NCBI RefSeq assembly: GCF_014083945.1
Contig: NZ_CP046444.1
Location: 2,232,001-2,296,000 of the forward strand
Reading direction: 5' to 3'
Source: Granulicella sp. 5B5
GTDB taxonomy: Bacteria; Acidobacteriota; Terriglobia; Terriglobales; Acidobacteriaceae
Length of the DNA: 64,000 nucleotides
Numbering within the stretch: position 1 is the first letter of the stretch; each line of letters opens with the position of its first letter. Shown here in pieces: positions 1 to 64,000 of this stretch. The notes under the pieces were generated by a model that saw only the letters and a list, made by a program, of their open reading frames with translations, searched no databases and was not told the DNA's origin. The position numbers and the translations under genes are program-made.

Positions 1-676
1 CGGTTACGGTGGCGTCGAGTGTGCGATTGGCGGAGTTGGCGTTGAGCCAGAGGTCCGTGGTGTGTTTGGTTGTGGGTGCGAGGGCAGTGCGGTGGAGCAG
101 CACATCGCCGGAGGCGGTAGAGGACCAATCGAGCAACGCGCCGGAGCGGGTGCCGGTGGCGCGGAGCGCTTCGACGGGGGCAGGTGCAGGGCCGGTGGCG
201 GTGAAGGCCGTGTTGGAGGGGCCGGCAGATTTGCCCTGGGGGCTGAGGAACTCGACCTGGTAGCGAAGCGGATGGGGCTGCCCGGTAGTGAGACCGGTGG
301 GCAGAGACTCGTGCCAGATGAACGCCTTCGGGTCGGTTGCCGTGAGCGGGATGTCTAGTGTGGCGACGGTGGTGCAGCTGCCGGTCGTCAGTCCGCGGCA
401 GACCGTGCCGTGAAGCGTGGTGTGGTGGTGGCGCGGATTGTAGAGTGGCAGCTTGTCCGTTGAGCGATGAGGAACAGTGAAGCGGAGTTCGACTGTGTTG
501 CCGGTGCGGCTGACGGTGAGATCAGAGACGGGTTGGGGCAGGTTGAGCGAGGGTGCTCGGGGTGGGCCGGGGCTGGCGCAACCTGCGGCGAAGAGTGAGC
601 CGATGGCGAGGGCGGCGAGTCCCCGAAAGCGACGGTGCGAGGGGACAGAACGTGCTGGCCGACGGATAAAACCCAT
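1..676 (-). CDS. Secreted lipoprotein with fibronectin-III-like region (truncated by window edge)
   Basis: The minus strand stays open from an ATG at 676 to the window edge, so the C-terminus is missing (about 225 residues visible). The N-terminus has a basic stretch (MGFIRRPARS), a hydrophobic core (LAALAIGSLF) and a lipobox ending LFAAGC, which predicts lipidation at Cys and anchoring in the outer or cytoplasmic membrane. After a Pro-rich linker the sequence is beta-rich (VSDLTVSRTGNTVELRFTVP, then a second unit near PAPVEALRATGTRSGALLDW), a pattern like fibronectin type III domains. I cannot assign a substrate. It is transcribed divergently from the XRE regulator, with about 240 bp between the two starts. 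The function is unknown; the lipoprotein prediction is the firmest part. Confidence 0.8.
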   Translation of the reverse strand, partial: MGFIRRPARSVPSHRRFRGLAALAIGSLFAAGCASPGPPRAPSLNLPQPVSDLTVSRTGNTVELRFTVPHRSTDKLPLYNPRHHHTTLHGTVCRGLTTGSCTTVATLDIPLTATDPKAFIWHESLPTGLTTGQPHPLRYQVEFLSPQGKSAGPSNTAFTATGPAPAPVEALRATGTRSGALLDWSSTASGDVLLHRTALAPTTKHTTDLWLNANSANRTLDATVT

Positions 677-914
677 GCGTTCGAGCGTAGCATCCGAGCC
701 TGAGAATGAGCTTGATGTTAGCGAATTCGTAGAAGTACAGGTAGGCGAGGGCCTGTTCTGGTGGGTATTGTGAGTTTGAACGTGGCAGGCGGTTGATGTT
801 GAGCCCGGCGGTGAAGATTTCGGTGGCGTCCAGAGCATCTTTTCGTGCCACTTCAACATCTGTTTACGTGACGAAGTGAGCGGTCCCTGAGAGCGAACTT
901 CGAAGGAACGAAGC

Positions 915-1703
915 ATGGGCGTCTATCCCGGAACGATCACCGAAGCGTCAGTCCCTCCAATGAAGCGCAGCCGCGAGTTGGCTGAGGGCAAGGTGTCCGC
1001 ACAGATGCTGCCGCCGGGTGAGGTGGACGTTCTGGACGAACCACCGGTGAGCGCTGAGGCTGCCGAAGAGTTCATCGAGAGCAAGCGGATCGGGGAGCGG
1101 ATCAAGTATCTGCGGCAACGGAAGCAGATGGGGCTAGTGGAACTGGGCCGCCATACGGGGCTTTCAGCAAGTTTTCTGTCGCAACTGGAGACAGGGCGCG
1201 TGGTGCCTACGCTGCGCAACCTGGCGCGGATTGCAATGGTGTTCTCCAAGGACATGAGCTACTTCTTCGAGCCTGAGCGCCCGGAGTTGTTCCGGATTCT
1301 ACGTGCCGGTGATCGCCTGCGGCTGCCGCAGACCGGAGCGGACGAGCCGGGATACTACTTCGAGAGCCTGGGGCAGGTGCCTGTGGAACAGACGATCACG
1401 CCGTACATTGCGGAGTTTCTGCCGGCGAACGAGAAGCGGGTGCCGAAGAGCCATCGGCATAGCGGGAACGAGTTCCTGTATGTGTTGTCGGGCGAGCTGA
1501 AGCTGGAGCACGACTCCCAGGTGGATGTGCTGGCTGAGGGAGACGCGGTGTTCTTCAACGCGGAGGCCGTGCACAGCTACGAGAAAGCTGGTGGCGAACA
1601 GTGCTCGGCGCTGATTCTGACGATGCCGGAGCCGCTGCGCGGAGTCCATGCCGGAGCCCGGATTTCGATGGTGGCCGGCGCTAAACCGGTGGCGAAGAAG
1701 TAG
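915..1703 (+). CDS. XRE-family transcriptional regulator with C-terminal cupin sensor domain
   Basis: A 262-residue protein. A poorly conserved N-terminal extension of about 50 residues precedes an XRE/Cro helix-turn-helix (IGERIKYLRQRKQMGLVELG, then GLSASFLSQLETGRVVPTLR). A cupin barrel follows, with the motif KSHRHSGNEFLYVLSGEL and a second half at EGDAVFFNAEAVHSYEKAGG. This XRE-cupin order is typical of regulators that sense a small ligand or metal in the cupin and bind an operator with the HTH (family knowledge). The start at 915 has a well placed AAGGA seven bases upstream; an in-frame ATG at 960 is the alternative. It stands alone, divergent from the lipoprotein gene, with a terminator-like hairpin about 150 bp downstream. 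The target genes are not apparent. Confidence 0.93.
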   Translation: MGVYPGTITEASVPPMKRSRELAEGKVSAQMLPPGEVDVLDEPPVSAEAAEEFIESKRIGERIKYLRQRKQMGLVELGRHTGLSASFLSQLETGRVVPTLRNLARIAMVFSKDMSYFFEPERPELFRILRAGDRLRLPQTGADEPGYYFESLGQVPVEQTITPYIAEFLPANEKRVPKSHRHSGNEFLYVLSGELKLEHDSQVDVLAEGDAVFFNAEAVHSYEKAGGEQCSALILTMPEPLRGVHAGARISMVAGAKPVAKK

Positions 1704-1849
1704 GTGCTATTGGTGACCCTCCCCCCGGTTTTGGGGCTAAGATCCGCAGCGGATTGGGGTTAGGCTTGTATACCCTTTGGTGCGCACTTTTGTCGTAAGC
1801 AAACATTCTGGTGGTTATGCCTTTTGGCCAAACTGGATTTTCAAAGAAC

Positions 1850-1875
1850 AAAGGCCCGGCGGTTGCCGAGCCTTT
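1850..1875 (+). terminator. Rho-independent-like terminator after the XRE-cupin gene
   Basis: An 11-bp stem (AAAGGCCCGGC / GCCGAGCCTTT, one mismatch) encloses a GGTT loop and is followed by a pyrimidine-rich tail (CCTGTTCCTATTCT). It sits about 150 bp past the stop codon of the regulator. Confidence 0.6.
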
Positions 1876-1941
1876 CCTGTTCCTATTCTATCGTGCGTGT
1901 CAAGCGTTGTAAGTGACATTCTAAGCCTGACGGCAACCAAG

Positions 1942-1968
1942 AGGGCGATGGCTTGATGCCGTCGCCCT
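1942..1968 (-). terminator. Terminator-like hairpin downstream of the zinc-ribbon gene
   Basis: An 11-bp stem (AGGGCGATGGC / GCCGTCGCCCT, one G-T pair position) with a 5-base loop lies about 40 bp past the stop of the minus-strand zinc-ribbon gene. A T-rich tract is present on the plus side (TGCTTTTTTTCG), so it may work in both directions. Confidence 0.5.
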
Positions 1969-2009
1969 TCTGCTTTGGGGTGTGCTTTTTTTCGCTTTGG
2001 CGATGCGAA

Positions 2010-2807
2010 TTAGCTTTGGCTCGCGGCAGCCAACCGGTCGCCGGGGGACCAGCGGACGGGGGCGTCGCGGCGAGGGTCGTAGAAGAGCATGCGGCCGCAA
2101 GTTTCGCAGTGGAAGACGGTATTGGCGAACTCGCCGTGAGGGTCGCGGTTGGTGAGGTCGTTCCAACGCTGCGGGCGGACCATCATCTGGCAGGCGGAGC
2201 ACTTATGGTCGATGGCCTCAGAGAGGGCGGTGCCCTTGGCCTTGGCAATGCGGTCGTAGCTGGAGAGGAGCGATTCGCCGGCGTCGGTGGCGGCGATGGT
2301 CGCGCGCAGTGTGGCGCGTTCGGATTCGATGCCGGCGATGGTGGATTTGTGCGCGGCGGTGAGGCTGGCGCAGCGGACGCGCTCGGTGGCGAGTGCGGCG
2401 GTGTTGGTTTCGACGGCCGAGATGGAGGCGGCGCGTGCGGTCTCGAAGGCGTCGGTGCGTTCAAGGGAGGCGAGCTCTTCGTCTTCGGCGGTGGAGATGA
2501 CCTGCTCGGAGAAGGTGATCTCGTGCTCAAGAGCGGCGATCTGCGCGGCGTTGGCGGCGGTCTCCATCTGCTTGCGGAGGCGGGCGATCTTGTCGCGGCG
2601 GGAGGCGATGTCGAGCTCGTGGGACTTGCGGAGGGACTCTTCTTTGAGGAGTGAGGCTTTGGCGCTGGCGAGGGCGGACTCGGATTTGGCGAGGGTGGCT
2701 TCGCAGGCGGCGACGCGGCGCGGGGCTTCGGCGAGCTCTTCGCGGAGGCGCTTGAGCTCGAGGTCCTGGGCCTGGAGGATGACGAGGTTTTCGAGATCGG
2801 CGTTCAT
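2010..2807 (-). CDS. Coiled-coil protein with C-terminal C4 zinc ribbon (DUF164/CdsZ-like)
   Basis: A 265-residue protein. Residues about 1-190 are a long heptad-rich coiled coil (LENLVILQAQDLELKRLREE and following, rich in Ala, Glu, Leu and Arg). A C-terminal zinc ribbon has two CxxC knuckles, CSAC and CETC, followed by GRMLFYD. This architecture matches the widespread C4-type zinc-ribbon family also represented by the crystallised Helicobacter HP0958, thought to bind nucleic acid or act as a chaperone-like scaffold (family knowledge; the role here is not established). It is divergent from the Nudix gene. The tail after the ribbon (RRDAPVRWSPGDRLAAASQS) is short and not recognised. Confidence 0.9.
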   Translation of the reverse strand: MNADLENLVILQAQDLELKRLREELAEAPRRVAACEATLAKSESALASAKASLLKEESLRKSHELDIASRRDKIARLRKQMETAANAAQIAALEHEITFSEQVISTAEDEELASLERTDAFETARAASISAVETNTAALATERVRCASLTAAHKSTIAGIESERATLRATIAATDAGESLLSSYDRIAKAKGTALSEAIDHKCSACQMMVRPQRWNDLTNRDPHGEFANTVFHCETCGRMLFYDPRRDAPVRWSPGDRLAAASQS

Positions 2808-2941
2808 GTTCGGGCCCCTTCTGCAGCGCGGTGGCGCGAGAGGTTCAGGCTACCACGCTGGGCGCGGCGAAGGAGGTGGCGCCAGGGTGCGTTGGCCCGG
2901 AGCGGCCATGCACGTGCTCGTGTTTATCTAGAGGGGTGACA

Positions 2942-3412
2942 ATGAGTGCGAAGCGCAGCGCCGGATTGCTGATGTACCGGAGAGATGCCGGGAACCTGGA
3001 GGTGTTTCTGGTGCACCCGGGCGGACCTTTCTGGGCGAAGAAAGATAAAGGCTCCTGGACGATCCCGAAGGGTGAGTATGGCGACGATGAGGAGCCACTC
3101 GCAGCCGCGCAACGCGAGTTCCAGGAAGAGACGGGCTTTGTAGCGGCTGCACCGTTCGTCGAACTCGGTTCAGTTCGGCAAAAGAGCGGCAAGCTTGTAA
3201 CCGCATGGGCTTTTGAGGGTGACTACGATCCTGTAGACCTCGTGAGCAATACCTGTGAGATTGAGTGGCCGCGCGGATCTGGAAAACGGCTGGAGATTCC
3301 TGAGATAGACCGGGGCATGTGGTTCTCGCTTGAAAGCGCCCGAATCTACATTCGTGAGGAACAGGTGCCATTCCTCTATTCATTGCAGGACTGCCAGCCC
3401 CGTTCTGGATAG
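2942..3412 (+). CDS. Nudix hydrolase
   Basis: A 156-residue Nudix protein. The Nudix box is complete: G-x5-E-x7-RE-x2-EE-x-G-F in GEYGDDEEPLAAAQREFQEE and the following TGF. The N-terminal SAGLLMYRRDAGNLEVFLVHPGGPFWAKKD and the KGSWTIPKGE loop resemble the group annotated as putative NTP or (di)nucleoside polyphosphate hydrolases in many bacteria. The substrate cannot be told from sequence, although hydrolysis of an X-linked nucleoside diphosphate is the family reaction. The start at 2942 is supported by GAGGGG upstream; the frame is open further upstream but that part lacks similarity to the fold. It is followed after 100 bp by the efflux pump gene, on the same strand. Confidence 0.93.
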   Translation: MSAKRSAGLLMYRRDAGNLEVFLVHPGGPFWAKKDKGSWTIPKGEYGDDEEPLAAAQREFQEETGFVAAAPFVELGSVRQKSGKLVTAWAFEGDYDPVDLVSNTCEIEWPRGSGKRLEIPEIDRGMWFSLESARIYIREEQVPFLYSLQDCQPRSG

Positions 3413-3514
3413 AGGGGCGGGGAAATACCTCGATTGTGTCTTGCTTAGAAACCGTCTTTTTGGTGCATTTCGTGAATCCCGGGCGCTTCCGTAGAATCTG
3501 AATCAGGACCACAG

Positions 3515-5179
3515 ATGGCCAGTGCAACCACAACATTAGACTCAGTTCCTGAATCGAAACCTGTCCCCGCGGCGCAGCCGTGGCGGCCGAGCATCAATCC
3601 GTGGATTGTTGCCATGACGGTGACGCTCGCGACGTTCATGGAGGTGCTGGACAGCTCCATTGCGAACGTGAGCCTGCCGCATATTGCGGGCGGGCTGGGC
3701 GCGACGCAGGATGAGGCGACGTGGGTGCTGACCAGCTACCTGGTGGCGAACGCCGTGATTCTTCCGGCGGGCGCGTACATGACCACGTTCATCGGGCGCA
3801 AGAAGTTTTACATGATCTGCGTGGCGCTGTTCGGGATCTCGTCGGCACTGTGCGGCTTGGCGCCTACTCTTGGCCTGCTGGTGTTCTTCCGCGTGTTGCA
3901 GGGCGCGGGCGGTGGCGGATTGGCACCGAGTGAGCAGGCCATTCTGGCCGATACGTTTCCGCCGGAGAAACGTGGGCAGGCGTTCGCGATGTATGGCCTG
4001 GCTGTCGTTGTTGCGCCGGCGATTGGGCCTACGCTGGGCGGCTATATTACCGACAACTTCGACTGGCGATGGATCTTCTATCTGAATGTGCCGATCTGTC
4101 TGCTGTCGCTGTTTCTGACGTCGAGAATTGTGGAAGATCCGCCGTGGGTATCGCAGCAGGTGAAGGAGACGCAGCGTGAGGGCATCAAGCTGGACTTCTT
4201 CGGCTTTGGATTGCTGGCTGCGACATTCGGCTCGCTGGAGTTCATCCTGGACAAAGGCCAGGAGGACGACTGGTTCGGTTCGCATGTGATCATCTTTTTT
4301 GTGGCGCTGATGATCGTGGCGTTCGTCGTGATGATCTGGTGGGAGCTGAAGGAGCTGCGCGAGAATAAGCGGCCCATCCTGAACCTGACGCTGTTCAAGC
4401 GACGGCAGTTTGCGATCAGCTTCATCCTGATGTTCGTTCTGGGCTTCAGCCTGTATGCGACGACGATTCTGATTCCGCAGTTTGTGCAGACGCTGCTGGG
4501 GTATACGGCGGAGCTGGCGGGACTCGTGCTGTCGCCGGCAGGGCTGGTGATGATGGCGATGATGCCCGTGGTGGGCTTTCTTTCAGGCAAGGTGGACCCG
4601 CGGAAGCTGATTGGCTATGGGTTCGTGATGCTGACGCTGAGCCTGGTGTGGATGGCGAACCTCGACCTGCAGCTGAGCTATGGTCAGCTGGTGTTCATGC
4701 GCATCTTCCAGGCGTCGGGGCTGGCGTTCCTGTTCATCCCAATCAACACGATTGCGTATGTGGGCGTGAAGCAGAGTGAGAACAACGATGTGTCGGGATT
4801 GACGAACCTGGCGCGAAATATCGGCGGGTCGTGCGGCACGGCGTTTATGGCGACGATGCTGACGCGGCGGTCGCTGGCGCACGAGACGTCGATGGTGCGG
4901 TCACTGGGGCCGCAGAACCCGATGTATCGTGAGCAGCTGGACTCGCTGGCACGGGCGTTCAAGCCGGGGAATGGTGTCACTGCGGCGGGTGCCGGACCTT
5001 CGATTGGAGCAATGCACCAGGCGCAGGCGTTTATGTATAACCAGATGCTGCGGCAGGCAGGGGCGCTGGCGTATGTGGACATCATCCGCTACCTGACGAT
5101 CTTCTGCGCGTGCATGATTCCGCTGCTGTTCTTTATTCCGCGGCCGCCGAAGAATGCGAGCGCGAGCGCGGGACATTAG
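3515..5179 (+). CDS. DHA2-family (EmrB/QacA type) MFS drug:H+ antiporter
   Basis: A 554-residue, 14-helix major facilitator. Motif A-like and family signatures are visible: FMEVLDSSIANVSLPHIAGG in TM1, WVLTSYLVANAVILP in TM2, RVLQGAGGGGLAPSEQAIL in TM4, and motif C near AVVVAPAIGPTLGGYI in TM5. These identify the DHA2 group, which exports hydrophobic toxicants in exchange for protons at the cytoplasmic membrane. In proteobacteria EmrB works with the membrane-fusion partner EmrA; no EmrA or TolC homologue lies nearby, so the pump probably acts alone or with distant partners. The start has AGGA six bases upstream. A large loop of about 30 residues before helix 7 (PWVSQQVKETQREGIKLDFF) is normal for the family. 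Confidence 0.93.
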   Translation: MASATTTLDSVPESKPVPAAQPWRPSINPWIVAMTVTLATFMEVLDSSIANVSLPHIAGGLGATQDEATWVLTSYLVANAVILPAGAYMTTFIGRKKFYMICVALFGISSALCGLAPTLGLLVFFRVLQGAGGGGLAPSEQAILADTFPPEKRGQAFAMYGLAVVVAPAIGPTLGGYITDNFDWRWIFYLNVPICLLSLFLTSRIVEDPPWVSQQVKETQREGIKLDFFGFGLLAATFGSLEFILDKGQEDDWFGSHVIIFFVALMIVAFVVMIWWELKELRENKRPILNLTLFKRRQFAISFILMFVLGFSLYATTILIPQFVQTLLGYTAELAGLVLSPAGLVMMAMMPVVGFLSGKVDPRKLIGYGFVMLTLSLVWMANLDLQLSYGQLVFMRIFQASGLAFLFIPINTIAYVGVKQSENNDVSGLTNLARNIGGSCGTAFMATMLTRRSLAHETSMVRSLGPQNPMYREQLDSLARAFKPGNGVTAAGAGPSIGAMHQAQAFMYNQMLRQAGALAYVDIIRYLTIFCACMIPLLFFIPRPPKNASASAGH

Positions 5180-5251
5180 GAGCGCATGCCTCAGGAAGCA
5201 TGCAGGTTCCTGGCTTTTCTCCATTCAGTCATTTTCAGCAGAGCAGGGATG

Positions 5252-6256
5252 TTATTCACTCTCATCAAAGGTACTCGCACGCCATAAGGCGAGTTTTTCC
5301 CAATCTGAGGGGAAGCCCATGTGCCTCAGAGATATGTGAGGAGAGTCTGGGATTGTCTTGAGATGGGAGCGTAGACGTTCTTTCCAGGTGCTGCCAGGAT
5401 GCACGAATCGGAGCATATATTGCAGAACTGCGGCCACTGCATAAATACGACGTTGCGCCAAAGAATCGGTTGCCAGGTGTTCAAGCAATTCGAGTTCACC
5501 AGGTTTTGAAGGGCTGGGTTGCTGAACGAGTGGGCGATTCCAGAGTCTCTCGTGGTGGGCACAGACGTTTCTGACAAAGTTGATGCTTTGAGCCCAGCTA
5601 GAGAGGAACCGCCTTTTGGGAAGACGGTACAAACTGGAAAGCCGGTCCAAATCGGCGGATTTCATGCCATTCAGCACCGTACTTAGGGTGCCGAAATCCC
5701 ACAGTTCTATCGACATCCAAATGGGTAAATCCGATGAATACTTTGAGCGGAAGTGTTCGGCAAATTCTTCCCTCGATCGGCGGAATGCATCGTCCAGTTT
5801 TTCGATGAATCTGGCGTGCGGTGTAGCGCCATCGCTATCCGGCGCTGAAAAGTAACGATTATAGGTATTAGCGTCACGATAGGAAAAGGCACCATAAGTA
5901 CCCAGGGTCAAAGCGACTTCAACTCGAAGTCCTACTTCTATGCGCTCAATGGCGTCTAGAAAAAGTAAACGGAGTTTCTTGTCGAATACATACAACTCCA
6001 TGATTGTAGAGAACTCGGTATGAGGCCGGAAATGCTCATGTATATGCTCAGTTTCGCTACCATCTGGATTCCGACGGAGTTCGCGCTGCCTGAACGGGTA
6101 TGCGTACCCGCTAAGTCTGTAGTATCCGATCCTGTGAAGGCAGGCTTCAGCTTTCCTGGTATCCGTAATGAGCATTCCACGGCCACGTAAGAGTTCTAGC
6201 TGCTCAGTCACGGAAAGATAGGGCTTTGAATAGCTGCTGAGGCTCAAGGATGACAT
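5252..6256 (-). CDS. Abi_2 (AbiD/AbiF-like) abortive-infection protein with HEPN-type motif
   Basis: A 334-residue protein of the Abi_2 family. Signatures are KPYLSVTEQLELLRGRGMLI at the N-terminus, CLHRIGYYRLSGYAYPFR at about 40-57, and FDKKLRLLFLDAIERIEVGL at about 91-110. Near 229 comes RNVCAHHERLWNR, which contains the R-x4-H arrangement typical of HEPN ribonucleases (R229, H234). In lactococcal AbiD/AbiF and similar proteins this family aborts phage infection (family knowledge); RNA cleavage is inferred from the motif. The gene reads as visibly poorer in G/C than its neighbours and sits alone between convergent housekeeping-like genes, which suggests acquisition by transfer. An inverted repeat and a perfect hairpin lie just upstream. 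No partner antitoxin or restriction gene is adjacent. Confidence 0.9.
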   Translation of the reverse strand: MSSLSLSSYSKPYLSVTEQLELLRGRGMLITDTRKAEACLHRIGYYRLSGYAYPFRQRELRRNPDGSETEHIHEHFRPHTEFSTIMELYVFDKKLRLLFLDAIERIEVGLRVEVALTLGTYGAFSYRDANTYNRYFSAPDSDGATPHARFIEKLDDAFRRSREEFAEHFRSKYSSDLPIWMSIELWDFGTLSTVLNGMKSADLDRLSSLYRLPKRRFLSSWAQSINFVRNVCAHHERLWNRPLVQQPSPSKPGELELLEHLATDSLAQRRIYAVAAVLQYMLRFVHPGSTWKERLRSHLKTIPDSPHISLRHMGFPSDWEKLALWRASTFDESE

Positions 6257-6273
6257 TCTCGTTCAAATAGGAA

Positions 6274-6309
6274 GGCCGACCCGTACGCTTTCGCGCAGTG
6301 GAGTCGGCC
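6274..6309 (-). promoter_or_regulatory. Inverted repeat upstream of the Abi_2 gene
   Basis: GGCCGAC (6274-6280) and GTCGGCC (6303-6309) form a 7-bp inverted repeat separated by 22 bases. It begins about 18 bases before the Abi_2 start codon, so it could be an operator or a 5' UTR hairpin that limits expression of a potentially toxic protein. Function is inference. Confidence 0.35.
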
Positions 6310-6333
6310 GTATACACATATGATGCACTGCCC

Positions 6334-6370
6334 ACCCAGAGGTGTCCACAAAATTTGGACACCTCTGGGT
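6334..6370 (-). terminator. Perfect 15-bp hairpin between the aldo-keto reductase and Abi_2 genes
   Basis: ACCCAGAGGTGTCCA (6334-6348) is exactly complementary to 6356-6370, with the 7-base loop CAAAATT. It lies 43 bp past the stop of the aldo-keto reductase and 78 bp before the Abi_2 start, both on the minus strand. There is no U-run, so it may be a weak terminator, a processing signal, or the trace of a mobile element. Confidence 0.5.
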
Positions 6371-6412
6371 CAAAACAGAACCGAAGTAACCAATTTTCCT
6401 AACTTCCTCTAG

Positions 6413-7468
6413 TTATGCGCCGTGAGACTGTTTGATGGGAAAAGGATTGCGCTCGTCGAATTGGACCTGGTGCCAGTAGGGATAGGCGAGCGGGACGGTG
6501 CTGGCTTCGTCGAGCTTGGCGACCTGCTCGGTTGTGAGCGACCAGCCGGAGGCATCGAGGTTGGCGCGGAGCTGCTTCTCGTCGCGTGCGCCAATGACCA
6601 GCGTGCTGATGGTGGGGCGCTGGAGGAGCCAGTTGAGGGCGATCTGCGGAACGGTCTTGCCGGTTTCGGCGGCGACGGCGTCGAGCGCGTCGACGACCTT
6701 GTAGACGTACTCCCAGTCGGGCGTGGGGCCTGCGTCGGTGACCATCTTGCTTTGGAGGCGTGAGCCTTCGGGCAAGGGCTGGCCGCGGCGGATCTTGCCG
6801 GTGAGGCGGCCCCAGCCGAGCGGGCTCCAGACAAGCGCGCCGACGCCCTGATCGAGCGCGAGAGGCATGAGCTCCCACTCGTAGTCGCGGCCGACGAGCG
6901 AGTAGTAGACCTGATGGCCGACGTACTTTGCCCAACCGTAGCGCTCGGAGACAGAGAGCGACTTCATGAGGTGCCAACCGGAGAAGTTGGAGCAGGCGAT
7001 GTAACGGACCTTGCCGGAGCGGACGAAGTTGTCGAGGGTTTCGAGGGTTTCGTCGACGGGGGTCGTCGCGTCGAAGGCATGCATGTGGTAGACGTCGATG
7101 TAGTCGGTGTTGAGGCGCTTGAGTGAGCCTTCGAGCGCTTCGATGAGGTGGTAGCGTGAGCTGCCGGCGTTGTTGGGGCCGACGTTGCCGCCGCGGAAGG
7201 TGGCCTTGGTGGAGACGAGGATGTCCTGGCGCTTGAGATGGGCCATGGCTTTGCCGAGGACCTCTTCGCTGTGGCCGTCGGAGTAGATATCGGCGGTGTC
7301 GAAGAAGTTGCAGCCAGCCTCCATGCAGATGTCGAGGAGATGGGCAGCTTCCTTGTCCTGGGTGGCGCCCCAGGACTTGAAGAACTCGTTGCTGCCACCG
7401 AAGGTGCCGGTGCCGAAGCAGAGCTCGGGAAGTTTGAGGCCAGAGCGGCCGAGGGAGCGGTAGTTCAT
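6413..7468 (-). CDS. Aldo-keto reductase
   Basis: A 351-residue NAD(P)H-dependent oxidoreductase of the aldo-keto reductase superfamily (TIM barrel, cytosolic). Motifs run in order: NYRSLGRSGLKLPELCFGTG, then FFDTADIYSDGHSEEVLGKA (catalytic Asp and Tyr), LVSTKATF (catalytic Lys), YIDVYHMHAFD (catalytic His), YIACSNFSGW, and the cofactor loop LVIGARDEKQLRANLDA. These match the potassium-channel beta / YajO-like subgroup. Substrate is unknown. The start at 7468 is set by the canonical N-terminus MNYRSLG; the frame stays open far upstream but that part is unrelated. It is followed by a perfect hairpin and then the Abi_2 gene on the same strand. Confidence 0.95.
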   Translation of the reverse strand: MNYRSLGRSGLKLPELCFGTGTFGGSNEFFKSWGATQDKEAAHLLDICMEAGCNFFDTADIYSDGHSEEVLGKAMAHLKRQDILVSTKATFRGGNVGPNNAGSSRYHLIEALEGSLKRLNTDYIDVYHMHAFDATTPVDETLETLDNFVRSGKVRYIACSNFSGWHLMKSLSVSERYGWAKYVGHQVYYSLVGRDYEWELMPLALDQGVGALVWSPLGWGRLTGKIRRGQPLPEGSRLQSKMVTDAGPTPDWEYVYKVVDALDAVAAETGKTVPQIALNWLLQRPTISTLVIGARDEKQLRANLDASGWSLTTEQVAKLDEASTVPLAYPYWHQVQFDERNPFPIKQSHGA

Positions 7469-7687
7469 TTGCGACTCCAATGTTTGGCTTGTGGGGAGGG
7501 AAGCACCTTGCGGTGCACGTGGACAACTGCTGTTTGGATGCGGAAGACAGAGAAACGGCGCAGGCCGCGACCTCAACAGAATTGTATGGCGTATACGGCG
7601 CCATTGGCATAGCCGGCTTCGCAGACACCACACATTTCCCTGACGAATTTTGGAGTTGCGCAGTTTGTCGCCCAAAGGAGCTCCCTT

Positions 7688-7846
7688 ATGCCCGCAATGG
7701 CTGCTTCGCCCACGTTTGCAAACCCGCACCGATTGAACCGCAATGCGGACTATGTGTTCTCTTGCGCCGTGGTGCTGCTGCTGATGATGGTTGTATGCCT
7801 GACGCGGATGCCGCTGGCGATGAGCCACCCGTGCACGCAATGGTGA
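7688..7846 (+). CDS. Small single-pass membrane peptide, 52 residues
   Basis: A short frame starting ATG at 7688 encodes 52 residues. A polar N-terminus (MPAMAASPTFANPHRLNRN) is followed by a strongly hydrophobic stretch (YVFSCAVVLLLMMVVCL) and a short polar tail ending HPCTQW. The ribosome-binding site is strong (AAAGGAG at 7674-7680, seven bases before the ATG). It stands in an otherwise empty gap between two minus-strand genes, so it is not a shadow of another frame. I do not recognise a family. Inner-membrane location is likely; function is unknown. Cysteines are present both inside the helix and in the tail. Confidence 0.55.
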   Translation: MPAMAASPTFANPHRLNRNADYVFSCAVVLLLMMVVCLTRMPLAMSHPCTQW

Positions 7847-7865
7847 GCCATCTGCTGTAAGGCGT

Positions 7866-8639
7866 TTAGCGAGGCTGGGCGAGCGGGCTGGCGGTGAAGT
7901 CCCGGGAGAGACCGAGGCGCTTTGCGGTGGCGTCGAGCGCGGCCTGGGTGTGGAAGAAGAGTTGGGGCGTGCCGGGTGTGGGCGGGTTGGAGTGCGGGTA
8001 GAAACGGACGACGATCTCGGGGTGTTTGACGGAGTCGTCGATGCCGTTAGTGAAGGGGTAGCCGAGGGCCTGGAGAAGATGGAGTGAGCCTTCGTTGCCG
8101 GAGGGGTTGCCGTCGTCGCCGACGATGCCGAAGACGGAGCGATGGGTGCGGCGGGAGTAGACGGCAACGAAGTCGCCGAGATGCGCGCCGCGGCGGGTGG
8201 CCTCGTCGCCGAGGACGATGTAGTTGATTTTGGTGGCGTCAACGTAGCGGCGCGGGTCGCTGTCTTTGTTGTTGGCGGGGTCGGTGAAGGCGGTTTGCGA
8301 GATGTAGTCGCCGGGGTAGGGGTCGTGCGGTCCCTGGATGACGGGGACGGTGGGGTGGTCGTCTTCGGTGAGAAAGCCGACGATCTCGCCGTGCCGGCGG
8401 CGGCGGTAGTGGGCGTCGCGGAGGTTGTCGAGGGTGTGGTGGCCGGGAGGGCCATAGGCGTTGGGCGCACCGTCGACGTCGACGTCCATGCGATGGGTGA
8501 GGAGCTCGAACGAGGGACGCGCGGATGACGAGCTGTGCTGAGGCGGAGCCGCCAAGGCGATGGCCATAAAGAGGGCCGGGATGAGAGCACGACGATACAG
8601 GGTAGAGGCTCCTGATGGCTTAGACGCAATGTGCCGCAC
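7866..8639 (-). CDS. Secreted GH75 chitosanase-like protein
   Basis: A 257-residue protein with a signal-peptide-like N-terminus (basic LYRRALIPALFMAIALAAPP). The mature part carries the features of glycoside hydrolase family 75: FELLTHRMDVDVDGAPNAYG near the start, then GTPVIQGP-like VPVIQGPHDPYPGDYISQTA, DPRRYVDATKINYIVL, GDFVAVYSRRTHRSVFGIVG and a late VVRFYPHS. GH75 enzymes cleave chitosan, and bacterial relatives are common in acidobacteria (family knowledge). The Asp of MDVDVDG and the Asp/Glu of GDDGNPSGNEGS are the expected active-site region. The start at 8639 is a GTG with no clear Shine-Dalgarno; a shorter start just before YRRAL is possible. Export to the periplasm or outside is inferred. 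Confidence 0.72.
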   Translation of the reverse strand: MRHIASKPSGASTLYRRALIPALFMAIALAAPPQHSSSSARPSFELLTHRMDVDVDGAPNAYGPPGHHTLDNLRDAHYRRRRHGEIVGFLTEDDHPTVPVIQGPHDPYPGDYISQTAFTDPANNKDSDPRRYVDATKINYIVLGDEATRRGAHLGDFVAVYSRRTHRSVFGIVGDDGNPSGNEGSLHLLQALGYPFTNGIDDSVKHPEIVVRFYPHSNPPTPGTPQLFFHTQAALDATAKRLGLSRDFTASPLAQPR

Positions 8640-8784
8640 AGAAGATTTTAGTGACAGATGAGATATTCACCGGGCGGAACCACTTTCGATCCATGGAGGG
8701 AGACTGCGAGGGACCAAGGATAGAGAATAGAGGGCAGGGCACGATAGAAGTACAGCCCATATTTATGAAAGAGAGAGTGTGCTA

Positions 8785-9549
8785 ATGACAGAGGATACAA
8801 GGGCAGCTATCAGCAAGGTACCCGAAGTGACGCTGATGTTCTGGATCGTGAAGATCCTTGCGACCACGCTGGGTGAGACCGGCGGCGATGCGCTTTCGAT
8901 GTCGTTGAACCTGGGTTATGCGGTGAGCACACTGATCCTGTTTGCGCCGTTCATCGTACTGGTGGTGCTGCAGGTGCGCGCGAAGCGGTTTCACTCGTGG
9001 CTGTACTGGATGGTGATCGTCGGCACGACGCTCGCCGGTACGACGATGGCGGATTTTGCGGACAGGTCATTGGGTATCGGGTACCCGGGCGGGACGTCGG
9101 TCCTGTTCGCGCTGGTGATTGCTTCATTGCTGGTGTGGAGGTTTGCGGTGGGCACGGTATCGGTGAACAACATCGTGACGCACAAGGCGGAGATGTTTTA
9201 CTGGCTGACGATCCTGTTCTCCAATACGCTGGGTACAGCGCTGGGTGACTGGACGAGCGAAGGGACAGGGTTCGCAGGCGGCATATATCTGTTTTTCGGA
9301 CTGATTGGCGTGGTGGCGTTGCTGTACTACTTTACGAAGATCAACCGGACGCTGCTGTTCTGGATGGCGTTTATTCTTACGCGTCCGCTGGGCGCGAACA
9401 TGGGCGACTTTTTGACCAAGCCGCACGCGCAGCAAGGATTGGACCTGAGCCGCTTTGCGGCGTCGGGAGTGATTGCAGCGGCGATGGTGCTGCTGCTGAC
9501 GATCTGGCCGCAGAAGGCTGGGCTGCATCCGGGTGAGCCGATCAGCTGA
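8785..9549 (+). CDS. COG4705-family integral membrane protein
   Basis: A 254-residue protein with about eight membrane helices. It matches the uncharacterised COG4705 membrane-anchored family. One motif recurs four times, once per two-helix unit: TTLGETGGDALSM, TTLAGTTMADFADR, NTLGTALGDWTSE and RPLGANMGDFLTK, each a Gly-rich turn followed by an acidic residue next to the membrane. This suggests an internal four-fold duplication and perhaps a metal or proton site built by the acidic residues (inference). The ATG at 8785 is preferred over a GTG two codons earlier, because GAGAGAG lies about eight bases before the ATG. It is monocistronic. Confidence 0.88.
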   Translation: MTEDTRAAISKVPEVTLMFWIVKILATTLGETGGDALSMSLNLGYAVSTLILFAPFIVLVVLQVRAKRFHSWLYWMVIVGTTLAGTTMADFADRSLGIGYPGGTSVLFALVIASLLVWRFAVGTVSVNNIVTHKAEMFYWLTILFSNTLGTALGDWTSEGTGFAGGIYLFFGLIGVVALLYYFTKINRTLLFWMAFILTRPLGANMGDFLTKPHAQQGLDLSRFAASGVIAAAMVLLLTIWPQKAGLHPGEPIS

Positions 9550-9618
9550 ACCGCCAATGGGCCCACGCCATCCCGAGGTTGCTGCTGCGATGGACGCGGC
9601 AGCAATGAGGTCGAGAGG

Positions 9619-9730
9619 CTACGGCGCAACGGGAGCGGGCAGGTGCGGTGTCCTTGTGGGCGCTGCAAGCCCGAAGAACATGACGAGGTTGTTGTACCCT
9701 CGTTGCCGACCCAGATGTTGCCGCGATCTT
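9619..9730 (-). pseudogene. Decayed C-terminal fragment of a beta-propeller/NHL-type surface protein
   Basis: Read on the minus strand, the segment starts with RGNIWVGNEG and, after a one-base slip, continues NNLVMFFGLAAPTRTPHLPA to a TAG stop at 9619. The two pieces together resemble the end of the large NHL/Ig-like secreted proteins common in acidobacteria, whose last repeat runs GNIWVGN..YNNLVEFVGLA (recalled pattern, not searched). No start codon or upstream domain remains, and the frame is broken at about 9692. It therefore looks like a remnant left when rnpB-side DNA was rearranged. Confidence 0.45.
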
Positions 9731-9803
9731 GCCGGTTTCGAGGGTGTTGGTGGTGGGCAGAATCCGCCAGGGATACTGGCCCACATGGGGAGGAGGTTAA
9801 ATT

Positions 9804-10228
9804 GTGCAGGCGGCCCGTAAGCCGAATTCTGTTTTAGACGATCATTCCTCTAGGCCATGCCTTACGGCATGGCTCCAGCAACCTACCCGCAGGTTTCGGT
9901 ACAAGCTCCACTATCCTGGGCGTGACGGGCCGTCGCGCGCTCGCCGCAGAAGTGGTTGCGGCGCTCTCCCTGCCTATTTGGTCTTGCTCCGTGTGGGGTT
10001 TACCGTGCCGTTGGTGTTACCACCAACGCGGTGGGCTCTTACCCCACCGTTTCACCCTTACCGTCTCTTGCGAGAAGGCGGTCTATTTTCTGTTGCACTG
10101 GCCGTCTACGCGCCTTGAAGCGCGCATCCCGGACGTTATCCGGCACACTGCCCTGCGGAGTTCGGACTTTCCTCCCCCATTCCCTTGCCGAGGCTCGGGT
10201 CTGGCAGCGATCGTCCGGCCGCCTGCAC
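9804..10228 (-). ncRNA. rnpB: RNase P RNA, bacterial type A
   Basis: On the minus strand, the hallmark 5' block GAGGAAAGTCCGAACTCC lies at about 10158-10175 and the hallmark 3' block ACAGAATTCGGCTTA at about 9817-9832. The first and last segments (GTGCAGGCGGCC and GGCCGCCTGCAC) are exactly complementary and form helix P1, which sets the ends. The middle holds AGAGACGGTAAGGGTGAAACGGTG and the GGTAAACCCCAC block of the specificity domain. The product cleaves 5' leaders from pre-tRNA with RnpA protein. The length of about 425 nt is normal for the A type. Confidence 0.97.
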
Positions 10229-10357
10229 TTGAGTTCAGTGTAGCAGCGGGGATTGGCCGATGGGGGATTTTCAGCGGACCCGGCCCGAGAGTGGTGCCGG
10301 TGCTGCGACCTCGGATGCAGGTGCTGGTGGAGATGGCGGGCGTGGGGCGGTAGGTGG

Positions 10358-10777
10358 CTAGAGTGGGTAGAGGTTGAGCTCGGGGAAGTCGCGGCTAAAA
10401 CGTTCTGTGTCGGTTGTCATGAGGCGATCAGCCCTTAGCAGTGCATGAGCGCCTATCAGGAAGTCGGCGAGAATGCGTCGAGGTTGATCTCCGGCCGACT
10501 TGCGACGTCGCCTGGCATAAGCAGCGTAGCGCAAGCCGGCCAGTGTCCAAACTTGCTCAGGCAAGTTCCAGTCAACACGGATGCCTGTGTCGGCTAAAAA
10601 TTCATGCACTTTGGACTCTGAAAATGCTGGATGAGCCAAGGATTCGGCGTATACGGCGGGAGAGATAACAAGTGCACCTTCCTGGCTGGCCTTGGTTAGG
10701 CCACTAAGGATGCGAGGTGCTGCCAGTTCGCCCGTCCAGATAGCGGACAGGATGTTCGTATCGAGTGCGGTCCTCAT
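10358..10777 (-). CDS. PIN-domain toxin, VapC family
   Basis: A 139-residue PIN-domain protein. The conserved acidic residues are visible: ALDTNILSAI at the N-terminus (Asp5), AVYAESLAH (Glu), DFLIGAHAL (Asp) and LMTTDTERF with RDFPELNL at the C-terminus. VapC toxins are Mg-dependent endoribonucleases that cut tRNA or rRNA. The start overlaps the stop of the upstream AbrB-type gene by four bases (ATGA), the usual arrangement of toxin-antitoxin pairs with coupled translation. It lies next to rnpB, on the same strand and upstream of it. The target RNA is not predictable. Confidence 0.93.
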   Translation of the reverse strand: MRTALDTNILSAIWTGELAAPRILSGLTKASQEGALVISPAVYAESLAHPAFSESKVHEFLADTGIRVDWNLPEQVWTLAGLRYAAYARRRRKSAGDQPRRILADFLIGAHALLRADRLMTTDTERFSRDFPELNLYPL

Positions 10778-11025
10778 TCGTAGGGCACATCGTCATCGCG
10801 CATATCTGCGACCCAAGCATTGATTTCTTCGACATTCTTGAAGTACGGGGCGACGCCAACCCATTTTGCAAAGGGGTTTTCTTCCGGGTGTGCGGGCTGC
10901 ACAACCGTCGCGCCGTCTTTTTCTATGAACTCGACACGATCACCACTGTGGACACCCAATCGCTTGCGTACCTCGATGGGGATAGTGACCTGGCCTTTGC
11001 TGCTGATGGTGCTGGATGGCGGCAT
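10774..11025 (-). CDS. AbrB/SpoVT-type antitoxin, VapB-like
   Basis: An 83-residue protein. The N-terminal swapped-hairpin DNA-binding domain is plain: STISSKGQVTIPIEVRKRLG, then HSGDRVEFIEKDGATVVQP. The C-terminal tail (NPFAKWVGVAPYFKNVEEIN) is the likely toxin-binding part. Such proteins neutralise the PIN toxin encoded immediately downstream and repress their own promoter. GGAGG lies just before the ATG. An inverted repeat TCTTTAC...GTAAAGA straddles the ribosome-binding site and may be the operator. Confidence 0.92.
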   Translation of the reverse strand: MPPSSTISSKGQVTIPIEVRKRLGVHSGDRVEFIEKDGATVVQPAHPEENPFAKWVGVAPYFKNVEEINAWVADMRDDDVPYE

Positions 11026-11051
11026 CTTTACCTCCGCGATTCAAGTAAAGA
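11025..11051 (-). promoter_or_regulatory. Candidate operator of the VapBC-type operon
   Basis: A 7-bp inverted repeat, TCTTTAC (11025-11031) and GTAAAGA (11045-11051), with 13 bases between the arms. It covers the Shine-Dalgarno region and start codon of the antitoxin gene. Spacing and position fit autorepression by an AbrB-type dimer; this is inference. Confidence 0.4.
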
Positions 11052-11195
11052 ATAGCTCTTTTTCAGGAGAAACTGCAAGGAAAGTCGGCATCGTTCGCTC
11101 TCACTTGAGTGTTGTCGAGGCCATTAAGGCGTCGCTGGGCACGGTGATGGAACTCGCGGCAGGCTGCCAGCGTAGACTGAAGCTGGAGCCCCCAG

Positions 11196-12422
11196 ATGGA
11201 GAAAAAAGAGGCACTGATGATTGCGTTGCAGTCGCTGTGGGCGAACAAGCTGCGCAGCGTGCTGACGATGCTTGGGGTGATTATCGCGGTGGGGAGCTTG
11301 ATCGCGGTGGTGACGCTGATCAATGGCGCGAACTCGTATGTGGCGAACAAGATCAACAACCAGGGTGCGGACGTTTTCACGATCTCGCAGCAGCCTGCGT
11401 TCACGACGAGCTACAAGGAGTATGTCAAGTACCAGAAGCGCAAGATCATCTCGATGGACCAGTACAAGACGCTGCAGCAGGAGTGCACGGAGTGCAAGCA
11501 GGTGGGCGCGCTGCAGTCGACGGCAGGGTCGGTGAAGTACAAGGCGCAGCTGAGTACAGGGACGCAGATCCGCGGGTATACGTCGGAGATGCCGGAGATG
11601 CAGAACCTGAACATCATCGAAGGGCGGAGCTTTACGCCGGCTGACGATCAGCATGGCGCGCATGTGGCACTGATCGGGTATGACATCTACGAGAACCTGC
11701 TGAAGTTCGAAGACCCGATGGGCAAGGAGATCCGGGTGGACGGCGTGCCGTACACGATCATCGGGCTGGGTGAGAAGCAGGGCAAGACGCTGGGGCAGAG
11801 CCAGGACAACTGGGTGGGGGTGCCGCTGACGACGTTCCAGAAGACGTATGGGGCGGCGAAGACGCTGACGATTTATGCGAAGGCCCCGAGCGGCGCGGAT
11901 GCGATGGAGGCGGCGAGCGACCAGGCACGGTTGCTGATGCGCGAGCTTCGGCATGACAGGCCGGGCGAAGAGGACAGCTTTACGCTGGAGACGAGCGACG
12001 CGCTGGCGGGGTTGTTTGCGCAGATCAGCAACAGCATTGGCGCGGTGGCGATTGCGATTGCGGCGATCTCGCTGGTGGTGGGCGGCGTGGTGATTATGAA
12101 CATCATGCTGGTGAGCGTGACGGAGCGGACGCGCGAGATCGGCGTGCGGAAGGCGCTGGGCGCGAAGCAGGCTGATTTGTTGCTGCAGTTTCTGATGGAG
12201 TCGGCGACGCTGTCGTTGATTGGCGGCGTGTTTGGTGTGGCGCTGGGGATTGGCGCGGCGCTGGGCGTGTCGGCGGCGGTGGGGTTTCCGGCGACGGTAG
12301 CGTTGTGGAGCGTGCTGGTTGGGCTGTTCGTGGCGTTGGGTGTCGGCGTATTTTTTGGGGTTTACCCTGCTCGCAAGGCTGCGGCGTTGGACCCAATCGT
12401 TGCGCTGAGATCGGAGTTTTGA
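11196..12422 (+). CDS. MacB-like ABC transporter permease (first of a pair)
   Basis: A 408-residue permease of the MacB/FtsX type. It has TM1 near the start (WANKLRSVLTMLGVIIAVGS), a periplasmic MacB core domain of about 230 residues, and three C-terminal helices with the signature IMNIMLVSVTERTREIGVRK and ARKAAALDPIVALR. These proteins are mechanotransmission permeases that move peptides, lipids or drugs between inner membrane and periplasm together with a MacB-type ATPase. No ATPase gene occurs next to this pair, so the nucleotide-binding subunit must come from elsewhere. The stop is three bases from the next start, so the two permeases are one operon. Confidence 0.94.
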   Translation: MEKKEALMIALQSLWANKLRSVLTMLGVIIAVGSLIAVVTLINGANSYVANKINNQGADVFTISQQPAFTTSYKEYVKYQKRKIISMDQYKTLQQECTECKQVGALQSTAGSVKYKAQLSTGTQIRGYTSEMPEMQNLNIIEGRSFTPADDQHGAHVALIGYDIYENLLKFEDPMGKEIRVDGVPYTIIGLGEKQGKTLGQSQDNWVGVPLTTFQKTYGAAKTLTIYAKAPSGADAMEAASDQARLLMRELRHDRPGEEDSFTLETSDALAGLFAQISNSIGAVAIAIAAISLVVGGVVIMNIMLVSVTERTREIGVRKALGAKQADLLLQFLMESATLSLIGGVFGVALGIGAALGVSAAVGFPATVALWSVLVGLFVALGVGVFFGVYPARKAAALDPIVALRSEF

Positions 12423-12425
12423 GCG

Positions 12426-13679
12426 ATGGCGATGAAGGCGGTTGATCAACGCGAGTCGATCAAGATGGCGATCGATACGCTGCGCGCGAACAAGATGCGG
12501 TCGGCGCTGACGATCCTGGGGATTGTGATTGGCGTGATGACGGTGATTACGATCTCGTCGGTGATCAATGGGTTGAATGCGTCGGTGTCGAACCTGGTGT
12601 CGTCGTTTGGGACGAATGTGCTGTGGGTGTTCCGGTTTCCGGTGATTGGGGTGCAGCCGACGGCAGAGATGCTGGCGCGGAAGCAGTTGACGTTCGATGA
12701 CATGCTTGCGGTCCGCGAGCTGCCGCATGTGGTGGCCTCGGATGCAGCGCTACAGTATACGAACTACCAGTTCAATGCAGGGTCGGTGGTGGCGAAGTTC
12801 GGGCGGCGGAAGGTGGACAACGTGTCGCTGGAAGGCGACACGCCGCAGAACGCGGTGGTGTACGACAAGGAGATCACCGAAGGCCGCTACTTTACCGACA
12901 CCGAGTCCGAGCGCGCGGCCGATGTGACGGTGATTGGGCATGACCTGGCGACGAGCCTGTTTGCAGGTGTGGACCCGCTGGGGCAGCCGGTGATTATCGA
13001 CGGGCGCACGTTTACGGTGATTGGGGTGCTGGCGAAGCAGAAGACGGCGTTCGGTGGCGGCAAGAACCCGGCGGACAGCTATGCGTTCTTTCCGCTGTCG
13101 ACGTTTCATAAGCTGCATCCGGAGATTCTCGACTACTGGATCGCTGCGAAGTACGACGACCAGAAGAACAAAGAGCTAGTGACCGACGAGATCCGCGAGC
13201 TGTTGCGGCGGCGGCGCAAGGTGCGCAATGAGAAGCCGGACAATTTTGCAATCTTCGGGTCGGACTCGATCACGCGGCTGTGGAACCAGCTGACGGGCGC
13301 GCTGTTTGCGCTGATGTTCGGCCTGAGCGCCGTGGGCCTGATGGTGGGCGGCGTGGGCGTGATGAACATCATGCTGGTGAGCGTGACGGAACGGACGCGC
13401 GAGATCGGTGTGAGAAAGGCGATCGGCGCGACGAAGAAGACGATTCTGCTGCAGTTCACGGTGGAGGCGGTGGTGCTGTGCGCGGTGGGCGGCGTGATCG
13501 GGATTGCGCTGGGGTCGCTGTTTGCGCTGGCGCTGAGTTTTCTGATCTCGAGCTCGATGAGTGTGCTGTGGGTGCTGGCGGCGTTTTTGTGCTCGTGTGC
13601 GATTGGGTTGATCTTTGGGATTTATCCGGCGTACAAGGCGGCGAGTTTGAATCCCATCGAGGCACTGCGGTACGAGTAG
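12426..13679 (+). CDS. MacB-like ABC transporter permease (second of a pair)
   Basis: A 417-residue paralogue of the preceding permease. It shares the N-terminal helix region (RANKMRSALTILGIVIGVMT), a periplasmic core domain (residues about 50-270) and the C-terminal block MNIMLVSVTERTREIGVRKA with AYKAASLNPIEALRYE. The core domain is diverged from the first copy (different central sequence around RKVDNVSLEGDTPQNAVVYD), so the two probably form a heterodimer rather than redundant copies. Only three bases separate it from its partner. The following hpnI-type gene starts 13 bp downstream and may be co-transcribed. Confidence 0.94.
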   Translation: MAMKAVDQRESIKMAIDTLRANKMRSALTILGIVIGVMTVITISSVINGLNASVSNLVSSFGTNVLWVFRFPVIGVQPTAEMLARKQLTFDDMLAVRELPHVVASDAALQYTNYQFNAGSVVAKFGRRKVDNVSLEGDTPQNAVVYDKEITEGRYFTDTESERAADVTVIGHDLATSLFAGVDPLGQPVIIDGRTFTVIGVLAKQKTAFGGGKNPADSYAFFPLSTFHKLHPEILDYWIAAKYDDQKNKELVTDEIRELLRRRRKVRNEKPDNFAIFGSDSITRLWNQLTGALFALMFGLSAVGLMVGGVGVMNIMLVSVTERTREIGVRKAIGATKKTILLQFTVEAVVLCAVGGVIGIALGSLFALALSFLISSSMSVLWVLAAFLCSCAIGLIFGIYPAYKAASLNPIEALRYE

Positions 13680-13692
13680 CGCGGCTACACTG

Positions 13693-14886
13693 ATGAGTGT
13701 GAATACTGTCGCCATTTGGGTGGAGGGCGCGGCTGCGTTGTTGGCAGTTTGTGGCATGGCCTATGGGTTGATTGCGCTGTGGGCTGCGCGGGCGTTTGAG
13801 CGCGATGTGAAGCGTGCTCGCCGGCTGGTGAGTGAGCCGGAACAGTGGCCGGGCGTGACTGTGCTGAAACCGATGAAGGGTGTGGATGCGCGGATGTATG
13901 CGGGGTTGGTGAGCCACTGCCGGCTGTCGTATCCGGGCGAGGTGGAGCTGCTGTTTGGCGTGAGCTCGCTGGATGATCCGGCGGTGGCGGAGATTGCGCG
14001 GCTGCGGGTTGAGTATCCGAAGGCGGACATTCGGCTGGTGGAGTGCCCGGAGGTGCTGGGGGCGAATGGGAAGGTGTCGAACCTGGCGCAGATGGCTCCG
14101 CAGGCGCGGCATGAGTACCTGGTGGTGAATGACAGCGATATCCGCGTGGCGCCGGAGTATCTGCAGCGGGTGATGACGCCGTTTGCGTTTTCGAGTGATG
14201 ACAAGCGTGTGGGGCTGGTGACGCTGCCGTATGTGGGGAGGGCGCTGGGTGGGCTGTGGTCGAAGCTGGAGTCGCTGGGGATTGCGACGGAGTTTATGGC
14301 GGGTGTGCTGACGGCTCGGAAGCTGGAAGGCGGCGTGAAGTTTGGACTGGGGTCGACGTTGGCGACGACGAAGAGTGCGTTGGCGGCGATCGGCGGGTTC
14401 GAGTCGCTGGTGGATGAGCTGGCCGATGACTATGAGCTGGGTGCGCGGCTGAGCGCGGCGGGCTATCGCGTGGAGCTGATTGCGGAGGTGGTGGAGACGA
14501 GCGTGCCGGCGTACTCGCTGCGCGGGTTTTGCGAGCACCAGCTAAGGTGGTCGCGCGGGGTGAGGGACTCGCGCAAAGCTGGGTACCTGGGGCTGGGTGT
14601 GACGTACATGGTGCCGTGGTCGCTGATGGCGGTGATTGCGAGTGCGGGCTCGTTGTGGAGTGTGAGCCTGTTGAGCCTGGCTCTGCTGGTGCGCTATGCG
14701 GTGGCGCTGACGGTGGGTGTAGGTGTGCTGAATGATGTGCAGGTGGTGCGCTTCGCCTGGCTGCTGCCCCTGCGCGATTGCTTCGCGCTGTTCTTCTGGG
14801 TGTGGAGCTATGCGAGCGATGAGGTGGTATGGCGCGGGCAGCGGTTCAGGCTGAAGGATGGGCGGCTGGAGCCGGTGCAGATGTAG
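13693..14886 (+). CDS. hpnI: HpnI-type (GT21, ceramide-glucosyltransferase-like) hopanoid glycosyltransferase
   Basis: A 397-residue membrane glycosyltransferase of family GT21. One N-terminal and about three C-terminal membrane helices flank the catalytic domain. The expected motifs are present: GVTVLKPMKGVD, LVVNDSDIRVAPEYL (D-x-D type metal site), DELADDYELGARL (catalytic Asp) and HQLRWSRGVR (the Q-x-x-R-W motif). The bacterial branch includes HpnI, which adds N-acetylglucosamine to bacteriohopanetetrol in hopanoid synthesis; acidobacteria make hopanoids (established knowledge). The specific assignment is by resemblance, since no other hpn gene (hpnK, hpnJ, shc) is in the window. A glycosphingolipid role is the alternative. 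Confidence 0.82.
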   Translation: MSVNTVAIWVEGAAALLAVCGMAYGLIALWAARAFERDVKRARRLVSEPEQWPGVTVLKPMKGVDARMYAGLVSHCRLSYPGEVELLFGVSSLDDPAVAEIARLRVEYPKADIRLVECPEVLGANGKVSNLAQMAPQARHEYLVVNDSDIRVAPEYLQRVMTPFAFSSDDKRVGLVTLPYVGRALGGLWSKLESLGIATEFMAGVLTARKLEGGVKFGLGSTLATTKSALAAIGGFESLVDELADDYELGARLSAAGYRVELIAEVVETSVPAYSLRGFCEHQLRWSRGVRDSRKAGYLGLGVTYMVPWSLMAVIASAGSLWSVSLLSLALLVRYAVALTVGVGVLNDVQVVRFAWLLPLRDCFALFFWVWSYASDEVVWRGQRFRLKDGRLEPVQM

Positions 14887-14907
14887 CCGAGGTAGAGCGG
14901 CAGGTTT

Positions 14908-15888
14908 TTATGACATCTCAATGACAACCTTGCCGTTGGCACCTGAGGCCACGATAGCGTGTGCTTCGGCGATCTCTTGCGGCGAGAAGCACCGTTCATT
15001 CAATAGAGGTTTCAGCTTTCCTGCCTCCACCAATTTGCTTGCTTCGGCGAGGATCTCTCCGTGGTGCGCTGTCCCTTGTCCGGTGAGGAGAGGCAGCAGG
15101 GTGAAGACGCCTGAGTAGTTGGCTCCACGGAACGATAGCGGAGCCAGGGCGTGTGTCCCCCAGCCCAGGCAGCTTACGGCGTGGCCTGTATAACGCTTCA
15201 CGGCTTTGAAGGAGGCATCCAGCGTTGCGCCGCCAACGGTGTCGTAGACGATGTCGAATCCGCGTCCCTGGGTGTACTTCGCAACATACTCTTCGACGGG
15301 CTCGACCGCGTAATCGATGGGTGTAGCTCCGAAGCCTCGAACGATATCGAATTTGCCGGCTGAGGTTGTGGCGTAGACATGTGCACCGAAGGCGCGGGCC
15401 AGCTGAACGGCGACGTGGCCGATGCCGCCTGCTCCTGCGTGAATGAGGACCTGCTGGCCTTCGGTCACGTGCGCTCGATCCACGAGGCCTTCCCACGCTG
15501 TGAGGACCGAGAGCGGCAATGCGGCTGCTTCGCGCATCGAGAGAACGCTGGGCTTGTGCGCGATAAGGCTTGCGTCGACAGCGATGTATTCGGCGAGGGT
15601 TCCCTGATGGTTGCCAACTCCGCCGACCATGCCGTAGACATCGTCCCCGCGGTGAAACTGCGAGACATCGTCACCCACCTCTTCGATGGTGCCGGCCATA
15701 TCCAGGCCGAGGATGTTCGGCAGTGGCTGCTCGGCATGGGCGGCCTTCGCGGCGCGAATTTTCGTATCGAGCGGGTTTACGCCGCTTGCATAAATGCGAA
15801 CCAGGACTTGCTTGGAAGTGAGAATTGGCCGGGGAGAGTCGGATTCGATAAAAGGGCCGTTCGGCTCATGGACGATATAGGAGCGCAT
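14908..15888 (-). CDS. Zinc-independent MDR-family quinone oxidoreductase
   Basis: A 326-residue medium-chain dehydrogenase. It has the N-terminal GroES-like fold (VLVRIYASGVNPLDTKIRAA, LGLDMAGTIEEVGDDVSQFH) and a Rossmann domain with QQVLIHAGAGGIGHVAVQLA. The Cys/His zinc ligands of alcohol dehydrogenases are absent, placing it with quinone oxidoreductases and enoyl reductase-like proteins that reduce alpha,beta-unsaturated carbonyls with NADPH. The C-terminus IVASGANGKVVIEM is typical. It converges on the hpnI-type gene with 21 bp between the stops. Physiological substrate unknown. Confidence 0.92.
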   Translation of the reverse strand: MRSYIVHEPNGPFIESDSPRPILTSKQVLVRIYASGVNPLDTKIRAAKAAHAEQPLPNILGLDMAGTIEEVGDDVSQFHRGDDVYGMVGGVGNHQGTLAEYIAVDASLIAHKPSVLSMREAAALPLSVLTAWEGLVDRAHVTEGQQVLIHAGAGGIGHVAVQLARAFGAHVYATTSAGKFDIVRGFGATPIDYAVEPVEEYVAKYTQGRGFDIVYDTVGGATLDASFKAVKRYTGHAVSCLGWGTHALAPLSFRGANYSGVFTLLPLLTGQGTAHHGEILAEASKLVEAGKLKPLLNERCFSPQEIAEAHAIVASGANGKVVIEMS

Positions 15889-15935
15889 GGTCCCTCTAAG
15901 CTATCGGGATTTGTACAGAGGGAGCAAGAGGCCCG

Positions 15936-16793
15936 TCAGCTTTGCAGGTCGTCGGGGGTGCGGATGGTGGTGGGTTGGACGTGGTCGTGGATGTCGGCGA
16001 CGAGGTCGGAGAGGTAGTGGAGCTTGCGGCTGAGGGCCTGGATCTCGGCTTCTGCACGGCGGTTGACATCGAAGTCGAGTTCGGAGCGGACGCGGTCTTT
16101 TTTGTCCTGACGGTTCTGGCTCATCATGATGACCGGCGCCTGGATAGCGGCGAGCATGGAGAGGAAGAGGTTGAGCAGAATGTAGGGGTAGGGGTCCCAG
16201 CTCTTGTTGCCACGGATGTTGCTGAGGATGGTGTACGAGGTGAGCGCGACGGCGAAGAAGATGATGAAGGTCCAGGAGCCGCCGAAGCTGGCGACCATGT
16301 CTGCGATGCGCTCGCCGAAGGTCTCCTGCTCGTCGATGATCTCGTTGGGGTTGCGGTAGGCGCGGCCGGAGATAACTTTTTGTGCGTTGTGGATCTCGCC
16401 GGCGAGGACGGTAAGCATGTCGAGACCGGCCTGGGGCTTGGCGTTCATGAGGACGCTGATGTCGTTGCGGTCGATCTCGATGCAGGTGGTGGGTTCAAGG
16501 GCGATGGCGGTGGTGTGATGCGGCAGCCCTTGCAGCATGGAGGCGAAGCCGAAGAGGTCGCCGTGTTTGGGCTCGGAGAAGATGACCTCCTGGCCGTCCT
16601 CGTCGAGGAGGGTGACGGAGACTTCGCCTTCAAGCATGACGTAGGCGGGGCCGTTGGGGTCGCCGGCTTTGTAGATGCGCTGCTTGGCGGTGAAGGAGCG
16701 CAGCTCGACCTGCTGCGAGAGCACGGCGAGCTCGTCGGCGTCGAGGAGAGAGAAGAGCGGGACTTGGCTGAGTTCGTCGACTTTGCAAGGCAT
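15936..16793 (-). CDS. Cyclic-nucleotide-binding domain fused to a DUF1003 membrane domain
   Basis: A 285-residue two-domain protein. Residues about 8-125 form a CRP-type cyclic nucleotide-binding barrel (VPLFSLLDADELAVLSQQVE, GDPNGPAYVMLEGEVSVTLL, GDLFGFASMLQGLPHHTTAI). Residues about 155-260 match DUF1003: FGERIADMVASFGGSWTFII, a two-helix hairpin (SWDPYPYILLNLFLSMLAAI) and QAPVIMMSQNRQDKKDRVRS. There is no DNA-binding helix-turn-helix, so it is not a transcription factor. The arrangement suggests a membrane protein whose function is gated by nucleotide or another small ligand, as in CNB-linked transporters (inference). The canonical phosphate-cassette RxA is not evident, so ligand identity is open. 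Confidence 0.9.
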   Translation of the reverse strand: MPCKVDELSQVPLFSLLDADELAVLSQQVELRSFTAKQRIYKAGDPNGPAYVMLEGEVSVTLLDEDGQEVIFSEPKHGDLFGFASMLQGLPHHTTAIALEPTTCIEIDRNDISVLMNAKPQAGLDMLTVLAGEIHNAQKVISGRAYRNPNEIIDEQETFGERIADMVASFGGSWTFIIFFAVALTSYTILSNIRGNKSWDPYPYILLNLFLSMLAAIQAPVIMMSQNRQDKKDRVRSELDFDVNRRAEAEIQALSRKLHYLSDLVADIHDHVQPTTIRTPDDLQS

Positions 16794-16826
16794 AAGAGGC
16801 AGACAGTAGAAGAGGCTAGGTACAGA

Positions 16827-19067
16827 TTAGTGGTTTGGCTGGTTGCTGACGATCTCTTTGCCACCGTTTTTCACGAGAATGTAAACCGGGCCCGGGAGAC
16901 GGGGCAACTGGTTGGGAGGATCGGTGAGCGACTGCCACATGAAGATACGCTGCTTGCCATTCCACTTTTGTGCAATGGATGCGGGGGTCTCGAAGATTTT
17001 TGGGGCGTCGGTGAAGAAGCTGCCGTACCAGAGATTGGAGCTGCGGCCTTCGAGGATGTGGATGTTGGTGCGCTGAAGGTAGAAGCCCAATGTGCTCCCC
17101 GCTTCGTACTCGCCGTGGATGCAGACGAGGTCCTGCGGCTGCAGCTGCGGCCGGATGGCGTTGGCGAGGTGCGCGCTGGTGAGGACGGGGGAGAAGATGG
17201 TGAGTCCCCAGAGGACGGAGATGAGGAAGCCGAAGGAGCCGGAGGCTAATGCGAGGTTGGCGGGGTGCGGCTTGTTGCGGAGGCGCAGGGCGAGTGCGCA
17301 GAGCGGGCCGAGGAAGAGCGCGCAGGCGGCGATGAGGAGCGGGGCTCGGAAGAGGGCGATGGAGGGGCCGGTGAGGTCCATGAAGTGGCCGAGGGAGAGC
17401 GCGTAGTCGGAGGGGTTTTGCGTGAGGAGAGATGCGAGGTCGGTGTTGGGCGACGGTGCGGGGGTGTGGAGGAGGAAGTAGAGGCTGGCGAAGAAGATGA
17501 GGGCGCCGAGGGTGAGAGGGGTGTAGAGGCAGCGGAGGGCGCCGCGGTCAGTCCCAACTGCAGGTCTCTGCACCCCAACGAGCCGAGAACGCTCGCTGGG
17601 GACCCCGCTCTCCGCTACGTCCGCGAAGAGCGCGGACTCCGGTCGAGATGACACTTCATGGGTGGCGGTTGCGGATCGAGTAGTGATTTCGTAATGAGTG
17701 GTTTGGGACGAAAGCGCAAGCCAGCCGGCGATGAGGATGGCGAGAGCTGGGAGTGCGGGGAGGACGTAGTACTCCTGGCGTGAGGAGAGAGCGAAGAAGA
17801 GCAGAACGAAGGCTGCCCAGATGGAGAGTAGAAGGAGGCTGCGTTGTTCGGGCACGAGGGTCTTTGTGCGGATGCGGGTGCGCCAGTCAGAGTTGCGCAG
17901 CGGTGTGGCCCAGGCTGCTGCTTTGAAGAGGAAGGCTGACCAGGGCATGAGCCAGAGGAGGCACAAGCCCCAGAAGAGCCAGAGGGGGGCGGTGTCGTAG
18001 TCGTGGGGGACGCGGAGGTTGAGGTAGCGGAGGACGTGCTCGTTCATGAAGTAGAACCAGAACCAGCCGCGTACGTTGCCGTCGGTGGGGAGTGGGACGA
18101 TCCAGTGGCCCGCGAAGCCATGAGCGTTCCAGATGAAGTGGAAGGATGTGGGGTGTCCCTGCGTGGGGTTGGCGAGGCCGGCGAGGATGTGCCATGGGGT
18201 TGCGATGACGAGGAAGAGAGCGATGGAGCTGAGTGGGTGGAGCTGCTTGAGGCGTGTGAGGGTGCCGCGGAGGCCGCGCGTGGCGAGGTAGTAGAGTACT
18301 GCGATGCCGACAGGGAAGACGATGCCGATGAGTCCCTTGGTGAGGACGTTGAGCGCGCAGGCGAGGGCGAAGAGGTAACAGAGGGAGCGGTGGCGCGACG
18401 AGCTCGAGGCATACCCCATGGGCTGAAGTCCCTCATTTGTTTGCGCGGTATGAGACCCGAGGCTAAAGCCTCGGGGTACCTGAGTTGTGGCTGTAGATGA
18501 AGGCTGAGGGTACACACCTTGCGTAGATGAGATCCATTCGAGTTCTTCGGTGCGCCAGAGGGCGTACATGGAGAGGGTGATCCAGAGGCAGACCATCGCG
18601 TCGGGGATGAGCATGCGGGTGAAGAGGAACATGCCGAAGCTGGAGAGCAGGATGAGTGCGGTGTAGAGGCCGGCGCGCGGGCTTCTCTCCGGTTGCTCAA
18701 GGCTGCCAAACATGCGGCGGGCGAGGGCTTCTGCGGTGAGCGCGAGGCCGAGCATGGAGAGAGCGAGCGGGATGCGGGCGGCGGCGGCGAGGGCTCGTGG
18801 GGAGGTGGCTCCGAAGAGCATGGAGAGCCTCATGCTGGCGGCCATGAGCCAGTAGAAGAGCGGGGCCTTCTCGAGGTAGCGGATGCCGTTGGCGTAGAGG
18901 GTGACGTAGTCGTGGCGGAGGAGCATCTCGCGGGCGACTTCGGGGTGGACGGAGTCGGCGTCGTCGAGGAGTGGTGGGTGGAAGAGCGCGATGCTTGCGT
19001 AGAAGGCCAGCCAGAGAAGGACGATGGCGAGGAGCGTGGAGCGCGGGCGGGTGGGTGTCTGCGGCAT
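16827..19067 (-). CDS. GT39/ArnT-like membrane glycosyltransferase with two repeat-derived insertions
   Basis: A 746-residue protein with about a dozen membrane helices. The first periplasmic loop carries the acidic pair of the GT-C fold (PPLLDDADSVHPEVAREMLL, about residues 31-51) and RYLEKAPLFYWLMA follows, as in ArnT and related enzymes that transfer sugars from polyprenyl phosphate to lipid or protein. Two stretches do not belong to the fold. Residues about 182-222 (around TQVPRGFSLGSHTAQTNEG) and about 468-502 (around THEVSSRPESALFADVAESG) are translations of intergenic palindromic repeats found elsewhere in this window. Both keep the frame and fall between helices. An upstream in-frame ATG at 19091 is an alternative start. 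The C-terminal periplasmic domain (HIHILEGRSSNLWYGSFF region) is intact. Confidence 0.88.
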   Translation of the reverse strand: MPQTPTRPRSTLLAIVLLWLAFYASIALFHPPLLDDADSVHPEVAREMLLRHDYVTLYANGIRYLEKAPLFYWLMAASMRLSMLFGATSPRALAAAARIPLALSMLGLALTAEALARRMFGSLEQPERSPRAGLYTALILLSSFGMFLFTRMLIPDAMVCLWITLSMYALWRTEELEWISSTQGVYPQPSSTATTQVPRGFSLGSHTAQTNEGLQPMGYASSSSRHRSLCYLFALACALNVLTKGLIGIVFPVGIAVLYYLATRGLRGTLTRLKQLHPLSSIALFLVIATPWHILAGLANPTQGHPTSFHFIWNAHGFAGHWIVPLPTDGNVRGWFWFYFMNEHVLRYLNLRVPHDYDTAPLWLFWGLCLLWLMPWSAFLFKAAAWATPLRNSDWRTRIRTKTLVPEQRSLLLLSIWAAFVLLFFALSSRQEYYVLPALPALAILIAGWLALSSQTTHYEITTRSATATHEVSSRPESALFADVAESGVPSERSRLVGVQRPAVGTDRGALRCLYTPLTLGALIFFASLYFLLHTPAPSPNTDLASLLTQNPSDYALSLGHFMDLTGPSIALFRAPLLIAACALFLGPLCALALRLRNKPHPANLALASGSFGFLISVLWGLTIFSPVLTSAHLANAIRPQLQPQDLVCIHGEYEAGSTLGFYLQRTNIHILEGRSSNLWYGSFFTDAPKIFETPASIAQKWNGKQRIFMWQSLTDPPNQLPRLPGPVYILVKNGGKEIVSNQPNH
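17561..17662. repeat. Repeat family A copy inside the GT39 gene
   Basis: It begins CAGGTCTCTGCACC and ends GGTCGAGATGACACTTCATG. The same borders (GCAGGTCTCTCC ... GGTCGAGATGACAC) flank copies at 19109-19156, 32042-32103 and 32113-32163. This copy is longer because of an internal GC-rich segment. It is translated in frame in the GT39 protein. Confidence 0.75.
18411..18480. repeat. Repeat family E copy inside the GT39 gene
   Basis: Two adjoining palindromes: GGGCTGAAGTCCC near 18420-18432 and CCGAGGCTAAAGCCTCGG near 18457-18474, ending in GGTACC. Nearly the same composite occurs between genes at 57983-58048. Here it is translated without breaking the frame. Confidence 0.75.
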
Positions 19068-19108
19068 CGTCTTTAGTGTAGTGGGGTGCATCTTTGAGCA
19101 TCCGGAAT

Positions 19109-19156
19109 GCAGGTCTCTCCGCTACGGCCTGCGGCCTTCGGTCGAGATGACACATC
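19109..19156. repeat. Repeat family A copy between the GT39 and Rieske oxygenase genes
   Basis: GCAGGTCTCTCC at the left border and GGTCGAGATGACACATC at the right, with an inverted CGGCCTGCGGCCTTCG core. It occupies the divergent promoter region, so it may affect transcription of both neighbours. Confidence 0.75.
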
Positions 19157-19195
19157 TATCCGGGTTTGTATGTGCGCGAGGTAGACTTGGCGTGT

Positions 19196-20317
19196 ATGGG
19201 AACGATGAAGCCGATGAAGGCCGGACGCGATGCGGGGCTGGTGCAGCTGGAGAGCGCCGGCGGGCCGCCGGCGGAGATGATCTTCGGGGAGTGGTATCCG
19301 GCGCTGCGTGCGGAAGGATTGAAGCGCGGCGGGACGGCGGTGACGACGCTGCTGGGGATTCCGATGCTGGTGGGGCGGAAGAGCGATGGCGCACTATTTG
19401 CGATGCGCGACCTGTGCCCGCACCGCGGGATTCCGCTGTCGGCGGGGTGGTTCGATGGGGAGACGGTGCAGTGCAAGTATCATGGCTGGCGGTTTGAGCC
19501 GTGCAGCGGGCGGTGTGAGGAGATTCCTTCGCTGACGAGCTTCGATGATTTGGCGCCGACGAAGATCTATGCGAACTCGTTCCCGGTGGCGGAGCGCGAT
19601 GGGTATGCGTGGGTGTATGTGCCGGAGGCTGGGGCGGGGCGCGTGATGCTGAGTGATGATTTGCCGCCGGTGCCGGAGCTGCCGAAGTTTTCAGGGCGGT
19701 ATCGCAGCGCGCATTTGACGGCGGATTTGCCTTGCAATGTCGACCACGGAATCATTGGGTTGATGGACCCGGCGCATGGGCCGTTCGTGCATCGCGCGTG
19801 GTGGTGGCGGAGCGCGGCGAGCATCCATGAGAAGACTAAGAAGTTTGAGGCGATTGAGAACGGATTTCGGATGAGTGCTCATGCGCCGAGCTCGAACTCC
19901 GCACCGTACAAGCTGCTGGGACGGCCGGTGACGACGATTGATTTTGTGCTGCCGAATCGGCGTTACGAGACGATTGTGGCGGAGAAGAATGGGAAGAAGC
20001 GGTGGTTTGCTTCGCTGACGACGGTGACTCCGGTGACGGCGACGAGCTGCCGAATTGATGTGATTGCGGCGTGGAACATTGCGTACTGGGTGCCGCTGGT
20101 GACTCCGATTGCGACGTACTTTGGCGCGAAGTTTGTGCAGCAGGACCAGCAGACGATGGTGGAGCAGGCGCGGGGGCTGCGGTCGAATCCCGGGCTGATG
20201 CTGATCGACGATGCGGACAAGCCGGCGAAGTGGTACTTCGCGCTGAAGCAGCGACGGCTGAAGGGCGATGGCGAGCATCCGCTGAGTGGGCCGGTGGAGC
20301 TGCACTGGAGAAGCTGA
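19196..20317 (+). CDS. Rieske non-heme iron oxygenase, alpha subunit type
   Basis: A protein of about 373 residues. The N-terminal Rieske [2Fe-2S] cluster is complete: CPHRGIPLSAG and CKYHGWRFEPCSG (C-x-H ... C-x2-H). The C-terminal catalytic domain holds the mononuclear iron site, with CNVDHGIIGLMDPAHGPFVH supplying the Asp/His pairs. Such enzymes hydroxylate aromatic rings or demethylate substrates using electrons from a separate reductase; no ferredoxin or reductase gene is adjacent. A role in oxidising a membrane lipid or steroid-like compound is possible but not shown. The start at 19196 is chosen for its position after the divergent region; in-frame ATG codons at 19205 and 19166 are alternatives. 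Confidence 0.93.
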   Translation: MGTMKPMKAGRDAGLVQLESAGGPPAEMIFGEWYPALRAEGLKRGGTAVTTLLGIPMLVGRKSDGALFAMRDLCPHRGIPLSAGWFDGETVQCKYHGWRFEPCSGRCEEIPSLTSFDDLAPTKIYANSFPVAERDGYAWVYVPEAGAGRVMLSDDLPPVPELPKFSGRYRSAHLTADLPCNVDHGIIGLMDPAHGPFVHRAWWWRSAASIHEKTKKFEAIENGFRMSAHAPSSNSAPYKLLGRPVTTIDFVLPNRRYETIVAEKNGKKRWFASLTTVTPVTATSCRIDVIAAWNIAYWVPLVTPIATYFGAKFVQQDQQTMVEQARGLRSNPGLMLIDDADKPAKWYFALKQRRLKGDGEHPLSGPVELHWRS

Positions 20318-20354
20318 AAAGCAGAGAGTAGAGCAGTAGAGAGTAGATATGAAC

Positions 20355-20366
20355 TGAAGCGCTTCA
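20355..20366. promoter_or_regulatory. LacI/GalR-type palindromic operator candidate
   Basis: The perfect 12-bp palindrome TGAAGCGCTTCA lies 62 bp before the start of the esterase gene. The central CG with flanking AA/TT-like arms is the usual look of LacI/GalR-family operators. No cognate regulator is adjacent. Confidence 0.45.
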
Positions 20367-20427
20367 AATTTGGACAGAGGTGTGGTGGGGGTGGGTATAC
20401 TTCTCTCGCGTTGGAGAGGAGAGTGGT

Positions 20428-21465
20428 ATGCGTGCTGTGGTGATGAGTGTTTGTGTAGCGGGGTTGCTGGTGGTGGGCGCGAGGGCTCAGCAGGTGGACG
20501 GCAGCCGGATTGGGCCGGATGGGACGGCGTATGTGACGCGAGTAGTGCCGGTGCCGAAGACGATCAGCCCGGAGGGGCAGAAGCGGCTGGCGCGTGTGGT
20601 AAGCGATGCGGCGGTGCCGCAGACGCTGGAGCAGCGGCGCACAGGCACGGACAAGTGGCAGGCGGGTGCGGGGCTGCAGGCGGAGAAGATCTATCCGGTG
20701 CATGTGGAATCCGCAACGATTGCGGGTGTGCCGGTGCGGGTGGTGACGCCTTTGACGGTTGCTCCGGGAAAGCGCGATCAGGTGTTGATTAACCTGCATG
20801 GTGGCGGGTTCAACTCGGATTCTGGGTCGCTGACGGAGAGTGTGCCGATTGCGAACCTGACGGGTGTGAAGGTGATTGCGGTGCTGTATCGGCTGGCACC
20901 GGAGCATCCGTATCCGGCGGCGCTGGACGATGCGGTTGCGGTGTACAAGGAGCTGCTGAAGACGCATAAGGCGAAGGACATCGGCATCTACGGAACATCG
21001 GCGGGTGCGATTTTGACGGCGGAGGTGACGGTGCGGCTGAAGCAGTTGGGGCTGCCGCTGCCGGCGGTGACGGGTGTGTTTTCGGGCATGGGCGACTTCA
21101 GCCGTGTGGGGGACTCGACGGCGATGTATGCGCTGGAGGGGCTGTCGGGGCATCTCGCTCCGCCGCAAGCACCGGGGACGGACCGCGCGTATACGGGGAC
21201 GACGAGCCTGACGGACCCGGTGCTGTCGCCGCTGTATGCGGACCTGCATGGGCTGCCGCCGACGCTGTTCATCACGAGTACGCGCGATATGCTGCTGAGC
21301 GGGACGACGATATTGGACCGTGCGTATCTGCGGGCAGGGGATGAGGTGCAGCTGGTGGTGTTCGAGGCGCTGCCCCATGCGTTCTGGAACGATATGTCGC
21401 TGCCGGAGTCGCGCGAGGCGCATGCGGTGATGGCTAAGTTTTTAGGCGAGCATCTGGGGCGGTAG
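20428..21465 (+). CDS. Secreted alpha/beta-hydrolase, HSL-type carboxylesterase
   Basis: A 345-residue protein with a signal peptide (MRAVVMSVCVAGLLVVGARA, cleavage after AQ-like residues). The mature part is an alpha/beta hydrolase of the hormone-sensitive-lipase group: oxyanion loop NLHGGGFNSDSG, nucleophile elbow GIYGTSAGAILTAE (Ser in GTSAG), acid region TSTRDMLLSGTT and catalytic His near VFEALPHAFWND. Family members cleave short-chain esters or acetyl groups from polysaccharides. The start at 20428 follows a GAGAGGAG Shine-Dalgarno. A LacI-like palindrome lies upstream, suggesting sugar control, and the PQQ dehydrogenase gene starts 46 bp downstream on the same strand. Confidence 0.92.
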   Translation: MRAVVMSVCVAGLLVVGARAQQVDGSRIGPDGTAYVTRVVPVPKTISPEGQKRLARVVSDAAVPQTLEQRRTGTDKWQAGAGLQAEKIYPVHVESATIAGVPVRVVTPLTVAPGKRDQVLINLHGGGFNSDSGSLTESVPIANLTGVKVIAVLYRLAPEHPYPAALDDAVAVYKELLKTHKAKDIGIYGTSAGAILTAEVTVRLKQLGLPLPAVTGVFSGMGDFSRVGDSTAMYALEGLSGHLAPPQAPGTDRAYTGTTSLTDPVLSPLYADLHGLPPTLFITSTRDMLLSGTTILDRAYLRAGDEVQLVVFEALPHAFWNDMSLPESREAHAVMAKFLGEHLGR

Positions 21466-21511
21466 TGCTGGTTGAGGAGGAATAAGCGGCTGAACGTATA
21501 CTCCTGTAAGA

Positions 21512-23479
21512 ATGCGAGCCCTTCCTCTGTGTGTCCTTGGTGTCGTGGTGGCGGTGCCCATGTGTATGCAGGCGGGACAGTCTGCGGGCTGGCCGGAGTA
21601 CGGTGGCAATCTCGCGGGGCAGCGGTACTCGGCGGCGAAAGAGATCCATAAGCAGAATGTCGATCGACTGCAGGTAGCCTGGACGTTCCATACACATGCT
21701 CTGGATAGCCAGAAGTCAGTGGCCAACAGTTCGGCGGCCTTTGAGGCGACGCCTGTGCTGTGGAAGGACACGCTGTATTTCGATAGCCCGTTCGATGAGG
21801 TGTTCGCGGTCGACGCGCGCACGGGAAAGCTGAAATGGAAGTACGACCCTGAGGTAGCGCGCACGCACCTGTACATCGTTACCTCGCGTGGGGTAGCGCT
21901 CTGGCACGCGAGCAGGCCGCACAAAGGTGTGTGCGGGAGTGATGTTGTGCTGGTAGCGACGCTTGATCGGCGGTTGATTGCGCGGGATGCGGCGACGGGT
22001 GCAGCGTGTGCGGGCTTTGGTGACGGTGGCACCGTGGACCTGGCGAAGGGTGTGGAGATTGCCCGGCCCGAGCTTTATTTCTTCACGTCGCCGCCGATTG
22101 TGGCGGGCGATACGATTGTGCTGGGTTCGTCGGTTGGAGACAATCAGCAACTATTCGCAGCGTCGGGTGCGGTGCGTGGGTTCGATGCGGTGACGGGGCG
22201 CCAGAAGTGGTCGTGGGAACCAGTGCGGTGGACGGCAAACCAGCATCCGAAGCAGAGTGGTAGCGGCAATGTGTGGACGCTGATGGCCGCGGATGCGGAA
22301 CATGATCTGGTGTTTGTTCCGACGAGCAGCCCCTCGCTGGATTATTACGGTGGGACGCGGATAGGGGACAATCGGGATGTGGACTCGATTGTGGCGCTGC
22401 GGGCTTCGACGGGCGAACGAGTGTGGGCGTTTCAGTTGGTGCATCACGATCTTTGGGACTATGACGTAGCATCGCAGCCGCTGCTGTTTAACTTTCGCGG
22501 GACGGTGCCTGCGGTTGCGGTGACGAACAAGACCGGCATGATCTACGTGTTCAACCGGCTGACGGGTGAGCCGCTGCATGCGATTGTGGAGCGTGCGGTG
22601 GCGCAGTCGAAGGTGCCGGGGGAGCGCACGTGGCCGACGCAACCGTTTTCGAGCTTGCCACCGTTGATTCCGTTGACCTATTCCGCCGCGGATTTGCGCG
22701 GGACGGAGACGGATAAGAACTCTTGCAGGACGGCGATGGAGCAGCTGCAGTATCACGGGCTGTTTACGCCGCCGTCGGAGCAAGGGTCGTTGATCTTTCC
22801 TTCGGCGCTGGGTGGGCCGAACTGGGGTTCGTCGGCGTTCGATCCTGAGACGGGCGTGATGTATACGCGAGTGAATGCGCTGCCGTTTGAGCTGCAACTG
22901 ATACCCAAGCAAGTGAAGAGAACCGTCTGGGAACGCATGGAGCGGCGCTGGCAGAGTTTCATCGCCGCAAAGCCGGTTACAGCGCCCGAACAACCGTCAA
23001 CACAGTACCATCCGCCGGATTTGGGATTGGGGTCGCCGGATGGCAGTTTGATGCAGGGTGCGCCTTATCGCATGCAGCTCAAGGCACTGGTGAGCCCTGA
23101 TGGTTTGCCGTGTGGTCCAGCACCGTATGGAAGGATTGTGGCGACGAATCTGAATACAGGAAAGCAGATGTGGTCAGTAGCGCATGGGGAGTTGAAGCCG
23201 GGCGTGCGCGGCTCGGTGGGTGTGGGTGGCGCGATTGCGACGGCGGGTGGGCTGCTGTTTGCGGCATCGACGAACGATCCGTACCTGTATGCGTATGACG
23301 TTGCCGATGGCCGCGTGCTTTGGAAGGGCAAACTGCCCGCTACGGCCAATGCGACGCCCATGACGTTCATGGCGGGTGGACGGCAGTATGTAGTGATTGC
23401 GGTGGGCGGGCACCGAATGGGCAGGAGCGATGAGAGCGATACGGTGGTGGCGTTCGCACTGCCGCGTGGCAGGCGTTAG
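21512..23479 (+). CDS. PQQ-dependent membrane/periplasmic dehydrogenase
   Basis: A 655-residue quinoprotein with a signal peptide (MRALPLCVLGVVVAVPMCMQ). Eight-bladed propeller features are visible: WPEYGGNLAGQRYSAAKEIH at the entry, DARTGKLKWKYDP and DAATGAACAGFGDGGTVDLA in the first blades, DIRTG-like RASTGERVWAFQLVHHDLWD, and NLNTGKQMWSVAHGELK. HHDLWDYDVASQPLLF contains the PQQ-side Asp expected in glucose- or alcohol-type dehydrogenases. It resembles pyrroloquinoline-quinone glucose dehydrogenases without the N-terminal membrane helices. No cytochrome c domain is fused, so electrons must go to a separate carrier. PQQ synthesis genes are not in the window. A strong bidirectional hairpin follows the stop. 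Confidence 0.9.
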   Translation: MRALPLCVLGVVVAVPMCMQAGQSAGWPEYGGNLAGQRYSAAKEIHKQNVDRLQVAWTFHTHALDSQKSVANSSAAFEATPVLWKDTLYFDSPFDEVFAVDARTGKLKWKYDPEVARTHLYIVTSRGVALWHASRPHKGVCGSDVVLVATLDRRLIARDAATGAACAGFGDGGTVDLAKGVEIARPELYFFTSPPIVAGDTIVLGSSVGDNQQLFAASGAVRGFDAVTGRQKWSWEPVRWTANQHPKQSGSGNVWTLMAADAEHDLVFVPTSSPSLDYYGGTRIGDNRDVDSIVALRASTGERVWAFQLVHHDLWDYDVASQPLLFNFRGTVPAVAVTNKTGMIYVFNRLTGEPLHAIVERAVAQSKVPGERTWPTQPFSSLPPLIPLTYSAADLRGTETDKNSCRTAMEQLQYHGLFTPPSEQGSLIFPSALGGPNWGSSAFDPETGVMYTRVNALPFELQLIPKQVKRTVWERMERRWQSFIAAKPVTAPEQPSTQYHPPDLGLGSPDGSLMQGAPYRMQLKALVSPDGLPCGPAPYGRIVATNLNTGKQMWSVAHGELKPGVRGSVGVGGAIATAGGLLFAASTNDPYLYAYDVADGRVLWKGKLPATANATPMTFMAGGRQYVVIAVGGHRMGRSDESDTVVAFALPRGRR

Positions 23480-23495
23480 TTCGGACGAACAGCAC

Positions 23496-23524
23496 AAAGG
23501 GCACACCGCTTGGGTGTGCCCTTT
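23496..23524. terminator. Bidirectional terminator between the PQQ dehydrogenase gene and rpoD
   Basis: A perfect 12-bp stem, AAAGGGCACACC (23496-23507) and GGTGTGCCCTTT (23513-23524), with a GCTTG loop. The A-run on one side and T-run on the other let it serve both convergent genes. Confidence 0.85.
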
Positions 23525-23545
23525 GCTGTTGGAGTGACGAGGGGG

Positions 23546-25246
<1,701 letters not shown>

Positions 25247-25270
25247 GGTGGGCGCTCCTAAATGAGGCAT

Positions 25271-25792
25271 GCGCGACGGGGCGCGACCTCAAGAAAATAT
25301 TTTCGTGCGAGACCCTTGCGCGGGCGCGAAGGAACGCGATTGGCGTAGAGGTATCCCTGGGTTGTGACGGGTTGCTGGGACCAGGGGTGCGGTCAAGGCC
25401 GCTGGCGCGGGCGGAAGACGATATGGCGGGCTCTTTCGAGCGGGTCAGGGAAGGCTTCGGCAACTCGGAGGCGCAAGTCTCCAGCAAATCAAGTCTACCA
25501 CTCAGTTAGACGTGTCTGAACGGGAAAATGATGCAAGTCCGGTGGCTTTGCGGGTACACAGTCGTGCATGGAACCAGCGTGATGCGGGTTGGCTGCGGAT
25601 TGTGCGGTTCGATGGCAGGCCGACCAATGACATCCGTTTCGATTCCGGCGTTCGCCGGCTCTTTCTATTTTTCGGCAAGTCATTGAGGTTCAAGGGGTTG
25701 CTGGGGTTTAGGCCGGCGTGGTCATGCCTGGATGCTCTGCGAAGATTTTGAAGGGCGAACGATGCGGGATGGCACTACCGATATATCCGAGG
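25271..25792. other. 522-bp gap upstream of rpoD without a supported gene
   Basis: Short frames exist on both strands, but none has a ribosome-binding site or recognisable sequence. A small hairpin (CCGGC-GTTC-GCCGG near 25645-25658) is followed by a T-rich run. The rpoD promoter should lie at the left of this gap. Confidence 0.6.
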
Positions 25793-26083
25793 TCAGTCGA
25801 AGAGGGAAAGTGTGGCCGGTTCGCGGAGGGGTTCGCCGGGCTGGCCTCCCTGGCAGTTGGGGCAGAGGCGGGCTTTGATGTCCATGCCGTTGCAGCCGTA
25901 GTCGTGGCGGCAGAGGGAGCAGCGGAGGTGGTAGATGGACTGGCGGTCGCGCAGGGGGCTGGGGGCTCCGGTGGCGGCTATGACGACCTGCTTGTTGGGG
26001 TTGGTGTGACCGGGAGTGGTGGTGGGACTGAGCGCTTTGGCGGCGATGCCGGAGCCGCGGCGGGCGGGAGGGCGTAGGTTCAT
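25793..26083 (-). CDS. Small CxxC zinc-ribbon protein of unknown function
   Basis: A 96-residue protein. A basic, Pro-rich N-terminal half is followed by a compact zinc ribbon: HLRCSLCRHDYGCNGMDIKA and RLCPNCQGG, giving two CxxC pairs about 17 residues apart. The sequence C-x2-C-x-x-x-YG-NG-DI--R-CP-CQGG looks like a conserved small-protein family found mostly next to unrelated genes. It could be a nucleic-acid or protein adaptor; no enzyme signature is present. The stop is more than 500 bp from rpoD. It faces the MBL-fold pair divergently. Confidence 0.75.
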   Translation of the reverse strand: MNLRPPARRGSGIAAKALSPTTTPGHTNPNKQVVIAATGAPSPLRDRQSIYHLRCSLCRHDYGCNGMDIKARLCPNCQGGQPGEPLREPATLSLFD

Positions 26084-26301
26084 AGTGCGTGAGGTTCCTG
26101 ATACCGAGGGGACATCATCGCATGGTGGGCTGTGGGTGGAGGAGTGGCCGCACGGGGACTATGGCGTCAAGACGGCGGGCTTTACGCCGCATGAGGTGAT
26201 GGCGACGATAACGATCCGTTATTTCGGCCTGGAGATGGCGAGCGGATTTTATATAGTCGCTAGCAACAGCCCCGAAAAATCCAGATGCCCGAGGTGAAAG
26301 T

Positions 26302-27387
26302 GTGGATCAGTCCAGCTATGTACCTGCTTTGCAGGGAAACCCGATGTCGGCGACCGGGTCGAGGTATCCGAATGGCGACCCCAATGCTCCGCTGAACCCG
26401 GTAGGCGCGAAGAATACGGACTCCTGCCTTCCGCTGCACCGAAAAGGCGAGGTGGTGCACACCTATACCTGCGAGGGGCCGGCGGCGGGGAACATCCCGT
26501 TTCGGTGGATCTATGGGTCGAGCATTGCGGCAAAGAACCGCGACCCCCGAGTGCAGGTGATGCAGTACAACGAGGACACGTACCTGATGCGCGAGAACGT
26601 GTGTGTGCACTGGGAGGCGCCGTTCACATACCTGCTGTTCGGGAACCGGGGTGCGCTGCTGATCGATACGGGCGCGACAGCTGAGGCTAAGTGGTATCCG
26701 CTACGAGTGACGGTGGATGCGATTGTGAGCCGGTGGTGTGCGATCCGCGGGAGGAAGGACGTGCCGCTGACGGTGGTGATGACCTCCGGTGAGGACATGG
26801 CGCAGAACCAGGGGCTGACACAGTTTGTGGGGCGCCCGAATACGACGCTGGCGCCGCAACCGCTGGCGGCGATGAAGCAGTTCTACAAGCTGGAGGCAAG
26901 TTGGCCCGCGGGTGTGGGGAAGATTGACCTGGGCGATCGGGTGATTGAGGTGATTCCGACGCCGGGGACACACAAGGACGGCGTGAGCTTCTATGACCCG
27001 TATACGGACCTGCTGTTTACAGGGGATTTGATCTTTCCGGGGAAGGTGAACGTCAGCAATGATCGCGATTATGTGGCGTCGCTGCAGAGGCTGGTGGAGT
27101 GGAACAAGACGCGCCCGGTGAAGTGGGTGATGGGCGGGCACATCGAGATGCAGTTTGTGCCGGGGAAAGCGTATCCGCGGTTTGCGACGTACAAGCCCTA
27201 TGAGCGGCTGCTGCAGATGGAGCCGGCGGTGCTGGCGGATGCGTTAAGCAGCGCCCAGGAGGTGCAGGGCAAGCAGATGATGCTGGTGCGACCGGACTTC
27301 ATGCTGCTGAATGGGGTGAGCCCTGACCAGAAGACGACGGTGTTCCCGGCGGGCGTGCCGAACATCAATGCGCCACGGCCGTTTTAA
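26302..27387 (+). CDS. MBL-fold protein with degenerate HxHxDH motif
   Basis: A 361-residue metallo-beta-lactamase-fold protein. Relative to its downstream paralogue, the first metal motif HLHADH is replaced by residues 164-169 EDMAQN, inside VVMTSGEDMAQNQGLTQFVG. The second half of the site is retained: His224 in TPGTHKDGVSFYD, Asp242 in DLLFTGDLIF and a late His in VMGGHIEMQF. It has therefore probably lost one of the two metals and hydrolytic activity, or uses a different chemistry. There is no signal peptide, unlike the paralogue. The start is a GTG at 26302 preceded by GAGGTG. It is separated from the paralogue by 40 bp and is probably co-transcribed. Confidence 0.85.
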   Translation: MDQSSYVPALQGNPMSATGSRYPNGDPNAPLNPVGAKNTDSCLPLHRKGEVVHTYTCEGPAAGNIPFRWIYGSSIAAKNRDPRVQVMQYNEDTYLMRENVCVHWEAPFTYLLFGNRGALLIDTGATAEAKWYPLRVTVDAIVSRWCAIRGRKDVPLTVVMTSGEDMAQNQGLTQFVGRPNTTLAPQPLAAMKQFYKLEASWPAGVGKIDLGDRVIEVIPTPGTHKDGVSFYDPYTDLLFTGDLIFPGKVNVSNDRDYVASLQRLVEWNKTRPVKWVMGGHIEMQFVPGKAYPRFATYKPYERLLQMEPAVLADALSSAQEVQGKQMMLVRPDFMLLNGVSPDQKTTVFPAGVPNINAPRPF

Positions 27388-27427
27388 GGCGAGCGACGAA
27401 AGCGACGAAGATGCAAGGGAGGTTTCG

Positions 27428-28447
27428 ATGAAGGGCATGGACCGCAGGACGTTTCTAGCATTACCGGTGGTGTCGGTGGTGGCACCGACGGTGCAGGCGA
27501 TGGCGAGCTCGGTGTTGTTTGCCCCGGAGTCTTCGGCGGCCGAGCAGATCGACTTTACGAGCAACGTGCCGGCGGCTGGGACGTTTCCGGCGAAGTGGAT
27601 TTGCGGGTCGGCGTCTTGCATGGATAACGAAGACCCGCCGCTGCAGGTGCACTGGTACAACGAGCACACTGTCTACATGCGGCAGAACAAGGCGTATAGC
27701 TATGAGGCGCCGTTTCTGCACCTGTACTTCGGCAACGACCGCATCCTGATGCTGGATGAGGGGTTTACGACGCTGAGGAGTGACTGGCCGCTGCGCGATG
27801 TGGTGGATGCGTGCATCAACGAGTGGTGCGCGAAGCATGGACGCAGACCGGAGGAGATGGAGTTGTTGATGGCGTTCAGCCATCTGCATGCGGACCACTA
27901 CGCGGCGCTGAACCAGTTTGTAGACCGGCCGAACACGCGGTACATGGGGTTTACGCACGAGGAGATGGTGGGCTTCTGGGGGATGACGAACTATCCGGAG
28001 GAGCGCGTGACTCTGGACCTGGGCGGGCGGAAGATTTTGATCTGGGGAAGTCCAGGGCATGTGATGTCAGAGTTCGCCTATTACGACACCTATACGCAGA
28101 TCCTGTACACGGGAGATATGTTCTATCGCGGGCGGTGCTACATCAGCTTCTGGGACCACTGGTTTGCGAGCATGAAGAGGCTGATAGCGTTTGTGGATAC
28201 ACATCCGGTGACGCACGTGATTGGATGCCATGTGGAGATCAGCAGCAAGGGTGAGGATTATCCGTATGGGATCACGTACCAGCCAGATGAGGCGCCAGTG
28301 CAGCTGACGGTGGCGGAGCTGCGCCATGCGTATGAGGTGGCGAAGACGGTGAAGGAGCCCGGGATCTACTTCACAGGATCGGTGTTTCTGTGTAACCAGA
28401 CGCGAGGGACGACCACGATCGATAAGAATCCGTACGCCTACTCATAA
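27428..28447 (+). CDS. Tat-exported MBL-fold metallohydrolase
   Basis: A 339-residue protein. The N-terminus MKGMDRRTFLALPVVSVVAP carries a twin-arginine motif (DRRTFLA), so folded export with metal already bound is likely. The MBL motif HLHADH (residues 152-157) is intact, as are the later His in SPGHVMSEFAYY, the Asp in LYTGDMFYRG and the His in IGCHVEISS. It aligns end to end with the preceding gene (FVxRPNT, YDxYTxxLxTGD), so the two arose by tandem duplication. The substrate is unknown; family members cleave lactones, phosphodiesters or glutathione thioesters. GGGAGG lies before the ATG at 27428. Confidence 0.9.
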   Translation: MKGMDRRTFLALPVVSVVAPTVQAMASSVLFAPESSAAEQIDFTSNVPAAGTFPAKWICGSASCMDNEDPPLQVHWYNEHTVYMRQNKAYSYEAPFLHLYFGNDRILMLDEGFTTLRSDWPLRDVVDACINEWCAKHGRRPEEMELLMAFSHLHADHYAALNQFVDRPNTRYMGFTHEEMVGFWGMTNYPEERVTLDLGGRKILIWGSPGHVMSEFAYYDTYTQILYTGDMFYRGRCYISFWDHWFASMKRLIAFVDTHPVTHVIGCHVEISSKGEDYPYGITYQPDEAPVQLTVAELRHAYEVAKTVKEPGIYFTGSVFLCNQTRGTTTIDKNPYAYS

Positions 28448-28456
28448 TGCGCGGAT

Positions 28457-29071
28457 TTATAGATCCTTCGCGAGGATGAGGTCGGAGCAGGTGAGGGAGC
28501 CGACGTTGAAGGTGCGGGTGCCGATGGAGACGAATCCGTTGCGGTAGTAGAAGTTGAGGGCGCGGTGGTTGCCGTCGTTGACGCCGAGGAGGAGGCGGGT
28601 GCGGTTGAGGGTGCGGGCGTCGGCGATGGCGAGGTCGAGGAGGGCTTCGGCGGGGCGGCGGTTTGGGTGGTCGACGACTGGGGATGAGCGGAAGCGCGAG
28701 AGGAGGTAGATGCGCTTGAGCTCGGCGTCGGTGGGGAGCGTGTCGATGGTGGGGAGCTCGGGGTCGCAGAGGATGGTGTAGCCGATGGGGGACTGGTTGC
28801 CGGGGAAGGGGCCGGCTTCGGCGAGGGTGCAGCGCGTGTTGGGCTGCGCGAGGTAGCCGGCGTAGACGCTGGCTACGTGGTTCTTCGCGCAGTGGGCGAC
28901 GAGGTCGCGGCCGGGGAGCATCCAGGTGAAGGCTTCGAGGAAGGTGGCGGCGGCGGCGAGGGCGAGCGCGGAGGCGTCGTCGGCTGTGGCGCGGCGCAGG
29001 GTGACGGGCTCGACGGCTGTGGGCGCGGGGGCGGTGTAGTTGGCTTCAGCTTTGATGGGATCAAGGGACAT
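28457..29071 (-). CDS. GNAT-family N-acetyltransferase
   Basis: A protein of about 204 residues. The GNAT fold is recognisable from VTLRRATADDASALALAAAA at the start, the central ELKRIYLLSRFRSSPVV strand with the following acetyl-CoA loop region, and the C-terminal LLGVNDGNHRALNFYYRNGF motif typical of the family. It would transfer an acetyl group from acetyl-CoA to an amine substrate, as yet unknown. The start at 29071 (MSLDPIKAE) is preferred; an upstream in-frame ATG at 29113 adds 14 residues with no conservation signal. It converges on the MBL pair with only 9 bp between the stops. Confidence 0.88.
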   Translation of the reverse strand: MSLDPIKAEANYTAPAPTAVEPVTLRRATADDASALALAAAATFLEAFTWMLPGRDLVAHCAKNHVASVYAGYLAQPNTRCTLAEAGPFPGNQSPIGYTILCDPELPTIDTLPTDAELKRIYLLSRFRSSPVVDHPNRRPAEALLDLAIADARTLNRTRLLLGVNDGNHRALNFYYRNGFVSIGTRTFNVGSLTCSDLILAKDL

Positions 29072-29225
29072 GAGGGTTCTCGTAGAGATGATGGTACGGG
29101 ACGCAAGATGCAAGATGCCAGGTCCCAGAGTGGATGATGAGGGCGTAGGGCGCGATGCTATGTCCGTAACGAGTCAGAAAATAGGAGGTAGGGAATAGCA
29201 GGCGAGGCGCGGTAGGCTGGTGGGT

Positions 29226-30365
29226 ATGAAGCGTACAGTGCTGATGGCGGGGCTATTGGGGGCGTTGGTGCTGGCGGCGGCGGCGGAGAAGAAGCCGAAG
29301 CCTGTGCCGGTTGATCCGAATGCTCGTGTGGGTATGACGACGCGGGTGATTCATCCGGCGGGCGCGCGGAACTGGCGCGGCGCGGAGCAGAAGGCGCTGG
29401 ATGCTGTGGTGTGGTATCCGGCGGTGGATACGGCGATTGAGACGAAGCAGTTTATGGGGCCTGTTGAGCGGCCACTGTTTGAAGCCGGAAGCGCGATGCC
29501 TCATGCGCCGTTTGCGCCTCATATGGAGCGGCTGCCGATGGTGGTGTTGTCGCATGGGTCAGGCGGCAGCGCGCTGCAGATGGCGTGGCTGGGGACGGCG
29601 CTGGCGCGAGCTGGGTATATCGCGGTGGCGGTGGATCATCCGGGGAACAATGCGAATGCTCCGCTGACGCCGGAGGGCGTGGCGCTGTGGTGGGAGCGGG
29701 CGACGGATGTGTCCAACGTGATTGACGCGATGCTGAAGGATGAGGAGTTCGGGGGCAAGATTGATGCGACGCGGATTGCGGCGGCGGGGTACTCACTGGG
29801 TGGGTATACGGTGATGGAGCTGGCGGGGGCGCAGACGGACATCAGCGTGTTCTTCGACCGTTGCAGGCCCGCGAAGCCGGGGGACAAGCCTACCGATGAT
29901 GCTGCCGTGTGTCGCGAGACGGTGCTGCACCATATGGGGAGCAACCAGCATGTGTTGGAAGAGGTGCGGAAGACGAGCGGCGAGAGCCTGGCGCGGTCGG
30001 CGGGGAGTTTTCGCGATCCGCGGGTGAAGGTGGTATTTGCGATGGCCCCGGCGCTGGGGTTTACGGAGACGCCGGACAGTCTGCACGCGATCAAGGTGCC
30101 GGTGGCGATGGTGGTGGGCAGCGAGGATGCGATTGCGCCTGCGAATGAGAATGCGGACTATCTGCGCGCACACATCCGGGCGGCTCGGGAGAACACGCTG
30201 CCGGGGGTGGGGCACTATACGTTTCTGGATGTGTGCACGGCGGCGGGGGTGCAGGTGTATCCGCTGTACTGCACGGATGCGCCAGGAGTAGACCGCGCGG
30301 CGGTGCATGCTCAGGTTGCGGGGATGGCGGTGGAGTTCTTCGATCGGGCGCTGAAGTGGCGGTGA
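29226..30365 (+). CDS. Secreted alpha/beta-hydrolase, PAF-acetylhydrolase / dienelactone-hydrolase-like
   Basis: A 379-residue protein with a signal peptide (MKRTVLMAGLLGALVLAAAA). Alpha/beta hydrolase signatures follow: LPMVVLSHGSGGSALQMAWL, AVDHPGNNANAP, nucleophile elbow IAAAGYSLGGYTVMELAG, Asp region VAMVVGSEDAIAPANE and a His in PGVGHYTFLDVC. This layout is common to bacterial proteins annotated as predicted dienelactone hydrolases and resembles platelet-activating-factor acetylhydrolase. The ATG at 29226 was chosen over a GTG six bases earlier. It converges on the DUF2147 gene with three bases between the stops. The natural substrate, probably an ester, is not predictable. Confidence 0.9.
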   Translation: MKRTVLMAGLLGALVLAAAAEKKPKPVPVDPNARVGMTTRVIHPAGARNWRGAEQKALDAVVWYPAVDTAIETKQFMGPVERPLFEAGSAMPHAPFAPHMERLPMVVLSHGSGGSALQMAWLGTALARAGYIAVAVDHPGNNANAPLTPEGVALWWERATDVSNVIDAMLKDEEFGGKIDATRIAAAGYSLGGYTVMELAGAQTDISVFFDRCRPAKPGDKPTDDAAVCRETVLHHMGSNQHVLEEVRKTSGESLARSAGSFRDPRVKVVFAMAPALGFTETPDSLHAIKVPVAMVVGSEDAIAPANENADYLRAHIRAARENTLPGVGHYTFLDVCTAAGVQVYPLYCTDAPGVDRAAVHAQVAGMAVEFFDRALKWR

Positions 30366-30368
30366 GGG

Positions 30369-30854
30369 CTACTTGCAGGCCTGGACGGGTGGGACGCGGG
30401 TCCAGGTTTCGGTGCGGCCGAAGAGGGTGAAGAGGACGTAGCCGCGGAGCTTGAGGACATCGTGGCCGGTGGGGGTGATGTAGCCGCGGTAGGTGTGGCC
30501 GCTGATGGGGTCGTAGAGGTGGCCGTAGCCGAGGCGATACTTGTCGTAGTCGCGGAAGCCGGAGCCGATGGTGAGGCCGCAGAGCTGGCGGTTGCGGAGA
30601 GCGTGGTCGGGGTTGTGGCTGTCGACGATCTCGGGCGGGTTGGGGGAGAGCTTGACCACGCGGAGGCAGATGTCTGGTTCACCGGATACTGAGCTATCTG
30701 TGCTGCATGGCTCTATACGGACGATGGCGCCAATGGCGGAGCGCCAGTCTCCGAAGGAGGCCTGCGCTGGCGTGAGCGCGGTCGGGTTGTATGCCGCTGC
30801 CGCGGTGGCGGCGGTGAGCAGGAGGGCGGCGGTAAGGAGAGCTTTCGTCGTCAC
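30369..30854 (-). CDS. Secreted DUF2147-family protein
   Basis: A protein of about 161 residues with a signal peptide (TTKALLTAALLLTAATAAAA). DUF2147 features: GYGHLYDPISGHTYRGYITP, then LKLRGYVLFTLFGRTETWTR at the C-terminus, and a cysteine pair (EPCSTDSS and DICLRVVKL). The family is a small secreted beta-barrel of unknown role, found across proteobacteria and acidobacteria. The GTG at 30854 is preferred because it places the signal peptide correctly. The longer frame from 30920 would begin inside a C-rich repeat (DQKVPRGRGG). No operon partner. Confidence 0.85.
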   Translation of the reverse strand: MTTKALLTAALLLTAATAAAAYNPTALTPAQASFGDWRSAIGAIVRIEPCSTDSSVSGEPDICLRVVKLSPNPPEIVDSHNPDHALRNRQLCGLTIGSGFRDYDKYRLGYGHLYDPISGHTYRGYITPTGHDVLKLRGYVLFTLFGRTETWTRVPPVQACK

Positions 30855-30884
30855 GTTTGGTTTGGATGCAGGATTGGGCTGTGA

Positions 30885-30963
30885 CACCCCACCCCTCCCC
30901 CTGGGTACTTTTTGATCCAAAGTCTTGATGCGGTGGCTGTTAGGGGTGGACTTGTGAAGGTCT
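30885..30963. repeat. Repeat family D, copy 1
   Basis: A C-tract (CACCCCTCCCCC) is followed by GTACTTTTTGATCCAAAG and, 30 bp on, GGACTTGTGAAGGTCT. The same order (C-tract, ACTTTTCGATTCAAAG, then the identical 16-mer GGACTTGTGAAGGTCT) is found at 62320-62389. Confidence 0.7.
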
Positions 30964-31115
30964 GATCCCGGTGGGTGGACGGTGTGTTTGGGTTGCTACT
31001 TCTATTGTAGTGGTTCGAGAGGGATGAATTGTTACATTTCTGCTGGTGGAAGTAGTTTGGTTTGTGGTGGTTGCGGGTTATTGCAGGTTCGAGGGGCTTG
31101 ACAGGGTTTTAGGGT

Positions 31116-31255
31116 GGTACGCTCGCGCCTTTGGCGCTTGCTGCGGCAAAGGCGTTCACGCAGAGGGCGCAGTGTAGAAGCCCGCAATGGTCGCCAAGGA
31201 AAACAGGCAACGGCAAAAGCAATTCTCTGCGGGAATGACAAGCAAGAAAAGGAGC
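31116..31255. repeat. Repeat family B, copy 1
   Basis: The core at about 31160-31186 (CGCAGAGGGCGCAGTGTAGA plus AGCCCGC) is identical in the copy at 56982-57008. Both are preceded by GGTACGCTCSGCC-type sequence and followed by ACAGGCAACRGCAA. The tail resembles the sequence at 34560-34610. Confidence 0.7.
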
Positions 31256-31272
31256 GACGTCTTGCTCTGCGG

Positions 31273-32730
31273 TTAGTCGACGCGGCAGATGAGGCACTTG
31301 AGGTAGCGGGTTTCGGGGAGGGTGAGGACTTCGGGGTGGTCGGGGGCGGCGGCGCGTGTTTCGAGGAGCTGGAGGCGGCGGCCGGTGTCGGCTGCGGCTG
31401 CGGCGACGATCTCGGTGAAGTCGGCGAGGGAGACGTGGTGGGAGCAGGAGTTGGTGATGAGCGTGCCGCCGGGTTCGAGCAGGCGGATGGCGCGGAGGTT
31501 GAGCTCCTTGTAGCCGCGCAGGGCGCCTTCGGCGGCACGCTTGGATTTGGCGAAGGCGGGTGGGTCGAGAACGATGGCGGAGAAGAGGTTGGGGTTGGTG
31601 TCGGCAGCGTCACCCCGCTCATGCGCGGTAGAGCTGCGCATGAACGGGGCACCCGGAGTTTTGGGGTGGGCGAGATCGTCGAGGTGGCGGAGGTACTCGA
31701 AGGCGTCGGCTTCGATCCAGTCGACTTCGGCTTTGAGGTGGGGGTTGAGGAGGAGGTTGCGGTCGGCGGCTTCGAGGGCGGAGCGGCTGGCGTCGATGCC
31801 GGTGACGCGGGTGCAGACCTCGGCGAGGTGGAGGGCGAAGCCGCCCTGATAGGTGCAGATGTCGAGTGCGTTGCGTGTGCGGCCGGAGGCAGCGACGGCG
31901 CGGGCTGCTGCCGCGTAGTTGAGGCGCTGGTCGAGGAAGGCGCCGGTTTTTTGGCCGGAGGCGGCGTCGTAGTGGAAATGGAGGTTGTTGAGGGTGAAGG
32001 TTGTGGTTGTGGGAGCTGCCGGTTCTGTGGTGATTCCAGATGCAGGTCTCTCCACTTCGTCTCCGCTGCACTCCGCCTTCGGTCGAGATGACACATCTTG
32101 GGTAGGTTCAGACGCAGGTCTCTCCACTACGCTGCGCTCCGGTCGAGATGACACTTCATGGGTAAGGGTGGAAGAGAACAAGGAGCCAGTGGGTGGGGCG
32201 GGTAGTTGTTCGAGCTCGCGGATGCGGGGGTCGGGGCGCTCCCAGATGGTTAAGGGTTCGCCGTTGGGCGAGAGACCTGCGCGGAGGGCTTCGGTGAGAG
32301 TGCTGCGGACGTCGTCCTGTGCGGTGCCCTGGGTGAGAAGTTGGATGAGGACGAGGTCGTTGTAGCGGTCGGCGATGATGCCGGGGAGGTTGTCGGCTTC
32401 GGAGAAGATGAGGCGGTGGGCGTTGGTGTTGGGGGCGAGCTCGCGACGGAGTTGGAGGGCGAAGTCGATGCGGGAGCGGAGGTCGGCGAGGTACTGGTCG
32501 CGGGTGAGCGCCGGGGTGCGGGAGACGAGGCGCGCGGCGAGCGTGGAGGCGGTGGAGTAGAGTGCGGTGCCGAGCGGAAGGGCGCGGCTGTCGGTGAGGG
32601 TGACGAGTGCGCCGGGCGGGAGGTCGGCGGGAGTGCCTTCGATGTCGGTGCGGTAGACCCAGAGGTGGCCGGCGCGGAGGTGGTCGGCGGCGCGGCGGGT
32701 AATGCGGAGCGTGAGTGGGGTGGATGACAT
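31273..32730 (-). CDS. RlmI-like 23S rRNA (m5C) methyltransferase with in-frame repeat insertions
   Basis: A 485-residue protein; E. coli RlmI has about 396. An N-terminal PUA-like domain (LRITRRAADHLRAGHLWVYR) is followed by an EEHEE-type linker (RLIFSEADNLPGIIADRYND) and a class I SAM-methyltransferase (GQKTGAFLDQRLN, LDICTYQGGFALHLAE, FSAIVLDPPAFAKSK, TNSCSHHVS). RlmI methylates a 23S rRNA cytosine (C1962 in E. coli). Two segments are extra. Residues about 187-240 contain two tandem copies of repeat family A (THEVSSRPERSVVERPAS, TQDVSSRPKAECSGDEVERP). Residues about 356-378 (GAPFMRSSTAHERGDA) are repeat family C. Both leave the frame and all motifs intact. The start at 32730 (MSSTPLT) fits homologues. 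Confidence 0.88.
   Translation of the reverse strand: MSSTPLTLRITRRAADHLRAGHLWVYRTDIEGTPADLPPGALVTLTDSRALPLGTALYSTASTLAARLVSRTPALTRDQYLADLRSRIDFALQLRRELAPNTNAHRLIFSEADNLPGIIADRYNDLVLIQLLTQGTAQDDVRSTLTEALRAGLSPNGEPLTIWERPDPRIRELEQLPAPPTGSLFSSTLTHEVSSRPERSVVERPASEPTQDVSSRPKAECSGDEVERPASGITTEPAAPTTTTFTLNNLHFHYDAASGQKTGAFLDQRLNYAAAARAVAASGRTRNALDICTYQGGFALHLAEVCTRVTGIDASRSALEAADRNLLLNPHLKAEVDWIEADAFEYLRHLDDLAHPKTPGAPFMRSSTAHERGDAADTNPNLFSAIVLDPPAFAKSKRAAEGALRGYKELNLRAIRLLEPGGTLITNSCSHHVSLADFTEIVAAAAADTGRRLQLLETRAAAPDHPEVLTLPETRYLKCLICRVD
31609..31654. repeat. Repeat family C copy inside the methyltransferase gene
   Basis: A hairpin with arms TCATGCGC and GCGCATGA, an outer CCCCG/CGGGG pair and the loop GGTAGAGCT. 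Copies at 38746-38789 and 57510-57555 have different stem bases that still pair. It encodes GAPFMRSSTAHERGD in the methyltransferase. Confidence 0.75.
32042..32163. repeat. Two tandem family A repeats inside the methyltransferase gene
   Basis: Copy one at 32042-32103 and copy two at 32113-32163. Each runs from GCAGGTCTCTCCACT to GGTCGAGATGACAC. They are translated as two similar peptides, each containing SSRP and VERPAS. Confidence 0.8.
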
Positions 32731-32770
32731 GCAGAGGTTAGTGTAGCTGGGTGGTAGCATGCAATCCCAT

Positions 32771-32924
32771 CCATGACGATGCGGCCGCCGTTCCAACGGC
32801 TGTTTGCTGGCGGGATTTGTTCGAGGTAGCGCAGGATGCCGCCATGCAGGTGATAGACCTCCGGGAAACCAAGTTGCAGCATGCAGGCTGAGGCAAGCTC
32901 GTGCCCTTCAAAGCGAGGCGGCAC
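32771..32924 (-). pseudogene. Remnant of trhO (rhodanese-type tRNA uridine hydroxylase)
   Basis: The minus strand encodes RFEGHELASACMLQLGFPEV then YHLHGGILRYLEQIPPANSR and WNGG. This is the characteristic segment just after the active Cys loop of TrhO/YceA rhodanese proteins (pattern CEKASAYML..GF.EVYHL.GGILKYLE). The active-site Cys loop, the N-terminal ferredoxin-like domain and the C-terminal Cys-rich region are all missing. Downstream the sequence drifts (RIVMDGIACYH) and runs into the neighbouring gene. TrhO makes 5-hydroxyuridine in tRNA wobble positions. A complete copy may exist elsewhere in the genome. Confidence 0.65.
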
Positions 32925-32939
32925 TCAATGATGTGGGGA

Positions 32940-34508
32940 CTAGGGTTTGTAGATGTAGCCGTTAGCGAGGGTGGTGAAGGTGGTGAGTTGGGTTTGCTGC
33001 CAGGCTTCGGTGTGGCCTAGTTCGGTGGCGAGGGTGGCGGCTACGGTGGGGGCTGCTTCGAGGGCGGCGCGGGCGTCCAGGAAGAGGGCTCGGGTGCGGC
33101 GGGCGAGGACGTCGTCGACGGTGCGGGCCATCTCGTGGCGGATGGCCCAGACGACTTCGGCGAGGCGGTAGGGCAGGCGGGGGTGCAGCGGCGCGGCGAG
33201 AGCAGGTGAGGACGCAGCGAGGGCGTCGATGGCAGGCTGGTCGCTGCCGTAGACGTGGAGTTCGTGCTCGGCGTCGTGGTGGCTGGCGGCCTCTTCGCTC
33301 CAGCCGTGGAGGTGGAGGTCCTGCGTGCGGCAGGGAGCGGGTGTGAGACCGGAGTGTTGGATGGCGATGTCTACGGCGTCCTCGGCCATGCGGCGGTAGG
33401 TGGTCCACTTGCCGCCGGTGATGGAGACGAGGCCTGAAGTTGAGACGAGGACGGTGTGTTCGCGGGAGAGCTTGGCGGTGCTGTCGGTGCCCTGCTTGCG
33501 CACCAGTGGGCGGAGGCCGGACCACATGCTGAGGACTTCGTCGTCCTTGGGTGCGCGGCCGAAGTAGATTTCGATGTGCTCGCGGAGGAAGGCGAGTTCT
33601 ATTTCCATGGGGCGAGGTTCGAGGGCGGCGGTGGGGACGCCGTCGTCGGTGGTGCCGATGACGACGTGGTTGTGCCAGGGGATGGCGAAGAGGACGCGGC
33701 CGTCCTTGGTTTTGGGCACCATGAGGGCGTGGGTGCCGGGCAGGAAGGATTTGGGCAGGACGAGGTGCGAACCCTGGCTGAAGGTGACGATGGGCTTGGT
33801 CGTGGGCTCGTCGAGGCGGCGGACTTCGTCGGTGAAGATGCCGGTGGCGTTGATGATGACGGTGGCCTGGACTTCGAACTCGTTGCCGGTCTCTTCGTCG
33901 CGGAGAACTGCGCCGATGATCTTGTCGTTATGTTTGAGGAGGCGGACCATGCGGGTGTAGTTGAGGGCGGTGCCGCCGAGGGCGTCGAGGGTTTGTGCGA
34001 GGGCGAGGCTGAAGCGGGCATCGTCGAACTGGCCGTCGAAGTATTCGACACCGCCGGCGAGCTTGGTGGAGACGACGGTGGGGAGCATGGAGCGGACTGC
34101 TGCTTTGCTCAACATGCGAGAGCGGCCGAAGCTGGAGGAACCGGAGAGGGCGTCGTAGAGCTTGAGGCCGATGCCGTAGAAGGGGACCTCCCATGCGGCG
34201 TAGGCGGGGATGACGAAGGACTGGCGGCGGACGAGGTGCGGAGCGTTGCGCAACATGCGGCCGCGCTCCTTGAGGGCCTCGAGAACGAGCGAGATGTTGC
34301 CCTGCTGGAGGTAGCGGACGCCGCCGTGGACGAGCTTGGTGCTGCGGCTGGAGGTGGCCTTGGCGAAGTCGGCCTGCTCGACGAGCAGGGTGCGGTAGCC
34401 GCGGGAGGCGGCGTCGACCGCGGAGCCGAGGCCGGTGGCGCCGCCGCCGATGACGAGGATGTCGAAGGGGGTGGGGGCGGCGCGTTGGAGGGAGTCGGTG
34501 CGGGTCAT
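32940..34508 (-). CDS. glpD: FAD-dependent glycerol-3-phosphate dehydrogenase
   Basis: A 522-residue flavoenzyme. The N-terminal FAD-binding motif is FDILVIGGGATGLGSAVDAA, followed by the family block EQADFAKATSSRSTKLVHGG and VRYLQQGNISLVLEAL. Later come GGVEYFDGQFDDARFSLALA, ATGIFTDEVR, IPWHNHVVIGTTDD, TGGKWTTYRRMAEDAV, and the C-terminal cap domain. It oxidises sn-glycerol 3-phosphate to dihydroxyacetone phosphate at the membrane, passing electrons to quinone. glpK lies 109 bp upstream on the same strand, so glpK-glpD form a glycerol-utilisation unit, separated only by a repeat. No glpF or GlpR is present in the window. Confidence 0.96.
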   Translation of the reverse strand: MTRTDSLQRAAPTPFDILVIGGGATGLGSAVDAASRGYRTLLVEQADFAKATSSRSTKLVHGGVRYLQQGNISLVLEALKERGRMLRNAPHLVRRQSFVIPAYAAWEVPFYGIGLKLYDALSGSSSFGRSRMLSKAAVRSMLPTVVSTKLAGGVEYFDGQFDDARFSLALAQTLDALGGTALNYTRMVRLLKHNDKIIGAVLRDEETGNEFEVQATVIINATGIFTDEVRRLDEPTTKPIVTFSQGSHLVLPKSFLPGTHALMVPKTKDGRVLFAIPWHNHVVIGTTDDGVPTAALEPRPMEIELAFLREHIEIYFGRAPKDDEVLSMWSGLRPLVRKQGTDSTAKLSREHTVLVSTSGLVSITGGKWTTYRRMAEDAVDIAIQHSGLTPAPCRTQDLHLHGWSEEAASHHDAEHELHVYGSDQPAIDALAASSPALAAPLHPRLPYRLAEVVWAIRHEMARTVDDVLARRTRALFLDARAALEAAPTVAATLATELGHTEAWQQTQLTTFTTLANGYIYKP

Positions 34509-34527
34509 GAGGTGTCCTGTGATGATA

Positions 34528-34610
34528 AAGGCGCGCTCGCTTCGCTCGCGCGAGAAGCAGGTTCCTCGCTGCGCTCGGAATGACAGAAAGAAAAGCAAAA
34601 GCAACGGCAA
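34528..34610. repeat. Palindromic repeat between glpK and glpD
   Basis: CGCGCTCGCTTCGCTCGCGCG is a palindrome, followed by TTCCTCGCTGCGCTCGGAAT and an AG-rich tail (GACAGAAAGAAAAGCAAAAG). The tail resembles the end of family B at 31230-31260. It lies inside the glpK-glpD intergenic space and could act as an RNA hairpin that tunes glpD expression. Confidence 0.6.
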
Positions 34611-34617
34611 GAGCGAT

Positions 34618-36126
34618 CTAGTTGGTGGGTTCGGTGGCCCAGTGTTGGGAGCGGCTGACGGCTTCTTTCCAGCGGGTGAGCTGGGTGGTGCGCTCGGTGG
34701 TGGAGATGGCGGGGGTGAAGGATTCGCCGCGAGTCCAGAGGGACTCGAGTTCGGAGACGGAGCTCCAGAAGCCGGAGCCAAGGCCGGCGAGGTAGGCGGC
34801 GCCCATGACGGTGGACTCGGGTGTGCCGGAGCGGACGACGGGGGTGCCGAGGAGGTCCGCCTGCATCTGCATGAGGAGGTGGTTGGCGGAGGCGCCGCCG
34901 TCGACGCGGAGCTCGGGGATGGCGATGGCGGAGTCGGCCTGCATGGCGGTGAGGATGTCGGTGACCTGGAGGGCGATGCCTTCGAGAGTGGCGCGGGCGA
35001 TGTGGGCGCGGGTGGTGCCGCGGGTGAGGCCGAGGATGAGGCCACGCGCGTCGGCGTCCCAGTAGGGCGCGCCGAGGCCGGAGAGTGAGGGGACGAAGTA
35101 GACGCCACCGCTGTCGGGCACGGAGGCGGCGAGGGGTTCGACCTCGGCGGAGGAGCCGATGATGCCGAGGCCGTCGCGGAGCCACTGCACGGCGGCTCCG
35201 GCGATGAAGACGCTGCCTTCGAGCGCGTACTGTGCGGGCTGGCCGGCGAGCTGCCAGGCGATGGTGGTGAGCAGGCGGTTGGTGGAGGCGACGGGTTTCT
35301 CACCTGTCTGCATGAGCATGAAACAGCCGGTGCCATAGGTGTTTTTGACCATGCCGGGATGCAGGCACATCTGGCCGAAGAGCGCGGCCTGCTGGTCGCC
35401 GGCGATGCCGCAGATGGGGACGTTGGGCAGGAGGTCTCCGAGGGTGGCGCAGGGGCCGCTGGAGGGGACGACGGTGGGCATGAGGCTGCGCGGGATGTCG
35501 AAGATGCGGAGGAGCTCGTCGTCCCAGTCGAGGGTGTGGATGTTGAAGAGGAGCGTGCGGGAGGCGTTGGTGACGTCGGTGACGTGGGTTGGCCCACCTT
35601 TCTGGTTCCGGGTGAGTTTCCAGATGAGCCAGGAGTCGACGGTGCCGAAGGCGAGCTGACCGGACTCGGCTTTGGCGCGGGCGCCTTCGACGTTGTCGAG
35701 GAGCCAGCGGATCTTGCTGGCGGAGAAGTAGGCGTCGAAGATGAGGCCGGTTTTTTGCTGGAAGAGAGGCTCGTGGCCGGCGGCGCGGAGCTGGTCGCAG
35801 AGTGGGGCGCTGCGGCGGTCCTGCCAGACGAGGGCGTTGTGGATGGGATGGCCGGTGGAGCGGTCCCAGAGGATGGTGGTCTCGCGCTGGTTGGTGATGC
35901 CGACGGCGGCGATGTCGGCGGCGGTGAGCTGGAGCTGGGCCATGACGTCGCGGACGGCGGCGAGCTGGGTGGACCAGATGGTTTCGGGGTCCTGCTCGAC
36001 CCAGCCGGGCTGCGGGTAGATCTGGGGGAGCTCGCGCTGGGCTGTGGCGAGGATGCGGGCGTCGGTGCCGATGAGAACGGCGCGGGAGCTGCTGGTGCCC
36101 TGATCGAGTGCGAGGATGACGCTCAT
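34618..36126 (-). CDS. glpK: Glycerol kinase
   Basis: A 502-residue FGGY-family kinase. Signatures: [16 protein letters not shown] at the N-terminus, [73 protein letters not shown] and the C-terminal [20 protein letters not shown]. It phosphorylates glycerol to sn-glycerol 3-phosphate with ATP in the cytosol; the product is the substrate of GlpD encoded downstream. The start at 36126 gives the standard [10 protein letters not shown]. Allosteric inhibition by EIIA-Glc, seen in enterobacteria, is not predictable here. Confidence 0.97.
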
Positions 36127-36203
36127 AGATGGGAGTCTTTCTGGTTGCATGTGCCGCCGGCAAGACGATTGTAGGTGAGGAGCGCGCGCGATGGCTTCAT
36201 AGA

Positions 36204-36219
36204 ATGTAAGCCTTTACAT
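36204..36219. promoter_or_regulatory. LacI-type operator, copy 1 (upstream of the GH2 gene)
   Basis: ATGTAAGCCTTTACAT. Its reverse complement is exactly the 16-mer at 42151-42166, upstream of the lacI-type gene. It lies 95 bp before the GH2 start, in the gap between divergent glpK and GH2. Two identical sites bracketing the sugar cluster point to the LacI regulator encoded at 41088-42104 as the binding protein. Confidence 0.7.
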
Positions 36220-36314
36220 AGAGGGGATTTTGGCGTTTAGTATGGAGTGCTGTCAAGCTGGCAAATTCGCCGCAACGAGATGATTTCGGGCGCGGGCCCG
36301 TGTGGAGACGATGG

Positions 36315-38720
36315 ATGCAACGACGTGAATTTATCAAGATGAGCGGGGCGGTTGTGGCGGCCTCGGCGATGACGGGTGTTTCGGGGTTTGGGCAGGAAGC
36401 GCGCGGCGAGGGGCGCATGGTGCTGCCGATGAACCGCAAGTGGCGGTACAAGGCGGAGAAGGTCGCGGGCGCGCATGAGGTTGCGTTCAACGATGCGGGG
36501 TTTGAGACGGTGGTGATTCCGCATAGCAATATACGGATGCCTTGGCACAGCTTTGACGACAAGGACTATGAGTTTGTGTCGACGTACCGGCGGCGGTTTC
36601 GGGTGCCGGCGGCGGCGAAAGGTAAGCGCGTGTTTGTGGACTTCGAGGGCGCGATGACGGCGTCGACGGTGTGGATCAACGGGGCTCCGCTGGGCGAGTA
36701 CAAGGGCGGGTTTACGCCGTTCAGCTTCGAGCTGACGGACCATGTGAAGCATGATGCGGAGAATGTGCTGGTGGTGTCGTTGGACTCGACGGAACGGCCG
36801 GACATTCCGCCGTTTGGGTATGAGATCGACTACATGACGTTTGGGGGGATCTATCGGGAGGTGGCGCTGCGGGTGGTGCCGGAGACGTATATCGACAATA
36901 TCCATGCGCGTCCGAAGGATGTGCTGAGCGGGAAGCCGACGCTGGATGTAGATGTGTTTCTGGCAGGGCAGACGAGCGACGACCTGGAGCTGGCGTTTGA
37001 GCTGCGCGACGGCGAGCGCGTGGTGAGCAAAGGGACGACGCGCGCGAAGGTGACGGGTGGGGCTGATCCGAATGCGGCGATGGACCCGGACAATGGCGCG
37101 CCGGTGTATGCGAGCACGGAGACGACGCAGGACCCGGCGAAGGTGACGGTGACGCTGACGGATCTTGGTGATGTGAAGCTGTGGGAGCTGGAAAAGCCGC
37201 AGCTCTATACGGTGCATGTGGCTTTGCTGAAGGGTGGGAAGCGGGTAGATGAGGAGTCGCGGCGGACCGGGTTCCGCGAGGCGACGTTCACGGACCATGG
37301 CTTTGAGCTGAATGGGAAGATTGTGAAGCTGCGCGGGCTGGACCGGCACCAGACGTTTCCGTTTGTGGGGCAGGCGATGCCGGCGCGCGTGCAGCGCAAG
37401 GATGCGGATGTGCTGCGCTATGGGCTGCACTGCAATATTGTGCGGACTTCTCACTACCCACAATCCAGACATTTTTTAGACCGCTGCGATGAGATTGGGC
37501 TGCTGGTGCTGGAGGAGATTCCGGGATGGCAGCACATTGGGCCGGAGCCGTGGAAGCAGGTTGCGATCGACAACGTGGGACGCATGGTGCGGCGCGACTG
37601 GAACCACCCTTCGATCATTCTGTGGGGCGTGCGCATCAATGAGTCGCAGGATGATCACAGCTTCTACACACGGACGAATGCGCTGGCGCATGCGCTGGAT
37701 ACGACGCGGCAGACGGGGGGGATTCGCAACTTCGAAAAGTCGGAGCTGCTGGAGGATGTGTTCACCATCAATGACTTCGGGTTCCCGCTGCGGAAGCCGA
37801 ACCATCCGCGGTATTTGAACACGGAGTTTGTGGGGCACACGTTTCCGACGAAGACGACGGACGATGATGAGCGGCAGAGGGAACATACGCTGCGCCATGC
37901 GAGGATTCATAACCAGCTGGCTAGCGATCCACAGTACGCGGGCGGCATCGGGTGGTGCGCGTTCGACTACAACACGCACTCGAACTTTGGTGCGGGCGAT
38001 CGCATCTGCTATCACGGCGTGACGGACATCTTCCGGGAGAGCAAGCCAGCGGGGGGTTTCTATAAGAGCCAGTGCGAGCCGAGCGAAGAGGTGGTGATTG
38101 AGCCGGCGTTTCACTGGGCGAACAGCGATGAGTCGGTCGGGTTCAGCAAGATGGTGGTGTGCTCGAACTGCGAGCAACTGAAGTTTTATGTGCGCGAGGG
38201 CAGCGTGGAGAGCAAGCCCTGGGTGCTGGTGGGGACGGTCGATCCGGACCACGAGGAGTTTGAACACCTGAAGTATCCGCCGTTTGTGGTGGAGAAGAAC
38301 AAGCTGGACTGGAAGCAGATGTCGTTCCATTGGGGCGATTTGCGGATCGATGGATTGATCGGCGGGAAGGTTGTGGGGTCGAAGTCGCTGTCGGGCAGCG
38401 GTGTGGACCGCAAGTTTGCGCTGCTGCCGGATGATACGGAGTTGAAGGCCGATGGTGCGGACTCGACGCGCGTGGTGCTGCGTGTGACGGATGAGTTTGG
38501 CGCTACGCGCACGTATGCCAACGATCCGATTGTGTTCACGCTGGAAGGGCCTGCGGAGTTGATTGGCGATAATCCGTTTGCGCTGATTGGCGGCACGGGT
38601 GCGGTGTGGATTCGAGCGAAGGAGACAGTGGGTGTGGTGCGGTTGACGGCGAAGCATCCGCGGTTGGGGACGAAGAGCGTGGAGATCAAGTTGACGAGTG
38701 CGCCGGCGGAGGTGGTGTAG
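36315..38720 (+). CDS. Tat-exported GH2 beta-glycosidase (beta-galactosidase-like)
   Basis: An 801-residue glycoside hydrolase family 2 protein. The N-terminus MQRREFIKMSGAVVAASAMT is a twin-arginine signal, so it is exported folded. The sugar-binding jelly roll (residues about 30-190, ending TFGGIYREVALRVVP) and immunoglobulin-like domain precede the catalytic barrel. The acid/base is Glu in LWGVRINES and the nucleophile Glu in RYLNTEFVGH. A C-terminal beta domain follows (DSTRVVLRVTDEFGATRTYA). GH2 enzymes include beta-galactosidases, mannosidases and glucuronidases; next to an alpha-galactosidase, beta-galactosidase is the best guess. The ATG at 36315 has GGAG seven bases upstream. The LacI operator lies 95 bp before it. 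Confidence 0.93.
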   Translation: MQRREFIKMSGAVVAASAMTGVSGFGQEARGEGRMVLPMNRKWRYKAEKVAGAHEVAFNDAGFETVVIPHSNIRMPWHSFDDKDYEFVSTYRRRFRVPAAAKGKRVFVDFEGAMTASTVWINGAPLGEYKGGFTPFSFELTDHVKHDAENVLVVSLDSTERPDIPPFGYEIDYMTFGGIYREVALRVVPETYIDNIHARPKDVLSGKPTLDVDVFLAGQTSDDLELAFELRDGERVVSKGTTRAKVTGGADPNAAMDPDNGAPVYASTETTQDPAKVTVTLTDLGDVKLWELEKPQLYTVHVALLKGGKRVDEESRRTGFREATFTDHGFELNGKIVKLRGLDRHQTFPFVGQAMPARVQRKDADVLRYGLHCNIVRTSHYPQSRHFLDRCDEIGLLVLEEIPGWQHIGPEPWKQVAIDNVGRMVRRDWNHPSIILWGVRINESQDDHSFYTRTNALAHALDTTRQTGGIRNFEKSELLEDVFTINDFGFPLRKPNHPRYLNTEFVGHTFPTKTTDDDERQREHTLRHARIHNQLASDPQYAGGIGWCAFDYNTHSNFGAGDRICYHGVTDIFRESKPAGGFYKSQCEPSEEVVIEPAFHWANSDESVGFSKMVVCSNCEQLKFYVREGSVESKPWVLVGTVDPDHEEFEHLKYPPFVVEKNKLDWKQMSFHWGDLRIDGLIGGKVVGSKSLSGSGVDRKFALLPDDTELKADGADSTRVVLRVTDEFGATRTYANDPIVFTLEGPAELIGDNPFALIGGTGAVWIRAKETVGVVRLTAKHPRLGTKSVEIKLTSAPAEVV

Positions 38721-38745
38721 AGAGGGTTTGGGTGTGGGAAGATCC

Positions 38746-38789
38746 GTCACCCCACTCATGACGATGGAGCTGTCATGAATGGGGCACCC
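38746..38789. repeat. Repeat family C copy between the GH2 and alpha-galactosidase genes
   Basis: Arms TCATGAC and GTCATGA, outer CCCCA/TGGGG, loop GATGGAGCT. It sits between two convergent stops and may serve as a terminator. Confidence 0.75.
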
Positions 38790-38809
38790 AACGCGTTTGG
38801 GCCTGTTGG

Positions 38810-41029
38810 TTACTGGGCGTCGAAGCGGAAGGCGGCGGCCTGGAAGTCGCCTTTTAGTTCTACGTCGAGGCCGTGGGACATCCAGTAGCTGCCGGTGGCG
38901 GTGGTAGGGGTGTCTGTGGCGAGCTTGCCGGAGATGGAGGTGACTCTGTAGCTGGTGTTGGGATTGAGGCCACGCAGGAAGACTCGGGGGTAGGGGTAGT
39001 TCATGGTGCTGGAGTGCAAGAAGGTGAAGAGTGCGGCCTGCTTTTTGTCGAGCGAGACGGACTCGGTGACGGAGGTCTCGCTGCCGTTGCGTGGAGAGAC
39101 AAGGCGGTAGAGCGAGCCGTGCTGGACGGTTTCGCGGATGCCCTTGTAGGCGGCGATGAGGTCTTTGGCGGTGGCGAAGTCTTCGGGTGTCCACTTGTTG
39201 AGGTTGGCGCCGACGCCGAGGGAGCCCTGCATGGACGAGAGGAAGCGGTAGGTGACCGAGGTGGTGCGGTTGTTGGCCCAGCCGGGCGAGTCGGTGACCC
39301 AGGCCATCATGACGCCGGGGGTGTAGGCGTAGGTGAAGCCGTCCTGGATGCTGAGGCGGTCGAAGGGGTCGGTGTTGTCGGAGGGCCAGACCTCGTCGGT
39401 GTAGTGCATGATGCCGAGGTCGACGCGGCCGCCGCCGCCGGAGCAGGACTCTATCTCGAGTTTGGGGTACTTGGCGCGGAGGTCGTGGAGGATGCTGTAG
39501 AGGTTGCGGGTGTAGGCGACGTAGACCTTCTTCTGCTCGTCGGGCGCGACGGCGGGCCAGCCGGGCTCGGTCCAGTTGCGGTTGTAGTCCCACTTGAGGA
39601 AGGCGATGTCGTTGTGGGCGAGGAGGTCGTCGAGGAAGTGGAAGACGTAGTCGCGGACGTCTGGGCGGGCGAGGTTGAGGACGAGCTGGTTGCGCTCCTG
39701 GGTGCGTGGGCGGCCGGTGAAGTTGAGGACCCAGTCGGGGTGCTTGCGGTAGAGGTCGCTGTCGGGGTTGACCATCTCGGGCTCGACCCAGAGGCCGAAG
39801 TCCATGCCGAGGGAGTGGACCTTGTCGATGAGCGGCTTGAGGCCGTGGGGGAACTTTTGCGGGTTGACGTACCAGTCGCCGAGGCCGGCGTGGTCGTCCT
39901 TGCGCTGGCCGAACCAGCCGTCGTCCATGACGAAGCGCTCGATGCCGATGGAGGCGGCCTTTTCGGCGAGGGCTTCCTGGCCGGCTTCGTCGACGTGGAA
40001 GGTGGTGGCCTCCCATGAGTTGTAGAGGACGGGGCGTGGGTTGGGGGACTGCGGCAGGATTTTGGTGAGCTCAAAGCGGTGGAGAAGACGGGAGGCGCCG
40101 CCGAGGCCGTGGTCCGAGTAACCGCCGTAGAAGACGGGTGTTTCAAGCGACTGGCTGGGTGCGAGCTTATAGCTGAAGTCGAAGGGGTTGAAGCCGCCGG
40201 TGACGCGGACCTGCTGGAGCTGGTCCTGCTCGACGGTGATGCGCCAGGAGCCGCTCCAGGCGAGGGCACCGAACCAGACGTCGCCGGTGTCTTCATCGGT
40301 CGAGGGGCCGCGCTCTATCGCAAACCAAGGGTTGTTCTGGTGGCCGGTGGAGCCGCGCGTGGACTGGAGGACGGTTTCGCCGGGGCGGATGAGCTGCTGC
40401 TGGAGTTGGTCTTCGCCAGCCCAACGGCCGGTGAGGTAGTTGAGGGTGTAGTTGGTGCCGCGCGGGAGGTTCCAGGTGGCGGCGGCGGCCTGCTCGATCA
40501 TGACCGGTGCGGTGGCCTTGTTGGTGATGATGGCGGAGCGGCCGAGGATTCCGGTGGCGGGGTCGACGGTATAGCGGAGCTCGACGAAGAGGTCGCGCTC
40601 GATGTCTTTGGTGACGATGGTTAGGGTGTCGCCTTCGATGTGGTGCGAGACGTAGTGGAGGACGAGGTCGCGGTTGCCGTCGGGAAAGGTGACTTTGAGG
40701 GCGGGTTCGAGGTAGAGCTGGCCGCCCCAGCCTTTGTACTCGCCTTGCGTGACGGTGCCGGGGCCGTCGAAGGAGGCGACCTCGGGGAGTGTGTGGGCGG
40801 CGGGCAGGGAGTCGGTGGCGGCGATAGAGCGGCCCCAGAAGAGCGGCTGGAGCTCGTCGACGTTGTTGACGCCGAAGGCGTAGGTGGTGCCGGCGGCGTC
40901 GATGCGGAAGACCTTAGTGGCGGCGTCAAAGTGGATGGTGTTGCTGTCCTGCGCGGTGAGGCTGAGGGGAAGAGCTAGGAGCGAGGCGAGGACGAGACTA
41001 TGCAGGCTGCGGTGGAGTGAGCGTGTCAC
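38810..41029 (-). CDS. Secreted GH36 alpha-galactosidase
   Basis: A 739-residue enzyme with a signal peptide (LHSLVLASLLALPLSLTAQ). The GH36 layout is clear: an N-terminal beta-supersandwich (residues about 30-330), a (beta/alpha)8 barrel with YNSWEATTFHVDEAG, IERFVMDDGWFGQRKDDHAG and FGLWVEPEMVNPDSDLYRKH, the nucleophile Asp in AFLKWDYNR, the SCSGGGGRVDLGIMHYTDEV loop and the acid/base Asp in WPSDNTDPF, then a C-terminal beta domain. It removes terminal alpha-1,6-galactose from oligosaccharides such as raffinose or galactomannan side chains. The start is a GTG at 41029 with AAGGAA upstream. It is transcribed with, and downstream of, the lacI-type gene (58 bp gap). Confidence 0.95.
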   Translation of the reverse strand: MTRSLHRSLHSLVLASLLALPLSLTAQDSNTIHFDAATKVFRIDAAGTTYAFGVNNVDELQPLFWGRSIAATDSLPAAHTLPEVASFDGPGTVTQGEYKGWGGQLYLEPALKVTFPDGNRDLVLHYVSHHIEGDTLTIVTKDIERDLFVELRYTVDPATGILGRSAIITNKATAPVMIEQAAAATWNLPRGTNYTLNYLTGRWAGEDQLQQQLIRPGETVLQSTRGSTGHQNNPWFAIERGPSTDEDTGDVWFGALAWSGSWRITVEQDQLQQVRVTGGFNPFDFSYKLAPSQSLETPVFYGGYSDHGLGGASRLLHRFELTKILPQSPNPRPVLYNSWEATTFHVDEAGQEALAEKAASIGIERFVMDDGWFGQRKDDHAGLGDWYVNPQKFPHGLKPLIDKVHSLGMDFGLWVEPEMVNPDSDLYRKHPDWVLNFTGRPRTQERNQLVLNLARPDVRDYVFHFLDDLLAHNDIAFLKWDYNRNWTEPGWPAVAPDEQKKVYVAYTRNLYSILHDLRAKYPKLEIESCSGGGGRVDLGIMHYTDEVWPSDNTDPFDRLSIQDGFTYAYTPGVMMAWVTDSPGWANNRTTSVTYRFLSSMQGSLGVGANLNKWTPEDFATAKDLIAAYKGIRETVQHGSLYRLVSPRNGSETSVTESVSLDKKQAALFTFLHSSTMNYPYPRVFLRGLNPNTSYRVTSISGKLATDTPTTATGSYWMSHGLDVELKGDFQAAAFRFDAQ

Positions 41030-41087
41030 GAGGCTTCCTTTGGAGTGCGAGGCGATGCAGAGTGGGGCAGGCTTCGTTGCGCGGAGG

Positions 41088-42104
41088 CTACTTCTTTTTG
41101 CGGACGGGGCCGGTCGACTTGCGGGCGACGAAGCTGGGAAGGACGAGGTACTCCTTGCCGGGGACCGGTTTGGGGATGTCGGCCTGCATGGCGCTGAGGA
41201 GGGCGTTGAAGGCATACTTGGCGATCTCGGAGCGAGGCAGGCGGACGGTGGAGAGCGGCGGCATGGTGAAGGCGCTGAGCTGGATGTCGTCGAAGCCGAC
41301 GACGGAGATGTCGTCGGGGACGCGGAGACCGGCCTCGGTGATGGCACCCATGGCGCCGATGGCGGTGAGGTCGTTGGAGGCGAGCACGGCGGTTGGTTTG
41401 GCGCCGGAGTGCAGGATGCGCCGCATGGCTTCGTGGCCGCCATCGACCCGGTGATTGCCCTCTTCGATGAGGTGCGGGTTGTGGTCGAGGTGGTCGCGGG
41501 CGGTGCTCTCCATGAATGCCTTGTAGCGGACGCGCGCGGAGGCGAGGCGCATGGGGCCGCTGATGAAGGCGATGCGGCGGTGGCCGAGCTTGATGAGGTG
41601 GTCGACGGCGGCGTCGATGCCGGCGGCGTAGTCGATGCGGACGCAGCTGACGCCGGGGCCAGGGTCGGCGGAGTCGAGGAAGACGAGCGGGATGTGGCGG
41701 CGGCTGAAGTCGGCGACGAGGCCTTCGTCCATCTCGGAGGTGATGACGGCGACGCCATCGACCTTGCGCTGCAACATGCGGCGGACGCAGAGCTTCATGC
41801 GCTCGGGGTCGTAGTTGGTGTTGGCGATGAGGACCTCCTGCCCGTTGGCGACGGCGAAGTCTTCGAAGGACTTGACCAGCTCGGGGAAGAAGGGGTTGGT
41901 GATGTCGGAGATGATGAGGCCGAAGAGGTTGCTGCGGCCGGAACCGAGGGCGCGAGCGTTGGTGTCGGGGTAGAAGTTGAGCTCTTCGATGGACTTGAGG
42001 ACGCGCTCGGCGGTGCGCGGGCTGACCTTAGCCGAACCGTTGATGGTGCGGGAGACGGTGGCGGTGGATACGTTCGCGCGCTTCGCTACAGCCTTGATAT
42101 TCAT
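41088..42104 (-). CDS. LacI-family transcriptional regulator
   Basis: A 338-residue LacI/GalR regulator. The N-terminal helix-turn-helix is NIKAVAKRANVSTATVSRTI with the hinge helix region NFYPDTNARALGSGRSNLFG. The periplasmic-binding-protein-like effector domain follows (IISDITNPFFPELVKSFEDF, VDHLIKLGHRRIAFISGP, VLASNDLTAIGAM, VPDDISVVGFDDIQLS). Members bind a palindromic operator and release it on binding a sugar. A perfect 20-bp palindrome lies 47 bp upstream of the start (42149-42168), and the same 16-bp core lies upstream of the GH2 gene. The alpha-galactosidase gene follows it. The effector is likely a galactoside or pectin-derived sugar (inference). Confidence 0.95.
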   Translation of the reverse strand: MNIKAVAKRANVSTATVSRTINGSAKVSPRTAERVLKSIEELNFYPDTNARALGSGRSNLFGLIISDITNPFFPELVKSFEDFAVANGQEVLIANTNYDPERMKLCVRRMLQRKVDGVAVITSEMDEGLVADFSRRHIPLVFLDSADPGPGVSCVRIDYAAGIDAAVDHLIKLGHRRIAFISGPMRLASARVRYKAFMESTARDHLDHNPHLIEEGNHRVDGGHEAMRRILHSGAKPTAVLASNDLTAIGAMGAITEAGLRVPDDISVVGFDDIQLSAFTMPPLSTVRLPRSEIAKYAFNALLSAMQADIPKPVPGKEYLVLPSFVARKSTGPVRKKK

Positions 42105-42148
42105 AGGAGGATGTTAAACACCCCGAAGTATAGCCGTGGAGCCGCCGT

Positions 42149-42168
42149 TGATGTAAAGGCTTACATCA
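42149..42168. promoter_or_regulatory. LacI-type operator, copy 2 (upstream of the lacI-type gene)
   Basis: TGATGTAAAGGCTTACATCA is a perfect 20-bp palindrome. Its core 42151-42166 equals the reverse complement of 36204-36219. Position supports autoregulation and control of the downstream alpha-galactosidase gene. Confidence 0.75.
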
Positions 42169-42256
42169 ATATAGAGCATTCAGTGTGGTTCCGCGAGGCG
42201 GATTGCGGTCGCCCGTTTGAGGCGCTGCTGCGCGGCGCATCCTAGTTGTCATTCAA

Positions 42257-42299
42257 CGGATGCCAGTCAGCGGATGCCAATCTGCGGATTGCCAATCAA
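42257..42299. repeat. Three tandem 14-15 bp direct repeats
   Basis: CGGATGCCAGTCAG, CGGATGCCAATCTG and CGGATTGCCAATCAA follow one another without gaps, at 42257-42270, 42271-42284 and 42285-42299. The last one touches the stop codon of the GH105 gene. Function unknown; it may be a product of slippage. Confidence 0.55.
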
Positions 42300-43411
42300 C
42301 GAAGGAGCGCGTCGGCTGCCCAGAGGACGGGGGCTTGCCCATGGAAGTCGCCGGCGCGGCGCTTGCGGGCGAGATAGTATGCGAGGCTGTTCTGCTTGCT
42401 GGTGCCTTCGCAGACGTTGGTGACATCGTTGTTCTGATCGATGTAGCCGACGACGGCGATCCAGCCACGGCGGGCGGCGGGGCCGTAGGTGGGGGCGTCA
42501 AGCCAGCCGTGTTTGACGCCGGTGATGAGGGCGAAGGTGAACATGGCGGAGCCGGAGGTTTCGGGCCAGGACTCGTCGCGGTCGATGAGTTGGCCCCAGG
42601 AGCCGTCCTTGCGCTGGTACTTGAGAAGTGAGGCCATCATCTTGCGATAGCCGGCCATGATGCGCGGGCGCAGCGGGTGGTCGGTGGGGAGCGTGCTGAG
42701 CATCTCGGCCATGCCTGCTGCAACCCAGCCGTCGCCACGGCCCCAGTAGAACGGGACGTCCGGTGCGTGATAGAAGAGGCCGTTGGGCTGCTGGAGCTGA
42801 TCGAGATAGGCGACCATCTCCTTCGCGTCGCGGTCGAGGTATTTCTTGTCGCCGGTGGCGCGGTAGGCCTCAAGCTGCAGCATCGTCAACATGTACATGT
42901 CGTCGATCCAGAAGCGGGTTTCGGCGGAGAGGCCGTCGGGGCGTGGGTTTTCCCACTGGCGGTCGGCCCAGTAGACGCCGTCGGTGAGGTATTTGGGGTC
43001 CTTGGTCTCGATGGCGATCTCGAGGGGGACGACGCCGAAGATGGAGTCGTCGACGTGGTGGCGCTTGGGGATGCGATCGGCTTCGGCTCCGCCGGGGAGC
43101 AATGGCTCAAAGCGGTGGATGAGCTCTGTCTGCAGGGCGCTGTCGTGGGTGAGCCGCGAGAACTGCAGGGCACCGTACCAGGTTGCGACCTCAGAGTAGT
43201 GGATGGTTGCGGTGTACTGATGCGGGCTCGGGACGAAGTGCTCGGCGAGCTTCTTGCCGACCTCCTGCGGTGAGGTGCCAGCGGGCCAGTTGCTGAAGTA
43301 GTCTTCAGCTTTTTGAGCTGTGGCGGCGGCCACGCAGATGGTGATGGCAGCCCATACGGTGAGGCGGGAGAGTGTCCGCAGAGTGTGGCGAGTGGCAGTA
43401 GTCATCTTCAC
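42296..43411 (-). CDS. Secreted GH105 unsaturated rhamnogalacturonyl/glucuronyl hydrolase
   Basis: A 371-residue GH88/GH105 enzyme with a signal peptide (LTVWAAITICVAAATAQ). The (alpha/alpha)6 barrel motifs are clear: ATWYGALQFSRLTHD, DRIPKRHHVDDSIFGVVPLE (first catalytic Asp), ETRFWIDDMYMLTMLQLEAY (second Asp) and FYWGRGDGWVAAGMAEML, then WGQLIDRDESWPETSGSAMF. These enzymes cleave the unsaturated uronic acid from rhamnogalacturonan fragments produced by pectate or rhamnogalacturonan lyases. The GTG at 43411 has GAGG seven bases upstream; ATG at 43405 is the alternative. It sits between the LacI operator region and a sugar transporter gene, consistent with plant polysaccharide use. Confidence 0.93.
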   Translation of the reverse strand: MKMTTATRHTLRTLSRLTVWAAITICVAAATAQKAEDYFSNWPAGTSPQEVGKKLAEHFVPSPHQYTATIHYSEVATWYGALQFSRLTHDSALQTELIHRFEPLLPGGAEADRIPKRHHVDDSIFGVVPLEIAIETKDPKYLTDGVYWADRQWENPRPDGLSAETRFWIDDMYMLTMLQLEAYRATGDKKYLDRDAKEMVAYLDQLQQPNGLFYHAPDVPFYWGRGDGWVAAGMAEMLSTLPTDHPLRPRIMAGYRKMMASLLKYQRKDGSWGQLIDRDESWPETSGSAMFTFALITGVKHGWLDAPTYGPAARRGWIAVVGYIDQNNDVTNVCEGTSKQNSLAYYLARKRRAGDFHGQAPVLWAADALLR

Positions 43412-43555
43412 GCGAAATCCTCGCTCTCGTTGGCCGCGGAGTGCTGAAATGCAGAGGACAGTGCAGTGAGCGGCGGCAACGAGTTCGACTAAAGGTATTT
43501 ACTTAGGCGCTAACTATATACCGCGAAGAAAACCGTTGGCGAGAGGTGTGCGCGA

Positions 43556-44860
43556 CTAGCTGAAGCGCGTTTGCCGCCACAGCGCACAGCCGCCGCCGAG
43601 CAGAGCTGCGAGAAGAACGACGCATAGAGCGGCGACCCAATGCAGGTTCATCTGCAATGGAGGAACGAAGGCCTTTGATGCGAGCCAGATGAAGAGGCCC
43701 GTGGCGGAAGCGACGATGAGGACGTCCCACCAGCGGCGTCGCTGCTCGCGGGTGCCGAACTCGTCGCCGCTCTGCGCGAGCAGGACCTCGCGGTATTCGA
43801 GGCCGTAGCGTTCGCACTCACGTTCGAGGGCTTCATTGCGAGAGAGGTGTTCGCGTGTGGAGGCGACGGCGGTGCTGATGGCGAGAGCACCGAGGATCAT
43901 GAGGATAGAGCCGCCGAGGACGAGGGCGCGATGGGTGTGATCGGCGGTGGCCAGTTCGCCGAAGACGAGAGCGCCCCAGGCCAGTCCCCAGAGCTGGTTG
44001 GTGTTGGAGAGCGGGATGCCGCGACCGATGCCGAGGTACTTGGTGGCGAATTGCTGGAAGAGGTCTCCGACGACCCAGATGAAGCCGCCTAGGAAGAGCC
44101 AGAAGAGCAGATGCTGATTGCGCGTGAGTTGGAAGGCAGAGGAGTGGGCACCGCCGTCGAGTGTCCAGGTGAGGAGGAACATCATGCCGAGCTCGCCGAC
44201 GGTGAAGGCGGTGACGAAGGAGAGCGGGTTCATGCCGCTGAGATAGGCCTTGCGGTAGGGGACGTACATGGTGCCCCACATGAGGCTGGCGCCGGCTGCG
44301 GCGATGAGGCCTCGCCAGGCGTGAGGGGAGGTGGTGGAGCCGCCGTGGATGGTGCTGAAGCCGAGCATGATGGCCGCGATGACGATGAGCACTGTCCCGA
44401 GGATGACTTTGAGGAGATTCTTTGGGCCTGCGCCTTTGAGCTCGCGGAAGAGGAGGCGCGCCCAAAGGAGACCGATGAGTGAGTTGGTGTTCCAGAGAGG
44501 GAAGGCGGTGGCGAGACCGACGTCCCGGATGGCGAAGACGGTGAGGGTATTGGCGACGGCCCACAATGCTCCAGCGAGGACCGCCCAGACGATGAGGTGT
44601 TTGCGTGCGAAGAGGTCGGCGAAGACGTAGGTGGTGCCTTTGAGGAGCGTGGGGAATGTCCAGCGGGCAGCGAAGACGCCGGCGACCATGTAAAGGGAGA
44701 TGGCGAACGGCGAGAGGCCCGCGTCGACCAGCTTGGTGGGGGCTTCCGCGGCGCCGAGCCAGACGCCGGCGGCGAGCCCGCAGAGTACGCCCAGCGCGTG
44801 CAGAGAGCCGGTGGTGGCTACCTTGCGGGGTGTTGAGGTGATTGGGCTTTCCGTCGCCAT
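43556..44860 (-). CDS. GRP/RhaT-like sugar transporter
   Basis: A 434-residue membrane protein with about 10-12 helices. It matches the drug/metabolite-transporter superfamily branch of GRP (glucose/ribose porter) and RhaT sugar permeases: HALGVLCGLAAGVWLGAAEA, LATAFPLWNTNSLIGLLWAR, MWGTMYVPYRKAYLSGMNPL and GRGIPLSNTNQLWGLAWGAL. The two related NTN motifs (LWNTNSLIGLLW and LSNTNQLWGLAW) mark the two halves of the inverted repeat. An extra C-terminal segment with a charged stretch (RNEALERECERYGLEYREVL) and two helices is unusual. Next to GH105 and GH36 it probably imports the released monosaccharide. Not obviously in an operon: a 144-bp gap separates it from GH105. Confidence 0.87.
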   Translation of the reverse strand: MATESPITSTPRKVATTGSLHALGVLCGLAAGVWLGAAEAPTKLVDAGLSPFAISLYMVAGVFAARWTFPTLLKGTTYVFADLFARKHLIVWAVLAGALWAVANTLTVFAIRDVGLATAFPLWNTNSLIGLLWARLLFRELKGAGPKNLLKVILGTVLIVIAAIMLGFSTIHGGSTTSPHAWRGLIAAAGASLMWGTMYVPYRKAYLSGMNPLSFVTAFTVGELGMMFLLTWTLDGGAHSSAFQLTRNQHLLFWLFLGGFIWVVGDLFQQFATKYLGIGRGIPLSNTNQLWGLAWGALVFGELATADHTHRALVLGGSILMILGALAISTAVASTREHLSRNEALERECERYGLEYREVLLAQSGDEFGTREQRRRWWDVLIVASATGLFIWLASKAFVPPLQMNLHWVAALCVVLLAALLGGGCALWRQTRFS

Positions 44861-44895
44861 GCCGTCTCCGAGGTTTGCTGCGCGCAGGGCTGCAC

Positions 44896-45009
44896 TTAGT
44901 GGAGCAGAATCAGCAGAACGATGCCTGCGATTAGGACAAGGGCAGGGACCCAGAACTGGATATCGGTGAGGATTGCCTTGATCGTTTGCGGCCTGTTTTG
45001 TTGCGCCAT
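44896..45009 (-). CDS. Small single-pass membrane protein, 37 residues
   Basis: A start ATG at 45009 with GGGAG seven bases upstream gives MAQQNRPQTIKAILTDIQ then FWVPALVLIAGIVLLILLH. A basic, polar head is followed by one membrane helix ending at the C-terminus, as in tail-anchored small proteins. The frame extends upstream but the upstream part is not protein-like. The sequence looks conserved-type, and I recall similar short proteins in this lineage without known function. It lies 35 bp upstream of the sugar transporter gene on the same strand, so they may be co-transcribed. Confidence 0.65.
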   Translation of the reverse strand: MAQQNRPQTIKAILTDIQFWVPALVLIAGIVLLILLH

Positions 45010-45122
45010 GTGTTTACTCCCGCAGATGTCGATTGCACGCCTGAATATACATGCTGAGGGGCAGATGCTGTCCGGGTACCGTAGTGGCTCCGCAGGGCGC
45101 GTGTCAACTGATTGAAAAGGGA

Positions 45123-45136
45123 TGTAAGCGGTTGCG
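45123..45136. promoter_or_regulatory. LacI-like operator candidate upstream of inositol oxygenase
   Basis: TGTAAGCGGTTGCG fits the general LacI/GalR pattern TG-AA-CG-TT-CA with one mismatch. It shares the half-site ATGTAAGC with the operators at 36204 and 42151, but the other half differs. It lies about 90 bp before the inositol oxygenase start. Confidence 0.35.
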
Positions 45137-45225
45137 CATCGTCGCATAAAGCTGGTATTTCTTAGCGCGAGGATAGTGAGTGACTGCCGCTATCGTCTCC
45201 ACCTCCCCGATGTAAGGAGACAGCC

Positions 45226-46086
45226 ATGAATACGCCGACGACTCTGCTACAGCAACCGTTGCACGATCTGGATGAATGGGACGACTTTCTTGCCGGACGT
45301 TACAAGGAAGGCAAGAGCGAGGCGGAGTTTCGCCAGTACGATGCGGAGGCGACGCCGGGCGTGGCGGAATTCTATCGGCAGAACCACGAGAACATGACCG
45401 TCGAGTACGTGCTGGCGAAGGAGAAGGAGTACTTCAGCCTGCGGAAAGGGCAGAAGACGATCTGGGAGGCGGCGGAGTTTCTGAATACGCTGGTGGATGA
45501 CAGCGATCCGGATACGGACCTGACGCAGATTGAGCACCTGCTGCAGACCTCGGAGGCGATGCGCCACGACGGACAGCCACGGTGGATGGTGCTGACGGGG
45601 TTTATCCATGACCTGGGCAAGTGTCTTTGCCTGTATGGGGAGCCGCAGTGGGGCGTGGTGGGTGACACGTTTCCTGTGGGTTGTGCGTGGTCCAGGGATA
45701 TCGTGTTTCCTGAGTATTTTGCGAAGAACCCTGACCGCAATGTGCCGGAGTATCAGACGCGGTACGGCATCTACGAGCCGAACTGCGGGCTGGAGAACGT
45801 GCATATGTCGTTTGGGCATGATGGGTATATCGCCGAGGTGATGAAGCCGTATCTGCGCGATGAGTCGCTGTATATGCTGCGGTTCCACTCGTTCTATCCG
45901 TGGCACAAGCATGGGGCGTATGACCATCTGTGCACTGACAAGGACCGGTCGATGCTGGAGTGGGTGCTGAAGTTCAACCAGTACGACCTGTACTCGAAGG
46001 GGCACACGAAGCCGGACATGAAAGAGTTGAAGCCGTATTACGACGAGCTGTTTGCGGAGTTTCTGCCGGCGACGATTGCCTGGTAG
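45226..46086 (+). CDS. Myo-inositol oxygenase (MIOX)
   Basis: A 286-residue HD-like di-iron oxygenase. All metal-ligand motifs of animal and plant MIOX are present: TQIEHLLQTSEAMR (first His), GFIHDLGKCL (His-Asp), MSFGHDGYIAEV (His), LRFHSFYPWHKHGAYDHLC (His) and KFNQYDLYSK (Asp). The substrate loop FAKNPDRNVPEYQTRYGIYE is also kept. The enzyme cleaves myo-inositol with O2 to D-glucuronate. MIOX is best known from eukaryotes; bacterial copies are scattered. A downstream uronate isomerase or epimerase is not in this window. GGAG lies six bases before the ATG. It is followed 64 bp later by hyuA on the same strand. Confidence 0.94.
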   Translation: MNTPTTLLQQPLHDLDEWDDFLAGRYKEGKSEAEFRQYDAEATPGVAEFYRQNHENMTVEYVLAKEKEYFSLRKGQKTIWEAAEFLNTLVDDSDPDTDLTQIEHLLQTSEAMRHDGQPRWMVLTGFIHDLGKCLCLYGEPQWGVVGDTFPVGCAWSRDIVFPEYFAKNPDRNVPEYQTRYGIYEPNCGLENVHMSFGHDGYIAEVMKPYLRDESLYMLRFHSFYPWHKHGAYDHLCTDKDRSMLEWVLKFNQYDLYSKGHTKPDMKELKPYYDELFAEFLPATIAW

Positions 46087-46150
46087 TTGCGCCGACGGTT
46101 GTTCCAGACCTGCGATGCTGCGAAGATTGTGGCAAACAGGTTGAGGGACG

Positions 46151-48115
46151 ATGCGGATAGCGATCGATACAGGCGGAACGTTTACGGACATCGTGTATCT
46201 GCACGAGGGGCGGCTGGCGGTGCTGAAGGTGCTGTCGACGCCAGCCGATCCGGGCAGAGCTGTGATGGCCGGGTTGGCACAGCTGACGCCTGGAAGTGGC
46301 GTGGTGGTGCGCCATGGAACAACGGTGGCGACGAATGCAATGCTCGAGCGCAAGGGCGCGCGCGTTGCGTTTTTGACGACGAAGGGGTTCGAAGACACGA
46401 TTGCGATTGGGCGGCAGGCGAGGCCGAAGCTCTATGACTGGAACCAGCCGGTGCCGGAGTGCCTGGTTGCGGCAGAGTGCAGGTTTGGGGTTGCGGAGCG
46501 GGTGGGCGCGAGCGGCGAGTTGTTGAAGGCTGTCGATGCTGAAGAGTTGCGTGCGCTTTGCGATGCAATTGCAGCGAGTGGGGTTGAGGCGGTTGCCGTG
46601 TCGCTGTTGTTTTCGTTTGCGAATGCGGAGAATGAGCGGAGAGTTGCGGACGCGTTGAAGACGCTGGGTGTGCCGCTGTCGATCTCGTCGAAGATTCTGC
46701 CGGAGTTTCGTGAGTTCGAGCGTGCGTCGACGGTGGTTGCGAATGCGTATGTTGCGCCGAAGGTTGGGTCGTACATCAAGGCACTTGCGGAGGATATTGC
46801 GCGGGAGTATGCGGGTGGGCGGTTGGAGGTGATGCAGTCATCGGGTGGGATCATCTCGGCGCGGGTTGCGGCGGAGGAGCCGGTGCGGACGATGCTCTCG
46901 GGGCCCGCGGGTGGTGTGATCGGGGCGTACAAACTGGCACAGCTTGCGGGTTTCGATCGGATTATCGGGTTTGATATGGGTGGGACTTCGACCGATGTTT
47001 GCCTGGTAGACGCGAGTGCAGGCGGGTTGCGGATCAGCAATGAGTCGATGATTACGGGCGTTCCGGTGGGTGTGCCGATGCTGGATATTCATACGGCGGG
47101 AGCGGGTGGCGGGTCGATTGCGGAGTTCGATGCGGGCGGACTGCTGCATGTGGGGCCGGAGTCGGCGGGGTCCGATCCGGGGCCGGTGTGCTTTGGGCGT
47201 GGGATAAGGCCGACGGTGACGGACGCGAACCTTGTGCTGGGAAGGCTGGATACGAGCCGGTTTCTGGGCGGGACGGTGAGCCTTGATCGTGATCGCGCTG
47301 TGGAGTGGATGGAAGAAGCGAAGGGCGAGCTCGCGTCGGTGGAGGCATTTGCGACGGGGATTCTGCGGGTGATTGAGACTTCGATGGAGAAGGCGATTCG
47401 CGTGATCTCGGTGGAGCGGGGATATGATCCGCGTGACTTTACGCTGGTGGCGTTTGGCGGTGGCGGGCCGCTGCATGCGTGTGCGCTGGCGCGAGCGTTG
47501 CAGGTGCCGCGCGTGCTTGTGCCGGCGCTGCCGGGGGCGTTGTCGGCAGTGGGGATTCTGCTTGCCGATACCGTGCGTGAGTACTCGCGCACGGTGATGC
47601 GTGCGAGCGGTGCGGATTTGGAAGATGTGTTTGTTGCGATGGAAGTGGAGGGGCGCGCGGAGTTCAATACGGATGGGCTTGAAGGTGTAGCGTTTCGTTC
47701 GGTGGATCTGCGCTATGCGGGGCAGGGGTATGAGTTGAACCTGCCGTATGAGCCGGAGATGCTGGATGCGTTCCATGCGCTGCATAAGAGGCGGTATGGG
47801 TTTGCGAACGAGCAGCGTGCGGTGGAGATTGTGAATGTGCGCGTGAGACTGGTGGCTGCTGCGGAGCCGTTTGAGCCGAGTCGCGAGAGCGTTGTTGAGA
47901 GCGATGGGGCAGATGCGCTGGCGGGGACGCGTCGGGTGTACTTCGAAGGCGTGCCGCACGAGACGCGACTGTATGAGCGGGCGAAGCTGCATGCGGGCGA
48001 TACATTTGCAGGGCCGGCGATTGTGAGCGAGTACAGCTCGGCGACGATTCTGCCGCCAGGCGATGTGCTGCGTGTGGATGAGCTGGGAAACCTGGTGATC
48101 GAGGTGCATGGATGA
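46151..48115 (+). CDS. hyuA: Hydantoinase/oxoprolinase subunit A (HyuA)
   Basis: A 654-residue protein with actin-like ATPase folds. The N-terminal phosphate loop is IAIDTGGTFTDIVYLHEG, followed by VRHGTTVATNAMLERKGA, LSGPAGGVIGAYKLA, GFDMGGTSTDVCLVD and FGGGGPLHACALARAL. HyuA and HyuB together form ATP-dependent hydantoinases, N-methylhydantoinases, 5-oxoprolinases or acetone carboxylase-like enzymes. Substrate is not fixed by sequence, but the partner MFS transporter suggests uptake of a hydantoin, pyroglutamate or a related lactam. The gene overlaps hyuB by four bases (ATGA). Confidence 0.93.
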   Translation: MRIAIDTGGTFTDIVYLHEGRLAVLKVLSTPADPGRAVMAGLAQLTPGSGVVVRHGTTVATNAMLERKGARVAFLTTKGFEDTIAIGRQARPKLYDWNQPVPECLVAAECRFGVAERVGASGELLKAVDAEELRALCDAIAASGVEAVAVSLLFSFANAENERRVADALKTLGVPLSISSKILPEFREFERASTVVANAYVAPKVGSYIKALAEDIAREYAGGRLEVMQSSGGIISARVAAEEPVRTMLSGPAGGVIGAYKLAQLAGFDRIIGFDMGGTSTDVCLVDASAGGLRISNESMITGVPVGVPMLDIHTAGAGGGSIAEFDAGGLLHVGPESAGSDPGPVCFGRGIRPTVTDANLVLGRLDTSRFLGGTVSLDRDRAVEWMEEAKGELASVEAFATGILRVIETSMEKAIRVISVERGYDPRDFTLVAFGGGGPLHACALARALQVPRVLVPALPGALSAVGILLADTVREYSRTVMRASGADLEDVFVAMEVEGRAEFNTDGLEGVAFRSVDLRYAGQGYELNLPYEPEMLDAFHALHKRRYGFANEQRAVEIVNVRVRLVAAAEPFEPSRESVVESDGADALAGTRRVYFEGVPHETRLYERAKLHAGDTFAGPAIVSEYSSATILPPGDVLRVDELGNLVIEVHG

Positions 48116-49722
48116 ATGAGGCCGCGCTGAACGCGATTGAGCTGGCGATTTTTCAGAGCAGCGTCCACTCGATTGCCGAGGAGATGGGAGCTGCGCTGCG
48201 GCGGACGGCGATCTCGCCGAACATCAAGGAGCGGCGTGACTATTCGTGCGCACTGTTTGATAGCGAGCGGCGGGTGATTGCGATGGGCGACCACATGCCG
48301 GTACACCTGGGGTCGATGCAGCTTTCGGTGGAAGCGGCGGTGGCGCGGCTGACGTTGAAGGAGGGTGATATTGCGATATTGAATGATCCGTATGCGGGTG
48401 GCACGCACCTGCCGGACATCACGATGGTGCTGCCGATCTTTGTGGAAGGCGAGACTAGGCCTTCGTTCTATGCGGCGGCGCGCGCGCACCATGCGGATGT
48501 TGGCGGTATGTTTGCGGGGTCGATGGGACCGGCGCGCGAGATATGCCAGGAGGGGATTCGGATTCCGCCGGTGCACCTGATGCATGCGGGTGCGATGAAC
48601 GAGGCGGTGCTGGATTTGATTCTGCATAACGTGCGCACGCCGGGGGAGCGTGAGGGCGATCTTGCGGCGCAGATCGGCGCGTGTCGCGTGGGCGAGCGGC
48701 GGTTGAAGGACCTGGTGGCGAAGTATGGGCTGGCGAAGCTGAGGGAGTTGTCGCGCGAGTTGCTGGCCTACTCGGAGCGGCTGATGCGAGCGGAGCTGAG
48801 CAAGCTGCCTGCAGGGACGTTTGCGGCGGAGGACTTTATGGACTCCGATGGGATTACGGATGAGCCGATTCGGATTGCGGTGGCGGTAATGCTTGATCCT
48901 GTGAACGGTGCGGCTGCGATTGATTTCAGTGGGACGTCGCCGCAGGTGGCGGGGAGTATCAATGCGGTGTATGCGATCACGTACTCGGCTTGCTTCTATG
49001 TGTTTCGATGCCTGTTGGGCGATGCGGCACCGGCGACGGCTGGGTTGATGCAGTCGATTGCGGTGAGCGCGCCGGTGGGGTCGTTTGTGAATGCGCGGAT
49101 GCCGGCGGCGGTTGCGGGAGGTAATGTTGAGGCGAGTCAGAGAATCGTAGATGTGTTGCTGAAGGCGTTGGCGAAGGCTGCGCCTGAGCGGGTTCCGGCG
49201 GCTAGTTATGGCTCGATGAGCAACCTTACGATTGGTGGGTGGGACACGCGCAAGGACGCGCCGTTTACTTATTATGAGACGACGGCAGGCGGGATGGGCG
49301 CGCGGCCGGGGTTGGATGGGATATCTGGGATTCACTGCCATATGACGAATTCGTTGAATACTCCGATTGAGGCGCTGGAGTATGCGTATCCGTTTCGGGT
49401 GCGGTCGTATGGGTATCGCAAAGGCTCGGGTGGTACGGGTGAGTTTGTGGGTGGTGATGGGCTAGTGCGCGAGATTGAGCTGCTGGATGATGCGCAGGTG
49501 ACGCTGCTGTGCGATCGGCAGAGGTTCCAGCCGTATGGGCTGAGTGGTGGTGATGGCGGCGCGGTGGGGCTGGTGCGGTTAGAGCATCCGGATGGCAGTG
49601 CGGAGGTGCTGCCAGGCAAGTGCAGCGTCCATGCGAAGCGCGGTGATGTGATCCATATGGAGACGCCGGGTGGTGGTGGTTGGGGCGATTCTGCGAAGCG
49701 GGTGAAGGATGGGACGCGGTGA
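48112..49722 (+). CDS. hyuB: Hydantoinase/oxoprolinase subunit B (HyuB)
   Basis: A 536-residue partner of HyuA. Typical motifs: VHSIAEEMGAALRRTAISPN, KERRDYSCALFDSERRVIAM, GDHMPVHLGSMQLSVEAAVA, NDPYAGGTHLPDITMVLPIF, AARAHHADVGGMFAGSMGP and the C-terminal ETPGGGGWGD. The His/Asp-rich HADVGG block is thought to hold metal. The start ATG at 48112 overlaps hyuA; the stop overlaps the start of the transporter gene (GTGA), so three proteins are translationally coupled. With HyuA it would open a cyclic amide at the cost of ATP. Confidence 0.94.
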   Translation: MNEAALNAIELAIFQSSVHSIAEEMGAALRRTAISPNIKERRDYSCALFDSERRVIAMGDHMPVHLGSMQLSVEAAVARLTLKEGDIAILNDPYAGGTHLPDITMVLPIFVEGETRPSFYAAARAHHADVGGMFAGSMGPAREICQEGIRIPPVHLMHAGAMNEAVLDLILHNVRTPGEREGDLAAQIGACRVGERRLKDLVAKYGLAKLRELSRELLAYSERLMRAELSKLPAGTFAAEDFMDSDGITDEPIRIAVAVMLDPVNGAAAIDFSGTSPQVAGSINAVYAITYSACFYVFRCLLGDAAPATAGLMQSIAVSAPVGSFVNARMPAAVAGGNVEASQRIVDVLLKALAKAAPERVPAASYGSMSNLTIGGWDTRKDAPFTYYETTAGGMGARPGLDGISGIHCHMTNSLNTPIEALEYAYPFRVRSYGYRKGSGGTGEFVGGDGLVREIELLDDAQVTLLCDRQRFQPYGLSGGDGGAVGLVRLEHPDGSAEVLPGKCSVHAKRGDVIHMETPGGGGWGDSAKRVKDGTR

Positions 49723-50963
49723 GCGGCGAGGCGGGCGCTACGACTGACGGCGGGTTGTGGATCGGGCAGCTAGATGGGGCTGAACGCTCTGCGCTGGTGG
49801 GTACGTTTGCAGGGTGGATGCTCGATGGGCTGGACGTGATGATCTACAGCTTTGTGCTGCCGAGCCTGATTGCGTTGTGGCAGATGAGCAAGGGTGAAGC
49901 GGGGTTGCTGGGGACTTCGGCACTGCTGCTGTCGTCGCTGGGTGGATGGATTGCGGGGGTTGCGGCGGACAGGTTTGGGCGTGTGCGAGTGCTGCAACTG
50001 ACGATCGTCTGGTTTGCGGTGTTCACGTTTTTGAGTGGGTTTGCGCAGAACTTTGAGCAGCTGCTGGTGCTGCGTGGACTGCAGGGGCTGGGGTTTGGAG
50101 GTGAGTGGGCTGTTGGCTCCGTGCTGATCGGAGAAGCGATACGGCCGCGGTTTCGTGGGCGCGCGGTGGGAACGGTGCAGAGCGGATGGGCGATTGGGTG
50201 GGGCATTGCTGCGGCCTGCTACACGGTGTTCTTTGCGGTGATGCCGCAGCATATTGCGTGGCGTGCGATGTTCTGGGTCGGGCTGATTCCTGCGGGGCTG
50301 GCGGTGTATGTGCGCAGGCATGTGAAGGAGCCGGAGCTGCATGTGAAGACAATGGCCGCGCCGCGGAAGAGTGTGCTGGAGATCTTCTCGGTGGGGATGC
50401 TGCGGACGACGCTGCTGGCGTCGCTGGTGGCGTTGGGGGCTCAGGGTGGGTACTACGCGATCAATACGTGGCTGCCGCTGTACCTGAATGCGCGTGGGCT
50501 TTCGGTGACGCACACGGGGATGTACCTGATGGTGGTGATTGGCGGGTCGTTTGCCGGGTATCTGGTGAGCGCGCATCTGGCGGACAAGCTGGGTCGCAGA
50601 GTGACACTGGTGCTGTTTGCGGTGGGCGCGTTTGTGACGGTGTTCTTCTACACGGCGTTTCCGATTGGCGACCGCGCTACGCTGCTGCTCGGGTTTCCGC
50701 TGGGGTTCTTTCCTTCGGGGTCGTTCAGCCCGATGGGCGCGTTTTTTACGGAGCTGTTTCCGACTTCGGTGCGTGGATCGGGGCAGGGGTTTTCGTACAA
50801 CCTGGGGCGCGGCGTGGGAGCAGTGTTCCCGACGCTCGTGGGGTACTTCAGTGTGCGGATGAAGCTGGGGCACGCGATTGCGTTGTTCGCAATCTGCGCG
50901 TACCTGCTGATGATTGTGGGCGTGCTGCTGCTGCCGGAGACGCGCGAGGCGGAACTGCGTTAG
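49719..50963 (+). CDS. MFS transporter, SHS/AAHS-type
   Basis: A 414-residue, 12-helix major facilitator. TM1 carries GWMLDGLDVMIYSFVLPSLI, typical of the sialate/aromatic-acid H+ symporter branch; motif A-like ADRFGRVRVLQLTIVW follows, then LRGLQGLGFGGEWAVGSVL and RRFRGRAVG-like RPRFRGRAVGTVQSG. The GTG at 49719 overlaps the hyuB stop by four bases and has AAGGA upstream. It likely imports the substrate of HyuAB, for example 5-oxoproline, hydantoin or carbamoyl compounds (inference from operon). Its stop overlaps the stop of the convergent bufC-like gene: bases 50960-50963 (TTAG) serve TAG on one strand and TAA on the other. Confidence 0.92.
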   Translation: MSGEAGATTDGGLWIGQLDGAERSALVGTFAGWMLDGLDVMIYSFVLPSLIALWQMSKGEAGLLGTSALLLSSLGGWIAGVAADRFGRVRVLQLTIVWFAVFTFLSGFAQNFEQLLVLRGLQGLGFGGEWAVGSVLIGEAIRPRFRGRAVGTVQSGWAIGWGIAAACYTVFFAVMPQHIAWRAMFWVGLIPAGLAVYVRRHVKEPELHVKTMAAPRKSVLEIFSVGMLRTTLLASLVALGAQGGYYAINTWLPLYLNARGLSVTHTGMYLMVVIGGSFAGYLVSAHLADKLGRRVTLVLFAVGAFVTVFFYTAFPIGDRATLLLGFPLGFFPSGSFSPMGAFFTELFPTSVRGSGQGFSYNLGRGVGAVFPTLVGYFSVRMKLGHAIALFAICAYLLMIVGVLLLPETREAELR

Positions 50964-51844
50964 GCAGCCGGTTCGGGTTTGCAGAACCAGCCGAGCTCGG
51001 CGGCGTGCGCGAAGGTCTCCTGGATCTTTGCGGCCTGCTGCCCAGGAGTGAGGCGGCTGCGGTGGAAGGCTTTGCTGAGGGCCTCGCCGAGTGTTTCGCC
51101 ATCGCGAAGGGCAGTGAGGATGGCGCTGGCTTCGCGCTCGATGCGGCGGTAGTAGACGATGTCGTCGTAGCGATGCACGGCGAGGTAGACGGCTTCGCGC
51201 TTCATGGCGGGCAGGCGCATGCGCTTCACTTCTTTGCGTTGCATGGAGGCGTTGCTGGCGACCTCGGTTTCGGGCGCGTCGCGGCGCACGATGAGGACCA
51301 GCTCGTCGACTGGATAACGCAGCTGAAGCAGTTGCAGATGCGGCTGAAGCGTGAGGCGCGTGTCAGGGCCGATGGCGTGCAGGTCTTCGGCGGTGAGCGG
51401 CGGGTGGCGAAGGCTGTCGAAGGCTTCGACGTAGGCCCACTCGAGCGCGGTGACATCGAGGGAGAGCTGGTGACGGCGACCGGTGAACTCGGGGTGCTCG
51501 CGCAGCCAGGTGGGCAGCTTCTTGCCAATGTCGCGGAGCGTCCACGAGGTGGATGGGTTCTCGCGGAGGTAGGCGAGGACGAGCGCGTCGAACTTCTTTT
51601 CGCCGAGAAGAGCGTTGAGCGCGGGGAAGTCTTCAGAGACTGCCTCGATAACACGGAACCAGTACTGACGGTTGTAGATCTCGAGGCGCTCGAAGGAGCT
51701 GAGGCGATCGTTGGGCTTGATGTAGCTGTCGGCGATCCGGTCGAGCGAGGTGCCGTCTTCGGTGGTCTGCTGCATGTCGAAGTCGTCGGTCAGGGGACGG
51801 CGAACGTCCTCGGACATGCGGCGCTGCAGTTCGAGGAGCGTCAT
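50960..51844 (-). CDS. DUF2063 partner protein of MNIO enzyme (BufC/HvfC-like)
   Basis: A 294-residue protein of the HvfC/BufC family, which carries the DUF2063 'putative DNA-binding' N-terminal domain. Visible signatures: LLELQRRMSEDVRRPL, SSFERLEIYNRQYWFRVIEA, VSEDFPALNALLGEKKFDAL, AYLRENPSTSWTLRDIGKKL, and the C-terminal ILTALRDGETLGEALSKAF. In bufferin and related RiPP systems this partner binds the precursor leader or the MNIO enzyme and is required for modification (established for some members). Its start overlaps the stop of the DUF692 gene by four bases (ATGA). Cytosolic. The end overlaps the transporter gene stop on the other strand. Confidence 0.92.
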   Translation of the reverse strand: MTLLELQRRMSEDVRRPLTDDFDMQQTTEDGTSLDRIADSYIKPNDRLSSFERLEIYNRQYWFRVIEAVSEDFPALNALLGEKKFDALVLAYLRENPSTSWTLRDIGKKLPTWLREHPEFTGRRHQLSLDVTALEWAYVEAFDSLRHPPLTAEDLHAIGPDTRLTLQPHLQLLQLRYPVDELVLIVRRDAPETEVASNASMQRKEVKRMRLPAMKREAVYLAVHRYDDIVYYRRIEREASAILTALRDGETLGEALSKAFHRSRLTPGQQAAKIQETFAHAAELGWFCKPEPAA

Positions 51845-52731
51845 GCGAGGACCTCTTCGGGCTGAGCTGCTGCGACCTTCTCGGCAGCGAGTTTTTCGGC
51901 TGCTGCTTTGAGGTACTTGTTGGCCTTGAGGGCCTCGTTGTGGACTTCGTCGAAGCTGGGGATGTTGTCGTCCCATTCGAGCAGGGTGGCGGTGGGGCCG
52001 ATGCGGTCGATGGCGCGGGCGTAGAGGGCCCAGACGGGGTCGAGGACGGGGTGGTCGTGCGTGTCGAGGATGTACTTCTCGAACTTGGAGTGGCCGGCGA
52101 TGTGGATCTGGGCTACGCGGTCGGCGGGGACGGCGTCGACGTAGACGGCGGGATCGAAGCCGTGGTTCTGCGAGGAGACGTAGATGTTGTTGACGTCGAG
52201 GAGGATGCCGCAGTCGGCGGCGTGGACGACCTCGTTGAGGAACTCCCACTCAGTCATTTCGGACTCGTGGTACTCGGCGTAGCTGGAGACGTTCTCGACG
52301 GCTATGGGGATTTCGAGGGTGTCCTGCACCTGGCGGATGCGCTCGGCGGTGGTGCGGACGGCCTCGAAGGTGTAGGGCAGCGGCAGGAGGTCGTGGGTGT
52401 AGCGGCCGTCGACGGAGCCCCAGCAGAGATGGTCAGAGAGCCAGGGGGTCTTGGTGCGGCGGGTGAGGTCCTTGATGCGGCGGAGATGGTCGCGGTTGAG
52501 CTCCTGCGCGGAGCCGAAGTACATGGAGACGCCGTGCTGCACGACGCGGTACTGATCGAGAATCTGGTCGAGGAGGCGAAGCGGACGGCCGTCGTCGATC
52601 ATGTAGTTCTCGGAGATGATCTCGAACCAGTCGACGACAGGCTTTTTGGAGAAGATGTGATCGTAGTGCGGGACGCGGAGCCCGATGCCGACACCGTAGT
52701 CGGTGAAGTTGTTAAAGCGATTGGCGGGCAT
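51841..52731 (-). CDS. MNIO/DUF692 multinuclear iron oxidase (BufB/HvfB-like)
   Basis: A 296-residue TIM-barrel enzyme of the DUF692 (MNIO) family, relatives of MbnB and BufB. Motifs: GVGIGLRVPHYDHIF, WFEIISENYM, HGVSMYFGSAQELN, PWLSDHLCWGSVDGRYTHDL, IAVENVSSYAEYHESEMTEW, GILLDVNNIYVSSQNHGFD and VAQIHIAGHSKFE, which supply the His/Asp/Glu ligands of the iron cluster. MNIO enzymes modify peptide cysteines oxidatively (oxazolone/thioamide in methanobactin, thiooxazole in bufferins). Here the substrate should be the Cys-rich precursor encoded 82 bp upstream. GGAG lies five bases before the ATG at 52731; a longer start at 52800 is less likely. Order precursor, enzyme, partner is the standard one. 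Confidence 0.94.
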   Translation of the reverse strand: MPANRFNNFTDYGVGIGLRVPHYDHIFSKKPVVDWFEIISENYMIDDGRPLRLLDQILDQYRVVQHGVSMYFGSAQELNRDHLRRIKDLTRRTKTPWLSDHLCWGSVDGRYTHDLLPLPYTFEAVRTTAERIRQVQDTLEIPIAVENVSSYAEYHESEMTEWEFLNEVVHAADCGILLDVNNIYVSSQNHGFDPAVYVDAVPADRVAQIHIAGHSKFEKYILDTHDHPVLDPVWALYARAIDRIGPTATLLEWDDNIPSFDEVHNEALKANKYLKAAAEKLAAEKVAAAQPEEVLA

Positions 52732-52812
52732 GGCATCTCCGTAGGCAGGGGAGGGAAACAGGGAGATTGCTGGAGGCTTGAGACGTTCCCAAGCCTCCAA
52801 CAGAGTAGCTTG

Positions 52813-53103
52813 TTAGACGGTCTTGGAGGGCTTGGAACCGTCGGTGGCGCAACCGCCCTTGCCCTTGCAGGAGTTCTTGCCGGGGTGCTTGCCGCCGCCC
52901 TGACCCTTACAGTCGTTCTTGCCCTTGCAGGAGTGCTTGGGAAGGTTGGTGGTGTCCTGGTGGACGAGTACCACGCCGGCGGCCGGCGCGTTGTTGCTGG
53001 CGGAGGTGTTGGCAGTCTGCGCGTGGGCAGCAGCGGCGGTACCACCGAGCAGGCCGGTTACAGCAGCGGCCAGAGCATACGACATTACGGAGCTGGTCTT
53101 CAT
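52813..53103 (-). CDS. Bufferin-like RiPP precursor with signal peptide and two C-x5-C units
   Basis: A 96-residue precursor. Residues 1-28 are a Sec signal peptide (MSYALAAAVTGLLGGTAAAA, cleavage near AHA-Q). After a spacer rich in Ala, Asn and Thr comes the core with four cysteines at 59, 65, 79 and 85: HSCKGKNDCKG and KNSCKGKGGCA. The two C-x5-C units share SCKGK and are separated by a Gly/Lys/His loop (QGGGKHPG). Lys and Gly make up most of the core. This matches precursors of the DUF692 systems (BufA/HvfA/GigA group), which are modified on Cys in the cytosol, exported, and bind copper. AGGA lies seven bases before the ATG. The operon reads precursor, enzyme, partner. Confidence 0.88.
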   Translation of the reverse strand: MKTSSVMSYALAAAVTGLLGGTAAAAHAQTANTSASNNAPAAGVVLVHQDTTNLPKHSCKGKNDCKGQGGGKHPGKNSCKGKGGCATDGSKPSKTV

Positions 53104-53247
53104 GGAAGTGTCCTTTTCCTTAGGTTGGGCCAGGCGCTGGCCTGGGCGTTGGCGTGGAGACCTTCTCAGCGATGCGAGAGGCGGGTACTCTGTTGTGGCC
53201 CGAAGGAGGAGCCTGGAAGAGCGCTCTCTTTCATCCGTTGCCGCGTG

Positions 53248-53276
53248 TTTGAGGCACGAACTTGGGATTGGTTACA
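53248..53276 (-). promoter_or_regulatory. Candidate ECF promoter of the bufferin-like operon
   Basis: On the minus strand TGTAACC (53276-53270) and TCAAA (53252-53248) are 17 bases apart. The same arrangement, TGTAACT-N17-TCTAA, occurs on the plus strand at 53374-53402. GTAACC-type -35 elements are used by the SigF-type ECF factor controlling similar genes in Caulobacter (recalled). It implies a leader of about 135 nt before the precursor start. Confidence 0.5.
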
Positions 53277-53373
53277 GCGGTCCGCTACAGCCAGAGAGAA
53301 CAACCTGCGGGGAATTGTAGTCCGCAGCAGGAAATGTATCTACCGGGATACGTGGCGGATGGCGGATCGGATT

Positions 53374-53402
53374 TGTAACTTATCAGTGGATGACTGTTCT
53401 AA
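53374..53402 (+). promoter_or_regulatory. Candidate ECF promoter of the doxX-sigma-antisigma operon
   Basis: TGTAACT (53374-53380) and TCTAA (53398-53402) with 17 bases between. It is the mirror of the element serving the bufferin-like operon, 98 bp away on the other strand. It lies about 70 bp before the chosen DoxX start. Confidence 0.45.
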
Positions 53403-53473
53403 TCCAGTGAGCCGGCATAGAGATGAGCTATCCCGCGACAGCTCAACCGTTTAGGAAGATGGAGCGAAGATCC

Positions 53474-53941
53474 ATGCTGAAGAGTGTGATGGCGCTGTAT
53501 GAACGCGTCGTGAAGGGACTGAACCTGCTGCAGTCGCCGATGCTGCTGGTGGTGCGGCTGTACTGGGGGTTCCAGCTGGCGCAGAACGGCTGGGGCAAGC
53601 TGCATCATCTGAGCCGGATCACGGACTACTTTCAGAGTCTGAATATCCCGTTTCCGGGGATCAACGCACCGTTCGTCTCCGGGCTGGAGCTGGTGGGCGG
53701 CATACTGCTGATGCTGGGGCTGGGCTCACGTCCGATTGCGCTGCTGATCGCGGGTGACATGCTGGTGGCGTACTACGCGGCCGACCATGATGCGCTGGTG
53801 TCGGTGTTCTCGGACCCGGGCAAATTCTATGTGGCTGATCCATACACGTTCCTGTTTGCTGCCCTGATGGTGCTGATCTTTGGCGCTGGCTACCTGTCGC
53901 TGGATGCGTTGATCGCCAAGAAGCTGAAGGAGCGCGTGTAG
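53474..53941 (+). CDS. DoxX-family membrane protein
   Basis: A protein of about 155 residues with four helices. DoxX signatures: LLVVRLYWGFQLAQNGWGKL, LNIPFPGINAPFVSGLELVG, GGILLMLGLGSRPIALLIAG and TFLFAALMVLIFGAGYLSLD. DoxX-like proteins (BufD/GigT) accompany DUF692 systems and may pass electrons or help metal stress tolerance at the membrane; mechanism is unknown. I prefer the ATG at 53474 because GGAG precedes it at 53461-53464 and homologues begin MLKSVMALYERVV-like. ATG codons at 53423 and 53459 are in frame. It is separated by 5 bp from the sigma-factor gene, so these form one operon. Confidence 0.9.
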   Translation: MLKSVMALYERVVKGLNLLQSPMLLVVRLYWGFQLAQNGWGKLHHLSRITDYFQSLNIPFPGINAPFVSGLELVGGILLMLGLGSRPIALLIAGDMLVAYYAADHDALVSVFSDPGKFYVADPYTFLFAALMVLIFGAGYLSLDALIAKKLKERV

Positions 53942-53946
53942 ACGCG

Positions 53947-54588
53947 ATGGATGTGCAGCGTGGCAGCCGCGGTGGCGACAGGGATGAGGCAACGATGATT
54001 GCCTCGATCCTGGCGGGCGAGACACAGCTCTACCATGAGCTGATTCGCCCGCATGAGCGCAGCGTGTACATGATGGCGTTGTCGTACATGAAGAACGAGG
54101 CCGATGCGGAGGACGTGGCGCAGGAGGCGTTCCTGAAGGCGTTTCGAGCGTTGGCGAACTTTCGCGCGGAGGCGAAGTTCGGAACCTGGTTGATCAGCAT
54201 CACGTTGAATGAGGCGCGCAACAGGCTGCGGCGGAAGGCGGCCGTCCCCATGGAGTCGCTGGATGTGCCAGACGACGAGCCGGGAGCGGTGTCGCCGGCG
54301 CTGTTGCGGGACTGGCGCGAGGTGCCGAGCGAGGCGCTGGAGCGCGGTGAGGTGCGGAGCCTGATTGCCAGCGCGGTTGAGGCGCTGCCGGAGATCTATC
54401 GCTGCGTGTTCGTGCTGCGCGATATGGAAGAGATGAGCGTGAACGAGACGGCCGAGGCGCTCTCGCTGAGCGTGCCGGCGGTGAAGGTGCGGCTGCACCG
54501 GGCAAGGATGATGCTGCAGAAGCAGCTAGCTCCGCAGCTGCGCGCAGTTGTGCCCGCGGAGAAGAAACGGAGGTGGTTTCCATGGTGA
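53947..54588 (+). CDS. ECF-family RNA polymerase sigma factor
   Basis: A 213-residue ECF sigma factor. Region 2 is visible as IRPHERSVYMMALSYMKNEA and DAEDVAQEAFLKAFRALANF, then FGTWLISITLNEARNRLRRK. A linker rich in Pro/Asp/Glu follows, and region 4 is ALPEIYRCVFVLRDMEEMSV with ETAEALSLSVPAVKVRLHRA. It should recognise the paired promoters flanking the divergent gap (inference). The 3' end overlaps the anti-sigma gene start, the standard sigma/anti-sigma arrangement. The start at 53947 is uncertain; ATG at 53995 is possible. Regulon likely includes its own operon and the precursor operon. Confidence 0.95.
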   Translation: MDVQRGSRGGDRDEATMIASILAGETQLYHELIRPHERSVYMMALSYMKNEADAEDVAQEAFLKAFRALANFRAEAKFGTWLISITLNEARNRLRRKAAVPMESLDVPDDEPGAVSPALLRDWREVPSEALERGEVRSLIASAVEALPEIYRCVFVLRDMEEMSVNETAEALSLSVPAVKVRLHRARMMLQKQLAPQLRAVVPAEKKRRWFPW

Positions 54589-54848
54589 TCGAGTGCAAGC
54601 ATGTGTGGAACCACATCTCGGGTTATCTGGATGGAACGCTGACCGCTGAGGAGCAGGTGATGATTCAAACGCACCTGGAACACTGCGAGATCTGCTCGGC
54701 GATTCTGGACTCGGCGCGCAACATCCTGGTGCTGACGGCGGATGACCGGGTGTTCGAGCTGCCGGTAGGGTTCAGCGAGCGGCTGCATGCGCGGCTGGCA
54801 GCGGAGCTGGGGACGGTCGCGGGGGATACCCCCCCCTCCCCTATGTAG
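54582..54848 (+). CDS. Zinc-finger anti-sigma factor (ZAS type)
   Basis: An 88-residue protein. The ZAS motif H-x3-C-x2-C is present in MIQTHLEHCEICSAILDSAR, preceded by CKHVWNHISGYLDGTLTAEE. It has no membrane helix, so it is a soluble cytosolic anti-sigma. The ATG at 54582 overlaps the sigma-factor stop (ATGGTGA). Zinc release by oxidation or metal displacement usually frees the sigma factor; copper or gold would be natural triggers for a bufferin locus (inference). The C-terminus (GDTPPSPM) runs into a C-rich tract. A strong hairpin follows. Confidence 0.93.
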   Translation: MVIECKHVWNHISGYLDGTLTAEEQVMIQTHLEHCEICSAILDSARNILVLTADDRVFELPVGFSERLHARLAAELGTVAGDTPPSPM

Positions 54849-54862
54849 TGAGGCTATCCAGT

Positions 54863-54909
54863 GGAATCAGCGACTTAGGGGGTGATCCCAGGGGTAAGTG
54901 GCTGATTCC
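54863..54909 (+). terminator. Terminator-like hairpin after the sigma/anti-sigma operon
   Basis: GGAATCAGCGACTTA (54863-54877) pairs with TAAGTGGCTGATTCC (54895-54909), 14 of 15 positions. TTTT follows directly. It ends the doxX-sigma-antisigma operon. Confidence 0.75.
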
Positions 54910-55197
54910 TTTTGGGTTGCGGGTATGATATGGGAAAGAAATGGGTTAGGGAGTGGGGAGTAGGGAATAGGAAAAACGGTTCCGTTGCCCCTTAAATCCA
55001 GTATAGCGGGTGGGGCTTTGGGAAGTGTTTTTGTTTTTGGTGGGTAGGTGGTTTGGTTTGTTTGGGTTGCGTGGGTTCGAGGCGACCTGAGGGATTGACA
55101 TGGCGGACTTAGAAGCTTTCCCGCGAAGTGCGCGAAGTTAGCCAAGTTTCGCCACGGGGCGGTGGAAGGCGCCAGGTTGCGACCGCTGGGGGGTAGC
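54910..55197. other. Gap without a visible gene
   Basis: About 290 bp of T/G-rich low-complexity sequence (for example the G/T-only runs at 55021-55070). No supported frame, RNA or repeat family member was recognised. Confidence 0.6.
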
Positions 55198-55659
55198 TCA
55201 GATGCCGTGGTAAATGAAGTGGCCGATCTGTTCGACAGCGAGCAGGACCAGGGTGATGACAGAGAGGACGATCTGAAAGTTTTCTGAGCGGAGCTGGTGC
55301 CGGGTGGGTGCGGCCATGCGCCATTGCGAGGAGGGGCGAGCGCGGAGGCTGCGGATGCGCTGGATGAGGTAGAGGTTGAGGACCGAGCCGCCGAGGGCGA
55401 GGACCATCATGGGGATGCGGTAGATGTCGTGGTGGAACCAGACGATGGGGCGGATGAGGCCGACCGCGCCTGCGAGGGCTCCGACACCGATGACGGCGCG
55501 GACGCCGCTGACGGCCATGGCGAAGGTGCAGAAGCTCTGTAGCAGGATGAAGAGGAAGCTGGTGATCGCGACGCTCCAGTGAGCGCGGGCCGGTAGGGCA
55601 TCGGATTCCAGCGTGGCGTGGGCTTTCAGGGGCGCGGGGACGTGGGTCGGGGAGGACAC
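55198..55659 (-). CDS. Four-helix membrane protein of unknown function
   Basis: A 153-residue protein with about four membrane segments: VAITSFLFILLQSFCTFAMA, VIGVGALAGAVGLIRPIVWF, IPMMVLALGGSVLNLYLIQR and IVLSVITLVLLAVEQIGHFI. The third loop holds a basic patch (RIRSLRARPSSQWRM). An FHHDIYRIP motif faces one side of the membrane between helices 2 and 3. I do not recognise the family. It converges on the bufferin-side operon, and a repeat-rich gap separates it from rpmB. Function cannot be proposed. Confidence 0.75.
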   Translation of the reverse strand: MSSPTHVPAPLKAHATLESDALPARAHWSVAITSFLFILLQSFCTFAMAVSGVRAVIGVGALAGAVGLIRPIVWFHHDIYRIPMMVLALGGSVLNLYLIQRIRSLRARPSSQWRMAAPTRHQLRSENFQIVLSVITLVLLAVEQIGHFIYHGI

Positions 55660-56173
55660 GGTTCGATCACCTCAGGGGGATTGGCCCGGCTGGACAGCCT
55701 GAGCCCTCGGGGACAAAGGTATCAGAATGGGGCGGGAGCTGTGAGGGAGGTGAGCGAGCAGCGTTTTGGCAGATGGTTCCTCTGGGGCTGAAGCCCCTTC
55801 TCCAGAGAGTTTTACGGACGGACGGAAGCCCGTCCCCTTCAAAGCTGAAGGCTATTCACTTCAAAGCGCAGGCCGTCCGCAAAGACTGAGATCTGCCCTT
55901 TTCAAAGCTGATGAGGCGGATGGACTGGCGGGGTACAGGTTAGGGGATGGGTTTCGAGTTTGGAGTTTCGAGTAGAAGCGGGTGGCGATTTGGGGGCGTT
56001 TGATGGTATTCTTGTAGGGCTGGCGCAGTGTCAACGAATGAGGCTTGTGAGAGCCCGCTTGACGGCCAACTCCCCGCAACTGTCCTGAGTTTGCAATGGA
56101 CCTGAGCGAGACTCTGTGTTTCGGAGTCAAGGTGAGTTTCTGCGGCACAAGATTCGTGGAACTGGAGTGAGTT
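55660..56173. other. Repeat-rich gap upstream of rpmB
   Basis: It contains a family E-like palindromic cluster (TGGGGCTGAAGCCCC at 55779-55793, GGACGGACGGAAGCCCGTCC at 55817-55836, and two AAGCTGAAGGC/CTTCAAAGC arms up to 55870). The rpmB promoter should lie in the right part. No gene is seen. Confidence 0.65.
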
Positions 56174-56362
56174 ATGGCACAGGTATGTGAGCTTTGCGGC
56201 AAGGGCCCGCAGTTTGGTAACAACATCTCGCACGCGCACAACGTGACGCGTCGTCGCTGGAACCCGAATTTGCAGTCGGTGAAGGCAGCTACGCCCGGCG
56301 GCACCAAGCGGGTGAAGGTCTGCACCAGCTGCATCAAGGCTGGCAAGGTCGTCAAAGGCTAA
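56174..56362 (+). CDS. rpmB: 50S ribosomal protein bL28
   Basis: A 62-residue protein with the L28 sequence: [32 protein letters not shown] and the C-terminal [17 protein letters not shown]. The four cysteines (two CxxC) indicate a zinc-binding 'C+' form. Its stop is followed by a strong terminator at 56401-56428. It is not clustered with rpmG here. Confidence 0.97.
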
Positions 56363-56400
56363 GAAGTAGATAGTAGAGTTTAGACAGTAGAAAAGCACGA

Positions 56401-56428
56401 AGCCCCGGCGGTGGAAATTGCCGGGGCT
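56401..56428 (+). terminator. Terminator of rpmB
   Basis: AGCCCCGGC (56401-56409) pairs with GCCGGGGCT (56420-56428) and TTTCGTGTTTGTTTT follows. A textbook rho-independent signal. Confidence 0.85.
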
Positions 56429-56484
56429 TTTCGTGTTTGTTTTAGGGAGTAGCTCACTCTTCACTTGCCACGTTTCACTGTTCC

Positions 56485-56883
56485 TTATTGCTTTTCGAAG
56501 GCCAGTGAGGCGGAGTTGATGCAGAAGCGCTGACCGCCTTCGGCCTTAGGGCCGTCGGGGAAGACGTGGCCGAGGTGGCCGCCGCACTTGGCGCAGGTGA
56601 CCTCGACGCGCTTCATGCCGAAGGCGTTGTCTTCGTGGAGCTCGACGGCGTCCGGGGTGAGGGGCTCGAAGAAGCTGGGCCAGCCGGAGCCGGACTCGAA
56701 CTTGGTGCCGGACTTGAAGAGCGGAGCGTTGCAGGCGGCGCAGTGGTACATGCCGTCGTCGTGGTTGTTGACGAGGGCGCCGGTGAAGGGGCGCTCGGTG
56801 CCCTTCTCGCGGAGGATGTGGTACTGCTCGGGGGTGAGCTCGGCGCGCCACTCGGCGTCGGTTTTCTGGAGTTTTTCGGGCAT
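56485..56883 (-). CDS. msrB: Peptide-methionine (R)-S-oxide reductase
   Basis: A 132-residue MsrB. Motifs: [20 protein letters not shown] with CxxC zinc knuckles (CAAC, CAKC), [14 protein letters not shown], and the active-site Cys in [17 protein letters not shown]. It reduces R-methionine sulfoxide in proteins with thioredoxin. AAAGGAG precedes the ATG. It lies alone, convergent to rpmB. Confidence 0.96.
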
Positions 56884-56940
56884 TTGGGTCTCCTTTATGG
56901 GCTAAGGATTAGATGCGTGGCGGCGGGATTCGATGTGGTG

Positions 56941-57040
56941 GGTACGCTCCGCCTGCGGCGATCGCTGCGGTAAAAACGGGAACGCAGAGGGCGCAGTGTA
57001 GAAGCCCGCTGAGGACGCAATGGAAGACAGGCAACAGCAA
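56941..57040. repeat. Repeat family B, copy 2
   Basis: The core at about 56982-57008 (starting CGCAGAGGGCGCAGTGTAGA) is identical to that in copy 1 at 31160-31186, with further matching on both sides. It sits between msrB and ridA. Confidence 0.7.
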
Positions 57041-57056
57041 GGGCAGACGCGGGATT

Positions 57057-57461
57057 TTAGGTGGTAGGGGCCTGGGCAATGCACTCGATTTCGACGAGGG
57101 AGTCTTTGGGGAGGGCGGCGACCTGGACGGTGGAGCGGGCGGGTGGGGTGGCGCCTTCGGGGGCGAAGTAGGTGGCGTAGACGGTGTTCATCGCGGCGAA
57201 GTCGGCCATGGACTTGAGGAAGACGGTGGTCTTGAGGACGTGGGTGAAGTCGAGGCCTGCGGCGGCGAGGACGGCCTTGAGGCTCTGGCAGACGCGGGTG
57301 GTCTGGGCGGTGATGTCGCCTTCGATGAGGTTGCCGGTGGCGGGGTCGATGGGGATCTGGCCGGAGGTGTAGAGGGTGTGGCCGATGCGGATGGCCTGCG
57401 AGTAGGGGCCGATGGCGGCGGGTGCGTCGGGGGTGGCGATGGCGGTCTTGGGGGAGCTCAT
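57057..57461 (-). CDS. ridA: RidA-family enamine/imine deaminase
   Basis: A 134-residue YjgF/RidA protein. Family motifs: DAPAAIGPYSQAIRIGHTLY, TSGQIPIDPATGNLIEGDIT, FLKSMADFAAMNTVYATYF and the C-terminal RSTVQVAALPKDSLVEIECI. The active-site Arg in ARSTVQ is present. It clears reactive 2-aminoacrylate and similar enamines. The start at 57461 fits homologues better than an upstream ATG at 57512. Confidence 0.93.
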   Translation of the reverse strand: MSSPKTAIATPDAPAAIGPYSQAIRIGHTLYTSGQIPIDPATGNLIEGDITAQTTRVCQSLKAVLAAAGLDFTHVLKTTVFLKSMADFAAMNTVYATYFAPEGATPPARSTVQVAALPKDSLVEIECIAQAPTT

Positions 57462-57509
57462 AGAGGTGATTGTCTGCCAGCGGGCGGGGTGAGGCAAGTT
57501 GGAGACGTT

Positions 57510-57601
57510 CATCCCGCCTTAGCGACGATGAAGCTGTCGCGAAGATGGGGCACCCGGCATCCTGCGAAACCCATGTCTCAAAAGCGAGACATGGGGCACC
57601 C
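57510..57601. repeat. Repeat family C copies upstream of ridA
   Basis: Two adjacent hairpins: one at 57510-57555 with GCGAC/GTCGC arms and loop GATGAAGCT, one at 57569-57601 with CCATGTCTC/GAGACATGG arms. Both end in GGGGCACCC. Confidence 0.7.
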
Positions 57602-57661
57602 GGTTCTACCAGATCCGAGAGAAGCGTAGAATTCAAGCTGCGAGGTTTGCTAGAAGCGATC

Positions 57662-57865
57662 ATGCTCAGAGACAGGAATCCGAAACACTGGAAGCTGTTG
57701 GTGTTCTATTGCAACCCGGAACAGCCGCGTCTGTTTGTGGCGAAGAGGTCTGGGAGTCCCATCACGCTGAACTTTGCTAAACCGATGGCGTGGGCGATTA
57801 CTGGCCTGGTGCTTGCCGTGCCGATTGCAGGCGCTGTCGTCGACTTCGCTCATTCCGTTCGCTAA
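57662..57865 (+). CDS. DUF5808-like small protein
   Basis: A 67-residue protein. Residues 3-45 match the DUF5808 pattern (RNPKHWKLLVFYCNPEQPRL, FVAKRSGSPITLNFAKP) and a single hydrophobic helix (WAITGLVLAVPIAGAVVDF) ends the chain. Function is unknown; DUF5808 often sits at the end of predicted membrane or regulatory proteins. The ATG at 57662 lacks a strong Shine-Dalgarno. Flanked by repeats on both sides. Confidence 0.7.
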   Translation: MLRDRNPKHWKLLVFYCNPEQPRLFVAKRSGSPITLNFAKPMAWAITGLVLAVPIAGAVVDFAHSVR

Positions 57866-58090
57866 CTCCAACTGAGTCGCGGCATGGTGCCGCAGGATGC
57901 GACCTCTTTGCTGCGCATCGCGGTGAGGCCGCGGTGCTTCGGTCGAGATGACAAGCATTGTGGCCCATTCTGAGAAAGCAAACCTTGGGGCTAAAGCCCG
58001 CTCCTCTTTCTGAGCTTATGAGACCCGAGGCTGAAGCCTCGGGGTACCGATTGTGGGCTGATCGACAAGAAGCAGATTTCCCATTCGAAG
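57866..58090. other. Gap with family A and family E repeats
   Basis: A family A copy runs about 57890-57955 (ending GGTCGAGATGACAAGC) and a family E pair about 57983-58048 (GGGGCTAAAGCCC and CCGAGGCTGAAGCCTCGG, ending GGTACC). The latter matches the insertion in the GT39 gene closely. No gene is visible. Confidence 0.75.
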
Positions 58091-59773
58091 TTACCAGCTG
58101 AGGCGGTAGAGTGTGGTGGCCTGTGCGGGCAGCGTTGCAGGGATCGTGATGTGGCCGTGGTCGACAGTGAGTGTGTGCGGCGCGTCGAGAAACTTGAGTT
58201 GGCTGGACTGCTCCAGTTGCTGGTACTGGGCTGGTGTCGGGTGTTGCGGACTGCCCATGGCCAGCCACGTGGTAAAGCTGTTGGAGTGCGTGCGGTCGAG
58301 GGTGAAGGCCTGGAGTTTGACGTTGTGGACTGAGGCTGGGAGACCGGTGATGTCTACATCCATGGGCGCGGCAACGGCGTCAGGCAGGTCATCGTCCTGG
58401 TAGTTCCAGACGAGGACCTCAGCGCCGCTGTGCGTATGGGTGGCGAGGGCGTCGATCTCGGGTGCGGGGACCCCGGTGTGGAGGATGGTGTCGAGCGGCG
58501 TGGCTGCGGAGCTGGTGGTGGCGACGCGTGTGCCGGAGAGCATGCCGGTCATGCGGAAGACGTTGAGGACAGGCTTGTCGATGCCGTTGGTGGCGAGGGT
58601 GCGGAAGCCTTCGAAGTAGTCGCGGCCTTCGAACTCGAAGGACCAGCTGAGCATGCCGAGGAGGTTGACCTGGTACTTGTCCTGTAGCTGGAAGAGGCCT
58701 TTGATGACGGCGGCGGTGTAGGCGGCGTAGAGCGGGCCGTTGCGGTAGCCGTTGGCGTGGTTCTCTTTGGCGGAGCAGGCGGCGCAGCCTTCGGGGTCGG
58801 CTTCGGAGAGGATGATGGGGAGCGATTTGAACTGCGGGTAAGAGGCAATGAGAGCGAAGCCGTGGTCGGCGTCGGTGAGCTCTTTGTTGAGGCCCATGCG
58901 GACGTGGGTGGTTGTGGGCGTGTCGTGAATGAGTGTGGGTGAGCCCTTGGCGTGGAAGGTGATGAAGTCGAGTGGGATGGGCTGGCCGTTGGCAGCGGAC
59001 TTGTCGTGGGCGATGTGGTTGAGGAAGGCTGCGAGGTAGTCGGCGGCCTTTTTGTCGCGCGGGCTGGTGGTGGCTGGGCCTCCGACGCGAGCGGTGGGCA
59101 GTGCGGAGCGGACGCCGGCGACGGCGTAGTCGTAGAGCTTGAGGTACTCGGCTTCGGTGCCGTGCCAGTAGGGGATGTTGGGTTCGTTCCAGACTTCGAA
59201 GTACCAGGTGGCGACGCGGTCGCGGCCGTAGCGGGCGACGAGGTGCGCGACGAGCGTACGGCAGAGCTCACCCCATGCGGCGTAGTCCTTGGGCGGGCTT
59301 TGGACGGAGCCTTCGATGGTGTGCGGGTAGGTGAGGTGGTAGGGGTTGGTGCCGGAGGCGAGGGCTTCGGGCATGAAGCCGAGCTCGACCATGGGGCGGA
59401 CACCGGCGGCGAGCCAGGCGTCGAAGGTCTGGTCGATGATCTTGAAGTCGTAGATGGGATGGCCGTGGGCGTCGAGGGTGTAGATGTTGGTGGAGCTCCA
59501 CTTGAGCGCGGGCTTGCCGTCGCCGGAGGTGAGCAGGTGGTGGGCGCGGATGTAGACGGGGAGCGGGCTGGTGTGGGCGAGCTCGGCGAGGAGCTTGCGG
59601 CCGTTGGGAGCGGTGGTGTAGTTGAGCTCGTCGTAGCCGTAGAAGTTGGTGATGGGCTTCCAGGGGCCGAGGGAGTGGGCGAGGTCGACGTGGATGGTGG
59701 CTGGCTGCTGGGCGGGGGCGAGGGTGGCGACCGTGGCGAGAGCGAGAGCGGCGAGGCGTGGGAGGAGGGCCAT
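58091..59773 (-). CDS. Secreted GH39 beta-xylosidase-like enzyme
   Basis: A 560-residue enzyme with a signal peptide (MALLPRLAALALATVATLAP). GH39 features: FYGYDELNYT at the start, PVYIRAHHLLTSGDG, FDAWLAAGVRPMVELGFMPE, ATWYFEVWNEPNIPYWHG (acid/base Glu), LDFITFHAKG and SLPIILSEADPEGCAACSAK (nucleophile Glu). A C-terminal beta domain follows (VEVLVWNYQDDDLPD-like). GH39 members are beta-xylosidases or alpha-L-iduronidases; xylan-derived substrate is likely. It lies downstream of repeats and is divergent from the YidB-type gene. Confidence 0.92.
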   Translation of the reverse strand: MALLPRLAALALATVATLAPAQQPATIHVDLAHSLGPWKPITNFYGYDELNYTTAPNGRKLLAELAHTSPLPVYIRAHHLLTSGDGKPALKWSSTNIYTLDAHGHPIYDFKIIDQTFDAWLAAGVRPMVELGFMPEALASGTNPYHLTYPHTIEGSVQSPPKDYAAWGELCRTLVAHLVARYGRDRVATWYFEVWNEPNIPYWHGTEAEYLKLYDYAVAGVRSALPTARVGGPATTSPRDKKAADYLAAFLNHIAHDKSAANGQPIPLDFITFHAKGSPTLIHDTPTTTHVRMGLNKELTDADHGFALIASYPQFKSLPIILSEADPEGCAACSAKENHANGYRNGPLYAAYTAAVIKGLFQLQDKYQVNLLGMLSWSFEFEGRDYFEGFRTLATNGIDKPVLNVFRMTGMLSGTRVATTSSAATPLDTILHTGVPAPEIDALATHTHSGAEVLVWNYQDDDLPDAVAAPMDVDITGLPASVHNVKLQAFTLDRTHSNSFTTWLAMGSPQHPTPAQYQQLEQSSQLKFLDAPHTLTVDHGHITIPATLPAQATTLYRLSW

Positions 59774-59932
59774 GAGAGGCCATGATACGAGAGCTGGAAT
59801 AAGGTTGTCGGCGGGGCGCTGTGATGTGAACGGACGAAAAACTTTGGTGGAGCAGATGCGCGCCGGATGGCGGAACGGCTAGTATTTGATCGAGCCGAGG
59901 GCGAAGGAACGTCCGGCGCAAGGAGAATGACC

Positions 59933-60340
59933 ATGGGACTTCTGGATTCGATTGCCGGGATGGCGGAGCAGGCGATGGCTGGCCAGGGTGGCACCAACGC
60001 ACAGGTGGCGACAGGGTTGATGCAGGTTTTGCAGGAGCATCCTGAGGGCGTGCAGGGGCTGCTGAATGGGCTGCAGCAGAGCGGGCTAGGTGCCCATGCA
60101 GAGCAGTGGGCGAGCGGTGCGCTGACCTCCGCGACACCGGACCAGGTGCAGGCTGGCCTGGGCAACAACGGCATGTTAGAAGCTGTGGCAGCGAAGGCTG
60201 GGATTCCGCCGGCGCTGGCGCAGGAGGCGCTGACGACTGTGCTCCCGATGGTGCTGGCACACGTGGCTCCGAACGGGCAGGCCGCGCAGCCGGGCGATTT
60301 GGGCAGCCTGGCGGGATCGCTGCTGCAGAAGTTTTTGTAG
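59933..60340 (+). CDS. YidB-like (DUF937) protein
   Basis: A 135-residue protein matching DUF937/YidB: GLLDSIAGMAEQAMAGQGGT, LMQVLQEHPEGVQGLLNGLQ, GLGAHAEQWASG and the C-terminal MLEAVAAKAGIPPALAQEAL. The Gln/Ala/Gly-rich helical repeat fold has no known enzyme activity. AGGAG lies seven bases before the ATG at 59933, better than the ATG at 59927. It is followed by a strong bidirectional hairpin. Confidence 0.9.
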   Translation: MGLLDSIAGMAEQAMAGQGGTNAQVATGLMQVLQEHPEGVQGLLNGLQQSGLGAHAEQWASGALTSATPDQVQAGLGNNGMLEAVAAKAGIPPALAQEALTTVLPMVLAHVAPNGQAAQPGDLGSLAGSLLQKFL

Positions 60341-60356
60341 AGCGAAGAAGGATGGC

Positions 60357-60385
60357 AAAGGGCGGGGATGAAATCCCCGCCCTTT
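60357..60385. terminator. Bidirectional terminator between yidB-like and helicase genes
   Basis: A perfect 13-bp stem, AAAGGGCGGGGAT (60357-60369) and ATCCCCGCCCTTT (60373-60385), loop GAA. It serves the two convergent genes. Confidence 0.85.
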
Positions 60386-60407
60386 GCTGTTGGTGCGATT
60401 GATTTGG

Positions 60408-61925
60408 TTAGCGACCGCGGGAGCTGCTGCCGCCGGAGCGGCGGCCTGCGGGACGGCCGGCGTTGCCGCCGTGGGGGCGGTTGCCCTGGCTGCGTCCGCC
60501 GCCAGAGCCGCTGCGGCCACCACGAGCGCTGCCGTTGCGGCCCTTGTTGTAGGGGCGGGCAGGAGCCGCGTCGGAGGACTCGTTCACGGTGCCGTCGGCG
60601 TTCTTCCAGCTGCGCGTCTCCATCTGGAGGAGAGCGTCGAGACCGGAACCCGAGGCGGTGTTCAGGTCGAGCGGCTTGTTGCGCTCTTCCTTGGCGAGGT
60701 TCTTGTCGGCCTCATGCCACTGGAACTGGATCTTCAGCTCGCGCTCAAGCTTGCGGGCGTCGCCCTTTTCGAGCGGGGTGACGAAGGTGGTCGCAACGCC
60801 CTTGGCGCCCGCGCGGCCGGTGCGGCCGATGCGGTGGACGAAGTCGTCCGAGCCGTTGGGCAGGTCGTAGTTGACGACGTGCGCGATGTTGGAGATGTCG
60901 ATGCCGCGAGCGGCGACGTCGGTGGCGACGAGGACGCGGCTCTTGCCCAGTGAGAAGGCCTTGAGAGCGGCGGTGCGCTGCGACTGCGAGCGATCGCCGT
61001 GGATGATCTCCGTGGTGTGGCCGAGCTTTTCGAGCTTGCGGCCGATGCGGTCGGCACCGTGCTTGGTGCGCGAGAAGACGAGGTAGGTGCCCTCTTCTTC
61101 GTTCAGCATCTTGTCGAGCTGGGAGAGCTTCTGGTCCTGCATGACGGTGTAGACGCGGAGCTCGACACGGTCAGAGGGCTTGGAGGTGGTGCCGATCTCG
61201 ATGCGGACGGGGTCGACGACGTAGTCCTTGACGACCTCGCGGATGTTGGCGTCGAGGGTGGCGGAGTAGCACATGGTCTGGCGGTCCTTGGGGAGCGCGG
61301 CGACGATGCGGCGGATGGCGGGCAGGAAGCCCATGTCCAACATGCGGTCGACCTCGTCGAGGACGAGCATGTCGACGTCGCGGAGGTTGACGGCCTTGCG
61401 GCGGAGGAAGTCTTCGAGGCGGCCGGGGGTGGCGACGATGAGGCGCGGGCCGCGGCTGATCTGCTCGATCTGCGTGTTCTCGGAGAGGCCGCCGCAGACG
61501 AGAACGGCGTCGGACTTCTGGGTGGGGCAGATCTTGTGGAACTGCTCGAGCACCTGCATGGCGAGCTCGCGGGTGGGGAGCAGGATGAGAGCGAGAACCG
61601 GGGTCTTCTTGCCGCGCGTGCTGGCAACGGAGATCTCCTCAAGGCGCTCGATCATGGGGATGAGGAAGCTGAGGGTCTTGCCGGTGCCGGTGCTGGCGGT
61701 GGCGAGGATGTCGTCGCCTTCGATGGCGGGCGGGATTGCGCCGGCCTGGACGGGCGTCGGGGTGATGAAGCCGGCGGCGGAGAGACGGGCCTTCAGCGAG
61801 TCCGAGATGTCGAAGTCGGTGAAGGTGACAGTGTTGGTGGTCTCTGCGGTGGCTTTGATGGTGCGAGCGACTTTGAGGGGCTCGGGGTTCAGAATGGAAT
61901 CAAGAGTAAGTGTAGAAGTAGACAA
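60408..61925 (-). CDS. DEAD-box ATP-dependent RNA helicase
   Basis: A 505-residue helicase. Motifs: Q region GFITPTPVQAGAIPPAI, motif I ASTGTGKT, Ia PTRELA, Ib TPGR, motif II DEVD (not DEAD), motif III SAT, motif IV YLVFSRTK, V DVAARGID and VI HRIGRTGRAG. The C-terminus is a basic, Gly/Arg/Ser-rich tail (ARGGRSGSGGGRSQGNRPHG) typical of RNA-binding extensions. Such proteins remodel rRNA or mRNA structure, often under cold stress. The start appears to be TTG at 61925, with AAGGA about nine bases upstream; no ATG or GTG fits before motif Q. A long leader lies upstream. Confidence 0.93.
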   Translation of the reverse strand: MSTSTLTLDSILNPEPLKVARTIKATAETTNTVTFTDFDISDSLKARLSAAGFITPTPVQAGAIPPAIEGDDILATASTGTGKTLSFLIPMIERLEEISVASTRGKKTPVLALILLPTRELAMQVLEQFHKICPTQKSDAVLVCGGLSENTQIEQISRGPRLIVATPGRLEDFLRRKAVNLRDVDMLVLDEVDRMLDMGFLPAIRRIVAALPKDRQTMCYSATLDANIREVVKDYVVDPVRIEIGTTSKPSDRVELRVYTVMQDQKLSQLDKMLNEEEGTYLVFSRTKHGADRIGRKLEKLGHTTEIIHGDRSQSQRTAALKAFSLGKSRVLVATDVAARGIDISNIAHVVNYDLPNGSDDFVHRIGRTGRAGAKGVATTFVTPLEKGDARKLERELKIQFQWHEADKNLAKEERNKPLDLNTASGSGLDALLQMETRSWKNADGTVNESSDAAPARPYNKGRNGSARGGRSGSGGGRSQGNRPHGGNAGRPAGRRSGGSSSRGR

Positions 61926-62497
61926 GGGTTTCCTTATAAGTGGGTAAGAGGCGGAGGAATGCAGTAACGCGAAGCGGGCCGAGGCACGCAGTATGCGCTA
62001 TGGATTCGGGTTTCAGCATTGCCTTTGCGACATCCACGATGGAGGCCCTGTTGGGAAGCACTGCTGCTGCACGGCGAGGAAGAACCCAGTGGTTCGACCT
62101 ACGAGCCAGAGCAACCAACGCGCTTGTGAAACATCGTGACTGTGGTGCGCGGTGGAAGAGGATGGTGCGGTGATGGGCGCTCGCGGTCTCTGGCCAGACT
62201 CGAATCCATTGGGAGTCATCTGCCCGCGGTGCCTCGTGTATTTCTCATACACACGGTAAGGATACCACAGATATGCCAGCGGGCGCGTGGTTCGCGGGTT
62301 TTCGTGTGCAGGGTGGGGGTGTCCCCCCGTATACTTTTCGATTCAAAGGCCTGACAAGACTGTGGTTGAAGGCGGACTTGTGAAGGTCTATGAAGGGAAG
62401 GAGCTTCCTGCAAAGTCCTGGTAGCGAACGGGTAGGGCGCGCAGGGGTGGCGGACGAGATGGATCGCTTTGGCCGCTGTCCTACACTCAAGGAGGTC
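61926..62497. other. Long gap with helicase leader and a family D repeat
   Basis: This 572-bp gap between divergent helicase and pabB genes contains the helicase leader on the left and a family D element on the right (C-tract near 62323-62329, ACTTTTCGATTCAAAG, then GGACTTGTGAAGGTCT at 62374-62389). No supported gene is seen. Confidence 0.6.
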
Positions 62498-64000
62498 ATG
62501 AAGCGATCAGAGTCAGCTATTTCCATGGGGGACTGCCGGAGGCAAGTGGCGCGGGAGTCAAGAGCGATGCTCTTCGAGAGCGCGCAGAACGCCGGAGCGG
62601 AACCCGCCTGCTCGTATTTCTTCGAGCACCCAGTTCAGTGGATTGAGATTCGGAGGCTGGAGGAGATTCCCGAGGCCTTCGCGGCGATCGAGCAGGCCGT
62701 TGCCGATGGCTTCTGGGTTGCCGGATATCTCGGCTATGAGTGCGGCTATCACTGGGAACCCTCGGCGGCGGCGGACTTTGAGGCGCCGGAGGGCCTTCCG
62801 CTCGCCGCCTTTGGTGTGTATCGCGCGCCGGTCTCGCCTGTGCCGTCTGCTGCAGAAGAGAGTGCGTGTGGCCTGACGGATGTGGCGTTGTCGTTGTCTC
62901 CGGAGCGGTTCACGGAGCAGTTCAAGCGGATACAACAGTGGATCGCGGAGGGAGACACCTACCAGGTCAATCTGACCTGCCGCGTCGAAGCTGCATATTC
63001 ACAAGGCGCGGAGGTGCTGTTCGCGCACATGATGCAGAGGCAGCCGGTGGAGTTTGGCGCGATGCTGAATGTCGCTGGCCGGGTCGTGCTCTCCGCATCG
63101 CCGGAGCTGTTCTTTCAACGCAAAGGCCGCGAGCTGCGCGTACGTCCGATGAAGGGGACGTCCCGGCGAGGGCTGGATGCGGCTGAAGATGACCGGTTGG
63201 CGGCTGCGCTTGCTCTGGACGAGAAGAACCGCGCCGAGAACGTGATGATTGTGGACCTGCTGCGCAGCGACATAGGCCGCATCGCGGAGATGGGCTCGGT
63301 GCGCGTCGAGGACCTGTTCAAGGTGGAGCGTCATCCGTCTCTGCTGCAGATGACTTCGACGGTTGTGGGGGAGTTGCGAGAGGAGATGAGCTTCTATGAG
63401 CTGTTTCGCGCCCTGTTTCCCTGCGGCTCTATCGTGGGAGCGCCGAAGGTCCGGACGATGCAGATCATTCGTGAGCTGGAGGGCAGAGATCGCGGTGTGT
63501 ACACGGGGGCGATCGGATACATCAGGCCTGGTGGGGATGCTGTCTTCAGTGTAGGGATTCGAACGGCTGTGCTGGAACAGGGGCGCCTTTCGATGGGAGT
63601 GGGGGCGGGAGTGACTGCGGGGTCGGATGCGGATGCGGAGTTTGAGGAGTGCCTGCTGAAGGCGGAGTTTCTGCGTGACCGCTCGTTCGAGCTGATTGAG
63701 AGCCTGCGCTGGGAGGCAGGGGAGTGCGCGCTGCTGGAGCTGCATTTGAGGCGCATGGAGCGTTCGGCGAAGTTCTTCGGCTTTTCGTTCGAGCGCCAGT
63801 CGGCGCAGCGGGCGATTGCAGAGTGTGCGGACGGGCTGACAACGGACAGAGCGTGGAAGCTACGGATGACGATGAATGCCGCGGGTGTTTGCCGGGTGAG
63901 TGCGATGCCGTTGGAGGAGGAGACTTCAGCAGTGTTGCATGCGCGGCTGTGGCCTGAGCCGATGCGGGCCTCCGACGCATGGCTGCAACACAAGACCACA
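62498..64000 (+). CDS. pabB: Aminodeoxychorismate synthase component I fused to aminodeoxychorismate lyase (truncated by window edge)
   Basis: An open frame to the window end, about 501 residues visible. Chorismate-binding motifs: WIAEGDTYQVNLTCRVEAAY, VVLSASPELFFQRKG, VRPMKGTSRRG (the PIKGT-type Lys), KNRAENVMIVDLLRSDIGRI, GSIVGAPKVRTMQIIRELEG and GYIRPGGDAVFSVGIRTAVL. After about residue 385 a PabC-type PLP lyase domain begins (FELIESLRWEAGECALLELH, RRMERSAKFFGFSF, LQHKTT near the end, with the HKTT region expected before the catalytic turn). The fusion makes 4-amino-4-deoxychorismate and then p-aminobenzoate for folate. The start is uncertain; ATG codons at 62459, 62498 and 62525 are in frame, and an AGGAGG is too close to 62498 to be ideal. 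Confidence 0.9.
   Translation, partial: MKRSESAISMGDCRRQVARESRAMLFESAQNAGAEPACSYFFEHPVQWIEIRRLEEIPEAFAAIEQAVADGFWVAGYLGYECGYHWEPSAAADFEAPEGLPLAAFGVYRAPVSPVPSAAEESACGLTDVALSLSPERFTEQFKRIQQWIAEGDTYQVNLTCRVEAAYSQGAEVLFAHMMQRQPVEFGAMLNVAGRVVLSASPELFFQRKGRELRVRPMKGTSRRGLDAAEDDRLAAALALDEKNRAENVMIVDLLRSDIGRIAEMGSVRVEDLFKVERHPSLLQMTSTVVGELREEMSFYELFRALFPCGSIVGAPKVRTMQIIRELEGRDRGVYTGAIGYIRPGGDAVFSVGIRTAVLEQGRLSMGVGAGVTAGSDADAEFEECLLKAEFLRDRSFELIESLRWEAGECALLELHLRRMERSAKFFGFSFERQSAQRAIAECADGLTTDRAWKLRMTMNAAGVCRVSAMPLEEETSAVLHARLWPEPMRASDAWLQHKTT

Follow-up and report, generated by a model that had tools for sequence, protein, structure and literature searches.

We found that a 64,000-nucleotide stretch of the Granulicella sp. 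5B5 genome (the window) contains a real bufferin-type gene cluster, which is likely to be a Cys-Lys captophorin cluster with a reduced, four-Cys precursor and an ECF sigma switch of its own. The small, putatively exported Cys-containing peptide of this soil acidobacterium is probably turned by its partner enzyme into a metal-binding molecule. The features of the cluster are as follows (positions in the window).

50960..51844, minus strand: bufC-like partner gene, 294 aa, DUF2063 and RRE-type C-terminal domain (PF09836, 66.9 bits; cut-off 27.2)
51841..52731, minus strand: bufB-like MNIO (DUF692) gene, 296 aa (PF05114, 363.3 bits)
52771..52799, minus strand: perfect hairpin with a 10-bp stem, between the precursor and MNIO genes
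52813..53103, minus strand: bufA-like precursor gene, 96 aa, signal-peptide-like N-terminus, Cys59/65/79/85
53248..53276, minus strand: ECF-type promoter motif of the precursor operon, TGTAACC-N16-CTCAAA
53374..53402, plus strand: ECF-type promoter motif of the DoxX-sigma-antisigma operon, TGTAACT-N16-TTCTAA
53474..53941, plus strand: DoxX-family membrane protein gene (PF07681, 64.8 bits)
53947..54588, plus strand: ECF sigma factor gene, 213 aa (PF04542/PF08281)
54582..54848, plus strand: soluble zinc-binding anti-sigma (ZAS) gene (PF13490, zf-HC2, 44.5 bits)

All six genes lay where the preliminary description had placed them, apart from small corrections of start sites. The DoxX open frame runs from 53423, ATG 53474 being the likelier start by eye against relatives, and the anti-sigma gene starts at ATG 54582 (88 aa) or GTG 54573 (91 aa); the partner start and the MNIO stop share 4 bases. 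The reading as a bufferin-like RiPP locus with an MNIO and a DUF2063 partner was also right, as the MNIO scored above the BufB cut-off, the Pfam matches were as listed, and the precursor profiles chained to BufA2. The host had been called an acidobacterium, in agreement with the nearest named relatives of the enzyme, which were from Acidobacteriaceae and Granulicella. None of the six flanking ORFs scanned (hydantoinase B, MFS transporter, one without a match, ribosomal L28, SelR (MsrB) and L-PSP) was a copper gene, and a copper island was rejected on this ground; two plasmid BufA2 loci, in contrast, had copper genes alongside.

With E 1e-20 as the limit, 115 of 300 same-family genomes gave an MNIO match, in a few cases partial or distant, showing that the cluster is not a chance arrangement. 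Long flanks were taken for 80 of the 120-odd MNIO places, and 161 loci were taken up, with some organisms represented twice, once from each genome collection. A downstream partner gene and a recognised precursor were present in 153 of the 161 loci, the precursors having been sought by tblastn, first with a single known precursor and later with three, so that very different ones would be missed. For 147 of these 153 loci, the starts of the precursor and MNIO genes are no more than about 520 bases apart. The remaining eight loci comprised three broken or odd reads and five without a precursor (two at contig ends, two beside distant MNIOs and one unexplained).

With the NCBI model NF050167 (MNIO_BufB), the enzyme scored 352.8 bits, over the cut-off of 310. 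Asp at the FonB-Phe250 site and an Arg16 site without a conserved Arg are described as the mark of Cys-Lys captophorin enzymes (PMC13097082, in part). The alignment placed Asp where EGKCG-type enzymes have Phe (EWDD as compared with ERDF of 3bww), and the Arg16 site of the Granulicella sp. 5B5 enzyme reads GLRV. Asp occupied the FonB-Phe250 site in 154 of the 156 MNIOs with a precursor found, and Arg the second site in none of the 156. The cluster combines multiple Cys-Lys motifs with both enzyme features of this group. The structure predicted for the partner (pLDDT 88.3) matched the fold of known MNIO partners: only three PDB folds had E under 0.001, namely 8hi7_A and 8hci_A, both TglHI entries, and 3dee (NGO1945), and the next-ranked matches were RRE proteins, insignificant. 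Chain A of the TglHI entries was taken as TglI, since chain D of 8hci is named as the DUF692 protein. The PF09836 match and the predicted fold give a DUF2063 domain followed by an RRE fold, the arrangement of PME type 1. The partner scored 44.1 bits with the HvfC model, below the cut-off of 142, and a PDB sequence search with it returned nothing useful.

The precursor looks exported, as had been proposed, with charged, hydrophobic and AHA-Q parts recognizable by eye at its N-terminus, and its four Cys residues form C-x5-C twice. Lys follows Cys59, Cys65 and Cys79, and Ala follows Cys85; Cys-Lys at three of four Cys was also found in all 19 distinct GGG-type four-Cys cores. The gene lies directly ahead of the MNIO and PME1 genes, in the bufABC order of Buf2 clusters, with which the locus also shares the PME type 1 partner, a closely related MNIO and the Cys-Lys motifs (NF050166; PMC12452194, in part). 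BufA2 precursors are reported to have 6 or 12 conserved Cys (PMC12452194, in part); that of Granulicella sp. 5B5 has four instead of six, the central pair being lost. Scores with the BufA2 model NF050166 (cut-off 60) were graded, from 88.5-100.1 bits for four plasmid-borne canonical precursors, through 39.5 bits for one acidobacterial six-Cys precursor, to 20.2 and 16.6 bits for two four-Cys precursors, the last value being that of Granulicella sp. 5B5. Searched against whole genomes, this model gave no match in Granulicella sp. 5B5; across the phylum it matched 44 of 396 genomes at E 0.01, and the 11 over the cut-off included none from the same family. By profile comparison, the four-Cys precursors were linked with their acidobacterial six-Cys counterparts (E 1.3e-33), and these in turn with canonical BufA2 (E 1.4e-12). 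These stepwise links place the core in the known Cys-Lys (BufA2) type. Comparison with the BufA families, as the preliminary description had suggested, yielded a profile chain to BufA2, although the NF050166 cut-off was not reached. A distinct subtype had been considered there; the KGK-rich core appears to be a reduced form of a known, copper-buffering group and not a new core chemistry.

The six-Cys acidobacterial relatives keep the spacing of the first five Cys of BufA2. As compared with them, the four-Cys precursor lacks C3 and C4, one being now Gly and the other gone by a five-residue deletion, and its last loop is also shorter than in canonical BufA2 (5 residues before the last Cys, against 12-13 in seven canonical precursors). 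The precursor has no EGKCG repeats, as had been noted at the outset. The locus resembles those of the EGKCG captophorins fontiphorin, oxazolin and gonophorin in having an MNIO, a DUF2063/RRE partner, a Cys-rich precursor and, as often there, a linked DoxX gene, but differs in Cys-Lys instead of Lys-Cys, in Asp instead of Phe at the enzyme specificity site and in the missing repeats (PMC13097082, in part). Membership of the Buf1/DUF2282, EGKCG/oxazolin and methanobactin families was rejected on family-model searches, with no PF10048 match to the precursor at E 1 or less. Matches of the precursor to Antimicrobial18 and DUF6520 (E 0.087 and 0.15) were below cut-offs and were taken as chance, and its predicted structure was disordered and uninformative (pLDDT 48.5).

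On the other strand, DoxX scored 54.3 bits with the HvfX model NF050144, below the cut-off of 80. The anti-sigma factor has HX3CX2C and an N-terminal Cys, which presumably corresponds to Cys11 of RsrA. HX3CX2C was found in 73 of 73 distinct homologues, among which the top 19-residue hydropathy mean was 1.46. A short zf-HC2 protein (88 or 91 aa) stands in place of an NrsF/DUF1109 membrane anti-sigma and is of the soluble zinc-binding type termed ZAS. RsrA-type zinc anti-sigma factors are likewise small and soluble, with HX3CX2C and an N-terminal Cys. The best specific model was TIGR03988 (RsrA), but with 33.3 bits, below the cut-off of 62.5, and the partner sigma and targets differ. In Caulobacter, the ECF factor sigma-F controls genes for a DUF2282 precursor, DUF692, DUF2063 and DoxX proteins (PMC3511200, in part). 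Its -35 GTAACC and 16-base spacer are nearly identical to those found here, whereas the -10 is CGAA there and YTCNAA here, and its anti-sigma is the six-helix DUF1109 protein NrsF in contrast to the soluble zinc-finger protein of the present locus (PMC3511200, in part). Sigma factors have been reported with Buf1 and not with Buf2 clusters (PMC12452194, in part), unlike the linked ECF and ZAS genes in Granulicella sp. 5B5. We saw one Buf2 operon accompanied by sigma and NrsF genes, in Asticcacaulis, next to a Buf1 operon.

We propose that stress, most likely from a thiophilic metal such as copper or from an oxidant that acts on thiol groups of the soluble ZAS, would release the ECF sigma. This sigma would drive both divergent promoters, so that DoxX and additional sigma are produced along with the precursor, MNIO and partner. 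The DUF2063/RRE partner would present the precursor to the MNIO, and this enzyme may oxidise the Cys of the Cys-Lys motifs (Cys59, 65 and 79) to 5-thiooxazoles before Sec export, while Cys85, followed by Ala, may stay free. The exported peptide would then bind excess metal in the periplasm. A response of the locus to copper or a thiophilic metal is suggested by what is known of the family; a copper response cannot be assumed, as the EGKCG-type Microbulbifer cluster is not copper-induced (PMC12538549, in part) and Caulobacter sigma-F is tied to chromium and cadmium stress (PMC3511200, in part). Tentatively, the peptide could be a minimal bufferin, derived from a six-Cys ancestor by loss of the central pair with the outer C-x5-C pairs kept, in which three modifiable Cys-Lys motifs and a free C-terminal thiol form a new, smaller metal site, and in which a thiol-sensing ZAS/ECF pair has replaced NrsF. 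If so, the same buffering chemistry would answer a different signal.

It is also conceivable, though rather unlikely, that thiol or oxidant stress, and not copper, is what the cluster chiefly responds to, with the ZAS sensing oxidation and the peptide and DoxX forming a periplasmic thiol-redox system, to which DUF1223 or AhpC/TSA proteins would also belong in relatives. The conserved N-terminal Cys and HX3CX2C of the ZAS and its sub-threshold likeness to RsrA are consistent with such a system, as is a SelR (MsrB) gene 1.6 kb beyond the anti-sigma gene in Granulicella sp. 5B5. Among the 50 GGG-type four-Cys loci, counted as loci and not as distinct organisms, 20 are flanked by a DUF1223 gene and 13 by an AhpC/TSA gene; the gene lies between DoxX and the precursor in 15 of the former and 8 of the latter. 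The strict promoter motif preceded the AhpC/TSA gene in one relative, but it was found at none of the 20 DUF1223 starts in GGG-type loci. Moreover, the Granulicella sp. 5B5 locus has neither neighbour; its DUF1223 gene lies elsewhere, with no TGTAAC in the 3.6 kb around it. All characterised MNIO/PME1 products have been described as thiooxazole peptides, generally copper-binding (PMC13097082, in part), which also argues against a thiol-redox system.

The four-Cys form occurred in several genera and accompanied 39 of the 126 distinct enzyme sequences. In a free quick tree of these 126 sequences, which excludes one short row and the 8 loci that gave no usable core, the core type changed 6 times. 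A single clade of the GGG type was not rejected and had a higher likelihood (p-AU 0.758), and one clade of all four-Cys forms was not rejected either (p-AU 0.122); we therefore claim no number of independent Cys losses. Core types were assigned by patterns requiring the outer four Cys, which 3 of 156 precursor-bearing loci did not fit, so that the classification itself partly accounts for the finding that they are never lost. The reading that the precursor is a decaying or unmodified relic, its two lost Cys marking a lost function, is improbable. C3 and C4 are gone, the score is far under that required by the BufA2 model, and an MNIO was found in only 8 of 20 listed same-genus genomes, Granulicella sp. 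5B5 included, the cluster being absent from 12. However, the four Cys and the greater part of the core were invariant in 17 aligned four-Cys precursors whose linker varied, the enzyme and partner frames are open in Granulicella sp. 5B5 and conserved in relatives, and the spread over several genera does not suggest decay.

The four-, five- and six-Cys acidobacterial forms amount to a series of natural mutants whose modifying enzymes are closely related, and the series predicts that the outer C-x5-C pairs are the Cys that matter. For Buf2-type bufferins, the modifications are so far described by a loss of mass for each Cys and a band at 305 nm (PMC12452194, in part), and the present peptides would offer a mass-spectrometric contrast of about 12 Da versus 16 Da loss. 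Buf2 clusters have been cited in uncultured Antarctic soil bacteria (PMC12452194, in part). Acidobacteria are not mentioned in the main texts of the two landscape papers, and the supplementary tables of these papers may list a four-Cys acidobacterial precursor.

The divergent operon belongs to the cluster. Its gene content had been given correctly, but it is not merely a neighbour: it has a promoter motif in common with the precursor operon and accompanies the cluster in relatives. TGTAACY-N15-17-YTCNAA stands ahead of both operons, which hold two of only three such sites in the 3.93 Mb genome. The third, 336 bases before a gene named by eye as mnmE-like, may be chance, since the reversed control pattern also gave 1 site. 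A less strict pattern matched at 9 sites and the control at 5, and a wider regulon, looked for on this basis, was not adopted. In ten four-Cys relatives, 17 of 47 genome-wide sites, by our reading of their places, lay ahead of cluster genes (16 before the precursor or DoxX and 1 before an AhpC/TSA gene), and the other 30 were comparable to the 37 of the reversed control. Because the motif was derived from these same loci, the ten relatives included, and widened after both promoters had been seen, such genome-wide counts express rarity and are not an independent test. With upstream stretches made distinct at 80%, TGTAAC was present upstream of the precursor at 57 of the 71 distinct loci that have an ECF gene linked, as compared with 16 of the 48 that have none (Fisher p 3.5e-7); at 41 of these 48, both flanks are 3 kb or longer. 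The strict motif was found ahead of only 8 of 76 six-Cys precursors and of none of 10 five-Cys and GAD precursors. An ECF gene lay near 95 of the 153 classified relatives. Despite its opposite strand and the lack of ECF in the fetched flanks of the other 58, an unrelated neighbouring operon is highly improbable, given the common motif and the many six-Cys loci in which these genes follow the cluster in the same orientation (DoxX and ECF both in 27). The cluster-specific ECF/ZAS switch and its defined motif make the inducing signal testable.

The hairpin between the precursor and MNIO genes perhaps keeps the precursor above the enzyme. Perfect stems of at least 8 bp were present in 49 of 114 distinct precursor-MNIO intergenic stretches, as compared with none of the 114 after one mononucleotide shuffle each, which, as in the motif shuffles, keeps single-base content only.

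All six genes of the bufferin-like locus claimed in the preliminary description were found in place, and the locus is real:

53103 to 50960, minus strand: genes in the order bufA-bufB-bufC, encoding a 96-residue four-Cys precursor, an MNIO (DUF692) enzyme and a DUF2063 partner
52771-52799, minus strand: strong hairpin in the gap between the precursor and MNIO genes
about 53474 to 54848, plus strand: DoxX, ECF sigma factor and small zinc-finger anti-sigma factor
56488-56883, minus strand: SelR-domain (MsrB-type) methionine sulfoxide reductase gene, 1.6 kb past the anti-sigma gene

The MNIO and partner genes overlap by four bases, and PF05114 has a single match in the whole 3.93 Mb single-contig genome containing the window. 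The closest named MNIO relatives belong to an uncultured Acidobacteriaceae bacterium (96%) and Granulicella paludicola (91%). Perfect stems of at least 8 bp were present in the precursor-MNIO gap of 49 of 114 distinct relatives, as compared with 0/114 after shuffling, and their sequences differ among relatives. The earlier reading was largely right, except that the distinct subtype it had suggested is no new kind but a reduced form of an already known cluster type, with a different regulator.

The family check proposed earlier for the precursor gave a divided answer: the BufA2 cut-off was missed (16.6 bits against 60), while profile kinship to BufA2 was found through six-Cys relatives. The DUF2282 and EGKCG precursor types were ruled out, as a Pfam-type domain search gave no DUF2282 match and the sequence has no EGKCG repeat. 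We classified the cores at 161 loci (80 places in same-family genomes, 80 named loci and the window) and found 91 six-Cys, 50 four-Cys GGG-type, 7 four-Cys GAD-type and 5 five-Cys cores, besides 3 odd cores and 5 loci without a precursor found. At one locus (L100), the MNIO (71% identical), partner, DoxX, ECF and zinc-binding anti-sigma (ZAS) genes were present with no recognisable precursor; it may hold a very different one. The six-Cys core is typically spaced C-x5-C-x5-C-x6-C-x5-C-x5-C; as compared with it, the four-Cys core has Gly in place of the third Cys and has lost the fourth through a five-residue deletion. The first five Cys are spaced alike in acidobacterial six-Cys precursors and in the canonical BufA2 precursors of Thiothrix, Pseudomonas (two) and Asticcacaulis plasmids. 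In profile comparisons, four-Cys precursors matched six-Cys precursors with E 1.3e-33, six-Cys matched canonical BufA2 with E 1.4e-12, and four-Cys matched canonical BufA2 directly, more weakly, with E 4.9e-8; since these are single comparisons of low-complexity peptides, the argument rests on the stepwise chain and on gene order.

A tree built from 126 distinct MNIO sequences places 37 of the 39 GGG-type rows on one branch (SH-aLRT 97), and constraining all 39 together raised the likelihood (p-AU 0.758), so that a single origin of the GGG-type form would be acceptable. GAD-type and five-Cys rows fall elsewhere, one GAD pair adjoining a six-Cys sister (99); even so, uniting all four-Cys forms in a single clade is not rejected by an AU test (p 0.122). 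Both core forms occur within one genome in Edaphobacter aggregans (L143, L162) and in the relative G183 (L033, L097). Six-Cys precursors with MNIOs 78-80% identical also lie on MAG contigs labelled Verrucomicrobiota kin (L196, L200, L210), reflecting either gene transfer or wrong binning.

With 352.8 bits against a cut-off of 310, the window MNIO passed the BufB equivalog model; its scores on the HvfB, ApyH, ChrH and MbnB models were under their respective cut-offs. Its EWDD aligns with ERDF in structure 3bww, and Asp occupies this Phe-to-Asp site in 154 of 156 MNIO homologues with a precursor found. As PMC13097082 describes, this change marks the enzymes of the group whose precursors carry Cys followed by Lys, and the Asp contacts that Lys in a model. 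All 19 distinct GGG-type cores have Lys after the first three Cys and Ala after the last; Lys follows the last Cys in only 2/50 six-Cys cores. Under this Cys-Lys rule, Cys59, 65 and 79 would be the expected targets, and Cys85 is predicted to stay, perhaps, a free thiol. The natural series of Cys losses makes it testable which Cys of Buf2-type (BufA2-type) peptides are modified. A partner model built on 31 sequences (pLDDT 88.3) had only three fold matches with E <0.001, namely 8hi7 and 8hci (TglHI, chain A) and 3dee (NGO1945); chain A was taken as the partner TglI because chain D of 8hci is named as the DUF692 protein. The next sensible matches, RiPP recognition domains, were not significant.

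When two-part words were enumerated upstream of the precursors, GTAAC and, at a fixed distance after it, TCAA-like words occurred in as many as 16 of the 33 distinct upstream stretches of four-Cys precursors, as compared with at most 3 in three shuffles, and DoxX upstreams carry the same -35. The motif TGTAACY-N15-17-YTCNA was found in 24/27 distinct divergent DoxX upstreams and, before precursors, in 21/33 GGG-type, 8/76 six-Cys and 0/10 five-Cys and GAD upstreams, against an expectation of 0.0023 per 300 bases estimated from the rest of the loci; having been derived from the same loci and widened once both promoters were seen, it gives counts that measure rarity and are not an independent test. 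Among distinct loci, TGTAAC alone lies upstream of the precursor in 57 of the 71 that have an ECF linked and in 16 of the 48 that do not (p 3.5e-7). TGTAACY-N15-17-YTCNAA has three sites genome-wide, two being promoters between the precursor and DoxX operons, each facing its own operon. In ten chosen four-Cys relatives, 17 of 47 sites were read as preceding genes of the cluster, with 16 ahead of a precursor or DoxX gene and the other one ahead of an AhpC/TSA gene; the remaining 30 resemble in number the reversed control (37). The motif is therefore densest around these operons, and a wider regulon was not evident from these scans. Granulicella sp. L46 has a further strict site (L144:1448-1476), roughly 120 bases upstream of an ORF of 98 aa that matches no Pfam family. 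The defined promoter makes it testable what induces Buf2-type peptides.

Caulobacter sigma-F, as described in PMC3511200, uses GTAACC-N16-CGAA to drive the bufferin operons there and responds to stress from chromium and cadmium. Its anti-sigma is a six-helix membrane protein, whereas that of the window is a soluble HX3CX2C protein with an N-terminal Cys. HX3CX2C is present in 73/73 distinct anti-sigma homologues and the N-terminal Cys, by pattern, in 69/73, the others inspected having a Cys there without Trp; the protein scores against the RsrA model, but under its cut-off. The passages of PMC12452194 concerned with sigma factors place these with Buf1 (DUF2282), not Buf2 clusters; in contrast, 95 of 153 Buf2-like loci examined here have an ECF nearby, as called by tblastn within fetched flanks, and a small number of these calls may represent unrelated sigma factors (for example in L105, 27% identity). 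An Asticcacaulis plasmid (L215:1-5753), with divergent Buf1 and Buf2 operons and a sigma factor and two NrsF (DUF1109 membrane anti-sigma) genes after Buf2, is an exception to that statement.

Passages of PMC13097082 describe all characterised MNIO/PME1 products as thiooxazole peptides, generally copper-binding; because of this analogy, the product would most likely be a periplasmic metal buffer. As to the inducing signal, the ZAS anti-sigma, the nearby SelR gene and the DUF1223 or AhpC/TSA neighbours of some relatives would also be compatible with thiol or oxidant stress. Of the 50 GGG-type loci, 20 have a DUF1223 gene (SEGCSSCPPAD motif) in their flanks and 13 have an AhpC/TSA gene there; one or the other lies between precursor and DoxX in L033, L038, L049 and others, and the products look like extracytoplasmic thiol proteins. 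In one relative (G278), the strict promoter motif lies ahead of the AhpC/TSA gene. Of two plasmid BufA2 clusters (L213, L214), one adjoins a heavy-metal P-type ATPase and the other a copper multicopper oxidase and a PtrA-like gene.
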